A stretch of DNA of 64,000 nt, from contig NZ_JAMQYE010000001.1 in the NCBI RefSeq assembly GCF_023721795.1, positions 2,046,001 to 2,110,000 on the forward strand, written 5' to 3'. Positions within the stretch are counted from its first letter, which is position 1. Every line of letters begins with the position of its first letter. The position numbers and the translations under genes were made by a program. This stretch comes from Zeimonas sediminis. GTDB taxonomy: Bacteria > Pseudomonadota > Gammaproteobacteria > Burkholderiales > Burkholderiaceae_E. The notes under the pieces are model-generated. The model made no database searches. It saw nothing but the letters and a program-made list of their open reading frames with translations, and had not been told where the DNA came from. Positions 1-64,000 of the stretch are shown one piece after another.

Positions 1-351
1 GACCTCGCCTCGGCGCGCGACATCCGCCTGCTGTCGATGCCCGACGACAAGTTCGCCGACATGCGCAAGCTGAACCCGGGCTACACGAAGCTGACGATCC
101 CTGCCGGCAGCTATCCGAAGCAGGACAAGGACGTCCAGGCCGTCGGCTACGCGACGCACCTGATCGCGCGCTGCGACCTCGACGAAAACGTCGTCTACAA
201 CGTGCTCAAGGGCATGGTCGCCAACAACGCCGACCTGACCGCGATCGCCAAGGTGATGGGCAAGACCACGCCCAAGATCATGGCCGAGGACATCGGCGTG
301 CCGCTCCACAAGGGCGCGGCCAAGTTCTACAAGGAACAGGGCGTGATGTAA
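1..351 (+). CDS. TAXI-type TRAP transporter solute-binding protein, C-terminal part
   Basis: The open frame runs in from the left edge, so only the last ~116 residues are present; the ATG at 37 is internal. The fragment (…PGYTKLTIPAGSYP…, then a helical region ending …KFYKEQGVM) reads like the C-terminal lobe of TAXI-family periplasmic binding proteins, which deliver organic acids to TRAP permeases. Family assignment is by recognition of the sequence pattern; the substrate is unknown. The next gene on the same strand encodes a fused TRAP permease, which supports the call. A strong hairpin follows the stop, typical of the drop in expression between an abundant binding protein and its permease. 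Confidence 0.8.
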   Translation, partial: DLASARDIRLLSMPDDKFADMRKLNPGYTKLTIPAGSYPKQDKDVQAVGYATHLIARCDLDENVVYNVLKGMVANNADLTAIAKVMGKTTPKIMAEDIGVPLHKGAAKFYKEQGVM

Positions 352-377
352 GCGCCGGGCCGCTTTCGCGGCCTTCG

Positions 378-414
378 CGGCCCGCCGTCGGCAAACCGGC
401 CTGACGGCGGGCCG
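378..414 (+). terminator. hairpin between binding-protein and permease genes
   Basis: A 12-bp perfect inverted repeat (378-389 with 403-414, 13-nt loop) lies between the binding-protein stop and the TRAP permease start. It is followed only by a weak T-rich stretch. It could attenuate transcription or stabilise the upstream mRNA end, so that the binding protein is made in excess. Confidence 0.5.
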
Positions 415-452
415 TTGTCGTTGTGCCTTCCGGAACCGCCGAGGAACCCCCG

Positions 453-2324
453 ATGTTCGCGCTGCCCGCCTCCCTGACTCGCTGGCTGCTGACGCTGATC
501 GGCGTCGGCATGTCGGCCTTCCATCTGTACGTGGCCTTCGTCGGCCCTCCCGACGCCTACGTGATGCGTGGCCTGCACCTGGCCTTCGCGCTGATGCTGG
601 CCTTCCTGATGTTCCCGGGTTTCGGCAGGCGCGAGCCGGGCGTGTTCGACCTGCTGCTGCTGATCGCCGCGGCGGCCTCGGCGCTGTACCCGACCGCGGT
701 GCTCGAATACATCCAGAACCGGATGTACTACGTCGACGACCCGGTGATCCTCGATTACGTGTTCGGCGGCGGGCTGATCCTGCTGCTGCTCGAGGCCACC
801 CGGCGAGCCACCGGCTGGGCGCTGCCGATCACGGCGATCGCCTTCCTGGTGTACGGCCTGACCGTGGGCGGCCAGTCGGTCGGCATCATGCTCGATCAGC
901 TGTACCTGACGACCGAGGGCATCTTCGGCATCCCGCTGTACGTGTCGGCCACCTACGTGATGCTGTTCATCCTGTTCGGCGCCTTCGTCGAGCGCAGCGG
1001 CGCCGGGCAGCTCTTCATGGACTTCGCGCTGGCCCTGGCCGGCCACACCTCGGGCGGACCGGCCAAGGTGGCGATCATCACCAGCAGCCTGTTCGGCACC
1101 GTGTCGGGCAGCGCGGTGGCCAACGTGATGACCACCGGCACCTTCACGATCCCGCTGATGGCCCGCACCGGCTACCGGCCCGCGTTCTCGGGCGCGGTCG
1201 AGGCGGTGGCGTCGACCGGCGGCCAGCTGATGCCGCCGATCATGGGCGCGGCTGCCTTCGTGATGGCCGAGTTCCTCGGCGTGTCCTACCTGAACGTGGC
1301 GGCGTTCGCGATCCTGCCGGCCATCCTGTACTACCTCGCGGTGTTCATGGCGGTGCACTTCGAGGCGCGCCGCATGGGCCTGGTCGGCCTGCCCAAGCCC
1401 GACCTGCCGCGCGTGGGGCAAGTGCTGCGCGAGCGCGGCCACCTGTTCCTGCCGCTGGCGATCATCATCGGCGTGCTGCTGGTGGGCTTCAGCGCGGCCT
1501 TCGCGGCGCTGTGCGGGATCCTGTCCGTGGTGCCCACCACCTGGCTGCGCGCGAACACCCGCAAGACCTTCACGATCCCGGTGATCTTCGAGGCGCTCGA
1601 GGCCGGCGCGAAGAACACCGTGGTGGTCGCGCTGGCCTGCGCCTGCGCGGGCATCGTGATCGGCACGATCACGCTGACCGGCCTGGGCCTCACCTTCACC
1701 GGCGTGGTGCTGGCGATCTCGCAGAACTCGCTGATCCTGGCACTGGTCCTGACCATGGCCGCCGGCATCGTGCTGGGCATGGGCCTGCCCACCACGCCGG
1801 CCTACATCGTGCAGGTCGCGCTGCTGGTTCCGGCGCTGGTCAAGCTCGGCGTGCAGGTCGAGGCGGCGCACCTGTTCGTGCTGTACTTCGCGGTGCTGTC
1901 GGCGATCACCCCCCCGGTCGCGATGGCGGTGTACGCGGCCAACGGCATCTCTCGCGCGGGGCTCATGGAGAGCAGCTGGGCGGCGGTCAAGCTGGGGCTC
2001 ACCGGGTACATCATCCCGTTCATGTTCGTCTACGGGCCGTCGCTGCTGCTGATCGGCGAAACGACCACGATCCTGCAGACGATCGTGACCGCCACGGTGG
2101 GCGTGATCTGCCTGGCCGGCGGCCTGCACAACTACTTCTTCTTCGGGGCCACCCGGATCTGGGAGCGCGCGATGCTGGTCGCTGCGGCCTTCGTGCTCAT
2201 CAAGCCGGGGCTGTTCACCGACCTGATCGGGCTCGGCCTGATCGCGGCCACGGTGGCCAGCCAGTTCCTGGTGTCGCGCCCGGCCACGCCGGCCACCGCG
2301 GGCAAGGCCGGGCAGGCGGGCTGA
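453..2324 (+). CDS. TRAP transporter permease, fused DctQ-DctM (4TM/12TM)
   Basis: A 623-residue integral membrane protein with hydrophobic helices almost throughout. The first ~130 residues resemble the small DctQ-like subunit; the rest is the DctM-like large subunit, with conserved patches such as FGAFVERSGAGQLFMDFALA, SSLFGTVSGSAVANV, GQLMPPIMGAAAFVMAEF, GMGLPTTPAYI and SAITPPVAMAVYAAN. It should use an ion gradient to import the organic acid handed over by the TAXI protein upstream. The start is ATG 453, preceded by GAGGAA at 441-446; a GTG at 423 in the same frame has no such site. The substrate cannot be read from sequence, but the neighbouring enolase-superfamily enzyme and aldehyde dehydrogenase suggest a sugar or organic acid. 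Confidence 0.9.
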   Translation: MFALPASLTRWLLTLIGVGMSAFHLYVAFVGPPDAYVMRGLHLAFALMLAFLMFPGFGRREPGVFDLLLLIAAAASALYPTAVLEYIQNRMYYVDDPVILDYVFGGGLILLLLEATRRATGWALPITAIAFLVYGLTVGGQSVGIMLDQLYLTTEGIFGIPLYVSATYVMLFILFGAFVERSGAGQLFMDFALALAGHTSGGPAKVAIITSSLFGTVSGSAVANVMTTGTFTIPLMARTGYRPAFSGAVEAVASTGGQLMPPIMGAAAFVMAEFLGVSYLNVAAFAILPAILYYLAVFMAVHFEARRMGLVGLPKPDLPRVGQVLRERGHLFLPLAIIIGVLLVGFSAAFAALCGILSVVPTTWLRANTRKTFTIPVIFEALEAGAKNTVVVALACACAGIVIGTITLTGLGLTFTGVVLAISQNSLILALVLTMAAGIVLGMGLPTTPAYIVQVALLVPALVKLGVQVEAAHLFVLYFAVLSAITPPVAMAVYAANGISRAGLMESSWAAVKLGLTGYIIPFMFVYGPSLLLIGETTTILQTIVTATVGVICLAGGLHNYFFFGATRIWERAMLVAAAFVLIKPGLFTDLIGLGLIAATVASQFLVSRPATPATAGKAGQAG

Positions 2325-2337
2325 GCCCGTCGCCGGC

Positions 2338-3807
2338 TCAGCGGCGCCAGAAACCGGGCGTGAGCAGCACCAGCAGGCTGAACATCTCCAGCCTGCCGAG
2401 CAGCATCGCGACAGTACAGACCCAGGTCTCGAAGTCGGTCAGCACGGCGTAGTTGCCGGCCGGGCCTACCGGCCCGAGGCCGGGACCCATGTTGTTCACG
2501 CAGGCCAGGATGGCCGTGAACGCGGTCACCGGCTCCAGGCCCGAGAAGATCAGCAGCAGCGTGGTCACGATCACGGTGGTGCCGTACATCAGCATGAATG
2601 CGAGCACCGAGAAGACCACCTTGTTCTCGACCGTGCCTCCCTCCACCCGCAGCGGCAGCGTCGCCTTCGGATGGTGGATCCTCGCGAGCTCCCGAACCGC
2701 CTGCTGGGCCAGGATGATCGCGCGGATCATCTTGATGCCGGCGCCGGTCGATCCGGCCGAGGTCGCGAAGCTGGACAGCAGGATCATCAGGATCGGAGCG
2801 AAGACTGGCCAGGTCGCGTAGTCCGTCGAGGCGAAACCGGTCGTGGAAGCGACCGATACCAGGTTGAAGGTCGCGTAGCGCAGCGCCTCGAGCGGATCGT
2901 CGTATATGCCGTGGGCGAACAGGTAGACGGCGACCAGAAGGCTCGCGCTCAGCATCGTGGCCAGCGTCATCCGGGTCTCGAGGCTGCGCAGGATCGGCGC
3001 CAGGGAGCGCCGGTACGCCGCGATGAAGTAGACCGCGAAGTTGCAGCTCGCCACCAGCATGAAGAACACGGCGATCCACTCCAGCAGAGGCGACTGGAAG
3101 TAGCCGAAGCTCGCGTCGTGGCTCGACAGGCCGCCCAGGCTCATCGTCGTGAACATGTGCATCCAGGCGTCGGGCCAGGTCATGCCGCCCGCGCGGTAGG
3201 CGAGCAGGCAGGCGAGCGAGATGCCGCAATACACGGTCCACAGGCCCTTGGCTGTCTCGGTGATCCGGGGCGTGAGCTTGGTGTCCTTCAGCGGCCCGGC
3301 GCTCTCGGCGCGGAACAGGTTCATGCCGCCGCTGCCCACCAGCGGCAGGATCGCCACCGCCAGCACCAGGATGCCCATGCCGCCCAGCCACTGCATCAGG
3401 CAACGCCAGAAATTGATCGATGGCGGAAGCGCGTCGAGGCCGCTGAGCGTAGTGGCCCCGGTCGTGGTCATCGCCGACACCGTCTCGAAGTAGGCGTCGG
3501 TGAACGACAGCGGCGTGCCGGCGGCCGAGAAATGGAGCATCAGCGGCAGCGTGGCGAAGGCAGGCAGCCCGACCCAGACCATCGACACCAGCAGGAAGGC
3601 GTCGCGCGCGTGCAGCTCGCGGCGGTGGCGCCAGCTGAGGCCCGCCAGAAGCGCGCCGCCGGCCAGCGTAATCGCGATCGACTCGAGATAGACGCCGGCC
3701 ACGCCGTCGGACTGCGACAGCGAGTCGATCAGCGGCACCAGCATCGTCAGGGCGAAGACGATGGACAGCAGGCCGAAGACGTTCGCAACGGGAAGGATAT
3801 GCCGCAC
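2338..3807 (-). CDS. trkH: Trk-type potassium uptake channel subunit TrkH
   Basis: 489 residues with the four-repeat membrane-pore-membrane plan of TrkH/KtrB. The four filter segments are recognisable: TTTGATT, TMSLGGLSSHD, STTGFASTDY and NNMGPGLGPVG, each carrying the filter glycine. TrkH forms the K+ pathway in the inner membrane and normally needs the cytoplasmic NAD-binding regulator TrkA; no trkA lies in this window. The gene is convergent with the TRAP permease (13 nt between the stops) and is followed upstream by ~150 bp with a short GC-rich tandem repeat. Length is normal for the family. Confidence 0.93.
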   Translation of the reverse strand: MRHILPVANVFGLLSIVFALTMLVPLIDSLSQSDGVAGVYLESIAITLAGGALLAGLSWRHRRELHARDAFLLVSMVWVGLPAFATLPLMLHFSAAGTPLSFTDAYFETVSAMTTTGATTLSGLDALPPSINFWRCLMQWLGGMGILVLAVAILPLVGSGGMNLFRAESAGPLKDTKLTPRITETAKGLWTVYCGISLACLLAYRAGGMTWPDAWMHMFTTMSLGGLSSHDASFGYFQSPLLEWIAVFFMLVASCNFAVYFIAAYRRSLAPILRSLETRMTLATMLSASLLVAVYLFAHGIYDDPLEALRYATFNLVSVASTTGFASTDYATWPVFAPILMILLSSFATSAGSTGAGIKMIRAIILAQQAVRELARIHHPKATLPLRVEGGTVENKVVFSVLAFMLMYGTTVIVTTLLLIFSGLEPVTAFTAILACVNNMGPGLGPVGPAGNYAVLTDFETWVCTVAMLLGRLEMFSLLVLLTPGFWRR

Positions 3808-3885
3808 GCCGCTCGCGGGATCCGGGACAAGGCGCGATTATGCGCCCGCGCCTGCCGATCCGCCATGCCGCTTCGCCTCGCGCGG

Positions 3886-3918
3886 CCCTGCTCCGGCCCT
3901 GCTCCGGCCCTGCTCCGG
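3886..3918. repeat. 11-bp tandem repeat, three units
   Basis: Three exact copies of CCCTGCTCCGG lie end to end in the 147-bp gap between trkH and the racemase-like gene. It is probably slippage in GC-rich intergenic DNA; no function is evident. Confidence 0.8.
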
Positions 3919-3954
3919 CCCGCGCCGCCCGTGCCACCGGCGGCGCGCGACGCC

Positions 3955-5043
3955 TCAGGCGCGGCAGGCCTCGAGCGCGCGCCAGTCCAGTTCGATGCCG
4001 TGCCCGGGCCGGTCGGGCGCCACCGCCTTGCCGTCGACGATTCGCAGCGGCTCGGCCACGAAGCGCTCCAGACCGAATCCGTGCGCCTCGAGCCAGCTCC
4101 GGTTCGGGCAGGCCGCCAGCAGGTGCACGGTCAGCTCGTGCGCGCCGTGCGAGGTGACCGGCAGGTTGAAGGCCTCGGCCAGGTGCGCGATCTTCATGAA
4201 TGCGGTGACGCCGCCGCAATTCGTGACGTCGGGCTCCGGATAGCTGACGCCGCCCGCCGCGATCAGTTGCCGGAACTCCCAGACGCTGCGCAAGTTCTCG
4301 CCGGCCGCGATCGGCAGGCCGCCCTCGCGCAGCACGCGCGCGTGGCCCGCCGGATCGTCAGGAACGATCGGCTCCTCGAGCCAGAGCGGCTCCCAGCGCG
4401 CCAGCGCGCGCGCGGCGCGGATCGCCTCGTCGATGCCCCACTTCATGTTGGCGTCGACCATCAGCGGAAAACCGTCGCCGAGGTGCTCGCGCATCGCCCG
4501 CAGGCGTTCGACATCCTCCGACAGCCGGGGCCGGCCGACCTTCATCTTGATCGCGCGAAAGCCCCGGGCGAGGTTGCGCTCGGTCTGCGCGAGCAGCGCG
4601 TCCACGTCGAGCTTAAGGTCGATGCCGCCTGCGTAGCAGGGCACGGCCGGGTCGAAGCCGCCGAGCAGGTTCCATAACGGCAGGCCTGCGCGCCTGGCCT
4701 TCAGGTCCCAGAGCGCGATGTCGGCGGCCGACAGGGCCAGCACCGCGGCGCCGCCCCGCCCGCCGTAGTGCATGCCCCACCACAGGCGGTGCCAGAGCCT
4801 CGCGATGTCGTCGGCAGGCTCGCCCCGCAGCAGCTCGGCGACCTCGATCCTCAGCGTGGCGTCGATCGCCGCGCCGTTGCGGCCGACGGTGAAGGTGTAG
4901 CCCATGCCCTCGGCGCCGTCGGCATCGCGGATCCGTACCGTGTTCAGCTCGAAGGCGAGGATGTCGCCGTGCGTGCTGTCGGCGATCGCCGACTCCGGCG
5001 CGATCCGGTAGTGCCCCGCCTCGACGGATTCGATCCTTGCCAT
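3955..5043 (-). CDS. mandelate racemase/muconate lactonizing enzyme-family protein
   Basis: 362 residues of the enolase superfamily. An N-terminal capping domain (about 1-125) is followed by the TIM barrel. Visible active-site elements: the KxK base pair at K166/K168 (IKMKVG), metal ligands D197 (MVDAN), E223/E224 (LEEP) and E249 (AGEN), and a C-terminal barrel histidine H299 (TSHG). These enzymes abstract a proton alpha to a carboxylate and commonly dehydrate or epimerise sugar acids; the exact substrate is not deducible. The start is ATG 5043, with AAGGGAG about 9 nt upstream; a longer frame to 5193 runs through the divergent promoter region and is not family-like. It is divergent from the aldehyde dehydrogenase gene. 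Confidence 0.88.
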   Translation of the reverse strand: MARIESVEAGHYRIAPESAIADSTHGDILAFELNTVRIRDADGAEGMGYTFTVGRNGAAIDATLRIEVAELLRGEPADDIARLWHRLWWGMHYGGRGGAAVLALSAADIALWDLKARRAGLPLWNLLGGFDPAVPCYAGGIDLKLDVDALLAQTERNLARGFRAIKMKVGRPRLSEDVERLRAMREHLGDGFPLMVDANMKWGIDEAIRAARALARWEPLWLEEPIVPDDPAGHARVLREGGLPIAAGENLRSVWEFRQLIAAGGVSYPEPDVTNCGGVTAFMKIAHLAEAFNLPVTSHGAHELTVHLLAACPNRSWLEAHGFGLERFVAEPLRIVDGKAVAPDRPGHGIELDWRALEACRA

Positions 5044-5158
5044 GTTCCAGGTCTCCCTTCGCCTTGCATGGAAACGCCCGGCCGCGCACCGCCGCTGCCG
5101 GCCCGCACGCCCCTGCGCTGCTAACATCGTCCCACTGACCGTAGTGGAGAGCTTACCG

Positions 5159-6757
5159 ATGACCGAGCAGAAGAACAGCGGCGGCGCCGACACGGGCTAC
5201 CGCCTGACCTACTCGACGATGTTCGATCCGCCGCAATCGCTGCACGAGCGCTTCGAGGCCGCCCTCGCCGAGGCGCGGGCGGCGATGGGCGACGAGCACG
5301 CGATGCGGATCGGCGCCCACGACGTGAGCGCCGACGAGCGCTTCGAGCTGCGATCGCCGATCGATCGCGACCTGCTGCTGGGTCGCTTCCAGAACGGCAC
5401 CGCCGCCCACGCCGGGCAGGCCGTCCGGGCGGCGCGCGACGCCTTCCCGGCCTGGTCGCGCATGCCGTGGCGCGACCGGGTCGCGATCCTGCGCGGCGCG
5501 GCCGCGCTGATCGAGGAGCGGGTCTGGACGATGTCGGCCTGCCTGGCGATCGAGGTCGGCAAGAACCGCATGGAGTCGCTCGGCGAGGTCCAGGAGACTG
5601 CCGACCTGATCAGCTGGTACTGCGACCGGATGGAGGAGAACGAGGGCTTCGACCGCAGGCTGCCCAACGATCCGCTGGCAGGCTTCACCAGCCGCAACCG
5701 CACGCTGCTGCGCCCCTACGGAGTCTGGGCGGTGATCGCACCGTTCAACTTCCCGTTCGCGCTGGCAGGCGGCCCGGTGGGCGCGGCGCTGGTCACCGGC
5801 AACACCGTCGTCTTCAAGACCGCATCCGACACCGCCTGGAGCGGCACCCTGCTGATGCAGGCCTTCCGCGACGCCGGGCTTCCCGACGGCGTGCTGAACC
5901 ACGTGACCGGCCCGGGCAGCACGATCGGCGAGGCCCTGGCCAGTCATCCCGAGGTGGCGGGGATCACGTTCACCGGCTCGGCCCAGGTCGGGATGGCGAT
6001 CGCGCGCGAGTTCGCCGGCGGCCGCTGGCCCCGGCCCTGCATCGCCGAGATGGGCGGCAAGAACGCGGCGATCGTCAGCGACCGCGCCGACCTGGAGCGC
6101 GCTGCCGCGGGCATCGTCCGCTCGGCCTTCGGCCTGCAGGGCCAGAAGTGCTCGGCCTGCTCGCGGATCTACGTGCAGCGTGGCGCGGCCGGCGAGCTGC
6201 GCGAGCGCCTGGTCGCGCTGACCGAGGCGATCAAGGTCGGCGACCCGACCGTGCGCGAGAACTGGATGGGCCCGGTGATCAACCGCTCGGCGCGCGAGCG
6301 TTATCGGCGGGCGGTCGACGCGATCGCCGAGGCCGGCAGCATCCTGACCGGCGGCCGTGTGCTCACCGAGAAGGGGCTCGATCGCGGCTGGTTCGTGGCG
6401 CCCACCGTGGCCGCCGCGCCGCGCGACCACTACGTCTGGCGCGAGGAGCAGTTCGCGCCGCTGGTGCTGGTCGACGAGGTGGACTCGGTCGACGAGGCGA
6501 TCGCGCTGGCCAACGCGTCCGACTACGGCCTGACCGCCGGCTTCTACGGCGGCGTCGACGAGATCCCGCACTTCCTGGAGCGGATCGAGGCCGGCGTCGT
6601 CTACGTCAACCGGCCGCAGGGCGCCACGACCGGCGCCTGGCCCGGCTACCAGCCCTTCGGCGGCTGGAAGGCCAGCGGCAGCACCGGCAAGGCGATCGGC
6701 TCGTTCTGGTACCTGCCGCTGTACATGCGGGAGCAGTCGCAGACGGTGGTGGACTGA
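5159..6757 (+). CDS. aldehyde dehydrogenase, PruA/semialdehyde type
   Basis: 532 residues of the NAD(P)-dependent aldehyde dehydrogenase superfamily. Catalytic Cys331 sits in GQKCSACSR and the general base Glu297 in EMGGKN, 34 residues apart as usual; the cofactor segment PFNFPFAL is present. The Cys loop and the ~530-residue length resemble 1-pyrroline-5-carboxylate dehydrogenases (PruA/RocA), but no proline-catabolism genes are nearby. Oxidation of a sugar-acid-derived semialdehyde (for example 2-oxoglutarate semialdehyde) is an equally good guess given the IlvD-type dehydratase and racemase-like neighbours. Start ATG 5159 has GGAGAG at 7 nt spacing; the frame is open further upstream but overlaps the divergent gene. 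Confidence 0.88.
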   Translation: MTEQKNSGGADTGYRLTYSTMFDPPQSLHERFEAALAEARAAMGDEHAMRIGAHDVSADERFELRSPIDRDLLLGRFQNGTAAHAGQAVRAARDAFPAWSRMPWRDRVAILRGAAALIEERVWTMSACLAIEVGKNRMESLGEVQETADLISWYCDRMEENEGFDRRLPNDPLAGFTSRNRTLLRPYGVWAVIAPFNFPFALAGGPVGAALVTGNTVVFKTASDTAWSGTLLMQAFRDAGLPDGVLNHVTGPGSTIGEALASHPEVAGITFTGSAQVGMAIAREFAGGRWPRPCIAEMGGKNAAIVSDRADLERAAAGIVRSAFGLQGQKCSACSRIYVQRGAAGELRERLVALTEAIKVGDPTVRENWMGPVINRSARERYRRAVDAIAEAGSILTGGRVLTEKGLDRGWFVAPTVAAAPRDHYVWREEQFAPLVLVDEVDSVDEAIALANASDYGLTAGFYGGVDEIPHFLERIEAGVVYVNRPQGATTGAWPGYQPFGGWKASGSTGKAIGSFWYLPLYMREQSQTVVD

Positions 6758-6808
6758 CTCTCTCGGGCTCGGGCTCGGGCTCGGCTCCGGCTTCGACGCT
6801 TGGGGCGG

Positions 6809-7046
6809 CCCAGGCGGGCGCCCCGTGCTTCGCGCCTGTCGTGGCGGCGACCCGGCCCTGAGGGCCGGACTGCCCTCGCTGCTCGGAGTCGCGGCCTGGC
6901 GCGCAACTCACTGCGCTCACTTCGTTCGCTTCGTTCGGACAGGGCGCGCCAAGTCAGAAGTGGATGCGCGCTGCGCGCGCTGGCCGCGGCTCCTGCGCGG
7001 CTCGGCGCCGTCAAGGCAGGCGCGAAGCGCGGGACGCCCGCCTGGG
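6809..7046 (+). mobile_element. MITE-like palindromic element, copy A
   Basis: A 238-bp element bounded by 30-bp terminal inverted repeats (6809-6838 and 7017-7046, 28 of 30 positions matching) and beginning/ending CCCAGG…CCTGGG. It encodes no credible protein. Its interior carries a conserved block (about 6860-6990) that occurs again, inverted, in copy B. I see no clear target-site duplication. It could be a non-autonomous transposon relic or a large REP-type element. The 50 bp before it (6758-6808) hold only a short run of CGGGCT hexamers. Confidence 0.6.
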
Positions 7047-7147
7047 CTGGATACCGATTGCGGTCCGCGATCCGATTCGACTCGAGGCGACCCGAGCGGA
7101 GCGCACCCCGTCCCTAACTGTCAACAAGTCCACAGCCGACAAAGAGG

Positions 7148-7395
7148 CCGGTGGCGGGGGCGCGTGCTTCGGTCCGGGCGCGTAAGAACCCGCGTCGAGC
7201 CGCACAGCGCTTGCGGCCCGCGCGCGCAGCGCGCTTCGTGAAATCTGACTTGGCGCGCCCTGTCCGAGCGTAGCGAACGCAGTGAGCGAAGCGAGTTGCG
7301 CGCCTAGGCCGCAAGCGCGAGCAGCGCAGAGAAGTCCGGCCGAACGGCCGGACCGCGGGTTCCGCCCGGACCGAAGCAGGCGCCCCCGCCGCCGG
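7148..7395 (-). mobile_element. MITE-like palindromic element, copy B (inverted)
   Basis: A 248-bp element with 33-bp terminal inverted repeats (7148-7180 and 7363-7395, 31 of 33 matching). The interior (about 7195-7350) is the reverse complement of the interior of copy A, sharing runs such as GGACAGGGCGCGCCAAGTCA on the opposite strand. The element ends 14 bp past the livM stop codon and could serve as that operon's transcription barrier. The 101 bp between the copies (7047-7147) contain nothing I recognise. Confidence 0.6.
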
Positions 7396-7409
7396 CCGGG
7401 CAACAACGC

Positions 7410-8372
7410 TCAGAGCGGCTTCTTGATGATGTTGGCGATCTCGCCGACGATGCCGCGCCGGAAGGCCAGCACGCAGATCACGAAGATGACGCCCTGCACG
7501 ATCGTGACCCAGGCGCCGAGTTGCGCCAGGTAGTTCTGCATCGACACGATCACCGCCGCGCCGACGACCGGCCCGAACAGCGTGCCGAGGCCGCCCAGCA
7601 GCGTCATCAGCACCACCTCGCCCGACATCGACCAGTGGACGTCGGTCAAGGAAGCCAGCTGGAAGACCAGCGCCTTCGTGCCCCCCGCCAGGCCGGCCAG
7701 CGTGGCCGACAACACGAAGGCCACGTGCTTGTAGCGGTCGGTGTCGTAGCCGAGCGACAGCGCGCGCGGCTCGTTCTCGCGGATCGCCTTCAGGATCTGG
7801 CCGAAGGGCGAGTTGACGATACGCCAGATCATCAGGAAGCCGCCCAGGAAGATCACCAGCACGACCGGGTACATGCCGGCGGCCGTGCTCAGGTCGAAGA
7901 TGCCGAACAGGTTTCCGCGCGGCACGCCCTGGATGCCGTCCTCGCCGCCGGTGAACGGCGCCTGAAGCGCGAAGAAGAAGACCATCTGGGCGAGCGCCAG
8001 CGTGATCATCGCGAAGTAGATGCCCTGCCGCTTGATCGCGAGGTAGCCCGCGACCCAGCCGAGCACCGCCGAGCAGAACGTGCCGAGCAGGATCGCGAGC
8101 TCGGGCGTGACGCCCCAGACCTTGGCCGCATGCGCCGACACGTAACCGGCCATGCCGAAGAACATCGCGTGGCCGAAGGACAGCAGGCCTACGTAACCGA
8201 TCAGCAGGTTGAAGGCGCACGCGAACAGCGCGAAGCACATCACCTTCATCAGAAAGACCGGATAGACGAACAGCGGGGCGATCGCGAAGAACGCCGCCAT
8301 CGCGATGAAGGCGATGCGCTGGTGGCGGTTGTCGCCGGCCCCGGCCGGCGCTAGGGATTGCGTCTGAGCCAT
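7410..8372 (-). CDS. livM: branched-chain amino acid-type ABC transporter permease LivM
   Basis: 320 residues with about nine hydrophobic helices and the LivM-type pattern (AFNLLIGYVGLLSFGHAMFF near residue 70 and the coupling-helix region FGQILKAIRENEPRALSLGY). It should pair with LivH to form the inner-membrane channel for hydrophobic amino acids or, in Burkholderiales, often aromatic or carboxylic acids. It is the last gene of livG-F-K-H-M, 7 bp after livH. The palindromic element B follows its stop directly. Confidence 0.92.
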   Translation of the reverse strand: MAQTQSLAPAGAGDNRHQRIAFIAMAAFFAIAPLFVYPVFLMKVMCFALFACAFNLLIGYVGLLSFGHAMFFGMAGYVSAHAAKVWGVTPELAILLGTFCSAVLGWVAGYLAIKRQGIYFAMITLALAQMVFFFALQAPFTGGEDGIQGVPRGNLFGIFDLSTAAGMYPVVLVIFLGGFLMIWRIVNSPFGQILKAIRENEPRALSLGYDTDRYKHVAFVLSATLAGLAGGTKALVFQLASLTDVHWSMSGEVVLMTLLGGLGTLFGPVVGAAVIVSMQNYLAQLGAWVTIVQGVIFVICVLAFRRGIVGEIANIIKKPL

Positions 8373-8379
8373 GACAGCC

Positions 8380-9264
8380 TTATTTCTGGGTGCCGAACAG
8401 ACCGGCAGGCCTGAGCAGGAGGACGATCGCCATGATCACGAAGATCACCGTGTTCGAGGCCTCGGGGTAGAAGACCTTGGTCAGGCCCTCGATCAGTCCC
8501 AGGCCGAAGCCGGTGACGATCGAGCCCATGATCGAGCCCATGCCGCCGATGACGACGACCGCGAACACGACGATGATCAGGTCGGAACCCATCTGGGGGC
8601 TGACCTGGTAGATCGGGGCGGCCATCACGCCGGCCAGCGCGGCGAGCCCGACGCCGAAGCCGTAGGTGAGGGTGATCATGCGCGGCACGTTGATGCCGAA
8701 GGCCTGGACCAGCGAGGGGTTCTCGGTGGCCGCGCGCAGGTAGGCGCCGAGCTTGGTGCGCTCGATCACGAACCAGGTCGCCAGGCACACGATCAGCGAG
8801 GCGACGACGACCCAGGCGCGGTAGTTCGGCAGGAACATGAAGCCCAGGTTGGTGCCGCCGGTGAGTTCGGCCGGGACCCGGTAGGGCTGGCCCGACGAGC
8901 CGTATTCGTTGCGGAACAGGCCCTGGATGATCAGCGCGATGCCGAAGGTGAGCAGCAGGCCGTACAGGTGGTCGAGCTTGTACAGGCGCTGCAGCATCGT
9001 GCGCTCGATGATCACGCCGGTGGCACCCACGATGATCGGCGCGATCAGCAGCGACCACCAGTAGCCGATGCCGAGCTTGTTCAGCAGCAGATAGGCCACG
9101 AACGCGCCCATCATGTACTGCGCGCCGTGGGTGAAATTGATGATGTTCAGCAGGCCGAAGATGACGGCCAGGCCGAGCGACAGAAGTGCGTAGAACGACC
9201 CGTTGATCAGGCCGATCAGCAGCTGTCCGAACAGCACCTGCGTCGGTACGCCGAAGATCTCCAT
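8380..9264 (-). CDS. livH: branched-chain amino acid-type ABC transporter permease LivH
   Basis: 294 residues and mostly membrane helices, opening with FGQLLIGLINGSFYALLSLG and INFTHGAQYMMGAF, both typical of LivH. The coupling segment ERTKLGAYLRAATENPSLVQ is intact. It forms the channel with LivM. It lies downstream of the binding-protein gene across a 91-bp spacer with a hairpin, and 7 bp before livM. Confidence 0.92.
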   Translation of the reverse strand: MEIFGVPTQVLFGQLLIGLINGSFYALLSLGLAVIFGLLNIINFTHGAQYMMGAFVAYLLLNKLGIGYWWSLLIAPIIVGATGVIIERTMLQRLYKLDHLYGLLLTFGIALIIQGLFRNEYGSSGQPYRVPAELTGGTNLGFMFLPNYRAWVVVASLIVCLATWFVIERTKLGAYLRAATENPSLVQAFGINVPRMITLTYGFGVGLAALAGVMAAPIYQVSPQMGSDLIIVVFAVVVIGGMGSIMGSIVTGFGLGLIEGLTKVFYPEASNTVIFVIMAIVLLLRPAGLFGTQK

Positions 9265-9302
9265 CCGCGAAGCCCGTTGAGAGTTGCCAGGGGGTACAGC
9301 GA

Positions 9303-9331
9303 ACCGCCGGGCGCCAAAGGCACCCGGCGGT
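9303..9331 (-). terminator. hairpin between livK and livH
   Basis: A 9-bp perfect stem (9303-9311 with 9323-9331), extendable inward by a GCC/GGC pairing, sits between the binding-protein gene and the permeases. There is no U-tract, so it more likely protects the livK mRNA or partly attenuates than terminates fully. Confidence 0.5.
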
Positions 9332-9355
9332 CGGGACTACGTCAGCCTTGCCAGA

Positions 9356-10570
9356 TCACTTGACCAGCGGGCAGCCGCCGTCGGCCAGCGGACGGAAGGC
9401 CTGGTCGGCGGGGATCGTGGTGCGGATCTTCAGCAGGTCCCACGGGCCCTTCGACTCGGCCGGCTTCTTGACCTCGACCAGGTAGGCCGGGTGGATCTTG
9501 CGGCCGTCGGCCCGGACCGTGCCCTTGCCGAACAGCGGGTCGTCGGTCGGCAGCTCCTTCATCTTCGCGACGACCTTGGTGCCGTCGTCGGTGTTGGCCG
9601 CCTCGACCGCCTTCAGGTAGTGCAGCACCGCCCCGTAGACGCCGGCCTGGACCATCGTCGGCGGCTTGCCGCCGTGCTGGTCCATGAAGCGCTTGGACCA
9701 GGCGCGGCTGGCGTCGTCGCGGTCCCAGTAGAAGCTGGTCGTGAAGATCAGGCCCTGCGAGGTCTGCAGGCCCAGCGCCTTGACGTCGGTCAGGAACATC
9801 AGCATGCCGGCCAGGTTCTGGCCGCCCGCGACGATGCCGAACTCGGCCGCCTGCTTGATCGAGTTGATCGTGTCGCCGCCGGCGTTGGCCAGGCCGATGA
9901 TCTTGGCCTTCGAGGCCTGCGCCTGCAGCAGGAAGGACGAGAAGTCCTGGCCCGGGAACGGATGGCGGACCTTGCCGAGCACCTTGCCGCCGTTCTTCAG
10001 CACGACCGCCTCGGTGTCGCGCTCGAGCGCGTGACCGAACGCGTAGTCGGCGGTCAGGAAGAACCAGCTGTCGCCGCCGGTCTTGACGATCGCCGCACCG
10101 GTGCCGTTGGCCAGCATCCAGGTGTCGTAGGTCCAGTGCACCGTGTTCGGCGAGCAGGCCTTGCCGGTCAGGTCGGAGGTGGCCGCGCCCGAGTTCAGGA
10201 AGGCCTTGCCCTTGTCGCGGGTGACCTGGCTGATCGCCAGCGCGACCGACGAGGTCGGCACGTCGGCGATCGCGTCGACCTGCTGGGTGTCGTACCACTG
10301 GCGCGCGACCGTCGAGCCGACGTCGGGCTTGTTCTGGTGGTCGGCCGAGACGATCTCGATCTTGAGGCCAGCTTTCGAGGTCTTCTGGAAATCCTCGACC
10401 GCGAGCTTGGCGGCAACGACCGAGCCCGGGCCCGCGATGTCGGCGTACAGGCCCGACATGTCGTTCAGGACGCCGATCTTGACGACGCCGTCCGAGATCT
10501 GCGCCGAGGCGGCACCCGCCATCGCGGCCAGCGCCGCACCGACCAGGACCGACGTGAGTTTGCGTTTCAT
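9356..10570 (-). CDS. livK: LIV-type ABC transporter substrate-binding protein
   Basis: 404 residues with an N-terminal signal peptide (MKRKLTSVLVGAALAAMAGA, cleavage probably after ASA) and a type-1 periplasmic binding fold (SDGVVKIGVLNDMSGLYADI). It captures the ligand in the periplasm for LivHM-FG. Ligand specificity cannot be inferred: homologues in Burkholderiales bind branched-chain amino acids but also aromatic acids and amides. The chosen ATG at 10570 is preceded by GAGGAG and starts the signal peptide directly; 15 extra upstream codons would spoil it. Confidence 0.9.
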   Translation of the reverse strand: MKRKLTSVLVGAALAAMAGAASAQISDGVVKIGVLNDMSGLYADIAGPGSVVAAKLAVEDFQKTSKAGLKIEIVSADHQNKPDVGSTVARQWYDTQQVDAIADVPTSSVALAISQVTRDKGKAFLNSGAATSDLTGKACSPNTVHWTYDTWMLANGTGAAIVKTGGDSWFFLTADYAFGHALERDTEAVVLKNGGKVLGKVRHPFPGQDFSSFLLQAQASKAKIIGLANAGGDTINSIKQAAEFGIVAGGQNLAGMLMFLTDVKALGLQTSQGLIFTTSFYWDRDDASRAWSKRFMDQHGGKPPTMVQAGVYGAVLHYLKAVEAANTDDGTKVVAKMKELPTDDPLFGKGTVRADGRKIHPAYLVEVKKPAESKGPWDLLKIRTTIPADQAFRPLADGGCPLVK

Positions 10571-10650
10571 TGTCTTACTCCTCCAACTGACTAAGCGGTC
10601 TCCAGACCGGTTCAAGCGCCCAGACGGTGCGCCATTCGAGCTCGCACGCC

Positions 10651-11364
10651 TCAGACCCCGAGGTACTCGTGCAGCATGTCCATTTTCTGTTCGAGCTCGG
10701 CGGCCTCGAAGCCTTCGACGATCTGGCCGTGCTCCATCACGTAGAAACGATCCGCCAGCGGCGCCGCGAAGCGGAAGTTCTGCTCGACCATGATGATCGT
10801 GAAGCCCTTCTCGCGAAGCATCTTGATCATGCGCGCCAGCGTCTGCACGATGACCGGCGCCAGGCCCTCGGAGATCTCGTCGAGCAGCAGCAGCTTCGCG
10901 CCGGTGCGAAGGATGCGGGCGACCGCCAGCATCTGCTGCTCGCCGCCGGACAGGCGGGTGCCGGGGCTGTTGCGACGTTCCTTCAGGTTCGGGAACATCT
11001 CGTAGATCTCGTCCAGGCCCATGCCGCCCGAGGCAACCGCCGGGGGCAGCATCAGGTTCTCCTCGCAGCTCAGGCTGGCGAAGATGCCGCGCTCCTCCGG
11101 GCAGTAGCCGAGGCCGAGCCGGGCGATCGCGTGCGGCGGCAGGTTCACCGCCTCGGTGCCGTTGATCATGATCGAGCCGGTGCGCCTGCCCACCAGCCCC
11201 ATGATCGATTTCATCGTGGTGGTGCGGCCCGCGCCGTTGCGCCCGAGCAGCGTGACCACCTCGCCACGGTTCACGACGAGATCGACGCCGTGAAGGATGT
11301 GCGACTCGCCGTAGAAGGCGTGCAGGTCGGTGATGCGTAGGAATTCGGTCGGCTTGTCAGCCAT
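10651..11364 (-). CDS. livF: LIV-type ABC transporter ATPase LivF (Walker A Lys replaced by Arg)
   Basis: 237 residues, an ABC ATPase of the LivF group: Walker A region GRNGAGRTT (41-49), signature LSGGEQQM, Walker B LLLLDEISEGLAP and the switch histidine analogue region IMVEQN. It powers uptake together with LivG. The P-loop lysine is an arginine here (R47, codon CGC at 11224-11226), while everything else looks intact. It overlaps the end of livG by 8 nt, implying translational coupling. Confidence 0.92.
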   Translation of the reverse strand: MADKPTEFLRITDLHAFYGESHILHGVDLVVNRGEVVTLLGRNGAGRTTTMKSIMGLVGRRTGSIMINGTEAVNLPPHAIARLGLGYCPEERGIFASLSCEENLMLPPAVASGGMGLDEIYEMFPNLKERRNSPGTRLSGGEQQMLAVARILRTGAKLLLLDEISEGLAPVIVQTLARMIKMLREKGFTIIMVEQNFRFAAPLADRFYVMEHGQIVEGFEAAELEQKMDMLHEYLGV

Positions 11365-12142
11365 GGTGCGCCCCCGCCAGAGCCTCGTCGGCGCTGCCCA
11401 TGTAGGCCTCGAGCACCTGCGGGTCCTTCGACACGGTGTCGTACGGGCCTTCGGCGATCACCTGCCCGCGCTGAAGCACGCTGATCGTGTCGGCGATGCT
11501 CGAGACCACGTTCATGTTGTGCTCGACCATCAGGATGGTGCGGTTCTCGGACACCTTCTTGATCAGCTGCGTGACGCGATCGACGTCCTCGTGGCCCATG
11601 CCCTGGGTCGGCTCGTCGAGCAGCATCAGCTCGGGATTGGTCGCCAGCGTGGTCGCGATCTCGAGCGCCCGCTTGCGGCCGTAGGGCAGCTCGACGGTCA
11701 CGTAGTCGGCGAACTCGCGCAGGCCCACGGTGTCGAGCAGCTCGAGCGCGCGGTCGTTCAGCGCGTCGAGCATGCTGGCCGGCCGCCAGAAGTGGAAGGA
11801 GGTTCCCTGCGCCCGCTGCAGGCCGATCCGGACGTTCTCGAGCACCGACAGGTGCGGGAACGTGGCCGAGATCTGGAACGAACGGACGATGCCGCGCCGC
11901 GCGACCTGCGCGGGCTTCTCGAACGTGATGTCCTGGCCGTTGAAGAGGATCTTCCCCGAGGTGGGGATCAGGAACTTGGTCAGGAGGTTGAAGACCGTCG
12001 TCTTGCCCGCGCCGTTCGGACCGATCAGGGCGTGGATCTGCCCGCGCTTGACGCGCAGGTTCACGTCGTTGACCGCCACGAAGCCGCGGAACTCCTTGAC
12101 GAGGTTCCTTGTCTCCAGGATGTAATCGTTGTCGCCTGCCAT
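11357..12142 (-). CDS. livG: LIV-type ABC transporter ATPase LivG
   Basis: 261 residues. Walker A is canonical (GPNGAGKTT), the signature region reads LPYGRKRALEIA as is usual in LivG, Walker B is LMLLDEPTQGMG and the H-loop is MVEHNM. It is the first gene of the livG-F-K-H-M unit. Its partner LivF carries the altered P-loop, so in the heterodimer this subunit supplies the canonical site. Confidence 0.93.
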   Translation of the reverse strand: MAGDNDYILETRNLVKEFRGFVAVNDVNLRVKRGQIHALIGPNGAGKTTVFNLLTKFLIPTSGKILFNGQDITFEKPAQVARRGIVRSFQISATFPHLSVLENVRIGLQRAQGTSFHFWRPASMLDALNDRALELLDTVGLREFADYVTVELPYGRKRALEIATTLATNPELMLLDEPTQGMGHEDVDRVTQLIKKVSENRTILMVEHNMNVVSSIADTISVLQRGQVIAEGPYDTVSKDPQVLEAYMGSADEALAGAHHG

Positions 12143-12230
12143 CTTGTCCGAGGTTCTTTGCCTGTCGGGCGTTGCGCAGAGCGGCGATTATTGCGGGAAT
12201 CCGGAACGGGCGCAAACGAGCACCGACGCG

Positions 12231-12249
12231 CCCCGGGGAAATCCCGGGG
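12231..12249 (-). terminator. GC hairpin between ilvD-like gene and livG
   Basis: A 7-bp GC stem (12231-12237 with 12243-12249, loop GAAAT) followed by further GC-rich inverted repeats to about 12285, located after the dehydratase stop and ~90 bp before livG. It is a candidate separator of the two transcription units; no U-run is visible. Confidence 0.4.
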
Positions 12250-12292
12250 AGCGCCGGCGCGGCCGGGGCGCCCGCCGGCCGCCTCCCGGTGG

Positions 12293-14083
12293 TCAGTGGT
12301 TGTCGCGCGGAACGCCGTGCGTCTGGTCGATGCGCTGGTAGCTGACCGCGAAGTCCAGGCAGCCGCCGTCCTGCAACTGGCCCACGGTCCGGCGGTGCAG
12401 CTCCTGCCAGGGCGTCTGGCTGACCAGCTCGGGCGGGCGCCAGGCCGCCTTGCGCCGCGCGTACTCCTCGTCGCTGATCAGGATGTTCGCCGTGCGCGCG
12501 TTCAGGTCGATGCGCACGCGGTCGCCGGTCTGCAGCAGCGCCAGCCCGCCGCCCACCGCCGACTCGGGCGAGGCGTTCAGGATGGACGGGCTTCCGGAGG
12601 TGCCGGACTGCCGGCCGTCGCCGATGCAGGGCAGCATCGTGATGCCCTGCCTGACCAGCGCGTCGGGCGGCAGCATGTTGACCACCTCGGCGGCCCCCGG
12701 GTAGCCGACCGGTCCGACGCCGCGGATGAACAGCATGCAGTCGGCGTCGATGTTCAGCGACGGGTCGTTGATCCGGTGGTGGTAGTCCTCGGGGCCCTCG
12801 AACACGATCGCCCGGCCCTCGAAGGCGTTCGGGTCGGCAGGGTTCTCGAGGTAGCGCTGGCGGAACTCGGGCGAGATCACCGAGGTCTTCATGACTGCCG
12901 ACTCGAACAGGTTGCCCGACAGCACGGCGAAGCCGGCCTCGTGGAGCATCGGCTCCTCGTAGGACCGGATCACGTCGCGGTTGGACGAGGGCGAGTCCGC
13001 GTAGAGCTCGCCGATCGGGCGGCCGGTCACGGTGATCGCCCCGGCGCGCAGCTTGCCGGCCTTCAGCAGCTCGTGCATGACCGCCGGCACGCCGCCCGCC
13101 CGGTGGAAGTCCTCGCCGAGGTACTGGCCTGCCGGCATGCAGTTGACCAGCAGCGGGATGTCGTAGCCGATCCGGTCCCAGTCGCGCACCTCTAGCGGCA
13201 CGCCGGCGTGCCGCGCGATCGCGTTGACGTGCGGCGGGCAGTTGGTCGACGCGCCGAGCGCGCTGGCCGCGACGATCGCGTTCTCGAAGGCCTCGCGGGT
13301 CAGGATCTTCGACGGCCGCAGGTCCTCGTGGACCATCTCGACGATGCGCCGGCCGGTGTGGTAGGCCATCTGGCCGCGCTCGCGGTAGGGCCCGGGAATC
13401 GCCGCGCAGCCGGGCAGCGACATGCCGAGCGCCTCGGCCATCGAGTTCATCGAAAGCGCGGTGCCCATCGTGTTGCAGTGGCCGACCGAGGGCGCCGAGG
13501 CGGCGACCATCTCGAGGAACTGGTCGTAGTCGATGCGGCCGGCGGCAAGTTCCTGGCGCGCGAACCACACCACGGTGCCCGAGCCGGCCAGGCCGCCGTT
13601 GTAGTAGCCGTTCAGCATCGGCCCGCCCGACAGCACGATCGCCGGGATGTCGACGGTGGCCGCGCCCATGATCATCGCCGGGGTGGTCTTGTCGCAGCCG
13701 GTGGTCAGCACGACGCCGTCGAACATGTAGCCGTACAGGCACTCGACCAGGCCAAGGTAGGCCAGGTTGCGGTCGAGCGCCGCCGTGGGCCGCTTGGTCG
13801 TCTCCTGGATCGGGTGGACCGGGAACTCGATCGGGATGCCGCCCGCGTCGCGAATGCCGTCGCGGACCCGGCTGGCCAGGTCGAGGTGGTGCCGGTTGCA
13901 GGGCGACAGATCGCTGCCGGTCTGGGCGATGCCGATGATCGGCTTGCCGCTCTTCTGCAGCTCCTCCAGCGTGAGGCCGAAGTTCATCATGCGCTCGAGG
14001 TAGAGCGCGGTCATCCCCGGATTGTCGGGATTGTCGAACCATGCGCGCGAGCGCAGCTTGGGAGTCTTGCCGTGGGTGCTCAT
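12293..14083 (-). CDS. IlvD/Edd-family dehydratase, probably sugar-acid dehydratase
   Basis: 596 residues of the Fe-S dehydratase family that includes dihydroxy-acid dehydratase and aldonate dehydratases. Cluster-ligand cysteines appear in [17 protein letters not shown] and GHCNTMGTA. The opening [20 protein letters not shown] and the ~600-residue length match L-arabinonate/D-xylonate/galactonate-type dehydratases better than biosynthetic IlvD. The reaction would be aldonate to 2-keto-3-deoxyaldonate. The ATG at 14083 is chosen because it starts the conserved N-terminus and has AGGA upstream; ~94 further codons are open but not family-like. It lies upstream of livG on the same strand, next to transport and aldehyde dehydrogenase genes fitting a non-phosphorylative sugar-acid route. 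Confidence 0.85.
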
Positions 14084-14276
14084 CGGGGGGGTCCTGTCTC
14101 TCTCGTCGGTCTTCGCGCCGCAAGCGCGCCAATCGCTCAGTGTAGCGCCGCGCCGCCGGCCGGGCAGCCCCCCGGCGCCCGCCCTGCAGGCCCATGCGCG
14201 AGGAACCGGAATCCGGTAGTCTGACGCGGCTCCCGCCCCGGCCGCCGCGCGGCCGCTCGAACAGGGTCTGTCGCGC

Positions 14277-15539
14277 TTGGAATCGTTTCCGCTCTGGTTG
14301 CAGCTGCTGCTGCTGATCCTGCTGCTGCTCGCGTCCGCCTTCTTCTCGATCGCCGAGACCAGCATGATGGCGCTGAGCCGCTTCAGGCTCGGTCACCTGG
14401 TGCGCCAGGGCCGCCGCAGCGCGCGGATCACCGCCGGCCTGCTCGGCCAGACCGACCGGCTGCTCGGCACGATCCTGCTCGGCAACAACGTCGCGAACAC
14501 GGCGCTGACCGCGATCGTGACCGCGCTTGCGATCCGCTACTTCGGCGACGACGACCGGGTGATCCTGATCGCAACGACCGTGGTGGCGGTGATGCTGATC
14601 GTCTTCTGCGAGATCACGCCGAAGGTGATCGGCGCGACGCACCCGGAGCGAGTCGCGCTGCCTGCCAGCTACGTGCTGCGCGGACTGATGCCGCTGTTCT
14701 CGCCGGTCGTCTGGACGATCAACCTGTTCGTCGGCCGCCTGCTCGCGCTGGCCGGCGTGCGGCCGTCCGAGCCGCGCGAACAGACGCTGTCGCTCGACGA
14801 GCTGCGGACCATCGTCCTGGAATCCGGCCGGTTCATGCCGCACAAGCACCGCTCGATCCTGCTCAACCTGTTCGACCTGGAGCGGATCAGCGTCGACGAC
14901 GTCATGGTGCCGCGCCACCGGGTCGAGGCGCTCGACCTGGCCACCGAGGAGCGCGGCATCCGGGAGCAGCTGTCGACCTGCTACCACAACAAGATCCCGG
15001 TCTACGAAGGCGAGATCAACCGGGTGGTCGGCATCCTGCACGTGCGCCGGGCGCTGGGCCTGCTGCAGCGCGAGGCCTTCGACGCCGACGACGTCCGCGA
15101 GCTCCTGTCCCCGCCCTACTTCGTCCCGAGCGGGACCCCGGTCTTTCGACAGCTGCAGTTCTTCCAGGAGAACCGCCAGCGGCTCGGGCTGGTGGTCGAC
15201 GAGTACGGCGAGGTGCTGGGCCTGGTAACCCTCGAGGACATCGTCGAGGAGGTCATCGGCGAGTTCACGACGACGGCGCCGGGCGGGGAGACCGGCCAGG
15301 CCTGGACCGACGACGAGGTCGTGGTCGAAGGCACTGCCTCGCTGCGCGACCTGAACCGGCGACTCGGCACGCAGTTCCCGGTCGACGGCCCCCGGACCCT
15401 GAACGGGCTGCTGCTGGACGTCCTGCAGGAGCTGCCCGAGGCGCCAGTGAGCGTTCGCTTCGGAAACCTGGCGGTCGAGATCCAGCAGATCGAGGACCGG
15501 GTGATCCGCAGCGCCCGACTGCGTCGCCTGCCGCACTAG
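14277..15539 (+). CDS. CNNM/CBS-pair/CorC-HlyC domain membrane protein
   Basis: 420 residues: an N-terminal DUF21 (CNNM) membrane domain with 3-4 helices (about 5-160), two CBS repeats (about 200-320; [13 protein letters not shown] and [26 protein letters not shown]) and a C-terminal CorC/HlyC transporter-associated domain. The family is implicated in Mg2+/Co2+ efflux and is regulated through nucleotide binding to CBS domains. The start appears to be TTG 14277, since the first in-frame ATG falls within the first membrane helix. It is divergent from the dehydratase and precedes the pilus genes. Confidence 0.88.
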
Positions 15540-15739
15540 CCGTCGTTCGCCGGGCCCGGCGGCACCCGGGCGCCCGGGCCGCGGCGAACCGTCGGCCGCG
15601 CGCCGTTGCCCGCGCACGGCATCCCGAACCGTTCGTCCGACCGTGCGCTGCCGCTCGTCCAGCACCCGCCCGCGCCGGCCGCGGCGCGGCGCAATATGCG
15701 GGCACGAGCAAGCCCCCCAGCACAGGACGACCAGCAACG

Positions 15740-17467
15740 ATGGCAGTCGCCACGACCCCGCAACGCCCCCAGTCCCGGCAGACGACGCTGGCGGGCATCG
15801 CGCGAGCGCTCGTCCAGCACGAGAAGCTGCGTCTCGACCAGGCCACGCAGCTGCAGCAGGCCGCCGACGAAGCCGGCACCGGCTTCGTCGACGCGCTGCT
15901 CGATGGCGGCGCGATGAGCCCCCGCCAGCTCGCGGCCTTCGCCGCCGAGGTCTTCGGCCACCCGCTGCTGGACCTGTCCGCCGTCGACCCGGCCTCGCTG
16001 CCGGCCGATGCGCTGGACCGCAAGTTCGCGACCGACGCCGGCGTCGTCGCGCTCGGGAAGCGGGGCGGCAGGATCTCCGTGGCGGTCTCGGACCCGACCG
16101 ACACGAAGCTGCTCGACCGGATCCGGTTCTCCGCGCAGGCGAGCGTGGAGGCGATCGTCGTCGAGCACGACAAGCTGAAGCGGCTGGTGGACAAGCTGGG
16201 CCGCAGCGCCGCCGAGCAGCTCGACGACATCGCCGGCGAGGTCGAGGGCGTCGACGTCACCGGCGACGATCAGGCCTCGCAGGTCGACAGCAGCGACATC
16301 GACGACGCGCCGGTCGTGCGCTTCCTGCAGAAGATCCTCGTCGACGCGATCCAGGCCGGCGCCTCGGACCTGCACTTCGAGCCCTTCGAGAAGTTCTACC
16401 GGATCCGCTTCCGGGTCGACGGGGAGCTGCGCGAGATCGCGCAGCCGCCGCTGGCGATCAAGGAAAAGCTCGCCTCCCGCATCAAGGTCATCTCGAAGTT
16501 GGACATCTCCGAGAAGCGGGTGCCGCAGGACGGTCGGATGAAGCTGGTGCTGTCGGGCAACCGGGCGATCGACTTCCGGGTGTCGACGCTGCCGACGCTG
16601 TTCGGCGAGAAGATCGTGATGCGGATCCTCGATCCGTCGCAGGCCAAGATGGGCATCGACGCGCTCGGTTACGAGCCCGACCAGAAGGCCGCCCTGGTCG
16701 AGGCGATCAGGCGCCCCTACGGCATGGTGCTGGTCACCGGCCCGACCGGCTCGGGCAAGACGGTGTCGCTCTACACCTGCCTGAACATCCTGAACGAGCC
16801 CGGCATCAACATCTCCACCGCCGAGGACCCGGCCGAGATCAACCTGCCCGGCGTGAACCAGGTCAACGTCAACGAGAAGGCGGGGCTGACCTTCGCCGCC
16901 GCGCTGCGCGCCTTCCTGCGCCAGGACCCGGACGTGATCATGGTCGGCGAGATCCGCGACCTGGAAACCGCCGACATCGCGATCAAGGCGGCCCAGACCG
17001 GCCACCTGGTGATGTCGACGCTGCACACGAACGACGCGCCGACGACGCTGACCCGGCTGGCGAACATGGGCGTGCCGGCCTTCAACATCGCCTCGTCGGT
17101 CAGCCTGATCACCGCCCAGCGCCTCGCGCGCCGCCTGTGCGGCTGCAAGCAGCCGCTCGACGTCGACGAAGGCGGCCTGCTGACCGCCGGCTTCCTGGAA
17201 TCCGACCTCGACGGCAGCTGGGTGCCCTACCGCCCGGTCGGCTGCGAGCGCTGCAACGGCAGCGGCTACAAGGGCCGCGTCGGCATCTACCAGGTGATGC
17301 CGATCACCGAGGAGATGCAGAAGCTGATCCTTGCCGGCGGCAACGCGCTGCAGATCGCCGCGCAGGCCGAGGCCGAGGGCGTGCGAGACCTGCGCCGCTC
17401 GGGCCTGATGAAGGTGATGCAGGGGCTGACCAGCATCGAGGAAGTCCTCGGTGTGACCAACGAATGA
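15740..17467 (+). CDS. pilB: type IV pilus assembly ATPase PilB
   Basis: 575 residues. An N-terminal MshEN/T2SSE-N domain (about 1-150) precedes the ATPase core, with Walker A GPTGSGKT at 334-341, Asp-box and His-box regions, Walker [11 protein letters not shown] and a zinc tetracysteine segment (CGC…CERCNG). PilB is the cytoplasmic hexameric motor for pilus extension. It begins pilB-pilC-pilD, with 23 bp to pilC. The length is normal. Confidence 0.95.
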
Positions 17468-17490
17468 CACGCGACACGGGAACCTGACCG

Positions 17491-18726
17491 ATGGCAACCA
17501 GAGCAGCAACCGCCGCCCCGGGGCGCGCGCAGCCGCGCGAGCAGACCTTCCAGTGGGAAGGCCGCGACCGCAACGGCAAGACCGTGCGCGGCGAGGTCCG
17601 CGCCAGCAGCCAGGCGATCCTGCAGTCGTCGCTGCGCCGGCAAGGCATCGTCGTCACGAAGGTCAAGCGCCGGCGCTACGCGCGCGGCCGCAGGATCAAG
17701 GAAAAGGACATCGCGCTGTTCACGCGCCAGCTGGCCACGATGATGAAGGCCGGCGTGCCGCTGCTGCAGTCCTTCGACATCGTGGCGCGCGGCTCGAGCA
17801 ATGCGGCGGTGTCCAAGCTGTTCACCGACATCCGCGCCGACGTCGAGACCGGCACCTCGCTGTCGCAGGCCTTCCGCAAGTACCCGCTGTATTTCGACAG
17901 CCTGTTCTGCAACCTGGTGAACGCCGGCGAGCAGGCGGGCATTCTCGACGACCTGCTCGACCGGCTCGCAACCTACAAGGAAAAGATGCTGGCGATCAAG
18001 GGCAAGATCAAGTCGGCGCTGTTCTACCCGACCGCGGTCATCGCGGTGGCCATCATCGTGGTGGCCGTGATCATGCTGTTCGTGGTGCCTGCCTTCAAGG
18101 AGGTGTTCTCGAACTTCGGCGCCGACCTGCCGGCGCCGACGCTGATGGTCATCGGGGCGTCGGACTTCTTCGTCGAATACTGGTACCTGATCTTCGGCGC
18201 ACTGGGGGGAACGCTCTACTTCCTGATGCAGGCCTGGAGGCGCTCGACCAAGGTGCAGATGTTCATGGACCGGCTGCTGCTCAAGCTGCCGGTGTTCGGG
18301 CCGGTGGTCGAGAAGGCCACGATCGCGCGCTGGCTGCGCACGCTGTCCACGATGTTCGCCGCCGGCGTGCCGCTGGTCGAGGCGCTCGACTCGGTGGGCG
18401 GCGCGGCCGGCAACCACGTGTACCTGGTCGCCACGAAGAAGATCCAGCAGGAAGTGGCCACCGGCACCAGCCTGACCGTGTCGATGCAGAACGCGCAGAC
18501 CTTCCCGAACATGGTGGTGCAGATGGCCTCGATCGGCGAGGAGTCGGGCTCGCTCGACTCGATGCTGTCCAAGGCGGCCGACATCTTCGAGCGCGAGGTC
18601 GACGAGGCGGTCGAGAGCCTGTCGAGCCTGATGGAGCCGATGATCATGGTCGTGCTCGGCGTGGTCATCGGTGGCCTGGTGATCGCGATGTACCTGCCGA
18701 TCTTCAAGCTGGGCCAGGTGGTATAA
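17491..18726 (+). CDS. pilC: type IV pilus inner-membrane platform protein PilC
   Basis: 411 residues with two T2SSF domains and three long hydrophobic helices (about 180-205, 230-250 and 380-405; the last reads [20 protein letters not shown]). The conserved start [17 protein letters not shown] is present. PilC is the inner-membrane platform that couples PilB rotation to pilin insertion. It sits between pilB and pilD in the classical order. Confidence 0.95.
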
Positions 18727-18762
18727 GGCGGATCTCGCGACTCCACCCTCCCCCTTCCCTCC

Positions 18763-19614
18763 ATGATCGAAGCGCTCCAGCAGTCCCCCGCCCTGGCCGT
18801 CGCCACCGCGCTGGTGCTCGGCCTGATGATCGGCAGCTTCCTGAACGTCGTCATCTACCGGCTGCCGAAGATGATGGAGATGGAGTGGGAGGCGCAGGCG
18901 GCCGAGCTGCGCGGCGAGGACCCGCCGGCCGCCGAGCGCTTCGACCTGCTGTTCCCGCGCTCGCGCTGCCCGTCCTGCGGACACCAGCTCGGCGTGCTGG
19001 AGAACGTCCCGCTGCTCAGCTGGCTGCTGCAGCACGGGCGCTGCAAGGCCTGCGGCGCGAAGATCGCGGCCCGCTACCCGCTGGTCGAACTGGCCACCGG
19101 CCTGCTCTCCGCGCTGGCGATCTGGCGCTTCGGCGCGACCTGGGCGGGGCTTGGCGCAGTGCTGCTCGGCTTCGTGCTGATCGCGCTGACCTTCATCGAC
19201 CTGGACACCCAGCTCCTGCCCGACAGCATGACGATGCCGCTGCTGTGGCTGGGCCTGCTGTTCAACCTGTGGGGCACCTACGTGCCGCTGCAGGAGGCGG
19301 TGATCGGCGCGATGGCCGGATACCTGAGCCTGTGGAGCGTCTACTGGCTGTTCCGCATCGTCACCGGCAAGGAGGGAATGGGCTTCGGCGACTTCAAGCT
19401 GCTGGCCGCGCTGGGCGCCTGGTTCGGATGGACGGCGCTGCCGGCGATCATCCTGCTCGCCTCGGTCGTGGGCTCGGCGGTCGGAATCGCGCTGATCCTG
19501 TTCGCAAGGCACAAGCGGGAGGTGCCGATTCCCTTCGGACCCTACCTGGCGGGCGCCGGCTTGCTCGCGCTCTACCTGCGCGACCCGCTGGGCGCGCTGA
19601 TCGGCATGCGTTGA
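18763..19614 (+). CDS. pilD: prepilin peptidase/N-methyltransferase PilD
   Basis: 283 residues. The N-terminal zinc-binding loop has two CxxC pairs (CPSCG and CKACG) and the aspartyl protease residues lie in [12 protein letters not shown] and GFGDFKLL. The remainder is membrane helices. It cleaves leader peptides of type IV prepilins and N-methylates the new N-terminus. It is the last gene of pilBCD; coaE follows after 107 bp. Confidence 0.95.
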
Positions 19615-19721
19615 TCGGCGCGCCGGCTCGCCCGCCGCGCCGACCGACTCTGACGCCGCTGCCAGAGGGCTGCCCGCCCCCTGCCCCGGACCTGCCTGCA
19701 CGGGCTGCTAGACTCGATCGA

Positions 19722-20339
19722 ATGGACAGAGGACGATTCCTGGTCGGCCTGACCGGCGGCATCGGCAGCGGCAAGAGCACCGTGGCGGACATGTTCGCCG
19801 CTCACGGCGTGCCGATCGTCGACACCGACGCGGTCGCCCACGCGCTGACCGCGCCCGGCGGCGCGGCGATCCCGGCGATCCGCGAGGCCTTCGGCGAAGC
19901 GGTGATCGCCGAGGACGGCGCGCTGGACCGCGCGGCGATGCGCACGATCGTCTTCGGCGACGCGGCCGCGCGGCGCAAGCTCGAGGCGATCCTGCACCCG
20001 ATGATCGGCCACTGCTGCGAACTGATGATCGAGGAGGCCACCGGGCCCTACACGATCGTGGTCGTGCCCCTGCTCGTCGAGTCGGGCCGCTGGCGCGAGC
20101 GCGTCGACAGGCTGCTGGTCGTCGACTGCCCGGTCGAGACGCAGATCGCCCGGGTCATGCAGCGCAACCGCTTCGAGCGCGCGCAGGTCGAGGCGATCAT
20201 CGCGACCCAGGCCACTCGCGAGGCGCGGCTCGCCGCAGCCGACGACGTGGTCGACAACGGCGGCGATGCCGAGTCGCTCGCGCCGCAGGTCGACGCGCTG
20301 CATCGTCGCTACCTCGAACTCGCCGGCCAGCGCGCATGA
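19722..20339 (+). CDS. coaE: dephospho-CoA kinase
   Basis: 205 residues with P-loop [12 protein letters not shown] at 9-20 and the DTDAVAH substrate motif. It phosphorylates dephospho-CoA in the last step of CoA synthesis in the cytoplasm. ATG 19722 puts the P-loop at its usual distance from the N-terminus. The pilD-coaE-zapD-yacG order is standard in proteobacteria. Confidence 0.95.
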
Positions 20340-20438
20340 AGCCGCCGAGCCGCACAAGCGCGGGCCGGCGGTTTGTCAAGCACGGGCCTTTGCGCCAGAA
20401 TTCGCCGAACCGCGCCAACGAACGGCCCAGGACGAGCC

Positions 20439-21194
20439 TTGATCCTGTACGAGTACCCGCTTAACGAACGCGTCCGGACCCTGCTGCGGCTCGAGGATCT
20501 CTTCGAACGCCTCGACACGTTCGCGCGGCGAGAGCATCCGCTGGACCATCACGTCGCGCTGATCACGCTGTTCGAGATCCTCGACGTCTCGGCGCGCGCC
20601 GACCTGAAGTCGGACCTGCTGCAGGAACTGGAGCGCCAGCGCCAGGCCCTGGTCGCCTTCCGGTCCAGCCCCGACGTGGCGGTCGACATGCTCGACCGGG
20701 TGCTTTCGCAGATCGACGCCGCGGGCGCCGGGCTGGGCGCGATCACCGGTCGCACCGGACAGCACCTGCGCGACAACGAATGGCTGATGAGCATCCGCAG
20801 CCGGGTGATCATCGCCGGCGGCGCCTGCGAATTCGACCTGCCCTCGTACCACGCCTGGCAGCACCGGCCGGCGGACGTCCGCCAGCGCGACATCGCCGGC
20901 TGGGCGGCGCCGTTCAGGGCCTTGCACGACAGCCTCGCGATCGTGCTGAACCTGCTGCGCGAGAGCGCGCAGCGCTCGCGGCTGACCGCCCGGCAGGGCA
21001 GCTTCCAGCAATCTCTCGGCGGGCGCACCTGGCAGATGGTGCAGGTCAGGCTCGACGAGTCGCTCGGCGCGATACCCGAGATCAGCGCCAACAAGTACCT
21101 GCTGTGGATCCGCTTCACCAGCCAGGACGGCGACCTGCGCCCCAGGCCCTTCGAGGCCGACGTGGACTTCGAGCTGGCGCTCTGCAACCTGTAG
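20439..21194 (+). CDS. zapD: cell division protein ZapD
   Basis: 251 residues with the ZapD (formerly DUF1342/YacF) hallmark N-terminus [20 protein letters not shown]. It cross-links FtsZ protofilaments at the division ring. The start is TTG 20439, which gives exactly the family N-terminus, with AGGACGAG upstream; no ATG is available there. It is separated by 4 bp from yacG, with which it is usually co-transcribed. Confidence 0.93.
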
Positions 21195-21198
21195 CCCG

Positions 21199-21411
21199 AT
21201 GACCGTCACGGTCGATTGCCCCACCTGCGGCCGCAAGGCCGACTTCTCGCCGGCCAATCGCTGGCGTCCGTTCTGCTCGGAACGCTGCAAGACCGCGGAC
21301 CTGGGCGCCTGGGCCTCCGAGGCCTACCGGATCTCCGGCGACGCCCGCGACGACGCTGCCTCGTCCGACGAGGGCGAGGCGGCCGCCTTCAACGCCAGGC
21401 CGCGCTCCTGA
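21199..21411 (+). CDS. yacG: DNA gyrase inhibitor/zinc-binding protein YacG
   Basis: 70 residues with the four-cysteine zinc site (CPTCG at 9-13 and CSERC further on) and the family motif [15 protein letters not shown]. YacG binds GyrB in E. coli and inhibits gyrase. The acidic, Ser/Ala-rich tail is normal. Its 3' end overlaps the convergent Nudix-ThiE gene by 23 bp. Confidence 0.93.
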
Positions 21412-22333
21412 GCGCGACTCCGTGCGCGCCGGCACGGCGCGCCGCCGGCGCGTCGGCCCAGTCGAGGCCGCCGAGAGCGAAGACCGGGATCGCCGTGGGC
21501 GCCCCGACCCGCGCGAATCCCTCCCAGCCGATCCCCGGCGTGCCGGGGTGCGACGCGGTGGGCAGCACCGGGCCGAGCAGCGCGTAGTCGAGCTCCAGCG
21601 CGCAGGCCCGGGCGAGCTCGGCCTCGTCGTGGCACGACGCGCCGACCCAGCGCAGGTCGGGCCGACGCTCGAGCCGCATCAGGTCGGCCGCGCGCAGGTG
21701 CACGCCGCCGGCGGCCCGCCAGTACGAGGCCGGGTGGGCGCTGTTCACGACGAGGCGCGCGCCGCGGCGCTCGCAGCGTGCCCTCGCCTCCCGGAACAGC
21801 GCGTCGAAGCGCGCGGCCGCCATGCCCGGTTCGCGCAACTGGAGCACGCAAGGCGCGGCGTCCAGGCGCGCGTCCAGGGCGCGCAGGAAGGCTTCGTCGC
21901 CGAGATCGGACGCCGCCGAGATCGCCAGGGCCTGCGGCAGCCTCAGCCAGCCGACGACGCGGATCGCCGCCGGCAGCAGCGGCGCGACCTCGATCGAGTC
22001 GGGCCGCTGCCAGCGCAGCGCCTGCCCCTCGCGCGAGCGCGGCTCGCCCCGCCAGCGCTCGACGCGATGGAAGTGCAGCCTGACGTGCGCGTGCGGGTAG
22101 ACGTGCTCGCGCACCACCCAGGGCGAGGAACCCTCGATGTCGATGCCGAGCTCCTCGTGAAGCTCCCGGGCCAGCGCCTCGGTGACCGTTTCGCCGGCCT
22201 CGAGCTTGCCCCCGGGAAACTCCCACCAGCCGGCGTAGGGCTTGCCGGCGAGGCGCTGGCCGAAGAGCACCGCCCCGTCGGCACGGATCACCACGCCGAC
22301 CGCGACGTCGACCGGCGACCGGCCGGCCGTCAT
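21389..22333 (-). CDS. Nudix (MutT-like) hydrolase fused to ThiE-like domain
   Basis: 314 residues in two domains. Residues ~5-130 are a Nudix hydrolase with the full box from GGKLEAGET to REL and EELG, preceded by WWEFPGGK as in MutT 8-oxo-dGTPases. Residues ~145-314 resemble thiamine-phosphate synthase/TenI ([43 protein letters not shown]). The two-domain form is common in gammaproteobacteria and betaproteobacteria; the role of the ThiE-like half is not established. The start overlaps the DUF815 stop by 4 nt (ATGA), so it is in an operon with DUF815 and argJ. Confidence 0.9.
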
Positions 22334-23259
22334 GCCGCGCGCGGCTTGGCCCGGGACTTGGCGCGTCGCGCGGTGCGGCCGTGCTGGCCGGCCCAGTCCT
22401 TCGCGAACTGCCAGGCGACCCGGCCGGAGCGCGAGCCGCGCTCGAGCGCGAAACGCAGCGCATCGGCGCGGGCCGCGGCGATCTCGCGCTGCCCGCAGCC
22501 GAAGCTTGCGAGCCAGTGGCCGACGATCGCCAGGTACTCCTCCTGGCGGAACGGATAGAAGGAAACCCACAGGCCGAAGCGCTCGGACAGCGAGATCTTC
22601 TCCTCGGTGCGCTCGCCGGGGTGGATCTCCCCGTCTTCCTGGTACTTGGCCTCGAGGTTCTCGGCCATGTACTCGGGCATCAGGTGCCGGCGGTTGGAGG
22701 TGGCGTAGATCAGCAGGTTGTCGGACTGCGCCGCCACCGAGCCGTCGAGCGCCACCTTGAGCGCCTTGTAGCCCGCCTCGCCCTCCTCGAAGGACAGGTC
22801 GTCGCAGAACACGATGAAGCGCTCGGGGCGCCCGGACACCAGGCCGATGATGTCCGGCAGGTCGACCAGGTCGTCCTTGTCGACCTCGATCAGCCGCAGG
22901 CCGCCAGGCGCCCACTCGTTCAGGCAGGCCTTGATCAGCGACGACTTGCCGGTGCCGCGCGAGCCGGTCAGCAGCACGTTGTTCGCCGGCAGGCCCTCGA
23001 CGAACTGCCGGGTGTTGCGCGCGATCGCCTCCTTCTGGTCGTCGATGTTCTGCAGGTCGTCGAGCTGGATCGTGGCGACCTGCCCGACCGGCTGCAGGAA
23101 GGACTGCACGCCCAGCGCGGTCTGGCGCCGGCGCCAGCGGAAGGCGATCGCCGCGTCCCAGTCGGGCTCGGCGGCGGCGGGGATCATCGACTCGAGGCGG
23201 TCGAGCAGAGCGGTGGCCCGATCGACGAGCCGATCGAGCGGGGAGGCGGAGGCGGACAT
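22330..23259 (-). CDS. DUF815-family AAA ATPase
   Basis: 309 residues with P-loop GSRGTGKSS around residue 98 and an AAA-type Walker B FIVFCDDLSFEEGE. The N-terminal part (QPVGQVATIQLDDLQNIDDQ) is conserved in the DUF815 family. The biological role is unknown. It overlaps the argJ stop by one nucleotide (TGATG) and the Nudix gene by four, so the three genes are co-translated. Confidence 0.9.
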   Translation of the reverse strand: MSASASPLDRLVDRATALLDRLESMIPAAAEPDWDAAIAFRWRRRQTALGVQSFLQPVGQVATIQLDDLQNIDDQKEAIARNTRQFVEGLPANNVLLTGSRGTGKSSLIKACLNEWAPGGLRLIEVDKDDLVDLPDIIGLVSGRPERFIVFCDDLSFEEGEAGYKALKVALDGSVAAQSDNLLIYATSNRRHLMPEYMAENLEAKYQEDGEIHPGERTEEKISLSERFGLWVSFYPFRQEEYLAIVGHWLASFGCGQREIAAARADALRFALERGSRSGRVAWQFAKDWAGQHGRTARRAKSRAKPRAA

Positions 23260-24488
23260 CAGGAACGGTAGTCGGCGTTGATCGAAACGTAGTCGTGCGA
23301 GAGGTCGCAGGTCCAGACGGTGGTGGCGTGCTCGCCGCGGGCGAGCAGCACCCGGACCCGGATCTCGGACTGCTTCATCACCCGCTGGCCGTCTTCCTCG
23401 CGATAGTCCGGATGACGGCCGCCGCGGGTCGCCACGTGGACCTCGTCGAGGAAGACCTCGATCCGGTCGACGTCGAGGTCGGCGACGCCGCTGTAGCCGA
23501 TCGCGGCCAGGATCCGGCCCAGGTTCGGGTCGGAGGCGAAGAATGCGGTCTTGACCAGCGGCGAATGGGCGATCGCGTAGGCCACGGCGGCGGCCTCCTC
23601 GGGGCTGGCCGCCTGCTCGACGTCGATCGTGATGAACTTGGTCGCGCCCTCGCCGTCGCGAACCAGCGCCTGCGCGAGTTTCTGGGCGACCGCCAGCAGG
23701 GCCGCCTTCAGCTCGGCGGCGCCGGGATCCGACTCGCTGGCGACCGACGCGCCGCTTGCGCCGCTGGCCACGAGGACCAGCGAATCGTTGGTCGAGGTGT
23801 CGCCGTCGACCGTGACCCGGTTGAAGCTGCGATCGGCGATCTCGCGCACCCAGCGCTCGAGCAGGGGCTGCGCGATCGCCGCGTCGGTCGCCATGTAGCC
23901 GAGCATCGTGGCCATGTTCGGGCGGATCATCCCGGCGCCCTTCGAGATGCCGGTGACCGTGACCGTTCGCCCGCCGATCGAGACCTGCGCCGACTCGCCC
24001 TTGGGGATCGTGTCGGTGGTCATGATCGCCTCGGCGGCGTCCAGCCAGTCGCCGGCGCCGAGGTCGGCGACCGCCGCGGAGATGCCGGCCGACAGGCGAT
24101 CCATCGGCAGGTGCTCGAGGATCACGCCGGTCGAGAACGGCAGCACCCTGTCCGCGGCAAAGCCGAGCGCCTGGCCGAGCAGCTCGCAGCTGCGCCGCGC
24201 GTTGGCCAGCCCCGGCTCGCCGGTGCCGGCATTGGCGCAGCCGGTGTTGACCAGCAACGCGCGAATCGCGCCGCCGGAACCGGCGAGATGTTCCTGGCAG
24301 ACGCGGACCGGCGCCGCGCGAAAGCGGTTGGTGGTGAACACGCCGGCCACGGTGCTGCCTTCGGCGAGCCGCATCACGAGCACGTCGCGCCGGCCCTGCT
24401 TGCGGATCGCGGCCCTCGCGGTGCCGATCTCGACGCCGGCGACCGGCAGCAGCGACTCGCGAGCGGGGGTAACGAGATTCACGGGCAT
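23259..24488 (-). CDS. argJ: bifunctional glutamate N-acetyltransferase/N-acetylglutamate synthase ArgJ
   Basis: 409 residues. The autocleavage site with nucleophilic threonine is in [19 protein letters not shown], which splits the precursor into alpha and beta chains. It transfers acetyl between N-acetylornithine and glutamate in arginine synthesis. It is located 18 bp after secA on the same strand; the secA-argJ-DUF815-mutT order is typical of Burkholderiales. Confidence 0.95.
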
Positions 24489-24506
24489 CGGGTCACTCCG
24501 GGACGA

Positions 24507-27293
<2,787 letters not shown>

Positions 27294-27428
27294 CGGGTCT
27301 CGGGCGGTCGCGGCCTGCTCGCGAATGCGGCGGACGGACCGACGGGTAGATTAACCGGTGGAGTCTAGCACGCGACCTCGGGCGGCCCGGGCCCGTGCTA
27401 TCGTCCGTCCGACCGAGGTTCCGCCCGC

Positions 27429-27908
27429 ATGCAGCACGCCTTCCGACCCGGGTCTTCCCGGCCGATCCAGACCTTGCTGGACAGCGATCCGGCGCTGCGC
27501 CAGCTCGCCCGGCAGGTCGAGGACCTGGTCGCCCTGCAGCGCGCCCTGCAGGAGGCCAGCGCCGGCGCGCCGGTCACCGTTTCGGGACTCGCCGGCGGCA
27601 CGCTGACCGTGGTGGTGCCCAGCGCTGCCTGGGCCACGCGCCTGCGCCAGAGCGAGCCTTCGCTGCTGGCCGCGCTGGCGCGCCAGGGAATGCGGGTGGA
27701 AAGACTGAAGATCCGGCCGCAGCGCCAGGCAAGGGCGGCGGCGCCGGCCGCGCCGCCGAAGGCGCCGGTGCCGGCCGGCGCGCTGGCCGCGCTCGATGCG
27801 CTCCGGGCCGGGGTGGGCCCGTCGCCGCTGCAGGAAGCGCTCGACCGGCTGATCGCCCGCCACCGAGGCTCGAGCCCGGCGCTCAGGCCTGGAGGCGCTC
27901 GACGATGA
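27429..27908 (+). CDS. DUF721/DciA-like protein
   Basis: 159 residues. The first ~100 residues show the DUF721 pattern (IQTLLDSDPALRQLARQ, then LTVVVPSAAWATRLRQ and LLAALARQGMRVERLKI), the core of DciA, a bacterial loader of replicative helicase DnaB. The tail is Ala/Pro-rich. The gene between secA and lpxC is commonly a DUF721 member in betaproteobacteria. Its 3' end overlaps a convergent small membrane-protein gene by 26 bp. Confidence 0.8.
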   Translation: MQHAFRPGSSRPIQTLLDSDPALRQLARQVEDLVALQRALQEASAGAPVTVSGLAGGTLTVVVPSAAWATRLRQSEPSLLAALARQGMRVERLKIRPQRQARAAAPAAPPKAPVPAGALAALDALRAGVGPSPLQEALDRLIARHRGSSPALRPGGARR

Positions 27909-28065
27909 CGATGCCGAAGAAGACGACCGCCAGCACGACCGTGAGCTTCAGCGCCAGCAGGCCGCGACGCAGCCAGACCCGGTCGCGGGTCAGGAGCCAG
28001 GCCAGCGCGCACAGCGCCACCGCGCCGAAGCCGACCAGCGCGAGGATGCGCAGCGCGACCATCAT
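27883..28065 (-). CDS. small two-helix membrane protein, hypothetical
   Basis: 60 residues that are almost entirely hydrophobic: helix 1 about 5-25 (LALVGFGAVALCALAWLL), a basic turn (TRDRVWLRR), and helix 2 about 36-55 (LALKLTVVLAVVFFGIVIV). It starts 18 bp downstream of lpxC on the same strand, so it is probably co-transcribed. I do not recognise a family. The good amphipathic layout argues for a real gene; the shortness and the overlap with the DUF721 3' end leave doubt. Confidence 0.6.
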   Translation of the reverse strand: MMVALRILALVGFGAVALCALAWLLTRDRVWLRRGLLALKLTVVLAVVFFGIVIVERLQA

Positions 28066-28083
28066 CGGGCAGCCCCGCGCCGC

Positions 28084-29013
28084 TCAGGCGTGAGCCCAGT
28101 CGAGGGCGAAGAACTTCGGCGCCTCGCGGCGCTCGGAGAAGCTGACGATCTCCCAGGCCTCGCGGCGCCCGAGCAGCGCGCGCAGCAACTGGTTGTTCAG
28201 CGCGTGGCCCGACTTGTGGGCGGTGTACGAGGCCAGCAGCGGATGGCCGACGAGGTACAGGTCGCCGATCGCGTCGAGGATCTTGTGCTTGACGAACTCG
28301 TCGCCGAAGCGCAGGCCGTCGGCATTCAGCACGCGGTACTCGTCCATGACGATCGCGTTGCCGAAGCTGCCCCCCTTGGCCAGGCCGTGGGCGCGCAGGT
28401 ACTCGACGTCCTGCATGAAGCCGAAGGTGCGGGCGCGCGCGACGTCGCGCACGTAGGAGGTCTCGGCGAAGTCGACCTCGACCTCCTGGACGGTGGCGTC
28501 GATCGCCGGGTGGCCGAACTCGATCGAGAACCGGAGCCGGAAGCCGAAGTGCGGCTCGAGCCGCGCCCATTTGTCGCCTTCGCGGACCTCGACCGGCTCG
28601 AGCACGCGGATGAACTTCTTGGCCGCCGCCTGCTCGACGATGCCGGCCGACTGGACCAGGAACACGAAGGAGCCTGCCGAGCCGTCGAGGATCGGGATCT
28701 CGCCGGCGGTGACGTCGACGTAGAGATTGTCGATGCCGAGCCCGGCCAGCGCCGACATCAGGTGCTCGACGGTGGCCACGCGGACCTGCGCGGCGTCGCC
28801 GGCATCGCCGGCGGTGAGCGTCGAGGCCATCCGGGTGTCGGTGACCCGCGACGCCTCGCTGCGGATCTCGACCGGCGGATCGAGGTCGACCCGCCGGAAG
28901 ACGATGCCGGTGTCCACGGCCGCGGGGCGCAGCACGAGCTCGACCCGCTCGCCCGAGTGCAGGCCTACGCCGGTGGTTCGCACCAGCGAGCGGATCGTGC
29001 GTTGTCGCATCAT
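28084..29013 (-). CDS. lpxC: UDP-3-O-acyl-N-acetylglucosamine deacetylase
   Basis: 309 residues with zinc ligands in EHLMSAL (H84) and in the later HKILDAIGD and HKSGHALNN segments, as in LpxC. This is the committed step of lipid A synthesis, in the cytoplasm. It is at the usual place at the end of the dcw cluster, with a peroxiredoxin gene between it and ftsZ. Confidence 0.97.
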
Positions 29014-29056
29014 GGCCCTGGCGGTTGCGGCAGCGGGTGGCGCGGGCGCGGCGCGA

Positions 29057-29560
29057 TCAGAGGCGCGCCAGCATGGCGTCGGCGCTCGATACCTCGAACT
29101 TGCCGGGCGCCTCGACGTCGAGCGACTTGACCACGCCGTCCTCGACCAGCATCGCGTAGCGCTGCGAGCGCACGCCCAGGCCGCGGGCCGACAGGTCGAG
29201 CTCGAGACCGATCGCCCTGGTGAACTCGCCGCTGCCGTCGGCCATCATGCGGACCTTGCCGCCGCACTGCTGGTCGCGGCCCCAGGCGCCCATCACGAAC
29301 GCGTCGTTGACCGACACGCACCAGATCTCGTCGACACCCTTCGCCTTCAGCGCGTCGTGCTGCTTCAGGTAGCCCGGCACGTGCTGGGCCGAGCAGGTGG
29401 GCGTGTAGGCGCCGGGCAGGCCGAAGACGACGATCTTCTTGCCGCGAACCAGGTCCGAGACCTTGAACGCGTTCGGGCCGATCGAGCAGCCGTTGCCCTC
29501 GACTTCGATGAATTCGTGCAGCGTGGCTTCCGGCAGCTTGTCGCCGACCTTGATCGTCAT
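29057..29560 (-). CDS. peroxiredoxin, Prx5/AhpE-like
   Basis: 167 residues with the thioredoxin fold and peroxidatic cysteine C56 in GAYTPTCS. The downstream [15 protein letters not shown] pattern is that of Prx5-type (type II) peroxiredoxins, which reduce peroxides using glutaredoxin or thioredoxin. It sits between ftsZ and lpxC but is separated from ftsZ by a block of hairpins, so it probably has its own promoter or reduced read-through. Confidence 0.92.
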
Positions 29561-29621
29561 GACGGAACTCCGTGGTGGGTTGTGGAACCCTTCATTTTAT
29601 GACTTCGCGCCCCGCAACGCA

Positions 29622-29783
29622 GGCGCCCGGCCGTCTTGCCCCTTCGATCGGAGTGGGCAAGGCGGCCGGGCGCCGCCGCGACGGGGCGCCCGACACCCTC
29701 GCCCGCCCGCGGAGGCCACGCGGGCGGGCGTCGGGAAGCGGTCCTGCGCGGACCCGCTTCGCCGGCGCGGGGAAACCGGCGAA
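29622..29783 (-). terminator. cluster of four hairpins downstream of ftsZ
   Basis: In ftsZ transcription order: stem 29758-29765/29776-29783 (8 bp), a bulged stem 29735-29744/29750-29760, stem 29700-29711/29719-29730 (12 bp GC, 7-nt loop), and a near-perfect 20-bp stem 29622-29641/29655-29674. No long U-tract follows, but on this scale it is a strong candidate end or attenuator of the dcw message. Confidence 0.65.
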
Positions 29784-29803
29784 CCGGGGCGCGCGGCCCT
29801 GGC

Positions 29804-30961
29804 TCAGTCGGCCTGCTTGCGCAGGAAGGCCGGGATGTCGAAGCGCTCGACGCCGCTGTCCTCGAGCGCTTGCACCTGGGCCACCGCCGAAGCGCGGCCG
29901 CTGCGCCACACGGTCGGCTGGTCGAGCTGGCCGTAGTTCGGCCCGGACGCGACCGCGTTGTCGGTGCCGGTGCGCAGTTGCGACTGCGGCACCAGCACGG
30001 GCTTGGCCGCGCGCTTGCCGATGCCGGTGGCGACCACGGTCACGCGCAGGCGGTCTTCCATGCCTTCGTCGAACACGGTGCCGTGGATGATCGTCGCGTC
30101 CTCGGCGCAGAAGGCCTTGATCGTGTTGATGACGTCGTTGGTCTCCTTGAGCTTCAGGCTGCGGTTGGCGGTGATGTTGACGATCACGCCGCGCGCGCCC
30201 TGCAGGTCGACGCCGTCGAGCAGCGGCGAGGCCACCGCCTGCTCGGCGGCGATCCGGGCGCGGTCGAGGCCGGCGGCCTCGCCGATCCCCATCATCGCCT
30301 TGCCCTGCTCGCCCATCACGGTGCGGACGTCGGCGAAGTCGACGTTGACCAGGCCCGGGATGTTGATGATCTCGGCGATGCCGGCCACCGCGTTGTGCAG
30401 CACGTCGTCGGCGCGCCGGAACGCGTCCTCGAGGCTGGCGTCGTCGTCCATCACCTCGAACAGCTTCTGGTTGAGCACGACGATCAGCGAGTCGACGTGA
30501 TCGACGAGCTGGTCGATGCCCTGCTCGGCGATCTGCATCTTCTTCGCGCCCTCGAACTCGAATGGCTTGGTGACGACGCCGACCGTCAGCACGCCGAGCT
30601 CCTTGGCCACCTCCGCCACGATCGGCGAGGCGCCGGTGCCGGTGCCCTTGCCCATGCCCGCGGTGAGGAACACCATGTTGGCGCCCTGCAGCGCGGCGCG
30701 GATCTCGTCGCGCATCGCGTCGGCCGCCGCCCGTCCGGCCTCGGGCCGCGCGCCCGCGCCCAGGCCCTGGTCGCCCAGCTGGATCGTGCGCTCGGCGAGC
30801 GAGCGGCGCAGCGCCTGCTTGTCGGTGTTCAGCGCGATGAACTCGACGCCCTGCACGCCGCGGTTGATCATGTGGTTGACGGCGTTGCCGCCGGCACCAC
30901 CGACGCCGATCACCTTGATCACGGCGCCTTCCACTTCGTTCTCGATCATTTCAAAGCTCAT
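29804..30961 (-). CDS. ftsZ: cell division GTPase FtsZ
   Basis: 385 residues. GTP-binding N-domain (KVIGVGGAGGNAVNHM, NTDKQAL, signature loop GMGKGTGTGASP at 102-113), T7 synergy loop NVDFADVRTVMGEQGKAMMG, and the C-terminal partner-binding peptide VERFDIPAFLRKQ. FtsZ polymerises into the Z-ring. The signature reads GKGTGTG where GGGTGTG is expected (K105, codon AAG at 30647-30649); this needs two base changes from a glycine codon, so a simple read error is unlikely. Otherwise the length and ends are normal. It is preceded by ftsA with a 140-bp gap. Confidence 0.96.
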   Translation of the reverse strand: MSFEMIENEVEGAVIKVIGVGGAGGNAVNHMINRGVQGVEFIALNTDKQALRRSLAERTIQLGDQGLGAGARPEAGRAAADAMRDEIRAALQGANMVFLTAGMGKGTGTGASPIVAEVAKELGVLTVGVVTKPFEFEGAKKMQIAEQGIDQLVDHVDSLIVVLNQKLFEVMDDDASLEDAFRRADDVLHNAVAGIAEIINIPGLVNVDFADVRTVMGEQGKAMMGIGEAAGLDRARIAAEQAVASPLLDGVDLQGARGVIVNITANRSLKLKETNDVINTIKAFCAEDATIIHGTVFDEGMEDRLRVTVVATGIGKRAAKPVLVPQSQLRTGTDNAVASGPNYGQLDQPTVWRSGRASAVAQVQALEDSGVERFDIPAFLRKQAD

Positions 30962-31101
30962 CGTCTTGGCCTCCAGGATGGTGAGGCGGCAGGTCGGGGA
31001 AGCCGGGCCGGATTCCGGCGCGCGCCCCCGCAGGCGCGGCCTCTCGGCCCCGCCTCCCCTTCATGCCGCCCCGGTGCGAAAAACACGGGGTCTTCGGAAA
31101 G

Positions 31102-32334
31102 TCAGAAATTCCCAAGGAACCACTCCTTCATGCGTCGCAGCGTTTCCTTGAACGAACCGGACTGCTCGGCCACCTTGCGGCCGCGCAGCCTCTGAATCCG
31201 GGCTTCCTCGAGCAGGCCGACCGCGGTCGAGTAGCGCGGCGAGCGCACCACGTCGGCCAGGCCGCCGCTGTAGGCCGGCATGCCGATGCGCACCGGCTTC
31301 AGGAAGATGTCCTCGGCGAGCTCGACCATGCCGGGCAGCAGGCTGGTGCCGCCGGTGAGCACCACGCCCGACGACAGCAGTTCCTCGTAGCCGGACTCGC
31401 GGATCACCTGCTGCACCAGCGAGAAGAGCTCCTCGACGCGCGGCTCGATGACGGCCGCCAGCGCCTGGCGCGACAGCGTGCGCGGGCTGCGGTCGCCCAG
31501 CCCGGGCACCTCGATCTTCGCGTTCGGATCGGCCAGCGCCTGCTTGGCGATGCCCGAGCGCAGCTTGATCTCCTCGGCCTCGGGGGTCGGCGTGCGCAGC
31601 GCCATCGCGACGTCGTTGGTGATCTGGTCGCCGGCGATCGGGATCACCGCGGTGTGGCGGATCGCCCCGCCGGTGAAGATCGCGATGTCGGTCGTGCCGC
31701 CGCCGATGTCGACCAGCGCGACGCCGAGCTCCTTCTCGTCCTGCGTGAGGATCGCCATGCTGGAGGCCAGCGGCTGCAGGATCAGGTCCTGCACCTCGAG
31801 CCCGCAGCGGCGCACGCACTTGACGATGTTCTGCGCCGCCGACACCGCGCCGGTCACGATGTGGACCTTGACCTCGAGCCGCACCCCGCTCATGCCGATC
31901 GGCTCGCGGATGTCCTCCTGGCCGTCGATGATGAACTCCTGCGGCAGCACGTGCAGGATCTGCTGGTCGGTCGGGATGTTGACCGCCTTCGCGGTCTCGA
32001 TCACCCGCGCCATGTCGGCCTCGGTGACCTCCTTGTCCTTGATCGCGACCATGCCGCTCGAGTTGAACGAGCGGATGTGGCTGCCCGCGATGCCGGTGTA
32101 GACCGTGCGGATCTTGCAGTCCGCCATCAGTTCGGCTTCCTCGAGCGCGCGCTGGATCGAGGCGACGGTGCTCTCGATGTTCACCACCACGCCCTTCTTC
32201 AGGCCCTTCGAGTCGTGCTGGCCCAGCCCGACTATCTCGTAGTGGCCGTCGCCGCGCATCTCCGCGACGATCGCCACGATCTTCGAGGTGCCGATGTCGA
32301 GCCCGACGATCAGGTCCTTCGCGTCTCTGGTCAT
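31102..32334 (-). CDS. ftsA: cell division protein FtsA
   Basis: 410 residues of the actin-like fold: phosphate-1 loop GLDIGTSKI, phosphate-2 VALVDIGGGTTDIAIF, adenosine motif VVLTGGTSLLPGM, and the C-terminal amphipathic membrane anchor (FKETLRRMKEWFLGNF). FtsA tethers FtsZ to the membrane. Its ATG overlaps (ATGA) the stop of a 34-codon mini-ORF that separates it from ftsQ. Confidence 0.97.
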   Translation of the reverse strand: MTRDAKDLIVGLDIGTSKIVAIVAEMRGDGHYEIVGLGQHDSKGLKKGVVVNIESTVASIQRALEEAELMADCKIRTVYTGIAGSHIRSFNSSGMVAIKDKEVTEADMARVIETAKAVNIPTDQQILHVLPQEFIIDGQEDIREPIGMSGVRLEVKVHIVTGAVSAAQNIVKCVRRCGLEVQDLILQPLASSMAILTQDEKELGVALVDIGGGTTDIAIFTGGAIRHTAVIPIAGDQITNDVAMALRTPTPEAEEIKLRSGIAKQALADPNAKIEVPGLGDRSPRTLSRQALAAVIEPRVEELFSLVQQVIRESGYEELLSSGVVLTGGTSLLPGMVELAEDIFLKPVRIGMPAYSGGLADVVRSPRYSTAVGLLEEARIQRLRGRKVAEQSGSFKETLRRMKEWFLGNF

Positions 32335-32435
32335 GCTCCGGTCCCGACTGCGTTGATGCCTGCCTTCATCCCTGCTTCCATCCCGCTCATTTGCCCGCCG
32401 CGGCGCGGCGCCTCCGTTTGCTGCCCGACCCTCAT
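32331..32435 (-). CDS. 34-codon mini-ORF bridging ftsQ and ftsA
   Basis: The ATG overlaps the ftsQ stop (ATGA at 32432-32435) and the TGA overlaps the ftsA start (ATGA at 32331-32334). The predicted peptide is Gly/Met-rich with a short repeat (MSGMEAGMKAGINAVG) and matches nothing I know. It may simply carry ribosomes from ftsQ to ftsA. A second mini-ORF of identical length occurs at the ftsW/murG junction. Translation is inferred only. Confidence 0.35.
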   Translation of the reverse strand: MRVGQQTEAPRRGGQMSGMEAGMKAGINAVGTGA

Positions 32436-33286
32436 CGCCCGCGCTCCTGCCCGCGAGTCTCCTGCCTGCGCGACTCCTGCCCGCGACGCTCCTGCCCCCT
32501 GGCCGCCTTGCCCGCCGCCTGCGCGTCGGGATCGCCCGACTCCTCGAGCATCGCCAGCGAGCGCATCGCGAACCCGTTCGGATAGCGCAGGTCGATCACC
32601 TCGGCGCGGCGCTGGAGCTCGGCCATCGCCTGCGGATAGGTCTCGACCCAGCGCGCGAGCCGCCGGTCGATCGGCATGCCCTGCTCGCGGCCGAGCAACA
32701 GCGTCGTGCCGTCGGAGAGCTTCAGCGTCCAGGCGTGACGGTCGGACAGCGACACGGCCACCGGCTCCACGCCGAGCGGCGCCACGACCTGGCGCAGCTC
32801 GGCCCAGCGGCGCGCGACCTGCACCTCGGTGCCCGGCGGCCCCGAGAACTGCGGCAGGGGCCCGCTCTCCTCGGCCTCGCCGAGGTTGGCCGAGAACAGC
32901 TCGCCGAAGGTGTTGACCAGCCGGCCGTCGCCCCACAGCGCGAGCGGCCGGTGCTCCTCGATCTCGACGAGCAGCCCGTCGGGCCAGACGCGCCTCACGC
33001 TCGCCTTGCGCACCCAGGGGACCGTCTCGAGGAGCGCCCGGACGTCGGCCAGGCTGGTTGCGAAGAAGTTCCCCCGGACGCCGCGCACGACCGTGGCGCG
33101 GAGCACGGCGTCGGGCACGTGACGCAGCGTCTCGCCCGGCGCGGGCTCGATCTCGACGGCCCGAAGCGTGAACACCGGCCGCTGGGAAACCCACCAGAAC
33201 GCGGCGCCGAGGCAGGCGGCGAGCACGAGCCCGAACATCAGGTTCGCGAGCGTGTTCAGCAGGCGGGCGTCTTGCCAGGGATTCAC
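32432..33286 (-). CDS. ftsQ: cell division protein FtsQ
   Basis: 284 residues: a short cytoplasmic N-terminus, one membrane helix (about 14-35), POTRA domain (about 45-115, starting [16 protein letters not shown]) and the FtsQ beta domain. It scaffolds FtsL/FtsB in the divisome. The start is GTG 33286, overlapping the ddl stop (GTGA). The C-terminus ends in a low-complexity Arg/Gln/Glu tail encoded by four 15-bp repeats, beyond where FtsQ normally ends. Confidence 0.94.
32441..32500. repeat. 15-bp tandem repeat (4 units) in the ftsQ 3' end
   Basis: Four imperfect 15-bp units (32441-32455, 32456-32470, 32471-32485, 32486-32500) share the core CTCCTGCC on the plus strand. In FtsQ they encode pentapeptides of the [15 protein letters not shown] kind. 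Because the unit is a multiple of three, copy-number change would leave the frame intact. Confidence 0.8.
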
Positions 33287-34251
33287 CGGCCGCCCCCGAT
33301 CTTCAGCGAGGCGCCGGCCAGGATCGCCAGGCACAGGTCCTCGTAGGACATGCCGACGGCGCGCGCGGCCATCGGCACCAGCGAGTGGCCGGTCATGCCG
33401 GGCGAGGTGTTCACCTCGAGCAGGAAGGGCTCCTGGTCGGCGTCGCGCAGCATCACGTCGACGCGGCCCCATCCCTCGCAGTTCAGCGCGCGGTAGGCGT
33501 CGAGCGCCAGCGACGCGATCCGGGCGGCGAGCGGCGCCGGCAGCTCGGCCGGGCAGACGTATCGGGTGTCGTCGCGGAAGTACTTGTTCTGGTAGTCGTA
33601 GTTGCCGGCCGGCGCGACGATCTCGATGACCGGCAGCGCGCGCGCCGACTCGCCGGAGCCGAGGATCGCCACGGTCAGCTCGCGGCCGGCGACGAACTCC
33701 TCGCAGAGCACCTCGTCGTCGTGGCGACGGGCGATCTCCCAGGCGACGGCCGCCTGGTCGGCCGAGGTCAGCTTCGTGAAGCCGATCGTGGAACCCTCGC
33801 GCGAGGGCTTGACCGCCATCGGCAGGCCGAAGCGGGCCGCGGCCTGCACGACGTCGGCCGCGCATCGCGCGACCGCGAAGCCCGGCGTGGACAGGCCGTG
33901 CGTGAGCCAGATCCGCTTCGTGAAGACCTTGTCCATCGCGATCGCCGAGGCCATCACGCCGCTGCCGGTGTACGGGATGCCGAGCAGCTCGAGCGCGCCC
34001 TGCACGGTGCCGTCCTCGCCATAGCGCCCGTGCAGCGCGATGAAGGCCCGCTCGAAGCCGTCGCGGCGCAGGTCGTCGAGCGCGCGCTCGGCCGGGTCGA
34101 ACGGGTGCGCATCGACGCCGCGCCGGCGCAGCGCCTCGAGCACCCCCGCGCCCGACATCATCGAGACCTCGCGTTCGGCCGAGCGGCCGCCGAACAGCAC
34201 GGCCACGCGGCCCATCGCGGCCGGGTCGACGGTCTTCGGATCGACGCTCAC
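33283..34251 (-). CDS. ddl: D-alanine--D-alanine ligase
   Basis: 322 residues, ATP-grasp: [45 protein letters not shown], and the Mg-binding end [15 protein letters not shown]. It makes D-Ala-D-Ala for MurF. The start is GTG 34251, overlapping the murC stop as GTGA; in the same way its own stop overlaps the ftsQ GTG. Confidence 0.96.
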
Positions 34252-35651
34252 TGGCCTTCCTCCTGCTCGGCGATCTCCTTCAGGCGGGCCGGCACCGAGC
34301 CGATCGAGCCCGCGCCCATCGTGACCACCACGTCGCCGTCGCGCGCGACATCGAGGATGCTCCCGGGCATGTCGGCGACGTCCTCGACGAACACCGGCTC
34401 GACGCGGCCGCCGACGCGGATCGCGCGGGTCAGCGCGCGCCCGTCGGCCGCGACGATCGGCGCCTCGCCGGCCGGATAGACCTCGGCGAGCAGCAGCAGG
34501 TCCACCGTCGAGAGCACGCGGACGAAGTCCTCGAACAGGTCGCGGGTGCGGGTGTAGCGGTGAGGCTGGAAGGCGAGAACGATCCGCCGGCCCGGGAAGG
34601 CGCCGCGCGCCGCGGCCAGCGTCGCCTCCATCTCGGCCGGGTGGTGGCCGTAGTCGTCGACCAGCGTGAAGCGGCCGCCGTCGGCGCTCGCGAACTCGCC
34701 CCAGCGCTGGAAGCGCCGGCCCACGCCGCGGAACTCGGCGAGCGCGGACGCGATCGCCTCGTCGGCGACGCCGAGCTCGTCGGCCACCGCGATCGCGGCC
34801 AGCGCGTTGCGCACGTTGTGCTCGCCGGGCAGGTTCAGCAGCACCGGCAGCGGCCGCGCGTCCTCGCGCAGCAGCGTGAAGCGCATCCGGCCCGCGTCGG
34901 GGCGCACGTCGACCGCGCGGAAGCGCGCGCCCTCGGACAGGCCGTAGCCGAGCACCGGCTTGGAAACGAAGGGCAGGATCTCGCGCACCACCGGATCGTC
35001 GACGCAGAGCACCGCCGCGCCGTAGAACGGCAGGCGATGGGTGAAATCGACGAAGGCCTGCTTGAGCCGCGCGAAGTCGTGCCCGTAGGTCTCCATGTGG
35101 TCGGCGTCGATGTTCGTGATCACCGCGACCATCGGCGACAGGTTCAGGAACGAGGCGTCGGACTCGTCGGCCTCGACGACGATGTACTCGCCGGTGCCGA
35201 GCCTGGCGTTGGCGCCGGCGCTGTTCAGCCGGCCGCCGATCACGAAGGTCGGGTCCAGGCCGCCCGCCGCGAGAACCGACGCGACCAGGCTCGTCGTCGT
35301 CGTCTTGCCGTGCGTGCCGGCGATCGCCACGCCCTGCTTGAGCTTCATGAGCTCGGCCAGCATCAGCGCGCGCGGCACCACCGGCACGCGACGGCCCCGG
35401 GCCGCGATCACCTCGGGATTGTCGCCGCGCACCGCGGTGGACGTGACCACGCAATCGGCGCCGTCGATGTTGCCGGCCGCGTGACCGATCGCGATCGCGG
35501 CGCCGAGCGCCTCGAGCCTGCGCGTGGTGGCGCTGTCGGCCACGTCGGATCCGCTGATCCGGTAGCCCAGGTTCAGCAGCACCTCGGCGATGCCGCTCAT
35601 GCCGGCGCCGCCGATGCCCACGAAATGGATGTGCTTGACCTTGTGCTTCAT
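34248..35651 (-). CDS. murC: UDP-N-acetylmuramate--L-alanine ligase
   Basis: 467 residues. NAD-like N-domain [17 protein letters not shown], Mur ligase P-loop [10 protein letters not shown], then central and C-terminal ligase domains. It adds L-Ala to UDP-MurNAc. ATG 35651 overlaps the murG stop by 4 nt. Confidence 0.97.
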
Positions 35652-36715
35652 TTGTCCAGTGCGACCTCCTCGCAGGCGTCGGCCACGGCGGCCGCCGCAT
35701 CGGGCCGCGCGAGCGCGCGGGCGCGCGCGGCCATCTGCGCGCAGGCGCCGCGGTCGAGCTCGCCCACGAGCGCCGCGAGCCGCGATGCGTCGAGCTGCGA
35801 TTGCGGAAGAAGGCGCGCCGCGCCCTGCGACGACAGGTAGCGCGCGTTGGCGGTCTGGTGGTCGTCGACCGCGTGCGGGAATGGCACCAGGACGCTCGCG
35901 ACCCCGGCGGCGGCGATCTCCGAGACGGTCATCGCGCCGGCCCGGCAGACCAGCAGGTCGGCCTCGCCGTAGGCGGTGGCCATGTCGTCGATGAACTCGA
36001 CGACCTGCGCGTCGAGCCCGGCCTCGCGGTAGCGGCGCTCGACCTCGTCGCGGCGGCCGCGCCCGGTCTGGTGCACGACCTGCGGGCGGGCGGACGCGGG
36101 GAGCGCAGCGATCGCCGCGGGAACCGTCTCGTTGAGCACCTGCGCGCCGAGGCTGCCGCCGACGACCAGCAGCCGCAGCGGGCCGCTGCGGCCCGCATAG
36201 CGCAGCGCCGGATCGGCGAGGCCGGCCAGGTCGGCGCGGACCGGGTTGCCGCAGGTGCGCGCGCCGGGCAGCGCGCCCGGGAAGGCCTCGAGGCGCCGGT
36301 CCGCCACCTTCGCGAGCAGCCGGTTGGTCAGCCCCGCGACCGAGTTCTGTTCGTGCACGACGAGCGGCCGGCCGGTCAGCGAGGCCATCATGCCGCCGGG
36401 GAAGGCCACGTAGCCGCCCATGCCCAGCACGACGGCCGGACGGGCGGCGCGCAGCGCGCGCAGGCTCTGCCAGAAGGCGCGCAGCAGCACCGCCGGCAGC
36501 AAGAGCTTGGTCAGGAGGCCCTTGCCGCGCAGCCCGCCGATCGCGACCGGCCGCATCGGGATCCCGTGTTTGGGCACCAGCATGGCCTCCATGCCCGCCG
36601 GATTGCCCAGCCACTCGACCTTCCAGCCGCGCGTGCGCATCTCGGCGGCCACCGCGAGGCCGGGCATCACGTGGCCGCCGGTGCCGCCGGCCATGATCAT
36701 GACGGTCCGGCTCAT
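35648..36715 (-). CDS. murG: UDP-N-acetylglucosamine--lipid II precursor transferase MurG
   Basis: 355 residues, GT-B fold: glycine-rich loop [14 protein letters not shown] near the N-terminus and the donor-site segment [25 protein letters not shown]. It converts lipid I to lipid II on the inner face of the membrane. ATG 36715 begins the conserved N-terminus; 36 further codons are open upstream but belong to the inserted segment. Its start overlaps (ATGA) a 34-codon mini-ORF instead of the ftsW stop. Confidence 0.96.
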
Positions 36716-36829
36716 GCGGCACCCCGCAACGAACGGCGATTCTGGCTCCGGCCGCTCGCCTTGGCTCGCTTGACTTCGCTGCGCGAAGTCAGCCTGCACC
36801 GAAATCGAAAACTCATGCGGCACCCCGCA
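36711..36829. repeat. 18-bp direct repeat flanking an insertion at the ftsW-murG junction
   Basis: CTCATGCGGCACCCCGCA occurs at 36711-36728 and at 36812-36829, 101 bp apart. The right copy contains the ftsW stop and the left copy the murG start. The DNA between carries an 8-bp stem hairpin (36772-36779/36783-36790). This has the look of a short insertion or duplication that split an ancestral ATGA overlap. Confidence 0.75.
36712..36816 (-). CDS. 34-codon mini-ORF bridging ftsW and murG
   Basis: The ATG overlaps the ftsW stop (ATGA, 36813-36816) and its TGA overlaps the murG ATG (ATGA, 36712-36715). The peptide would be very basic (10 Arg and Lys) and resembles nothing known. It ends LRGAA, repeating the C-terminal RGAA of FtsW, because of the direct repeat. 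A coupling leader for murG is more likely than a functional peptide. Confidence 0.35.
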
Positions 36830-36843
36830 TGAGTTTTCGATTT
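36802..36843. repeat. 19-bp perfect inverted repeat at the end of ftsW
   Basis: The arms 36802-36820 and 36825-36843 are perfect complements around a 4-nt loop (CACC). One arm is the native 3' end of ftsW (codons for ENRKLM); the other is an inverted copy of it within the inserted segment. In the mRNA this would place the ftsW stop in a stable hairpin. Confidence 0.8.
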
Positions 36844-38018
36844 TCGAAGTCCACGCGCAGCAGGATCGCGATCGCCACGCAGTTCACCAGGATGCCCGAG
36901 CCGCCGTAGCTCATCAGCGGCAGCGTCAGCCCCTTGGTCGGCAGCAGGCCGGTGTTCACGCCCATGTTGATGAAGGCCTGGAAGCCGATCCACAGGCCGA
37001 TGCCCTTGGCGACCATCCCCGCGTACACGCGGTCGAGCTTGATCGACTGACGGCCGATCTCGAACGCGCGGCGCGTGAGCCAGAAGAAGGCGACGATGAT
37101 CGCCATGACCCCGACCAGGCCGAGTTCCTCGCCGATGACCGCCAGCAGGAAGTCGGTGTGCGCCTCGGGCAGGTAGTGCAGCTTCTCCACCGAACCGCCC
37201 AGGCCCACGCCGAAGAACTCGCCGCGCCCGAACGCGATCAGCGAGTGCGACAGCTGGTAGCCCTTGCCTAGCGCGTTGGCCTCGTCGAAAGGATCGAGGT
37301 AGGCGAAGATCCGCTCGCGGCGCCACGGCGACAGCGCGATCAGCGCCGAGAAGGTGACGCCCGCGATCACGACCAGGCCGGCGAACAGCTTGCCGCTCAG
37401 GCCGCCCAGGAACAGGACCCCCATCGCGATCCCGGCGATGACCACGAAGGCGCCCATGTCCGGCTGCAGCAGCAGCAGCAGGCCGACCAGCGCCACCGCG
37501 AAACCCATCGGAAGGAAGCCCTTCCTGACGGTCTGCATGTGGTCCTGCTTGCGCACCGTGTAGTCGGCCGCGTAGAGGACGACGAACAGCTTCATCAGCT
37601 CCGACGGCTGCAGGTTCAGCACGTAGAGCGACAGCCACCGGCGCGCGCCGTACACGACCTTGCCGACTCCGGGCACCAGGACGATCACCAGCAGGACCAG
37701 CCCGAACAGAAAGAGCCAGCCCGACCACGCCTGCCAGCGGTTCATCGGCACCGAGAAGGCGACGACCGCTGCCGCGAGGCCCACGCAGACGGCCAGCAGG
37801 TGACGGAGCAGGAAGTGAGTCGGCTGGTAGCGCGCGAAGCGCGGCGAATCGGGCAGCGCGATCGACGCCGAGTAGACCATCACCAGGCCGGTGAGCAGCA
37901 GCGCGCCGACGACCCACAGCATCGCGACGTCGACGCCGGGGGCGGCCGAGGACAGGCGGGTGCCGGCGCGGGCGCCGGCACCGCGCGCGGTCGGCCTCAG
38001 GCGCAGGCTGCTCAGCAC
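36813..38018 (-). CDS. ftsW: lipid II polymerase FtsW
   Basis: 401 residues of the SEDS family with ten predicted membrane helices. Conserved segments: [43 protein letters not shown] and [10 protein letters not shown] near the C-terminus. It polymerises septal glycan with FtsI. The start is GTG 38018 with GGAGG 4 nt before it, overlapping the murD stop by 7 nt. Confidence 0.95.
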
Positions 38019-39541
38019 GGCGCCTCCAGCGGATTGCCTCGTTCGGCCGCGATCTCGCCGACCGTCCTCGCGAAGACCTCGGCGCGATGCGCGTAGTCGC
38101 GGAACATGTCTAGGCTGGCGCAGGCCGGCGACAGCAGCACCGCATCGCCCGCCCGCGCGCCCTGCGCGGCCGCGCGCACCGCCGCAGGCAGGTCCGGGCA
38201 GTCGACCAGCGGCACGCCGCAGTGGGCGAGCGCCGCGCGCAGCCGGGGCGCGTCGCGCCCGATCAGCCACACGCCGGTGGCATGGTGGGCCACGGCCGGC
38301 GCGAGCGGCGCGAAGTCCTGGCCCTTGCCGTCGCCGCCCGCGATCAGCCGGCAGCGCTTGCCGAGCCCCTCGAGCGCTGCGACGGTGGCGCCCACGTTGG
38401 TGCCCTTGCTGTCGTCGTAGTACTCGACGTCGTCGACGACCGCGATCAGCTGGCAGCGGTGCGGCTCGCCTTCGTAGGCGCGCAGGCCGTGCAGCATCCG
38501 CGCCATCGGCACGCCGATCGCGGCGCACAGCGCCAGCGCGGCCAGCGCGTTCAACTGGTTGTGCAGGCCGCGGATGCGCAGCGCGTCGGCCGGCATCAGC
38601 CTGCGGACGGTGAAGGGCGGCGGCTCGCGCCGGCGGCGCCCCGCCGGCAGGTCGTCGACCGCGACCGCCTGGGCCAGCCAGGTCAGCGCGCCGTCGCGCA
38701 CCAGGCCGAAGTCGCCGGCGCTTGCCGGCGCATCGGCGCCGAAGCTCGCCATGGGCTCGCGGTCGATCGCGGTCGCGGCATCGCCGCGGTTGCACACGGC
38801 CACCGTGCCGGGGGCGTAGATGCGCTTCTTGGCGGCGGCATAGCTCGCCATCGACGCGTGCCAGTCGAGATGGTCCTCGCTGACGTTCAGGATCGCGGCG
38901 GCATCGGGCTTGAAGCCGTCGGCCAGCGCAAGCTGGAAGCTGGACAGTTCGAGCACCCAGACCTGCGGCAGGTCGTCGGCGGCGATCGCCTCGCGCAGCG
39001 CGTCGAGCATGGCCGGGCGGATGTTCCCGGCCGCACGCACGCTGTAGCCGGCAGAGGCGCACAGGTGGGCGGCCAGCGCGGTCGTGGTCGTCTTGCCGTT
39101 GGTGCCGGTCACCGCGATCACCTTCGGCGAGTAGCCGCCCTCGCGCAGCTCCGCCAGCGCCTGCGCGAAGAGCTCGAGCTCGCCGGCGACCGGGATGCCG
39201 CGCTCGCGGGCGGCAGCGCGGAAGGCGGCGGACGCGCCGGTCTCGATCGACAGCCCCGGGCTCCAGGCCAGCAGCTCGACGCCGTCGAGCCAGGCCGGGT
39301 CGAAGTCGCCGCCGAGCACCTCGACGTCGCCGACCGCCTCGCGCAATTCCGCGAGCCGGGGCAGCCTGGCCGGGTCTCCGGCCCGCGTGTCCGCCACGCG
39401 CAGCACCGCGCCGCGGGCGGCCAGCCAGCGCGCCATCGCCAGGCCGGAATCGCCGAGCCCGAGGACCAGCGCGCGCCGGCCCGCGAGGTCGAACAGCCTC
39501 AGCTGGGAGTCGGCGCCGGTGGTCAGGGTCGCGTCGGTCAT
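38012..39541 (-). CDS. murD: UDP-N-acetylmuramoylalanine--D-glutamate ligase
   Basis: 509 residues. N-domain [19 protein letters not shown]-loop [13 protein letters not shown], ligase motifs [15 protein letters not shown] and IAGGDGKG. It adds D-Glu to UDP-MurNAc-L-Ala. It is slightly longer than the common ~450 residues; extra length lies in a loop around 290-310 (GRRRREPP). It begins 7 bp after mraY. Confidence 0.96.
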
Positions 39542-39548
39542 GCCGCCC

Positions 39549-40718
39549 TCACCGCAGCTTCAGCGTCGACAGGCCGAACAGCACCAGCATCATCGTGACG
39601 ATCCAGAAACGCACGACGACCTGGCTCTCCTTGACGCCCCCGACCTCGAAGTGGTGGTGCAGCGGCGCCATCCGGAAGATCCGCCGGCCCTCGCCGTAGC
39701 GCCGCTTCGTGTACTTGAAGTAGCCGACCTGCAGCATCACCGACAGCGTCTCCACGACGAAGACGCCGCCCATGATGAACAGCACGATCTCCTGCCGGAC
39801 GATGACCGCGACCGTGCCGAGCGCGCCGCCCAGCGCCAGCGCGCCCACGTCGCCCATGAACACCTGCGCGGGGTAGGCGTTGTACCAGAGGAAGGCGAGC
39901 CCGGCGCCGGCGATCGCCGCGCAGAAGACGGTGAGCTCGCCGGCGCCCGGGATGTGCGGGATCAGCAGGTACTTGGCGAAGACCGCGTTGCCGGTCACGT
40001 AGGCGAAGACGCCGAGCGCGGAACCGACCAGCACCGACGGCATGATCGCCAGGCCGTCGGCGCCGTCGGTCAGGTTCACCGCGTTGCTGGTGCCCACGAT
40101 CACCAGGTAGGTCAGCACGATGAAGCCGATCACGCCGAGCGGGTAGGCGACGTTCTTGAAGAAGGGCACGATCAGGTCGGCCTGCGCCGGCAGGCTCGCC
40201 GTGAAGCCGCTCCCGACCCAGTCGACGAACAGCGACCAGGCCTGCGCGTTGGACTGGGCGGGCACCGCGAAGGCCAGCGCGATGGCAGCCACCAGCCCGA
40301 TCGCCGACTGCCAGAAATACTTCTCCTTCGCCGACATGCCCTTCGGATCGCGGTGCACGACCTTGCGGTAGTCGTCGATCCAGCCGATCCAGCCGAAGCC
40401 CAGCGTGACGACCAGCACGATCCAGACGAAGCGGTTCGTCAGGTCGGCCCACAGCAGCGTGGCCGCCCCGATCGAGATCAGGATCAGCGCGCCGCCCATG
40501 GTCGGCGTGCCGGACTTGGTCAGGTGCGTCTGCGGGCCGTCGGTGCGCACCGCCTGGCCGATCTTCATCTCGGTGAGCTTGCGGATCAGCGAGGGGCCGA
40601 AGATCAGGCCGATCGCCATCGCGGTCAGCGCGGCCAGCACGGCGCGCAGCGTGATGTAGCCGAAGACCGAGAAGGCCCGGATGTCCTGCGCCAGCCATTG
40701 CGTGAGCTCGAGCAGCAT
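39549..40718 (-). CDS. mraY: phospho-N-acetylmuramoyl-pentapeptide transferase MraY
   Basis: 389 residues, ten membrane helices. Active-site Asp pairs in [12 protein letters not shown] and [10 protein letters not shown], plus [15 protein letters not shown] and the His cluster [10 protein letters not shown]. It forms lipid I. Its ATG shares one base with the murF stop (TGATG). Confidence 0.97.
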
Positions 40719-42100
40719 CAGTGCGCCTCCGGTGGCGGCCCGCCGGCGAGCGCGGCGACGACGCGCTCCATCCGCATGAAGCGCGAGCCCTTTACCAGCA
40801 CGGTGGCCGGCGGCACCGCCAGCTCGCGTGCCGCGGCGACCAGCGCGTCGACTTCGTCGAAGTGCGTGGCCGAGGGGCCGCAGGCCGCGACCGTCTCGCG
40901 GGTCGCGTCGCCGAGCGCGAGCAGCCGGTCGACGCCCCGCTCGCGGGCGTAGTCGCCGACCTCGCGATGGAAGCGGGGCCCTTCGTCGCCGACCTCGCCC
41001 ATGTCGCCGAGCACCAGCACCCTGGGCGAAGGCAGCGCGGCCAGCACGTCGATCGCCGCGCGCACCGAATCGGGATTGGCGTTGTAGCTGTCGTCGATCA
41101 GCGTGGCGCCGCTGGCGGCGCGCAGCCGGGCGAGCCGGCCCACCGCGGGGCGGAAGCGCTCGAGCCCGCGCACGATCGCGTCGGCGCCGGCGCCGGCGGC
41201 GAGCGCGCAGGCGGCGGCGGCAAGCGCGTTGCGCACGTTGTGCGCGCCGTCGATCGCGAGCCGCACCGGGTAGGCCTGGCCGGCGATCGCGATCGTGAAG
41301 CCCTCGGGCCGCGCGCCGGCCTCGGCCGATACGGTGAAGCGCGCATGGTCCGCCGCATCGGCGCGCAGGCCGAACTCGAAGCACCGGCGCGAGCCGGCCA
41401 GCTCGCGCCAGACCGGCGTGTGCGGATCGTCGCCGGGGAACACCGCGATGCCGTCGGCCGGCAGCGCGGCGATCGACTGGCCGTTCTCGATCGCGGTCGC
41501 CTCGACGCTGCGCATGAACTCCTGGTGCTCGCGCTGCGCGTTGTTGACCAGCGAGACCGTCGGCGCCGCGATCTGCGACAGCCACGCGATCTCGCCCGGC
41601 CGGTTCATGCCGAGCTCGACGACGGCCGCGCGATGCGCGTCGCGCAGGCCGAACAGCGTCAGCGGCAAGCCTACGTCGTTGTTCAGGTTGCCCCGGGTGG
41701 CGAGCCGCGCCTTCTCTCCGAAGGCCTCGGCGAGGATCGCGGCGATCATTTCCTTGACGGTCGTCTTGCCGTTGCTGCCGGTGACCGCGACGAGCGGCAG
41801 CGTGAAGCGGCGGCGCCAGCCAGCCGCCAGCTCGCCGAGCGCGCGGCGGGCGTCGGGCACCCAGAGCACCGGGAGGGGCAGGCCCTCGACCCAGCGCTCG
41901 ACGAGCACCGCCGCGGCGCCCGCCGCGCGGGCCCGGACCGCGAAGTCGTGGGCGTCGAAGCGCTCGCCGCGCAGCGCGACGAACAACTGGCCCGGCAGCA
42001 GGGCGCGCGTGTCGGTGCACACGCCGGTCACCCGGACCGCGGGGTCGCCGATCAGCCTGCCGGCCGAGAGCCAGTCGAGCGCCTGGCGCAGGTCAAACAT
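40718..42100 (-). CDS. murF: UDP-MurNAc-tripeptide--D-Ala-D-Ala ligase
   Basis: 460 residues. P-loop [20 protein letters not shown] motif ([16 protein letters not shown]) and the VLGDMGEVG element typical of MurF. It completes the UDP-MurNAc-pentapeptide. It overlaps murE by 8 nt. Confidence 0.97.
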
Positions 42101-43631
42101 CGGCGTGCTCCCCGGCGGACTCGCGCAGGCCCAGCAGCTCGCGCACGGTGTCGATGTCCGAGTAGGGGTGCCGCACGCCGGCGATCTCCTGGTAGTTCTC
42201 GTGCCCCTTGCCGGCCACCAGCACGACGTCGGCCGGCGACGCGATCGCCAGCGTGCGCGCGATCGCCTCGCGCCTGTCGAGCTCGGTGAGCCAGGGTTCG
42301 CGGGTCAGGCCCGCCCGGATGTCGGACGCGATGCGGAACGGCGTCTCGCTGCGCGGGTTGTCGCTGGTGATCACCACCCGGTCCGCGTTGCGCTCGGCCA
42401 CCAGCCCCATCAGCGGCCGCTTGCCGGTATCGCGGTCGCCGCCGGCGCCGAACACGCACCACAGGTAACCCCCGCGCGCCGTGGCCACCGGCCGCAGCGC
42501 CTGCAGCACGCTCATCAGCGCGTCGGGGGTGTGGGCGTAGTCGACCACGACCAGCGGCGCGCCTGGCGCCTCGATCCGCTGCATGCGCCCGGGGATCGGC
42601 TGCAGCGAGTGGAGGCGGCGCATGGCCTCGTCGAAGGGCATGCCCAGCGCGATCCAGGTCGCGGCGACCGCGGTCGCGTTCACCACGTTGAAGCGGCCGA
42701 GGACCGAGAACTCGATCTGGGCGCGACCGTAGTCCCCGCCGATCGAGACGTCCATCGCGCTGGCGCCCTCGTTGATCTGCCAGGCGGACAGCTTCTTCCT
42801 GGCGCGCCAGCCGTGCTCGCCTGGCAACTGCCCGAACGCGACCGTCTGCACGCCTTCGGCGACCGTGTCGATCACGACCGGGGCGATCGGGTCGTCGCCA
42901 TTGACGATCGCCACCCGCAGGCCCGGCCACGCGAACAGCCTGAGCTTCGCGCCGAGGTAGGCGCGCTCGTCGCCGTGGTAGTCGAGGTGATCGCGCGAGA
43001 AGTTCGTGAAGACCGCAACGTCGACCCTCAGGCCGTCGATCCGCCCCTGGTCGATGCCGATCGACGACGCCTCCATCGCCACGACCTCGACGCCCGCGTC
43101 GACGAAGGCCGCGAGCATGCGCTGCAGCGACAACGCGTCGGGCGTGGTGAGCCCGAAGGACTGCAGCGACGCGCCCGCTTCGCCGGGCTCGACGATGCCG
43201 CTGCCCAGCGTGCCGATCACCGCGGCCCGGCGGCCCCACTCTGCCATCCCGCGCGCGATCCACTGCGTGCAGCTGGTCTTGCCGTTGGTGCCGGTGACCG
43301 CGACGACCTTCAGGCGCGACGAAGGGTCGCCGTACCACTGCGCCGCCAGGCGCCCGGCCAGCGCGGCCAGGCCCTCGACTTCCAGGTGCGGCACGCCGGG
43401 CTCGCCGAACCCGCCGCCCGCCTCGCTCAGCACGGCGGCGGCGCCTGCCGCCACCGCGGCGCCGATGTGCCGGCGACCGTCGCCGACCCGCCCGGGCATC
43501 GCGACGAAGACGTCGCCGGGCCGCACCGCGCGGCTGTCGGCAACCAGCGCCGCCCCGGGCGCGACCGTGTCGCGCAGCCAGGCCACGAGGCCCTGCACCG
43601 GCGAGTCGCCTTCCTGGCGCGGATCGGTCAC
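42093..43631 (-). CDS. murE: UDP-MurNAc-L-Ala-D-Glu--meso-DAP ligase
   Basis: 512 residues. P-loop [22 protein letters not shown], and the substrate-selective DNPR motif (TSDNPRSETPF) diagnostic for meso-diaminopimelate, so the peptidoglycan is the usual Gram-negative A1gamma type. The start is GTG 43631, overlapping the ftsI stop as GTGA. Confidence 0.97.
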   Translation of the reverse strand: MTDPRQEGDSPVQGLVAWLRDTVAPGAALVADSRAVRPGDVFVAMPGRVGDGRRHIGAAVAAGAAAVLSEAGGGFGEPGVPHLEVEGLAALAGRLAAQWYGDPSSRLKVVAVTGTNGKTSCTQWIARGMAEWGRRAAVIGTLGSGIVEPGEAGASLQSFGLTTPDALSLQRMLAAFVDAGVEVVAMEASSIGIDQGRIDGLRVDVAVFTNFSRDHLDYHGDERAYLGAKLRLFAWPGLRVAIVNGDDPIAPVVIDTVAEGVQTVAFGQLPGEHGWRARKKLSAWQINEGASAMDVSIGGDYGRAQIEFSVLGRFNVVNATAVAATWIALGMPFDEAMRRLHSLQPIPGRMQRIEAPGAPLVVVDYAHTPDALMSVLQALRPVATARGGYLWCVFGAGGDRDTGKRPLMGLVAERNADRVVITSDNPRSETPFRIASDIRAGLTREPWLTELDRREAIARTLAIASPADVVLVAGKGHENYQEIAGVRHPYSDIDTVRELLGLRESAGEHADV

Positions 43632-45373
43632 ATGCTCTCCTTGACGGCCTCGGCCGGCAGCACCACCTGCGCGAGGGGCGCGTCGGGCGGGATGCGCAGC
43701 GCGCGCAGCGAGTCGCCGACGATGCGCGCGAAGATCGGCGCCGCGACGACGCCGCCGTAGTACTTGCCCGCCGAGGGCTCGTCGATCATCACCGCCACGA
43801 CGATGCGCGGGTCGGAGGCCGGCGCGAAGCCCACGAACGACGAGATGTACTTGTTGACGTAGCGCCCGCCCTCCTGCTTGTGGGCCGTGCCGGTCTTGCC
43901 GGCGACCCGGTAGCCGGCGATCTGGGCGCGCGGGGCGGTGCCGCCGGGGCCGGCCGCGAGCTCGAGCATCCGCCGGACCGCCTTCGCGGTCTGCGGGCGG
44001 ATCACCTGCTCGCCATGCGGCTTGCCGTCCACGCGGAAGATCGAGACCGGCATCAGGTCGCCGTCGCGCGCGAACACGCTGTAGGCGCGCGCGAGCTGCA
44101 GCAGCGACACCGACATGCCGTGCCCGTAGGACATCGTGGCCTGCTCGATCGGCTTCCAGGTGCGATAGGGCCGGACGCGGCCGGCGACCGCGCCCGGAAA
44201 GCCGACCCTGGGCGCCTGGCCGAAGCCGAGCGCCGCATAGAACTCCCACATCTTCTGGGCCGGCATGTCGAGCGCGAGCTTCGCGGTGCCGACGTTCGAC
44301 GACTTCTGGATGACTTCCTCGAGCGTCAGCAGCCCGTGCTGGTGGGCGTCGCCGATCGTGTGCGAGCCGATCCGCATCCGCCCGGGCGCGGTGTCGATGA
44401 CGGTGTCCGGGCGTGCCTTGCCGAGCTCGAGCGCCAGCGCCGCGGTGAACGGCTTCATGGTCGAGCCCGGCTCGAAGGTGTCGGTGAGCACCCGGTTGCG
44501 CAGCTGCGCGCCGGTCAGCTTGTCGCGCCGGTTCGGGTCGTAGGTCGGCCAGTTCGCGAGCGCCAGCACCTCGCCGGTCTTCACGTCGAGCACCACCGCC
44601 GCCCCGGCCTTGGCCTTGTGCTCGCGGACCGCCTCGCGGATCGCGTCGAAGGTCTGGAACTGGATCTTCGCGTCGATCGACAGCGCGAGGTCGCTGCCGT
44701 GGTGCGGCTCGCGGGTCGCGCCGACGTCCTCGATCACCCGGCCGAAGCGGTCGCGTATCACGCGCCGGCTGCCCGGCTGGCCGGCCAGCACGCCGTTCTT
44801 CGCGAGCTCGACGCCCTCCTGGCCGATGTCCTCGACGTTGGTGAATCCGACGATGTGGGCGATCGTCTCGCCCTCGGGATAGTGGCGCTTGTATTCGCGC
44901 TGCTGGTGAATGCCGGGAATGCCGAGCGCGGCGATCTTCTGCGCGACCTCCGGGTCGACCTGCCGGCGCAGGTAGACGAAGGTCCGGTCGCTGTCGGCGA
45001 GCTTGCGCTCGAGCTCGGATCGCTTCATCTGCAGCAGCTTCGCCAGCTCGGCGACTTGCCCTGGCGTCGCGTCAACGTCGTCGGGCGACGCCCAGACCGC
45101 GCGCGCGGGCAGGCTCGACGCCAGCACCACGCCGTTGCGGTCGAAGATCTTGCCGCGCGAGGCCGGCAGCTCGATCGTGCGCGCGTAGCGGGACTCGCCC
45201 TGCCGCTGCAGGAAGTCCTGCGAGAAGACCTGCAGCCAGACGGCCCGGGCAGCGAGCGCAACGAAGCCGACCGCCACGCAGAACATCACCAGCTGCGAGC
45301 GGTAGGCGGGCAGCCGGACCCGCAGCAGCGGGTTCGCGGCGAAGGGCACGTGACGACCGCGCCTGCGCGTCAT
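43628..45373 (-). CDS. ftsI: septal transpeptidase FtsI (PBP3)
   Basis: 581 residues. One N-terminal membrane helix (about 26-47), pedestal domain (RGKIFDRNGVVLASS), and transpeptidase motifs S304TMK, S358SN and K493TG. It cross-links septal peptidoglycan with FtsW. The ATG at 45373 overlaps the ftsL stop by 4 nt. Confidence 0.97.
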   Translation of the reverse strand: MTRRRGRHVPFAANPLLRVRLPAYRSQLVMFCVAVGFVALAARAVWLQVFSQDFLQRQGESRYARTIELPASRGKIFDRNGVVLASSLPARAVWASPDDVDATPGQVAELAKLLQMKRSELERKLADSDRTFVYLRRQVDPEVAQKIAALGIPGIHQQREYKRHYPEGETIAHIVGFTNVEDIGQEGVELAKNGVLAGQPGSRRVIRDRFGRVIEDVGATREPHHGSDLALSIDAKIQFQTFDAIREAVREHKAKAGAAVVLDVKTGEVLALANWPTYDPNRRDKLTGAQLRNRVLTDTFEPGSTMKPFTAALALELGKARPDTVIDTAPGRMRIGSHTIGDAHQHGLLTLEEVIQKSSNVGTAKLALDMPAQKMWEFYAALGFGQAPRVGFPGAVAGRVRPYRTWKPIEQATMSYGHGMSVSLLQLARAYSVFARDGDLMPVSIFRVDGKPHGEQVIRPQTAKAVRRMLELAAGPGGTAPRAQIAGYRVAGKTGTAHKQEGGRYVNKYISSFVGFAPASDPRIVVAVMIDEPSAGKYYGGVVAAPIFARIVGDSLRALRIPPDAPLAQVVLPAEAVKESM

Positions 45374-45894
45374 CGGCGCTCCTCCCCGGCCGCGGCGCCC
45401 GCGGGCTGCTTGGAAACCGGCTTCGGCGCGGCGGCCGCCGGAGCCGCGCGGGCCGGTCCGGCCGAAGGGAGCGCCCGGGCCGACGCGGCCGAGGACGCCG
45501 GCCCGCGCTGCGCGCCGGCCTGGGCGGCGGGCCGGGCGCCGCCTGCCGCGGCAGCGCGAACGCCGCCGGGCTTGCCTCCGGCCGCCTTCTCGATCCACGG
45601 CTGGCTCAGGCTCACCGTGCGGGTCACCGGATCGAGGCTCAGGTGCAGCGTGCGGTCCGCCGGCACCGCCTGCATGCCGAGCTCGCGCCGCGCGCGGGCG
45701 TCGATCAGCGCGGAGGTGGCGAGCTCGGTCTGCTCGACCTGCAACTGGTTCCAGCGCACCTCGTGCGCGCCGGCGTTGGCCTGCGCCCGCTCGAGATCGA
45801 TGAAGAGCTTGCGGGCGCGGTGCTGCGAGGTCACGAGTCCGAGCGCGCAGATCACGAGCAGGGCGGTCAGCATGAGGTTGAACCTGACGAGCAT
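45370..45894 (-). CDS. ftsL: cell division protein FtsL with long Ala/Pro-rich tail
   Basis: 174 residues. The first ~100 have the FtsL plan: membrane helix about 6-24 (LMLTALLVICALGLVTSQ), then a coiled-coil (LERAQANAGAHEVRWNQLQVE) and RARRELGMQAV. Residues ~105-174 are an Ala/Pro/Gly-rich extension not found in the ~90-120-residue FtsL of relatives. It bridges FtsQ/FtsB to FtsW/FtsI. The tail is in frame and ends in the ATGA overlap with ftsI, so it is not a frameshift artefact. Confidence 0.88.
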   Translation of the reverse strand: MLVRFNLMLTALLVICALGLVTSQHRARKLFIDLERAQANAGAHEVRWNQLQVEQTELATSALIDARARRELGMQAVPADRTLHLSLDPVTRTVSLSQPWIEKAAGGKPGGVRAAAAGGARPAAQAGAQRGPASSAASARALPSAGPARAAPAAAAPKPVSKQPAGAAAGEERR

Positions 45895-45903
45895 CGTCCG
45901 CGC

Positions 45904-46881
45904 TCAGAGCCGCTCGGCGACCCGCAGCACTGCCGAGCGGGCGCGCGGGTTGGCCGCGATCTCGCGATCGCCGGGCAGCACGCGCGCCACCGGGCGCAGG
46001 CGCGCGGCCGCCAGCGGCCGCGGCGCGCCGGTGACCGGGTCGCGCGGAGCGTCCCGGCCGGCCTCGTGTGCGATGAACTGCTTGACCATCCGATCCTCGA
46101 GCGAGTGGAAGCTGATCACCGCGAGCCGCCCGCCGGGCGACAGGCAGGCGACCGCGCGATCGAGCACTAGCGCGAGCTCCTCAAGCTCCTGATTGACGAG
46201 AATCCGTAGAGCCTGAAAGGTGCGAGTGGCCGGGTCCTTGCCCACCTCCGGCCGCTTCTGGCGCCGCCTGACGACACCAGCCACGAGTGCGGCAAGCTCT
46301 CCCGTCGTGCGGAGCGCGTCGTCGCCGGCGTCCCGGCGGCGAGCAACAATCGCCTGTGCAATCGGAACAGCAAACCGTTCTTCCCCATATTCCCTCACCA
46401 CCTTTGCGATGTCCTGCTCGGACGCCTCGAGCAGCCACTGGCGGGCCGACACGCCCCGGGTCGGATCCATCCGCATGTCCAGCGGGCCGTCCGCGCGAAA
46501 GCTGAAACCGCGATGCGCCTCGTCGAGCTGGGGCGAGGAAACGCCGAGGTCGAGCAGGATGCCGTCGGCCGAGGCGATGCCGCGGGCGTCGAGCACCTCC
46601 CGGATCTCCGAGAAGCGGGCGTGATCGATCGAGAAGCGCGGATCGGTCCACGCGCGGCCGGCCGCGACGGCCGAAGGGTCGCGGTCGATCGCGACCAGCC
46701 TGCCGGCCGGCCCGAGCGCGCGCAGGATCGCCGCGCTGTGGCCGCCGCGCCCGAAGGTGCCGTCCACGTAGCGGCCATCGGGGCGGATCGCGAGCGCGCG
46801 CATGCAGGCATCGAGCAGGACCGGTTCGTGTCCGGAGTCCGGGGCCCGTTGTTCGCGCGGTTCATCGCCGGGCGCATTCAC
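45904..46881 (-). CDS. rsmH: 16S rRNA m4C1402 methyltransferase RsmH (MraW)
   Basis: 325 residues. SAM site [42 protein letters not shown], and the C-terminal [15 protein letters not shown]. It methylates C1402 of 16S rRNA. The segment of about residues 160-240 (46165-46400) uses codons such as TTT, ATT, AAT, CTA and GCT that are rare in the flanks and is visibly lower in GC, although the protein sequence stays family-like, which suggests an acquired patch. Confidence 0.96.
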
Positions 46882-46884
46882 GGG

Positions 46885-47313
46885 TCAAAAATTGAAGTTC
46901 GCGAGGGCTTCGGGCATCCCGGCGGCGATCGCGGCCTTCTCCTTATCGGCCAGCGTCGCGGCATCCCAGATCTCGAAGTGGTTGCCCATGCCCAGCAGCA
47001 TCACCTCCTTCGACAACGAGGCCGCGTTTCGCAACTCCGGGGAGATCAGGATGCGGCCGGTGCCGTCCATCTCGACGTCGCAGGCGCTGCCCAGAAAGAT
47101 CCGGGTCCAGGCGCGCGCGGAGATCGGCAGCGCGGCGAGCCGCTCGCGCTGGGCCTCCCAGACCGGCCGGGGAAACAGCAGCAGGCAGCCGTCGGGATGG
47201 CGGGTGAGGGTCAGCTTGTGTTCACACTGGGCGCCGAGCGCGTCGCGATGCCGGGTCGGGACGGTCATCCGCCCTTTCGCATCGAGCAACAGCGCTGAAC
47301 TTCCCTGGAACAT
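46885..47313 (-). CDS. mraZ: transcriptional regulator MraZ
   Basis: 142 residues, two AbrB-like SpoVT repeats: [23 protein letters not shown] and [17 protein letters not shown]. MraZ represses its own dcw operon by binding tandem repeats in the promoter region; suitable repeats lie 54-93 bp upstream of this ATG. It is the first gene of the cluster. A GGAAGGGC purine stretch precedes the start directly. Confidence 0.95.
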
Positions 47314-47366
47314 GCCCTTCCGATCCGGCTGCGTGCGTGGGACGGCGCCCCACCGGAAGGGCTCCT

Positions 47367-47406
47367 CTCCCCACTAATCTGCACTTATTTGCACAAGTCA
47401 CCACTT
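47367..47406 (-). promoter_or_regulatory. candidate MraZ operator: four 10-bp direct repeats
   Basis: Read on the minus strand, four consecutive decamers share the core (A/T)(A/T)GTG(G/C): AAGTGGTGAC, TTGTGCAAAT, AAGTGCAGAT and TAGTGGGGAG. Known MraZ boxes are 3-4 GTG(G)-type repeats with a 10-bp period upstream of mraZ, so the spacing and position fit. The first unit overlaps the -10 element proposed here. Confidence 0.7.
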
Positions 47407-47431
47407 TACGGAAAAGGCTGCGGCATGGCAA
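47403..47431 (-). promoter_or_regulatory. candidate dcw (mra) promoter
   Basis: Minus strand: -35 TTGCCA (47426-47431), a 17-nt spacer, -10 TAAAGT (47403-47408), giving a leader of roughly 80 nt before mraZ. The surrounding 47400-47570 region is clearly more AT-rich than the rest of the window. Confidence 0.55.
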
Positions 47432-47570
47432 GCCGAACCGGATGGAATTTTCCAGTCCTGACAAAGACTTAGCGAAATCTGCTGAAAAATGGCAAACGAA
47501 CGAATTCGTCGCCCGATTAAGGACTTGGGCGACGAAGTGAATGTGCCTTGTGAAGAAAACGGAAAGGAAG

Positions 47571-47986
47571 GGGGAGCGAGCCTGTAGGCCGGATTCTGTT
47601 CGCCGGGCCGAGACCCGGCGTGACGACCATTCGTCTGGGCGGTCGGTTGCCCGACCGCTCTAGCCATCTACCCGCATGCTCGGACGGGCCGTCCTGTGCC
47701 GCCCGAAGGCGACGCGCATGCCTATTCGATGTTGCTCCGGGTGGGGTTTGACGTGCCGGCCGTGTCGCCACGGCCGCGGTGAGCTCTTACCTCGCCGTTT
47801 CACCCTTGCCGTCGGCAGCCGGCGAACCGGCTGCCGCTTGGGCGGTCTGCTCTCTGTTCCACTTTCCGTCGCCCTGGGCCTTTCGGCTTGCTGCGCCTGG
47901 CCGTTAGCCAGCACCCTGCCCTGCGGAGTCCGGACCTTCCTCCAGCGCGGCTCGCGCCGCGTCCAGCGGCCGTCCAGCTCGCTCCC
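47571..47986 (-). ncRNA. rnpB: RNase P RNA (class A)
   Basis: The minus strand reads as RNase P RNA: a P1 stem GGAGCGAGC…GCTCGCTCC closing both ends, the GGAGGAAGGTCCGGACTCC-type core, AAAGTGGAACAGAGA-like conserved core, GGTAAGAGCTCACCG and the 3' GAACAGAATCCGGCCTACA. It is about 415 nt. It is the catalytic subunit that matures tRNA 5' ends. Exact ends are set from P1 pairing and may be off by a few bases. Confidence 0.95.
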
Positions 47987-47993
47987 GACAGGA

Positions 47994-48022
47994 ATTCTAC
48001 CCCTTTGGGGCAGCAGTGGAAA
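47994..48022 (-). promoter_or_regulatory. rnpB promoter
   Basis: Minus strand: -35 TTTCCA (48017-48022), 17-nt spacer, -10 TAGAAT (47994-47999), with the RNA 5' end 7-8 nt downstream. Spacing and position are ideal for a sigma-70 promoter of a stable RNA. Confidence 0.7.
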
Positions 48023-48084
48023 GTCAGTGCTCGCTATCAGGAGAAGGTCTGGCGCCGGCGGCCCGGGAAGATCGAGGCCCGCAA

Positions 48085-48116
48085 GCCACCCGGGACGGGC
48101 CCGAAGGCCCGGTGGC
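48085..48116 (-). terminator. hairpin just after the denD-like stop
   Basis: GCCACC (48085-48090) pairs with GGTGGC (48111-48116), with an inner GGGCC-CGAA-GGCCC stem-loop. It begins at the base after the stop codon of the dehydrogenase gene and ends its transcription unit ahead of the rnpB promoter. Confidence 0.5.
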
Positions 48117-49109
48117 TCAGCGACGCACGCCCGGCAAGCGGATCGCGTCGGGGTTGTCCTCGATGTAGGCGCGAACGATGGCTGCGAAATCGGCGTCGGC
48201 CCGGAAACCCATGGCCAGCGCCCGCGAGGTGTCGAAGGTCGCGGCCCAGGTGCGGACCAGCTTCAGGACCGCCTCGTCGGGCTGGTGCCGGACCAGCGCG
48301 ACCGCCTGCTCGCCGGCCGCCTCGCGCAGCGCGGCCAGTTCCTCTTCCATGCTGACGACCAGGCCGGGCAGGTTCAGCGAGCGGTTCCAGCCCCAGTCCT
48401 GCGGCGTGAGCTCGAGCGCGTGCAGGAACATCTTCACGACCGCGCGCGGCGACGCGACCCACATCTTCGTCGACGGCTCGACCGGCAGGATCGCCTCGAC
48501 CCCGGACAGCGGCTCGCGGATGATCCCCGAAGCGAAGCCCGAGGCCGCGGCGTTGGGCCGGCCGGGGCGCACCACCACGGTGGGCACGCGGACGCTGCGC
48601 CCGTCGACGTAGCCCTTGCGGCTGAAGTCCTGGACCAGCAGTTCGCCGATCAGCTTCTGGATGCCGTAGGAGCCCTGCGGCGTGGGGGTGGTCGCGTCGG
48701 TCACGACCGGCGGCAGGTCGCCGCCGAAGACCGCGATCGAACTGGCGAAGAGCACCCGGGGCTGGTGGCCGACCGCGCGGCAGGTCTCGAGAAGCAGCCG
48801 GGTGCCGTCGAGGTTCACCCGCATGCCGAGGTCGAAGTCGGCCTCGGCGCCGCCGCTGACCACGGCGGCCAGGTGCACGACGACTGCGGTGTCGGCATCG
48901 ACGAGGCGACGGACCGTTGCCGGATCGGCGATGTCGCCGGTCACGTATTCCACGCGCGGATCCTGCAGCGCGCCGGCCGTCTGGTCGAAGCAGACGATCC
49001 GGTCGATCTTCGCGTCGCCGGCCGCGAGCCGCAGCGAGCCGCGATCGAGCAGCGCTCGGGTCAGCTGCTGGCCGAGGAAGCCGGCGCCGCCGGTCACCAG
49101 GATCTTCAT
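48117..49109 (-). CDS. NAD-dependent epimerase/dehydratase, DenD-like
   Basis: 330 residues, extended SDR: Rossmann TGGAGFLG at 6-13, VVHLAAVVSGGAEADFDLG, and catalytic YGIQK. The whole looks like D-erythronate dehydrogenase (DenD) and relatives that oxidise four-carbon sugar acids at C2. The OtnK/OtnC partners of the erythronate pathway are not present here, so the substrate is only suggested. It overlaps the DUF3025 stop by 4 nt (ATGA). Confidence 0.82.
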   Translation of the reverse strand: MKILVTGGAGFLGQQLTRALLDRGSLRLAAGDAKIDRIVCFDQTAGALQDPRVEYVTGDIADPATVRRLVDADTAVVVHLAAVVSGGAEADFDLGMRVNLDGTRLLLETCRAVGHQPRVLFASSIAVFGGDLPPVVTDATTPTPQGSYGIQKLIGELLVQDFSRKGYVDGRSVRVPTVVVRPGRPNAAASGFASGIIREPLSGVEAILPVEPSTKMWVASPRAVVKMFLHALELTPQDWGWNRSLNLPGLVVSMEEELAALREAAGEQAVALVRHQPDEAVLKLVRTWAATFDTSRALAMGFRADADFAAIVRAYIEDNPDAIRLPGVRR

Positions 49110-49993
49110 CGTCGGGAACTCCTTCGTCTGTCTGGTCTGAATACCGAGCCGTCATTGTAGAACGCGGGGTCGGCGTTCCCCGGCCACCAGCCGGGGATGC
49201 CGAGCAGCGGCAGCGGCCGAAGGCTCTCGCGCGACAGTGCCTGCGCATCGAGCGAGGCCGCCACGCGGGCGTCCAGGTCGTCCAGCTCGTCGAGCGCGTC
49301 CGGTGCATCGGGCGCGCCGAGCGAGGCGACGCTCGGCGCGTGGGACCGGTCGCCCGCCAACGCGCCCGGCAGGCCGCCGGCCGGCCGGCGCACCGCGAGG
49401 GCCTGCGCGCAGATCGCCTTGTACGGGGCCTGCAGCTTCTCGAGCAGCGCGTGGCCCACGACCAGCACGCGAACGCCGCCGGCGAACGCGTCGCGCCGCG
49501 CGACGAACAGGCCCGTCCAGTCGAAACGGCGCCATCGATCGAGCGCGTCGTCGTCGTCGCTCACGAACAGCGCTCCGCTCTCGTCGAACAGCGTGACCGC
49601 GTCGCGCAATGCGCCGCGGCGCCCGGCGAGGCTCTCGGGGCGGGCCCGGATCGCCTCGGCCTGAAGCCGGTTCATCCGCGCCTTGATCGCCGGCCAGCGG
49701 AGCCAGCACAGCGCGTTGAACCAGTCGTGGACCATGCCGTCGCCCGACACACGGGTCGGCACGCGCCCGCTCGCGGCAATGCCGAGTTCGTAGGGCGAAT
49801 CGTCCGCCTGCGCGGCGTCGACGAAGCGCACCGGCCGGCCGCTCTCGAGCGCGAGCCGCCGCGCCTCGGCCATTTCGTTCAGGCATTCGAGGTCCAGCCG
49901 CCCCCCGGCACGCGGATCGCTGCCCGCGAGCCAGTCGGAGAACGGCGCCAGCCAGGGCTCGGTGCGAGTCTGCGTCAGGCGACGAGCTTCCAC
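49106..49993 (-). CDS. DUF3025-family protein
   Basis: 295 residues. The pattern [21 protein letters not shown] and the later [29 protein letters not shown] belong to DUF3025, a proteobacterial family of unknown function. There are no membrane segments or known catalytic motifs. Its start overlaps pyrC by 19 nt, and its stop overlaps the DenD-like start. Confidence 0.8.
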
Positions 49994-51027
49994 TCGAGCG
50001 ACTCGCCGCCGGCCAGCGGCACGATGTCGTCGTCGCCGAAGGGTAACGTTTCAGGGATCGTCCAGCGCTCGCGCCGCAACGTGATGCGGCCGGCATTGCG
50101 CGGCAGCCGGTAGAAGTCGGGTCCGTGGAAGCTGGCGAAGGCCTCGAGCCGGTCGAGCGCGCCGGCCCGCTCGAAGGCGGTCGCGTACAGCTCCATTGCG
50201 TGCGGCGCGGTGTAGCAGCCGGCGCAGGCGGCGGCGTGCGCCTTCAGCCGCGCCGGGTGCGGCGCGCTGTCGGTGCCGAGGAAGAAGCGCGGGTTGCCGC
50301 CGGTGGCCGCAGCCACCAGCGCCTGGCGATGAACCTCGCGCTTGAGCACCGGCAGGCAGTACCAGTGCGGGCGCAGGCCGCCGCTGAAGATCGCATTGCG
50401 GTTGTAGAGCAGGTGGTGCGCGGTGATCGTGGCGCCGATGCCGTCGGCGGCCTGCTCGACGTACTGCGCCGCCTCGCGGGTCGTGATGTGCTCGAACACG
50501 ATGCGCAGCGCCGGGAAGTCGCGCCGCAGCGGCTCGAGCACCCGGTCTATGAACACTGCCTCGCGGTCGAAGACGTCGATGTCGGCGTCGGTCACTTCGC
50601 CGTGCACCAGAAGCGGCATGCCGACCCGCTGCATCGCCTCGAGCGCCGCGCGCGGCCGCGCGATGTCGGTGACGCCGGCGTCCGAGTTCGTGGTCGCGCC
50701 GGCAGGGTAGAGCTTGACCGCCCGCACCACGCCGCCCTCGGCGGCGCGCAGGATCTCGTCGGACGGGGTGACGTCGGTCAGGTACAGCGTCATCAGCGGC
50801 TCGAAGTCGCTGCCCGGCGGCAGCGCGGCGAGGATCCGCTCGCGATACGCGAGCGCCTGCGCCACGGTGGTCACCGGCGGCTTCAGGTTCGGCATGACGA
50901 TCGCCCGGGCGAACTGCGCGGCGCTCGCACCCGCCACCGCCTCGAGCGCGCTGCCGTCGCGCAGGTGCAGGTGCCAGTCGTCGGGCCGGGTCAGGGTCAG
51001 CGTGGCGGGAGTCTGCTTCGTGTTCAA
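49975..51027 (-). CDS. pyrC: dihydroorotase, class II
   Basis: 350 residues. Zinc ligands in [10 protein letters not shown], carboxylated lysine in AVKLYPAG, then VHGEVTD, FEHITT and the catalytic Asp in [10 protein letters not shown]. It closes [18 protein letters not shown] to dihydroorotate in pyrimidine synthesis. The start is TTG 51027 (then [11 protein letters not shown]), with GGAG 6 nt before it; no ATG or GTG precedes the conserved N-terminus. The pairing with DUF3025 is usual in betaproteobacteria. Confidence 0.94.
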
Positions 51028-51107
51028 GATCGGCTCCGGATCGGTTTCTTTCGCGGCCCGGCGCGCCGGCGCCCGCGACCCGCGGACGCCCGCCCGGGCG
51101 GAGGGGC

Positions 51108-52397
51108 TCAGCTGGGCAACAGCAGGATCGCCCGGTAGTCGTTGACGTTGGTGCGCGTCGGCCCGGTCACCACCAGGTCGTCGAGCGAAGAGAAGAAGCG
51201 CCACGCGTCGTTGTCGTCGAGCAGCCTGCGCGCGTCGAGGCCCAGGACGCGGGCCCGAGCGAGCGAGTCCGGCGCGAGCAGCGCGCCGGCGTTGTCCTCG
51301 ACGCCGTCGATGCCGTCGGTGTCGGCGGCGATCGCCCACGCGCCGGCCAGCCCGTCGAGCTCGCGACCGAGCGCCAGCAGGAATTCGGCGCAGCGGCCGC
51401 CCCGGCCCTTGCCGCGAACCGTGACCGTGCACTCGCCGCCCGACACCAGCGCGACCGGCCGGGCGAACGGCGCGTCGCGCGAGGCGATCTCGCGCGCGAG
51501 CGCCGCCATCACCTGGGCCACGTCGCGCGCCTCGCCGGTCACCGTGTCGCCGAGGATCGCCGCGCGGACGCCGGCACGCCCGAACACGGCGGCGCCGGCC
51601 TCCAGGCTGCGGTGGGCGGTGGCCACCAGCTCGCTGCGCACCCGCCCGAAGACCGGATCGCCGGGCTTCGGCGTCTCGCCGACCTCGCCGCGAAGGCCGG
51701 CCTGCAGGTGCCGGGCAACCGACTCGGGCGGCGCGACGTCCCAGCGCGCCAGAACGTCGAGCGCGTCGGCATAGGTGCTCGGGTCCGGCGCGCAGGGGCC
51801 GCTCGCGATCGCCGACAGGTCGTCGCCGGCCACGTCCGAGATCACCAGGGCCAGAACGCTCGCGCGGGTGGCCTGCGCGAGCCGGCCGCCCTGGATCCGC
51901 GACAGGTGCTTGCGCACCACGTTCATCTCCTGGATCGGCGCGCCGCTCGCCAGCAGGGAGCGCGTCACCGCCTTCAGGTCGGCCATCGGCACAGCGTCGA
52001 CCGGCAGGCTCAGCAGGCTCGAGCCGCCGCCGGAGACCAGGACCAGCAGCAGGTCGTCGGGGCCGAGCTCGCCGGCCCGGCGCAGGATGTCGGCGGCCGC
52101 CCGCTCGCCGGCCTCGTCGGGCACCGGGTGACCGGCCTCGATCACCTGCAGGCGGCGGCAGGGCATGCCGTGCGCGTAGCGGGTGATGACCAGACCCTCG
52201 AGGGGCGCGTCGCCGGGCCAGTGGTCGTCGACCGCCCGGGCCATGCTGGCCGCCGCCTTCCCGGCGCCGACGACCAGCGTACGCCGGAACTTCCGGATCT
52301 CGTTCGGAACGGGCAGGAAGCCGGAAAGGGTCTTCAGCGGGTCGGCGGCGTCGACCGCCGCCCGGAAGCTCTCGAGGAGCAGTTCGCGGGGGTTCAT
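51108..52397 (-). CDS. type-2 glycerate kinase (GckA/TtuD, MOFRL family)
   Basis: 429 residues of the DUF4147 plus MOFRL architecture: [65 protein letters not shown], then [17 protein letters not shown] and ADTDGIDG. It phosphorylates D-glycerate to 2-phosphoglycerate. Named TtuD in tartrate operons; the upstream tartrate/malate dehydrogenase-like gene and the binding protein support that context. Confidence 0.9.
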
Positions 52398-52499
52398 CCC
52401 GCGAACTTTACCGCAGCGGGGCCGGCGCCCCGCAGCCCCGAACGCGAAGAAATCGACGCGAGCGGCCCGGGGTCGCCGAGCCGATCTCCTCGCGCGCCG

Positions 52500-53498
52500 T
52501 CAGTCGGCGTAGACGCCGGCCTTCTGGATCACCGGACGCCAGCGATCGATCTCGGAAGCGAGGTGCTTGCGCAGCGCCTCGGGCGTGGCGCGATCGGTCG
52601 ACACGGTCGTTGCCCCGAGGTCGGCGAAGCGCTTGTTGAGGTTCTCGTCCTTCAGCGCCTGCTGCAGCCCGGCGACCAGCTTGTCGATGACCGCCTTCGG
52701 CGTGCCCTTGGGCGCGTACATGCCGTGCCAGATCGAGATGTCGAAGTCCTTGTAGCCCTGCTCGATCATCGTGGGCACATCGGGCAGCGACGGGATCCGC
52801 TTCGGCGAGGTGATCGCGATCGCCTTCACCTTGCCGCCCTTGATCTGCGGGGTCGTGTTGGTGGTCTGGTCGCACAGCAGGTCGACCTGCCCGCCCATCA
52901 GGTCTGCCATCGCAGGCGCCGTGCCCTTGTACGGCACGGTGACCAGCTCCTGGCTGATCGCCGCCTGGAACATCAGGCCGCACAGGTGCGAGGCCGCGCC
53001 GATGCCTGCGTTGGCGAGCGTGACCTTCGATGCGTTGGCCTTCAGGTAGGGAACGAGCTCGGCCATGTTCTTCGCAGGCAGGTCGTTCTTCACCATGATC
53101 GTCATCGGCACCTCGTTGATCATGCCGATGAACTCGAAGTCCTCGAGCGGCTTGTACTGGAGCTTCCGGTACAGCGACGGCTGGGTCGCCATCCCGATGT
53201 GGAAGACCAGCAGCGAGTAGCCGTCGGGTTTGGCGCGGGCGACCTTGCCGACGCCGATCGTGCCGCCGGCGCCGGCGGCGTTCTCGACGACGAAGTTGGC
53301 GCCGGGCATGGCCTTGGCCATCGCGTCGGCAACGGTGCGCGCCACCGTGTCGGTCGGGCCGCCGGCCGCGAAGGGCACGGTGATCGAGATCGCGCGGGTC
53401 GGGTAGTCCTGCGCGAAGGCAGGGGCGGCCGAAAGAACGGCCGCGGCGCCGGCGAGGCCGGCAACGAGGCGCTTCAGCGCCGGGCGACGATGCGACAT
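52500..53498 (-). CDS. Bug-family tripartite tricarboxylate binding protein
   Basis: 332 residues with a signal peptide (about 1-29, …SAAPAFAQ) and the Bug/TctC pattern DYPTRAISITVPFAAGGPTD, VENAAGAGGTIG, DLMGGQVDLLCDQTTNTT. It binds carboxylates in the periplasm. No TctA/TctB membrane partners are in the window; orphan Bug proteins are common in Burkholderiales. The RBS AAAGGAG lies 7 nt upstream of ATG 53498. Confidence 0.92.
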   Translation of the reverse strand: MSHRRPALKRLVAGLAGAAAVLSAAPAFAQDYPTRAISITVPFAAGGPTDTVARTVADAMAKAMPGANFVVENAAGAGGTIGVGKVARAKPDGYSLLVFHIGMATQPSLYRKLQYKPLEDFEFIGMINEVPMTIMVKNDLPAKNMAELVPYLKANASKVTLANAGIGAASHLCGLMFQAAISQELVTVPYKGTAPAMADLMGGQVDLLCDQTTNTTPQIKGGKVKAIAITSPKRIPSLPDVPTMIEQGYKDFDISIWHGMYAPKGTPKAVIDKLVAGLQQALKDENLNKRFADLGATTVSTDRATPEALRKHLASEIDRWRPVIQKAGVYAD

Positions 53499-53692
53499 GG
53501 GGGGTCTCCTTTGAGGAAGGACGAGGAGGCGAGAGAACGGATGGGCGGAATGTATCCGATCTCCGCCCCCCTTCACGCAATGACCCCGATCCGGCCCGAG
53601 ATCGTGCCGCCGCCCTGCCGCCGCGCCCCCTTCCGGCGCGCCGCAGCCCCCGCCCCCGCGCTGCGGGTTCGAGGACGGTGGCCAGGCCGCGC

Positions 53693-54757
53693 TCAGCCGA
53701 GCGCTTCGGCGACCGCGCGGCCGACGTCGGCGGTGGTGGCCTTGCCGCCCATGTCGGGCGTGCGCGGGCCGTTCTCGGTCACCTGCTCGATCGCGCGCAG
53801 GATCGCATCGTGGGCGTCCTTGTGCCCGAGGTGCTCGAGCATCATCGCACCGCACCAGATCTGCCCGATCGGGTTGGCGACGCCCTTGCCTGCGATGTCC
53901 GGCGCCGAACCGTGCACCGGCTCGAACAAGGACGGGAACTTGCGCTCGGGGTTGATGTTGGCCGACGGCGCGATGCCGATCGTGCCGGTGCAGGCCGGGC
54001 CCAGGTCGGACAGGATGTCGCCGAACAGGTTGCTCGCGACGACCACGTCGAACCAGTGCGGGTTGCGCACGAAGTGCGCGGTCAGGATGTCGATGTGGAA
54101 CTTGTCGACCTTCACGTCGGGATAGCTCGCCTGCATCTCGGCGACCCGCTCGTCCCAGTAGGGCATCGAGATGAAGATGCCGTTCGACTTGGTGGCCGAG
54201 GTCAGGTGCTTCTTCGGCCGCTTGCGGGCCAGCTCGAAGGCGTAGCGCAGCACGCGGTCGACGCCGGTACGGGTGAAGATCGACTCCTGGATCACGATCT
54301 CGCGGTCGGTGCCGGGGAACATCTTGCCGCCGATCGACGAGTACTCGCCCTCGGTGTTCTCGCGCACCACGTAGAAGTCGATGTCGCCGGGCTTGCGGTT
54401 TGCCAGCGGGCTGGGCACGCCGGGCATCAACCGCACCGGGCGCAGGTTGATGTACTGGTCGAACTCGCGGCGGAACAGCAGCAGCGAACCCCACAGCGAG
54501 ATGTGGTCGGGCACCGTGGCCGGCCAGCCGACCGCGCCGTAGAAGATCGCATCGTGGCCGCCGATCTGGTCCTTCCAGTTCGACGGCATCATTTCGCCGT
54601 GCTTCGCATACCAGTCGCAGCTCGCGAAGTCGAAGTGGTCGTAACGAAGGTCGATGCCGAACTTGCGCGCCGCCGCGTCGAGCACGCGCAGGCCTTCGGG
54701 CACCACCTCCTTGCCGATGCCGTCGCCCGGGATCACCGCGATCCGGTGTGTGGTCAT
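53693..54757 (-). CDS. tartrate dehydrogenase/D-malate dehydrogenase (isopropylmalate dehydrogenase family)
   Basis: 354 residues of the beta-decarboxylating dehydrogenase family: RIAVIPGDGIGKEVVPEG, YVVRENTEGEYSS, KKHLTSATKSNG, SNLFGDILSDLG and EPVHGSAPDIAGKG. The details match TtuC/DmlA-type enzymes, which oxidise tartrate or D-malate. Start ATG 54757 begins the conserved N-terminus. It is the first gene of the leftward unit, with a Bug protein and glycerate kinase behind it, consistent with tartrate to glycerate to glycolysis. Confidence 0.9.
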   Translation of the reverse strand: MTTHRIAVIPGDGIGKEVVPEGLRVLDAAARKFGIDLRYDHFDFASCDWYAKHGEMMPSNWKDQIGGHDAIFYGAVGWPATVPDHISLWGSLLLFRREFDQYINLRPVRLMPGVPSPLANRKPGDIDFYVVRENTEGEYSSIGGKMFPGTDREIVIQESIFTRTGVDRVLRYAFELARKRPKKHLTSATKSNGIFISMPYWDERVAEMQASYPDVKVDKFHIDILTAHFVRNPHWFDVVVASNLFGDILSDLGPACTGTIGIAPSANINPERKFPSLFEPVHGSAPDIAGKGVANPIGQIWCGAMMLEHLGHKDAHDAILRAIEQVTENGPRTPDMGGKATTADVGRAVAEALG

Positions 54758-54816
54758 TGTTGCGATCTCCTGAGGGAATCCCGCGAACTCCGGGAATGTG
54801 GTGAACTCTGTTAGCG

Positions 54817-54843
54817 AGTGTAAAGCCTGACCGGGACGGTCAA
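54817..54843 (-). promoter_or_regulatory. candidate promoter of the tartrate-type unit
   Basis: Minus strand TTGACC (54838-54843) and TACACT (54817-54822) with a 15-nt spacer, 60 nt before the dehydrogenase start. The spacer is short, so the -10 assignment is uncertain. Confidence 0.4.
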
Positions 54844-54874
54844 CCCCGGCCCGCACGCGTCCGTTTCCGAAATC

Positions 54875-55342
54875 ATGAACGCGATCCGAATCGGCGGCCT
54901 TGCCGCGCTGGGCCTCAGCCTGCTGCTGGCGGGCTGCGTCACGCCGGCAACCACCGCCGTCTACTACGAAGAGGGGCATCCGGCGGCCGGCCCGGTCTAC
55001 GTGGAGCCCTACCCGCTGGCGCCGGCATGGGTCGATCCCTACTACGTGCCCCGCCATCCGCCGCCGGTTTACCTGCCACCGCCGGCCTACCTGCCGCCTC
55101 CGGTCATCGTCACCCCGCCCCCGGTCTACGTCGCGCCGCCGGTGTACACGCGCCCGCCGTCGTACCGGCCGCCGCCCAACCACCGGCCGCCTCCGGGCCT
55201 CCGGCCACCCCCGAACGGTCGCCCGCCGCCCGTGGCGCAGCCACCGAGTCACCGGCCGCCGCCAGGCCGGCCCGCGCCAAGGCCGCGGGGGCCGATGCCT
55301 TGGGAGACGGGGCCGGAAACGGGGGAGCGGTCGGGGTCCTGA
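54875..55342 (+). CDS. proline-rich lipoprotein, hypothetical
   Basis: 155 residues. A lipoprotein signal with lipobox LLAGC (Cys about residue 21), then a Tyr/Pro/Val-rich body with repeated PPPVY and RPPP units to residue ~145. It is probably an outer-membrane or periplasmic surface lipoprotein. No domain is recognised; proline-rich lipoproteins of this kind are frequent in Burkholderiales. It precedes the NRPS genes by 148 bp on the same strand, which is not enough to link it functionally. The 55343-55490 gap shows no feature except GGGGGAGGG before the next start. Confidence 0.75.
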   Translation: MNAIRIGGLAALGLSLLLAGCVTPATTAVYYEEGHPAAGPVYVEPYPLAPAWVDPYYVPRHPPPVYLPPPAYLPPPVIVTPPPVYVAPPVYTRPPSYRPPPNHRPPPGLRPPPNGRPPPVAQPPSHRPPPGRPAPRPRGPMPWETGPETGERSGS

Positions 55343-55490
55343 TCGGGCCGCAAGGCCGCGGCGCACCCCCATCCGCCATCTGCGAGAAATCGTTCACGAC
55401 CCGACCGGCCCGGCTGCAGGCATAGTGCATGAGCCGGGAGGAGCGGAGTCGGCCGCTCGTCCCTTCGATTCTCCGGGGGAGGGCAGAGCC

Positions 55491-57389
55491 GTGTCGACCA
55501 TCGCGCAACTTCTGAAGAGCCGGCGCCTCGAGGCGGGCGGGTCTCCCGTGCTGCTTGCCAGCGGCAGGCAACCAGGCTCGTACGCCGACCTGTCGACGCA
55601 GGCGGAACAGTGCGCGGACGTCTTCCGTGCCGCGGGGCTCGGTCGCGGCTCCCGGATCGCCGTGTCCCTGCCGAACGGCCCGGAGGCCGCATCGGCCGTC
55701 CTCGCGATCGCTTCCTGCGCGACCTGCGTTCCACTGAATCCCGACTACCGGGGCGACGAGTTCCGCTTCTACCTCGAGGACTCTCGCGCCGACGCGATCG
55801 TGATCCGGCGCGACGAGCGCGGGCCGGTTCGCGATGCCGCTGCCGACCTGGGCCTCGCGGTGTTCGAGCTCGACACGGATCCAGGCGCACCAGCCGGGCG
55901 CTTCGACCTGACCGCCGCGGCCATCGGCGCCCACGCGCCTCGTCGAACGGACGAGTCGGCCTCCGACCTCTCCTCGCCCGCGGCAGACGATGTGGCGCTG
56001 ATCCTGCACACGTCGGGCACCACCGCCCGACCGAAGATCGTGCCGTTGTCGCAGGCAAATCTCGTCGCGTCGGCTCACAGCATCGCGGCCCACCTCGCGC
56101 TGTCGCCGCGCGATCGGGGCCTGAACGTGATGCCGCTCTTCCACATCCACGGCCTCGTCGGCTCCCTGCTGTCGACGATCGCCTCGGGAGGGAGCCTCGC
56201 CTGCATGCCCGGCTTCGAGGCCGAACAGTTCTTCGACTGGGTCGCGGAGTTCGATCCGAGCTGGTACACGGCGGTCCCGACGATTCACCAGGCCATCCTG
56301 GCGGCGGGAGGCGCGTACCGCGCCCGGGCGCCCCTGCACGACTTTCGCTTCGTCCGCTCGTCGTCGGCGGCGCTTCCACCCTCGACCCTCGCGGGGCTGG
56401 AGTCTCTCTTCGGCGCGCCGGTCGTCGAAGCCTACGGAATGACCGAAGCCTCGCACCAGATGGCGACGAATCCCTTGCCGCCTCGTACGCGGAAGCCCGG
56501 CACCGTCGGCCTGCCCGCAGGCGTCGAGATCGCGATTCTCGACGGTTCCGGAATCGAGCTGGCACAGGGTGAAACCGGCGAGATCGCGATACGCGGTCCG
56601 GGCGTGACCTCGGGCTACGAGAACAACCCCGAGGCGAACGCCAGCGCCTTCACGCGCGGCTGGTTCCGCACCGGCGACCAGGGCTTCTTCGATGCGGACG
56701 GCTATCTGCGCATCACCGGCCGACTGAAGGAGATCGTGAATCGCGGCGGCGAGAAGATCTCGCCGCGGGAGATCGACGAGGCCCTGCTGGAGCACCCCGA
56801 GGTGGCCCAGGCCACCTGTTTCGCGGTGCCGCACGCGTCCCTCGGAGAGGACCTCGCGGCCGCGGTGGTGCCGAAAGCCGGGTGCCGGCCAGACGAAGCG
56901 AGCCTTCGGCGGTTCCTCTTCGGCCGCGTCGCCGACTACAAGGTGCCCAGCCAGATCGTGCTCGTCGACTCGATCCCGAAGGGACCGACCGGCAAGATCC
57001 AGCGCACGAGCCTGCACGAGAAGCTGGGGCCGGCGCTGGCGAGGCCGTTCGAGGCCCCGCGCACCGACACGGAGGCGATCCTGGAGTCCGTCTTCCGCGA
57101 GGTCCTTGCGACGGGCCCCCTCGGCATCCATGCGAACTTCTTCCTGGCCGGGGGTGACTCGCTGCGCGGAATGCAGGTCGTGGGCCGGATACGCGAGCGG
57201 CTGTCGGTCGAGCTGCCCGTCGTGACCCTTTTTCGACACCCGACCGTGGCGGAGCTGGCTTCGGCGATCGACGCGCTGGCGCAGCCGGCTCTCGACCGGG
57301 AGGCCGCACTCATGGCGGAGATCGACTCGATGTCCGACGAGGAGGTTGCGAGAATGCTCGAGGAGATGGAGCGGGGAGACGGTCGGTGA
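55491..57389 (+). CDS. acyl-AMP ligase fused to carrier protein (NRPS loading protein)
   Basis: 632 residues. Residues ~1-520 are an ANL adenylating enzyme: LHTSGTTARPK, MPLFHIHGLVGSLLS (as in oxalate/AAE3-type acyl-CoA synthetases), YGMTEASHQM, RTGDQGFF, RLKEIVNRGGEKISP and the catalytic lysine in PKGPTGKIQR. Residues ~530-610 are a carrier protein with phosphopantetheine serine S557 in GGDSLRG. It should activate a carboxylic acid as acyl-AMP and load it on its own carrier. The start is GTG 55491 behind a GGGGGAGG site. The stop overlaps the NRPS start as GTGA. The acyl substrate is unknown. Confidence 0.85.
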   Translation: MSTIAQLLKSRRLEAGGSPVLLASGRQPGSYADLSTQAEQCADVFRAAGLGRGSRIAVSLPNGPEAASAVLAIASCATCVPLNPDYRGDEFRFYLEDSRADAIVIRRDERGPVRDAAADLGLAVFELDTDPGAPAGRFDLTAAAIGAHAPRRTDESASDLSSPAADDVALILHTSGTTARPKIVPLSQANLVASAHSIAAHLALSPRDRGLNVMPLFHIHGLVGSLLSTIASGGSLACMPGFEAEQFFDWVAEFDPSWYTAVPTIHQAILAAGGAYRARAPLHDFRFVRSSSAALPPSTLAGLESLFGAPVVEAYGMTEASHQMATNPLPPRTRKPGTVGLPAGVEIAILDGSGIELAQGETGEIAIRGPGVTSGYENNPEANASAFTRGWFRTGDQGFFDADGYLRITGRLKEIVNRGGEKISPREIDEALLEHPEVAQATCFAVPHASLGEDLAAAVVPKAGCRPDEASLRRFLFGRVADYKVPSQIVLVDSIPKGPTGKIQRTSLHEKLGPALARPFEAPRTDTEAILESVFREVLATGPLGIHANFFLAGGDSLRGMQVVGRIRERLSVELPVVTLFRHPTVAELASAIDALAQPALDREAALMAEIDSMSDEEVARMLEEMERGDGR

Positions 57390-60300
57390 CCCTCGGCGAA
57401 CGGGATCGACGGGAAGATGGCGAACCCGGCGCCTCGGCGCGCCCAGCCAAGCCCCTGCCGTCTCCTGCCGACGCGAGAAAGCGGCTTCTCGAGCTGAGGC
57501 TGAAGGCCGGGCGCGACGCGCCCGCCGCGCCGCCGAAGACGCGCGACGGTGGCGCGCTCTCCGCGCCCGTCGCTTCCCACGCACAGGAAGCGCTCTGGTT
57601 CATCGAGCGCCTGCTCGGACCGAGCGACCTCTATCACGTGACGAAGGCGGTCCGACTTCGGGGCCGCCTGGACGAGGCCGCCCTCGAACGCAGCCTGTCG
57701 GCGCTGATCGAGAGGCATCCCTGCCTGCGGACCGGCTTCGAGGAGCGCGACGGCAAGCCGGTTCCGTTCGTGAGCGCGCCCTCCCCCGCGAAGCTCGCGA
57801 CCGCGCGGGCCGGCGGCAATACGGCGGAGGAGCGCCGGCTCTCGACCTTGCGCCTGATGGAGGCCGAGGCGATGCGGCCCTTCGACCTCGCCAGGCCGCC
57901 CCTGATCCGGGGCCTCCTGATCAGGGTCGGACCGGAGGACCACGTCTTCCTGCTGGTGGCGCACCACATCGTCACGGACGGCTGGTCGATGGGCATCATC
58001 GCGCGCGAGATCGGGGAGCTGTACGGAGCGTTCTCCGCGGGCGGCGTTCCTGCCCTGCCCCCGCTCGGGGCCGACTTCGCAGGGCACGCAGTGTCCCAGC
58101 GACTTCGCATCGCGTCCGATTCCGGCGCGCGCGACCTCGACTACTGGCGAGCGCAGTTGCAGGGGCTCGAACCGCTCGACCTCCCGACCGACCCGCAGCT
58201 GGCGGATGGCGCTCGCTACGAGGGCCGGACCGAGACCGCAGTCATTCCCGTCGACCTCGCCCAGGCCCTCCGCTCGCTCGCGCAGCGCTCGGGGGCCACC
58301 TTGTTCATGGCGCTGCTCGCCGCCTACCAGGCGCTGCTCATGCGCCTGTCCGGGCAGCACGACTTCGCCGTGGGGGTGCCGGTCGCAGGGCGAGACGGCA
58401 CCGCCCTGGAAGGCGTGGTCGGCTACTTCGTGAACGCGCTCGCCGTCCGGACGGACCTGTCCGGTTCGCCGGGCTTCCTGACCCTGCTGGCGCGGACCCG
58501 CCGGACCGTCCTGGATGCCCTGGAGCACCAGCAGACGCCTTTCGAGCAACTGGTGCACGAGCTCGCCCCGGATCGGGACCCTGACCGCAACCCGCTGTTC
58601 GACGTGATGTTCAACTACACGGAAGGGCTGCGCGGGCGCTTCCTTCTTCCCGGCCTCGAGTGCACGAGCGAGACCGTGCCGCGGATGCCGTCGAAGTTCG
58701 CCATGACCCTGTATGCGGAGGCTCAGGGCGACGGCGTCGAACTGCGCCTCGCGTATCGGGGCGACCGTTTCTCGCAGGCGCGGGCCGCGGCGATGCTCGC
58801 GCAGTACGTCGCCCTGATCGAGCAGGTCGTCGCGCAGCCCGAGGCGCCGGTCGGCGCCCACTCCCTCGTGACGGACCAGACCCGCGCCCTGCTGCCGGAT
58901 CCGGCCGCGGAGATCTCCGCCCCGCCGCAGGTCCCGGTTCCTGCCCGGATCGCGATCCGCGAAGGCGACCGACAGCTCGGCTACCGCGACCTCGTAGCGG
59001 GGGCCCTGGACCTCGCCTCGCTGCTCAGGGCGCGCGGAGTGGCGCGCGGCGACGTCGTCGCGATCCAGATGCCCCGCAGCGCGGCGCTCGTCGAGGCCAT
59101 GCTGGCAGCGCTGATGAGCGGCGCGGCACTCATGGTCGTGGATCCGGCATTGCCGCGCGAGCGGAGATTGGTGATGCTTCGCGAAGCCCGCGCAAGGCTC
59201 GTCTGCGTTTCCGACGCCGCGGGCGCCTGCGCCGAGCCCCCTTACCCCGGGGTCGAGGCGCTGCGGGTCGACGAAGGTCGCGCCGCAGCCGGGAGCGCCC
59301 CCGAACCCTCAGAGGCCGCAGAGGTCGACGGCAACGATCCCGCCTACCTGTTCTTCACCTCGGGAAGCACCGGGCAGCCGAAGGCGATCCTCGGGCGGCA
59401 CAAGAGCCTGAGCCACTTCCTGGACTGGCAGCGGGCGCAGTACCGGATCGGCGCGGACGACCGGGTGTCCCAGCTCATCGGCCTGTCCTTCGACCCGCTG
59501 CTGCGCGACGTCTTCCTTCCGCTGACGAGCGGCGGCACGCTCTGCATACCGGGCGAGGACGACTTCGCGGATCCCATCGGCTGGCTCATGCGCGAGAAGG
59601 TCACGGTGGTCCACTCGACCCCTGCGGTCGTGCAGAGCTGGCTGGCGGCCCGGCCGGCGGACGCGGAACTGCCGGACCTTCGCTGGCTGTTCCTGTCGGG
59701 CGAACCGCTGACCGACTCCCTGGTGCAGCGGTGGCGCCGAGGCCCCGGCCGGCGAACCCGGCTCGTCAACTTCTACGGCCCCACCGAAACGACCATGATC
59801 CGGTGCGCGTACGAGATCCCCGAAGACGTGCAACCCGGCATCCAGCCGGTCGGTCTGCCGCTGCCGCACAGCCAGGCGCTGGTCCTCAATCCCGCCGGAG
59901 GCCTCTGCGGCATCGGCGAGCCGGGCGAGATCGTGTTGCGGACGCCCTTCTCCACGCTCGGCTACCTCAACCTGCCGGACGAGAACGCGCGCCGCTTCCG
60001 CCGGAACCCATTTCGCGACGACGACGCCGACCTCGTCTATTTCACCGGCGATCGCGGGCGCTACAGGCCCGACGGCGTGCTCGAGATCTGCGGCCGGCTC
60101 GACGACCAGGTCAAGATTCGCGGCGTGCGTGTGGAGCCAGGCGAAGTGGCCGCCGTGCTGTCTCGCCACGAAGGGGTCGATGAATGCGTGGTCGTCGCGC
60201 GCCCCGATCCCCGTGGAGAAACGGCCCTGGCAGCGTACTTCGTGGCGGGCGGGCCGACCGCCCCCGGGGCGTCGGAGCTTCGGGCCTACCTGAAGCGACA

Positions 60301-61531
60301 TCTTTCCGCCGCGCTCGTGCCCGCCTCCTTCGTCCGGCTCGACTCGCTTCCGCTTCTGCCGAACGGGAAGGTCGACCGGCGGGCCTTGCCGGCCCCCGAC
60401 TGGGGCGCGTCGGCGGCAGGCTACGCTGCGCCCCGCTCGGAGATCGAAAGGACGCTGGCGAGCATCTGGGAAGGACTTCTCGGCGTCGAGCGCGTCGGGC
60501 TCGACGACGACTTCTTCGAGCTGGGCGGGCACTCGATGCTGGCAATCCGCGTTCTGGCCGAAGTGGACAGGCGCCTGGGAAGGCAGCTCCGAATGGCTGC
60601 CTTCTTCGAGGCGCCGACGATCCGCCAGTTCGCCGCGCTGCTGGGCAGCGACGCGACTGACGGCAAGGGCTGCGTGGTCACGGTCCAGAAAGGAGACGGC
60701 AGCCGGCCCCTCTTCTTCGTTTCCGGCTGGGGCGCGCAGCTGATCGTGCTCAAGGAGCTCGCCAAGGGACTCGACGCCGGACAGTCGCTGCACGTCCTGG
60801 ACACGGCCGCCTTCGACCCGGACGCGATTCGAGCAGCCGGGCAGGCGCTGACGATCGAATGGGTGGCCGCGCGCATGGTCGAGGACATGCGGCGGGTGCA
60901 GGCGACGGGACCCTACCGGCTCGCAGGCTATTCGATGGGCGGGAAGATCGTGCACGAGATCGCCCAGCAACTCGTCAGGTCCGGCGAGCGTGTCGCGCTT
61001 CTCGCCCTGCTCGACTCGCGGGCTCCGGGATACCCCCGCCGAAGGTCGGCGCCGGTGCGGGTGTTCCTGCACCTGCGCAAGGCGCTGGCGATGCCGCCGA
61101 GCGAGATGGCCCGATATATCGCCGGCCGGGCGCGCTGGATGGTCCGGCACATGATGCCGCGCGAGCGCGCCCTGTTCGAGGACGGCGAGGTCGAGCACAC
61201 GGCGTTGACGCTGGCCATGGAGCGCGCAGCGCGGGCGATGCACGCCGCCTGGAGTGTCTACCAGCCTCGCTTCTACCCCGGCCGGCTGACGATGATCAGG
61301 GCGGAGGGCACGCCGGAGAAGGTGGGCGAGATCCACGACGACCCGACCCTGGGATGGGCGGCGCTCAGCGGCGAAGGCGTCGAGCTCCGGAGCATGCAGT
61401 GCGCGCACAACCACATGCTGCTTGCGCCGCACGCGGAGGACCTCGCGAAGATCCTGGCGCAGCTCATTGCCGACGAAGGACCGGCCTCCGCCGCCCGGCG
61501 GCAGCGCGAGAGCGCCGACTGCCATGCCTGA
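57386..61531 (+). CDS. non-ribosomal peptide synthetase module, C-A-PCP-TE
   Basis: 1381 residues. A ~60-residue leader is followed by a condensation domain with intact HHIVTDG (193-199), an adenylation domain (about 500-1000: FFTSGSTGQPKA at 656-667, NFYGPTETT, YFTGDRGRY, GRLDDQVKIRGVRVEPGEV, PNGKVDRR), a carrier domain with S1050 in LGGHSML, and a type I thioesterase with S1183 in GYSMGG, Asp in LLDSRAPG and His in AHNHML. The module would join the upstream acyl unit to one amino or related acid and release it. By-eye pocket residues are D-P-R-H-F-S-F-M-I-K, unlike common bacterial codes. The start is GTG 57386, coupled to the loading protein. Confidence 0.9.
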   Translation: MTLGERDRREDGEPGASARPAKPLPSPADARKRLLELRLKAGRDAPAAPPKTRDGGALSAPVASHAQEALWFIERLLGPSDLYHVTKAVRLRGRLDEAALERSLSALIERHPCLRTGFEERDGKPVPFVSAPSPAKLATARAGGNTAEERRLSTLRLMEAEAMRPFDLARPPLIRGLLIRVGPEDHVFLLVAHHIVTDGWSMGIIAREIGELYGAFSAGGVPALPPLGADFAGHAVSQRLRIASDSGARDLDYWRAQLQGLEPLDLPTDPQLADGARYEGRTETAVIPVDLAQALRSLAQRSGATLFMALLAAYQALLMRLSGQHDFAVGVPVAGRDGTALEGVVGYFVNALAVRTDLSGSPGFLTLLARTRRTVLDALEHQQTPFEQLVHELAPDRDPDRNPLFDVMFNYTEGLRGRFLLPGLECTSETVPRMPSKFAMTLYAEAQGDGVELRLAYRGDRFSQARAAAMLAQYVALIEQVVAQPEAPVGAHSLVTDQTRALLPDPAAEISAPPQVPVPARIAIREGDRQLGYRDLVAGALDLASLLRARGVARGDVVAIQMPRSAALVEAMLAALMSGAALMVVDPALPRERRLVMLREARARLVCVSDAAGACAEPPYPGVEALRVDEGRAAAGSAPEPSEAAEVDGNDPAYLFFTSGSTGQPKAILGRHKSLSHFLDWQRAQYRIGADDRVSQLIGLSFDPLLRDVFLPLTSGGTLCIPGEDDFADPIGWLMREKVTVVHSTPAVVQSWLAARPADAELPDLRWLFLSGEPLTDSLVQRWRRGPGRRTRLVNFYGPTETTMIRCAYEIPEDVQPGIQPVGLPLPHSQALVLNPAGGLCGIGEPGEIVLRTPFSTLGYLNLPDENARRFRRNPFRDDDADLVYFTGDRGRYRPDGVLEICGRLDDQVKIRGVRVEPGEVAAVLSRHEGVDECVVVARPDPRGETALAAYFVAGGPTAPGASELRAYLKRHLSAALVPASFVRLDSLPLLPNGKVDRRALPAPDWGASAAGYAAPRSEIERTLASIWEGLLGVERVGLDDDFFELGGHSMLAIRVLAEVDRRLGRQLRMAAFFEAPTIRQFAALLGSDATDGKGCVVTVQKGDGSRPLFFVSGWGAQLIVLKELAKGLDAGQSLHVLDTAAFDPDAIRAAGQALTIEWVAARMVEDMRRVQATGPYRLAGYSMGGKIVHEIAQQLVRSGERVALLALLDSRAPGYPRRRSAPVRVFLHLRKALAMPPSEMARYIAGRARWMVRHMMPRERALFEDGEVEHTALTLAMERAARAMHAAWSVYQPRFYPGRLTMIRAEGTPEKVGEIHDDPTLGWAALSGEGVELRSMQCAHNHMLLAPHAEDLAKILAQLIADEGPASAARRQRESADCHA

Positions 61532-62228
61532 GGTCTGGAAGGTGGACGTCGAGGCGGAACGCCACCGGCTCGAGCGATACGGCGCCTTGCTGGCTCCTGC
61601 CGAAGCCGAACGCGCGTCACGCTTCCGACGGAGCGACGATCGCCTTCGCTTCCTGGTCGCGCGCGGAACCCTTCGCGAGATCCTGGCGGATCGACTCGGT
61701 TGCGCGCCGGATGCGATCGAGTTCGATACCGGCCCGAACGGCAAGCCCGCCCTGTCCAGCCGCACCGTCGGTGGGCCGCAATTCAACTCCAGCCACTCCG
61801 GCAGGTGGGTGCTGCACGCGTTCGACGACCTGCCGGTCGGCGTGGACATCGAGGAAATCAGGCCCGAGATGGCGATCCTGGAGGACTACGCCCGGGCGCT
61901 GTCGCCCGAGGAGCGGCGCCTGGTTTCCAGGGCCGCACCCGCCGACCGCTCCGCAGCACTGGCTCGTGTCTGGGTCCGCAAGGAGGCGTACGTCAAGGCC
62001 CTGGGAGAGGGATTGAGCGGCTCGTTGCCTGACATCGCCATCGACGAGGCCCCGGACGGAACGCCGACTCTCGCGCGCTCCGGGAACCGCCAGGTCGATC
62101 CCCGGGCGTGGAGCCTTGTCGACCTGGACGTCGACCCCGCGTACAGGGCCTGCCTCGCGCACGTCCGCCACCGGGGACCGACAGTGCTGCGAGAATACGG
62201 TTCGACCTGCTCGAGGACGCTCGGATGA
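61524..62228 (+). CDS. Sfp-type 4'-phosphopantetheinyl transferase
   Basis: 234 residues with the Sfp motifs GVDIEEIRP (Mg ligands) and WVRKEAYVKALGEGL, and the FNSSHSGRW segment that contacts CoA. It installs the phosphopantetheine arm on carrier proteins, here surely those of the two preceding genes. ATG 61524 overlaps the NRPS stop by 8 nt, and its stop overlaps the following transglycosylase by 4 nt. Confidence 0.93.
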   Translation: MPEVWKVDVEAERHRLERYGALLAPAEAERASRFRRSDDRLRFLVARGTLREILADRLGCAPDAIEFDTGPNGKPALSSRTVGGPQFNSSHSGRWVLHAFDDLPVGVDIEEIRPEMAILEDYARALSPEERRLVSRAAPADRSAALARVWVRKEAYVKALGEGLSGSLPDIAIDEAPDGTPTLARSGNRQVDPRAWSLVDLDVDPAYRACLAHVRHRGPTVLREYGSTCSRTLG

Positions 62229-63238
62229 GAGACCGGCCGGCATCCCGGAGCGCCGGCGTGCGCCGGGGCGCGAGCCTGCTCATGTGCGCGACGGCGGCTG
62301 CGCTGTGCTGGCCGGGCCACGTGCGCGGGGTCGAGGCCGTTGCCGCGCCCCCGCCCGCAGCCGTGCCCTCCGGGCAGGCGCGCAAGCCCGACGCCCGGGA
62401 GTTCTTCGAGCGCGGCCAGCTGATCGAGCGGACCGAGCACGGTGACGGGGCGATCGCGCGCGCCTACGTCCTCTACTGCGAAGCCGCCCGCCTGGGCAGC
62501 CCCGACGCGCTGATGCGCCTGGGCTGGATCCATGCCGACGGGCAGGGCCGCCCCCGCGACGAGGGCATCGCGAGCACGCTCTTCCGTCGCGCGGCCGGGT
62601 TCTCGGGCCGCCACGACCGCCTGCCCGAGTGCCTGCGCGAACCCTGGCAGCCCCTGGTCATGCCGCCGATCGACACGACGGCGCCCCCTCCCGTCAGGGC
62701 GGCAGCGCCGCCCGCCATTCCGAGGCCTGCCGAGTTCGAGCCGGCGGTCCTGTCGCCCGGTCGCCAGAAACTCGTGCGGACGGTGCTGCGGATGGCCCTC
62801 GACTACAAGGTCGACCCGCGCCTCGTCTTCGCGGTGATGCAGACCGAGTCGAACTTCGACGCGAACGCCGTGTCCCCGAAGAACGCGCAGGGCCTGATGC
62901 AGCTGATCCCCGAGACGGCCGAGCGATTCGCGGTGCGGGACGTCTTCGACCCGATCGACAACCTGCGCGGCGGAATCGGTTACCTGCGCTGGCTGCTCGC
63001 CTACTACCGGGGCGACGTGATCCTGACGCTCGCCGCCTACAACGCCGGCGAGGGCGCGGTCGACCGGCACCGGGGCGTGCCGCCGTTTCCGGAAACGCTC
63101 GCCTATGTCCAGCGGATCCGCGCGCTCTATCCGCACGACCGGCATTTCTTCGATCCCCGGGTCGCCGATCCGCCGGTCTGGCTGGGCGCCGCGGCCCCGG
63201 ACCGTCGCGATCGGCCGCCGCTCGCCTCGCGCCGCTGA
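62225..63238 (+). CDS. Sel1-repeat plus SLT lytic transglycosylase
   Basis: 337 residues: signal peptide (about 1-36), Sel1/TPR-like repeats (about 60-120; EAARLGSPDALMRLGWIHADG), a proline linker, then an SLT domain (about 190-310) with catalytic E208 in QTESNFDANAVSPKNAQGLM and AAYNAGEGAV. It cleaves peptidoglycan glycan strands in the periplasm. It is tied to the phosphopantetheinyl transferase by an ATGA overlap, so it is co-expressed with the NRPS genes; whether it takes part in the same process is open. Confidence 0.88.
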   Translation: MRDRPASRSAGVRRGASLLMCATAAALCWPGHVRGVEAVAAPPPAAVPSGQARKPDAREFFERGQLIERTEHGDGAIARAYVLYCEAARLGSPDALMRLGWIHADGQGRPRDEGIASTLFRRAAGFSGRHDRLPECLREPWQPLVMPPIDTTAPPPVRAAAPPAIPRPAEFEPAVLSPGRQKLVRTVLRMALDYKVDPRLVFAVMQTESNFDANAVSPKNAQGLMQLIPETAERFAVRDVFDPIDNLRGGIGYLRWLLAYYRGDVILTLAAYNAGEGAVDRHRGVPPFPETLAYVQRIRALYPHDRHFFDPRVADPPVWLGAAAPDRRDRPPLASRR

Positions 63239-63287
63239 ACGGGGCGGCTCCCCGCCGGCGCCCGCCCGGATCGCGCTTCGTCCCCTC

Positions 63288-64000
63288 TCAGTCGCGCCCG
63301 CGCGAGGACCCGCCGGCGTCCGCTTCCTGTTCCTCCCGCTGCTGCAGCGCCCACAGCCGCGCGTACTCGCCGCCCGCTCGCAGCAACTCGCGGTGGGTGC
63401 CGCGCTCGACGATCCGGCCGCCCGCCATCACCAGGATCTGCGCCGCGTCGGCGACGGTCGACAACCGGTGCGCGACGACCAGCGTGGTCCGGTGCGCCGC
63501 GGCGCTGCGCAGCGCCCCCTGTATCGCCTGCTCGTTCCGGCTGTCGAGCGCCGAGGTCGCCTCGTCGAGCACCAGGATCGGCGGATCCTTGAGCAGCGCC
63601 CGCGCGATCGCGACCCGCTGCTTCTCGCCGCCCGACAGCTTCAGCCCCCGCTCGCCCACCACCGTGTCGTAGCCCTTCGGCAGCGTCTCGACGAAATCGT
63701 GCAGCCTGGCGGCGCGCGCGGCCGCGACGATCTCCGCGTCGCCCGCGTCGGGCCGGCCGTAGCCGATGTTGTAGCGGATCGTGTCGTTGAACAGCACCGT
63801 GTCCTGCGGCACGATCCCGATCGCCGCGCGCAGGCTGGCCTGGGTCACCGACCGGATGTCCTGGCCGTCGATCGCGACCCGCCCGTCGCTCACGTCGTAG
63901 AAGCGGAACAGCAGCCGCGCGAGCGTCGACTTGCCCGCCCCGCTGGCGCCGACCACCGCGGTGGTCGTGCCCGGCGCCATCGCGAAGTCGACCTCGTGCA
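63288..64000 (-). CDS. ABC exporter ATPase domain, C-terminal part (runs off the window)
   Basis: The last ~237 codons of a longer gene: the frame continues past position 64000, so the ATG at 63980 is internal. Walker [11 protein letters not shown]-loop region [14 protein letters not shown], signature KLSGGEKQR, Walker [13 protein letters not shown] and H-loop VAHRLSTV are all present. The pattern resembles ATM1/MsbA-type half-transporters (membrane domain would be upstream, outside). It is convergent with the transglycosylase gene, so it is not part of that operon. Confidence 0.9.

Follow-up and report, generated by a model that had tools for sequence, protein, structure and literature searches.

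Gene content and layout

The window, by which we mean the whole 64,000-nucleotide stretch of Zeimonas sediminis DNA that was analysed, contains towards its right end a string of overlapping genes, bordered on both sides by conserved genes:

53693..54757, minus strand: IsoDH (isocitrate/isopropylmalate dehydrogenase family), conserved left flank
54875..55342, plus strand: proline-rich putative lipoprotein with no Pfam match, left border of the island
55491..57389, plus strand: AMP-ligase with carrier domain (AL-PCP) of the AAE3/Pcs60 family (from ORF, Pfam and tree)
57386..61531, plus strand: one-module NRPS, C-A-PCP-TE (from ORF and Pfam)
61524..62228, plus strand: 4'-phosphopantetheinyl transferase (PPTase), Sfp/HetI-like (from ORF and Pfam; HetI model below cut-off)
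62225..63238, plus strand: lytic transglycosylase (SLT domain, from Pfam), final gene of the overlapping string
63288..63998, minus strand: ABC transporter gene, with only its 3' part inside the window, conserved right flank

The AMP-ligase gene starts with GTG at 55491, preceded by GGGGGAGGG, which looks like a ribosome-binding site. It overlaps the NRPS gene by 4 nt (57386-57389), and the NRPS gene overlaps the PPTase gene by 8 nt (61524-61531), in agreement with the original prediction of three biosynthetic genes overlapping by 4-8 nt. The string is however one gene longer than predicted, the PPTase gene overlapping that of the lytic transglycosylase by another 4 nt (62225-62228).

Pfam domains agreed with the predicted ligase with its own carrier, C-A-PCP-TE module and PPTase: AMP-binding (2.7e-74), AMP-binding_C and PP-binding were found in the ligase protein, Condensation (7.6e-92), AMP-binding (1.5e-70), AMP-binding_C, PP-binding and Thioesterase (4.1e-16) in the NRPS, and ACPS (1e-18) with AASDHPPT_N in the PPTase. 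At such E-values, a chance origin of these matches is of no concern. Those motifs that had been regarded as intact could also be located in the proteins. The NRPS carries, in the correct order for a minimal C-A-PCP-TE protein, the HHxxxDG motif of the C domain (as HHIVTDG), an A domain with D703 and K995, the carrier serine S1050 and the TE triad S1183/D1210/H1343, of which the Asp was assigned by position only; the carrier serine of the ligase protein is S557. According to a profile search, members of the carrier-domain family occur at four places in the 3.86-Mb host genome, two of them at the operon.

An NRPS island at a fixed site in the genus

An island with measurable span was present between IsoDH and ABC in five of the 18 genomes of the genus, including that of the window, with the following IsoDH-ABC intervals:

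G000 (genome of the window): 8.7 kb
G004: 11.2 kb
G008: 12.8 kb
G005: 17.2 kb
G011: 53 kb

In the other four genomes, the interval contains related NRPS and PPTase genes. In two more (G014 and G003), an NRPS adjoins ABC, with the other flank on a different contig or not found. The two flanks lie only 0.8-1.3 kb apart in 8/18 genomes, and 3/18 were unassessable at this site. The empty site of a close relative (G007) reads IsoDH - lipoprotein - ABC, and DNA homology to it restarts at position 63334 of the window. The NRPSs at the site range from one to four modules: G008 possesses AL-PCP, NRPS and PPTase in an order identical to that of the window with two modules, G005 possesses four modules, and the G004 island contains broken reading frames. 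As its AL, NRPS and PPTase genes lie between the conserved IsoDH and ABC flanks, the window operon belongs to this island and is, judged from these sequences, its one-module and shortest form seen. Thus, while the set of parts is minimal and complete, as in the compact, self-contained line originally described, the operon is not isolated.

Among the island relatives (G008, G005, G011, G014, G003, G004, and G022 from another genus), the main AL is 65-69% identical to that of the window where present (65 and 75% for the split AL pieces of G004), the terminal PCP 62-81%, the TE 62-67% and the PPTase 50-57%; in G004 and G022, the PCP is only 46-51% and the TE only 42% identical. These relatives have at least two modules where countable, whereas the window has one, and their A codes differ from that of the window, except for A2 of G005. 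GC3 of the window operon is low (AL 0.869, NRPS 0.883, PPTase 0.826) compared with 0.952 +/- 0.016 for 35 other genes of the window. We do not regard this as proof of recent transfer, since other carriers show it too: GC3 of the island genes is mostly below that of the flanks in G004, G008, G011 and G014, and only slightly so in G005. Low GC3 may therefore be intrinsic to the island genes.

When the NRPS was divided into 44 overlapping pieces of 90 residues, 33 (starts 1-961) had their best match in module 2 of the G005 NRPS and the remaining 11 (starts 991-1291) in its terminal module. The junction lies around residue 990 (about 60350-60380), at the A-PCP border. By these matches, the NRPS is a mosaic, composed of an internal-type C-A and the terminal PCP-TE of a four-module, G005-like NRPS. 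In domain trees, the window C domain falls into one clade with C2 of G005 and C1 and C2 of G022 (support 100/99), with only 94/55 for its pairing with G005 C2, and does not fall among the first C domains of G008, G011, G004, G014 and G003, which form another clade. The A domain is sister to A2 of G005 (100/99), the PCP groups with terminal PCPs with moderate support, and the TE with TEs of the genus. The domain trees left out L105 (a near-copy of L104), overlapping L096 domains and pieces below 55% of the profile; the A tree used 25 of 51 rows and the PCP tree 37 of 68. Among named relatives of the NRPS, the best match is from a Burkholderiales MAG.

With its 10-residue code DPRHFSFMIK, the A domain falls into a small group. 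We know of no characterised member of this group, and text searches of the literature for the code and its relatives gave no match. In G022, the C-A unit that falls into the C and A clades of the window, with the code DPRHFSLMAK, stands right behind an AL-PCP, so this type of C-A does occur directly behind such a protein. The four-module NRPS of G005, whose C-A is the nearest, is not accompanied by an AL-PCP, which implies that there a C-A of the window type works behind another module.

The ligase family and its starter acid

Compared with solved structures, the ligase matched oxalate-CoA ligases best (398, 395 and 370 bits); the next different protein scored 242 bits and malonyl-CoA synthetase 224 bits. 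Its identity in blastp was 42.5% to AAE3 and 42.3% to Pcs60 (PDB 5ie0, 6qjz, 8aff), with which it aligns over nearly all of its ligase part, although these are stand-alone CoA ligases, while the operon ligase has a fused carrier domain and feeds an NRPS. In a tree of 30 rows, the window ligase, plant AAE3 and yeast Pcs60 belonged to a clade of 22 with support 100/100; the eight rows outside it were other ANL proteins, with long branches flagged among them by the tool, and one mis-assigned AL row of G022 had been left out. H218, S292 and H322 of the ligase correspond to H214, S289 and H319 of AAE3, which we take to be oxalate-binding. All three are kept in 20 of the 22 clade rows, and only H319 discriminates, because H214 and S289 also occur outside the clade (in four and three of the eight rows, respectively), H319 in none of them. 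On sequence grounds, this assigns the ligase to the oxalate-CoA ligase (AAE3/Pcs60) family, and because of this membership, a small polar acid appears at least as likely a substrate as a fatty acid. The predicted product, one acyl group joined to one amino acid, is retained with this shift in the nature of the acyl group. We infer the substrate solely from family membership and the three residues.

A medium- or long-chain fatty acid as the substrate loaded by the ligase, giving an ordinary lipo-amino acid, seems to us a realistic though rather unlikely alternative. Lipo-initiation classically employs an acyl ligase and a carrier ahead of a C domain, as in PvdL of pyoverdine synthesis. In two loci (L021 and L086), whose loading ligases are presumably of the PvdL kind, an AL-PCP likewise stands immediately ahead of a C domain. 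Their ligases begin multi-module proteins, however, and fall outside the 100/100 clade in which the window ligase groups with oxalate-CoA ligases; a PvdL-type fatty-acid loading ligase was rejected for this lack of grouping. Furthermore, the solved fatty acyl-CoA synthetase FadD13 scored 197 bits against 398 for the oxalate-CoA ligase. On the other hand, the best NCBIfam model for the ligase is named after a fatty acid-CoA ligase, FadD7 (411 of the required 650 bits, thus below cut-off), and an excerpted source (PMC8826238) ascribes to a fungal Pcs60 an important role in fatty acid metabolism.

As for oxalate itself, the line might proceed from oxalyl-S-PCP to a TE-released N-oxalyl amino acid, which we consider doubtful. 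No clear oxalate pathway was found near the stand-alone ligase relatives examined. The ligase paralog of the genus neighbours TctABC, ketopantoate reductase-like, FAA hydrolase-like and CoA-transferase III genes, and in NCBIfam this CoA-transferase matched the succinate-glutarate CoA-transferase model best and oxalate models less well, none of them reaching its cut-off. For one set of neighbours of stand-alone relatives, genes were picked as longest ORFs only; of ten neighbours scanned, six gave nothing in Pfam at E <= 1e-10, and some of the ten are probably not real genes. Oxalyl-CoA decarboxylase gave no match above the model cut-off in the host genome, and four below it. An oxalyl starter unit for any NRPS was not found in the open-licence literature, judged mostly from listings. 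One N-oxalyl match, fusadapamide (PMC12751119), was set aside as unrelated, being a fungal diaminopropionate peptide according to the excerpted source. If oxalate were the starter, the longer related islands would be expected to produce N-oxalyl peptides.

Proposed assembly line and its evolution

We propose that the operon encodes a minimal line in which one small carboxylic acid, possibly oxalate, is coupled to one amino acid and released by the TE, and which represents the shortest form of the genus island; we assign this reading a probability of about 0.6. According to the model, the PPTase would add phosphopantetheine to both carrier domains, and the ligase would adenylate a small carboxylic acid and load it onto its own carrier. 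The C domain would then couple the loaded acid to the amino acid chosen by the A domain, the side chain of which may, at a guess, be small and polar, and the TE would free the N-acyl amino acid as a free acid, lactone or oligomer. The single module could have arisen by module deletion or by replacement of the terminal C-A, with both direction and order of events being conjectural.

In keeping with the view that the gene set is not a recognised pathway, no characterised pathway matching the operon was found in the open-licence literature searched. The ligase had matches in 16 plasmid records, and the two of these opened with gene tables contained no comparable minimal operon; the NRPS had matches in 256, and the match opened was part of a larger NRPS gene. 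Four plasmid matches were opened altogether, the last of which lacked annotation.

The operon could also have been left by deletion from a longer NRPS and be decaying, no longer making anything, although we find this improbable. The overlapping string contains no tailoring gene, so a dead-end relic is conceivable, and the mosaic structure of the NRPS, the patchy presence in the genus and the broken frames of the G004 island fit such decay. Against it, all reading frames and checked motifs are intact, the gene overlaps are still kept, and the PPTase has been retained although the other carrier domains of the genome are two lone matches elsewhere. Moreover, a similar minimal architecture, AL-PCP-C-A-PCP-TE, occurs in the Bryobacterales MAG L018, with a ligase of the same family (54%) and the same three residues. 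There it forms a single polypeptide, the start of which lies at a contig edge, while the window splits it into AL-PCP and NRPS; its A code is DIVQIGLVYK and its TE only 31% identical to that of the window.

That the module is used iteratively, with the TE linking two or three units of acyl-amino acid into an oligomer, cyclic or linear, seems improbable to us as well. Enterobactin synthase (EntE/EntB/EntF/EntD) consists of an acid ligase, a carrier, one C-A-PCP-TE module and a dedicated PPTase, a parts list equal to that of the operon; the models for EntF and MxcG cover the NRPS across C-A-PCP (EntF into the TE), and the A code has H278, F299 and S301 in common with the serine code (DVWHFSLVDK). 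However, the EntF model (PRK10252) reached 384.8 bits against an NCBIfam cut-off of 2400, the A code differs from that for serine at 236, 239, 322, 330 and 331, and the ligase, which belongs with the oxalate-CoA ligases and is fused to its carrier, scored 149 bits with the dihydroxybenzoate ligase 1md9 against 398 with oxalate ligases. The neighbours scanned showed no siderophore uptake gene, and the adjoining ABC transporter is also present at empty sites. An enterobactin-type synthase was rejected, as both EntF-level similarity and a serine-type A code were missing.

If the proposed one-acid, one-amino-acid line is right, an enzyme family of oxalate metabolism would have been recruited, with a fused carrier, to initiate nonribosomal peptides. 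The genus would then offer a natural series at one address (empty, one, two and four modules), from which it could be read directly how NRPS modules are gained, lost and joined anew, and the junction at the A-PCP border could be set against the joints chosen in NRPS engineering. With a single module, the line would also be small enough to be reconstituted whole from three purified proteins.

Finally, the lytic transglycosylase (SLT domain, E = 1.2e-28) was considered as a pathway gene owing to its 4-nt overlap, and rejected. We do not count it in the biosynthetic line because it is widespread, being present in 15 of the 18 genomes and mostly outside the island, and because it was seen in three different gene surroundings. 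Its protein tree, from which a G016 fragment and the three genomes with no match were left out, follows NRPS presence.

Operon content and chromosomal site

The operon belongs to a variable NRPS island, of which it represents a one-module version, and its starter ligase is unusual. The original prediction had proposed three genes with intact motifs; the reading frames were found in place with the content described, and all residues checked are kept. As judged from its sequence, the operon is real and intact, and the explanation given here improves on the first reading, whose gene list also lacked the fourth gene of the string:

55491-57389: protein 1, AL-PCP ligase, 632 aa (AMP-binding enzyme and carrier domain)
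57386-61531: protein 2, NRPS, 1381 aa (C-A-PCP-TE)
61524-62228: protein 3, phosphopantetheinyl transferase (PPTase), 234 aa
62225-63238: lytic transglycosylase, overlapping by 4 nt

The NCBIfam model nearest to protein 3 was HetI, at 114 of 370 bits and thus under the model's cut-off. A family search of the whole genome placed the carrier domain at four places, two of them within the operon.

The island site lies between two conserved genes, an IsoDH family gene on the left and an ABC transporter gene (assigned by Pfam) on the right. In eight of the 18 genus genomes (G001, G002, G007, G009, G010, G013, G016, G017) there is no room for an NRPS, since the flanks are only 0.8 to 1.3 kb apart. Spacing in five others was 8.7 (the window), 11.2, 12.8, 17.2 and 53 kb; in G003 and G014 the ABC gene adjoins the NRPS, with the second flank on a different contig or not found, and the remaining three (G006, G012, G015) were left out of the count as one flank was not found. 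A search with protein 2 through 61 genomes, among them the 18 of the genus, gave NRPS matches below 1e-100 in seven of those 18 (G000, the window's own genome, and G003, G004, G005, G008, G011, G014). Within the 53-kb interval of G011, 40 kb beside IsoDH (L219, L220; G011:C6:30000-69999) had no match to the window's domains. The empty site of the close relative G007 consists of IsoDH, a proline-rich lipoprotein and ABC. DNA homology between it and the window ends at 55140, within the lipoprotein gene, and picks up again at 63334; the accessory unit therefore spans about 55343-63286.

Layouts of the island in the window and its relatives
Window: AL-PCP / C-A-PCP-TE / PPTase
G008: AL-PCP / C-A-PCP-PCP-C-A-PCP-TE / PPTase
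G011: two-module NRPS with TE, second AL-PCP, transglycosylase, main AL-PCP, PPTase
G005: four-module NRPS (4649 aa) with TE, and PPTase; no adjoining AL-PCP
G014: at least two NRPS genes, contigs broken
G003: NRPS fragments
G004: island with broken frames
G022 (other genus): AL-PCP, then NRPS of at least three modules

Within the genus, identity to the window is 65-69% for the main ligase (65 and 75% for the split G004 pieces), 50-57% for the PPTase, 62-81% for the terminal PCP and 62-67% for the TE, the PCP and TE of G004 reaching just 46% and 42%. The G004 NRPS and main ligase are split over several frames (L103, G004:C1:2695000-2714999), by either sequencing error or decay.

The operon would operate like a start of the enterobactin or PvdL type with a single terminal module behind it, but the features tested for each of these types were not found in it. 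The arrangement is not unique, because a Bryobacterales MAG locus (L018) carries AL-PCP-C-A-PCP-TE in one protein, with the same ligase type. No characterised pathway matching the operon was found in the open-licence literature searched.

A mosaic single module

When the window NRPS was compared with that of G005 as 44 overlapping 90-residue pieces, G005 module 2 was the best match for 33 (starts 1 to 961), with 68-84% identity for those starting at 631 to 871, and the G005 terminal module for the other 11 (starts 991 to 1291). C-domain subtypes are treated by Rausch et al. 2007 (PMC1894796). In the C tree, the window domain groups with G005 C2 and G022 C1/C2 (100/99, against 94/55 for its pairing with just G005 C2) and lies apart from the first-C-domain group of G008, G011, G004, G014 and G003 (99/97). 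In the A tree the sister of the window domain is G005 A2 (100/99); G022 A1/A2 are close by, as is a Burkholderiales MAG. The PCP falls among terminal PCPs with moderate support (84/83 and 88/74), and the TE within an unresolved group of genus TEs. Since piece matches and trees agree, the module is read as an internal C-A fused to a terminal PCP-TE at a point close to where the A domain ends. It may have arisen either by module deletion or by replacement of the terminal C-A.

Starter ligase and predicted product

Among solved structures, oxalate-CoA ligases scored highest against the ligase (6qjz 398, 5ie0 395, 8aff 370, 8atd 280 bits), followed by gramicidin synthetase (242), malonyl-CoA synthetase (224) and FadD13 (197). 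In a 30-row tree it falls within a 22-row clade (100/100) made up of AAE3, Pcs60, a total of nine AL-PCP rows and eleven bacterial enzymes that stand alone. The eight rows outside it, to which the tool's long-branch warning applies, are two loading ligases of PvdL-like type and six further ANL enzymes. H214, S289 and H319 of AAE3, which we take to be oxalate contacts, occur together in 20 of the 22 clade rows; in the eight outside rows H214 is found in four, S289 in three and H319 in none. The two clade exceptions are second, diverged AL-PCPs of G011 (L100) and G004 (L103), 46-47% identical; their lack of the H319 signature suggests that they may take a different acid.

Grass pea AAE3 converts oxalate to oxalyl-CoA and in vitro can also transfer oxalate to an amino acid, according to PMC9935904. 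Several points count against oxalate here: no clear oxalate pathway lies beside the stand-alone relatives examined, no oxalyl-CoA decarboxylase in the own genome exceeded the cut-off, the NCBIfam name of the ligase is of fatty-acid type, and a fungal Pcs60 has been linked to fatty acid metabolism (PMC8826238). On balance, a small acid is considered likelier as the substrate than a fatty acid, with oxalate kept only as a minority reading.

AL-PCP proteins at E <= 1e-175 were present in at least five of 74 family genomes and at least two of 16 genera (up to 17 candidates per genome scored; the split G004 gene was missed). Across 398 phylum genomes, with up to three candidates scored in each, ligase matches at E <= 1e-165 occurred in at least ten besides the own genome, and all ended at or before query position 526, short of the carrier domain. 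A stand-alone relative (53-54%; L186-L189) has a neighbourhood kept in G004, G005, G008 and G014, which in G005 comprises TctABC transporter, ketopantoate reductase-like, FAA hydrolase-like, alaS and CoA-transferase III genes.

Motif anchoring on the gramicidin synthetase pattern, with the last Lys taken from A10, gave DPRHFSFMIK as the ten-residue A-domain code. G005 A2 has the identical code; related codes are DPRHFSLMAK and DARHFSLMVK (G022) and DVRHFSLMAK (Burkholderiales MAG). The H-F-S common to them resembles the serine code, except that Arg replaces Trp at 239. The code turned up nowhere in the open-licence papers searched, and a small polar amino acid is our guess. In G022 this A type comes directly after AL-PCP, connected by a C domain that groups with the window C; the predicted product would therefore correspond to what a longer line forms in its first condensation.

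Patchy distribution and the transglycosylase

The window genome lies beside NRPS-negative G007 and G006 in the IsoDH tree and beside NRPS-negative G007 in the ABC tree (starred branches). NRPS presence requires six changes on the former and five on the latter, and shows no clustering beyond that of shuffled labels (counts as low in 500/500 and 235/500 shuffles, respectively). The pattern may reflect either transfer into the site or repeated loss. The low GC3 of the window's island genes is not decisive, as island genes of other carriers are mostly below their flanks as well.

The transglycosylase (loci L136-L145, L098, L100, L151) has three kinds of surroundings in the genus: i) a syntenic site common to seven NRPS-negative genomes, with adjoining polysaccharide-export genes in the one example examined (G007); ii) a separate site common to G004, G005 and G008, with type I secretion genes and Ig-like repeat proteins in the one examined (G005); and iii) the NRPS island in G000, G003, G011 and G014. 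When 6.5 kb of the G007 site were compared with the own genome, only matches under 90 bp were seen outside the transglycosylase part (40 of 941 candidates scored). Unlike the flanking genes, the transglycosylases of all seven NRPS-positive genomes form a single clade (97/97) in a 14-row tree.
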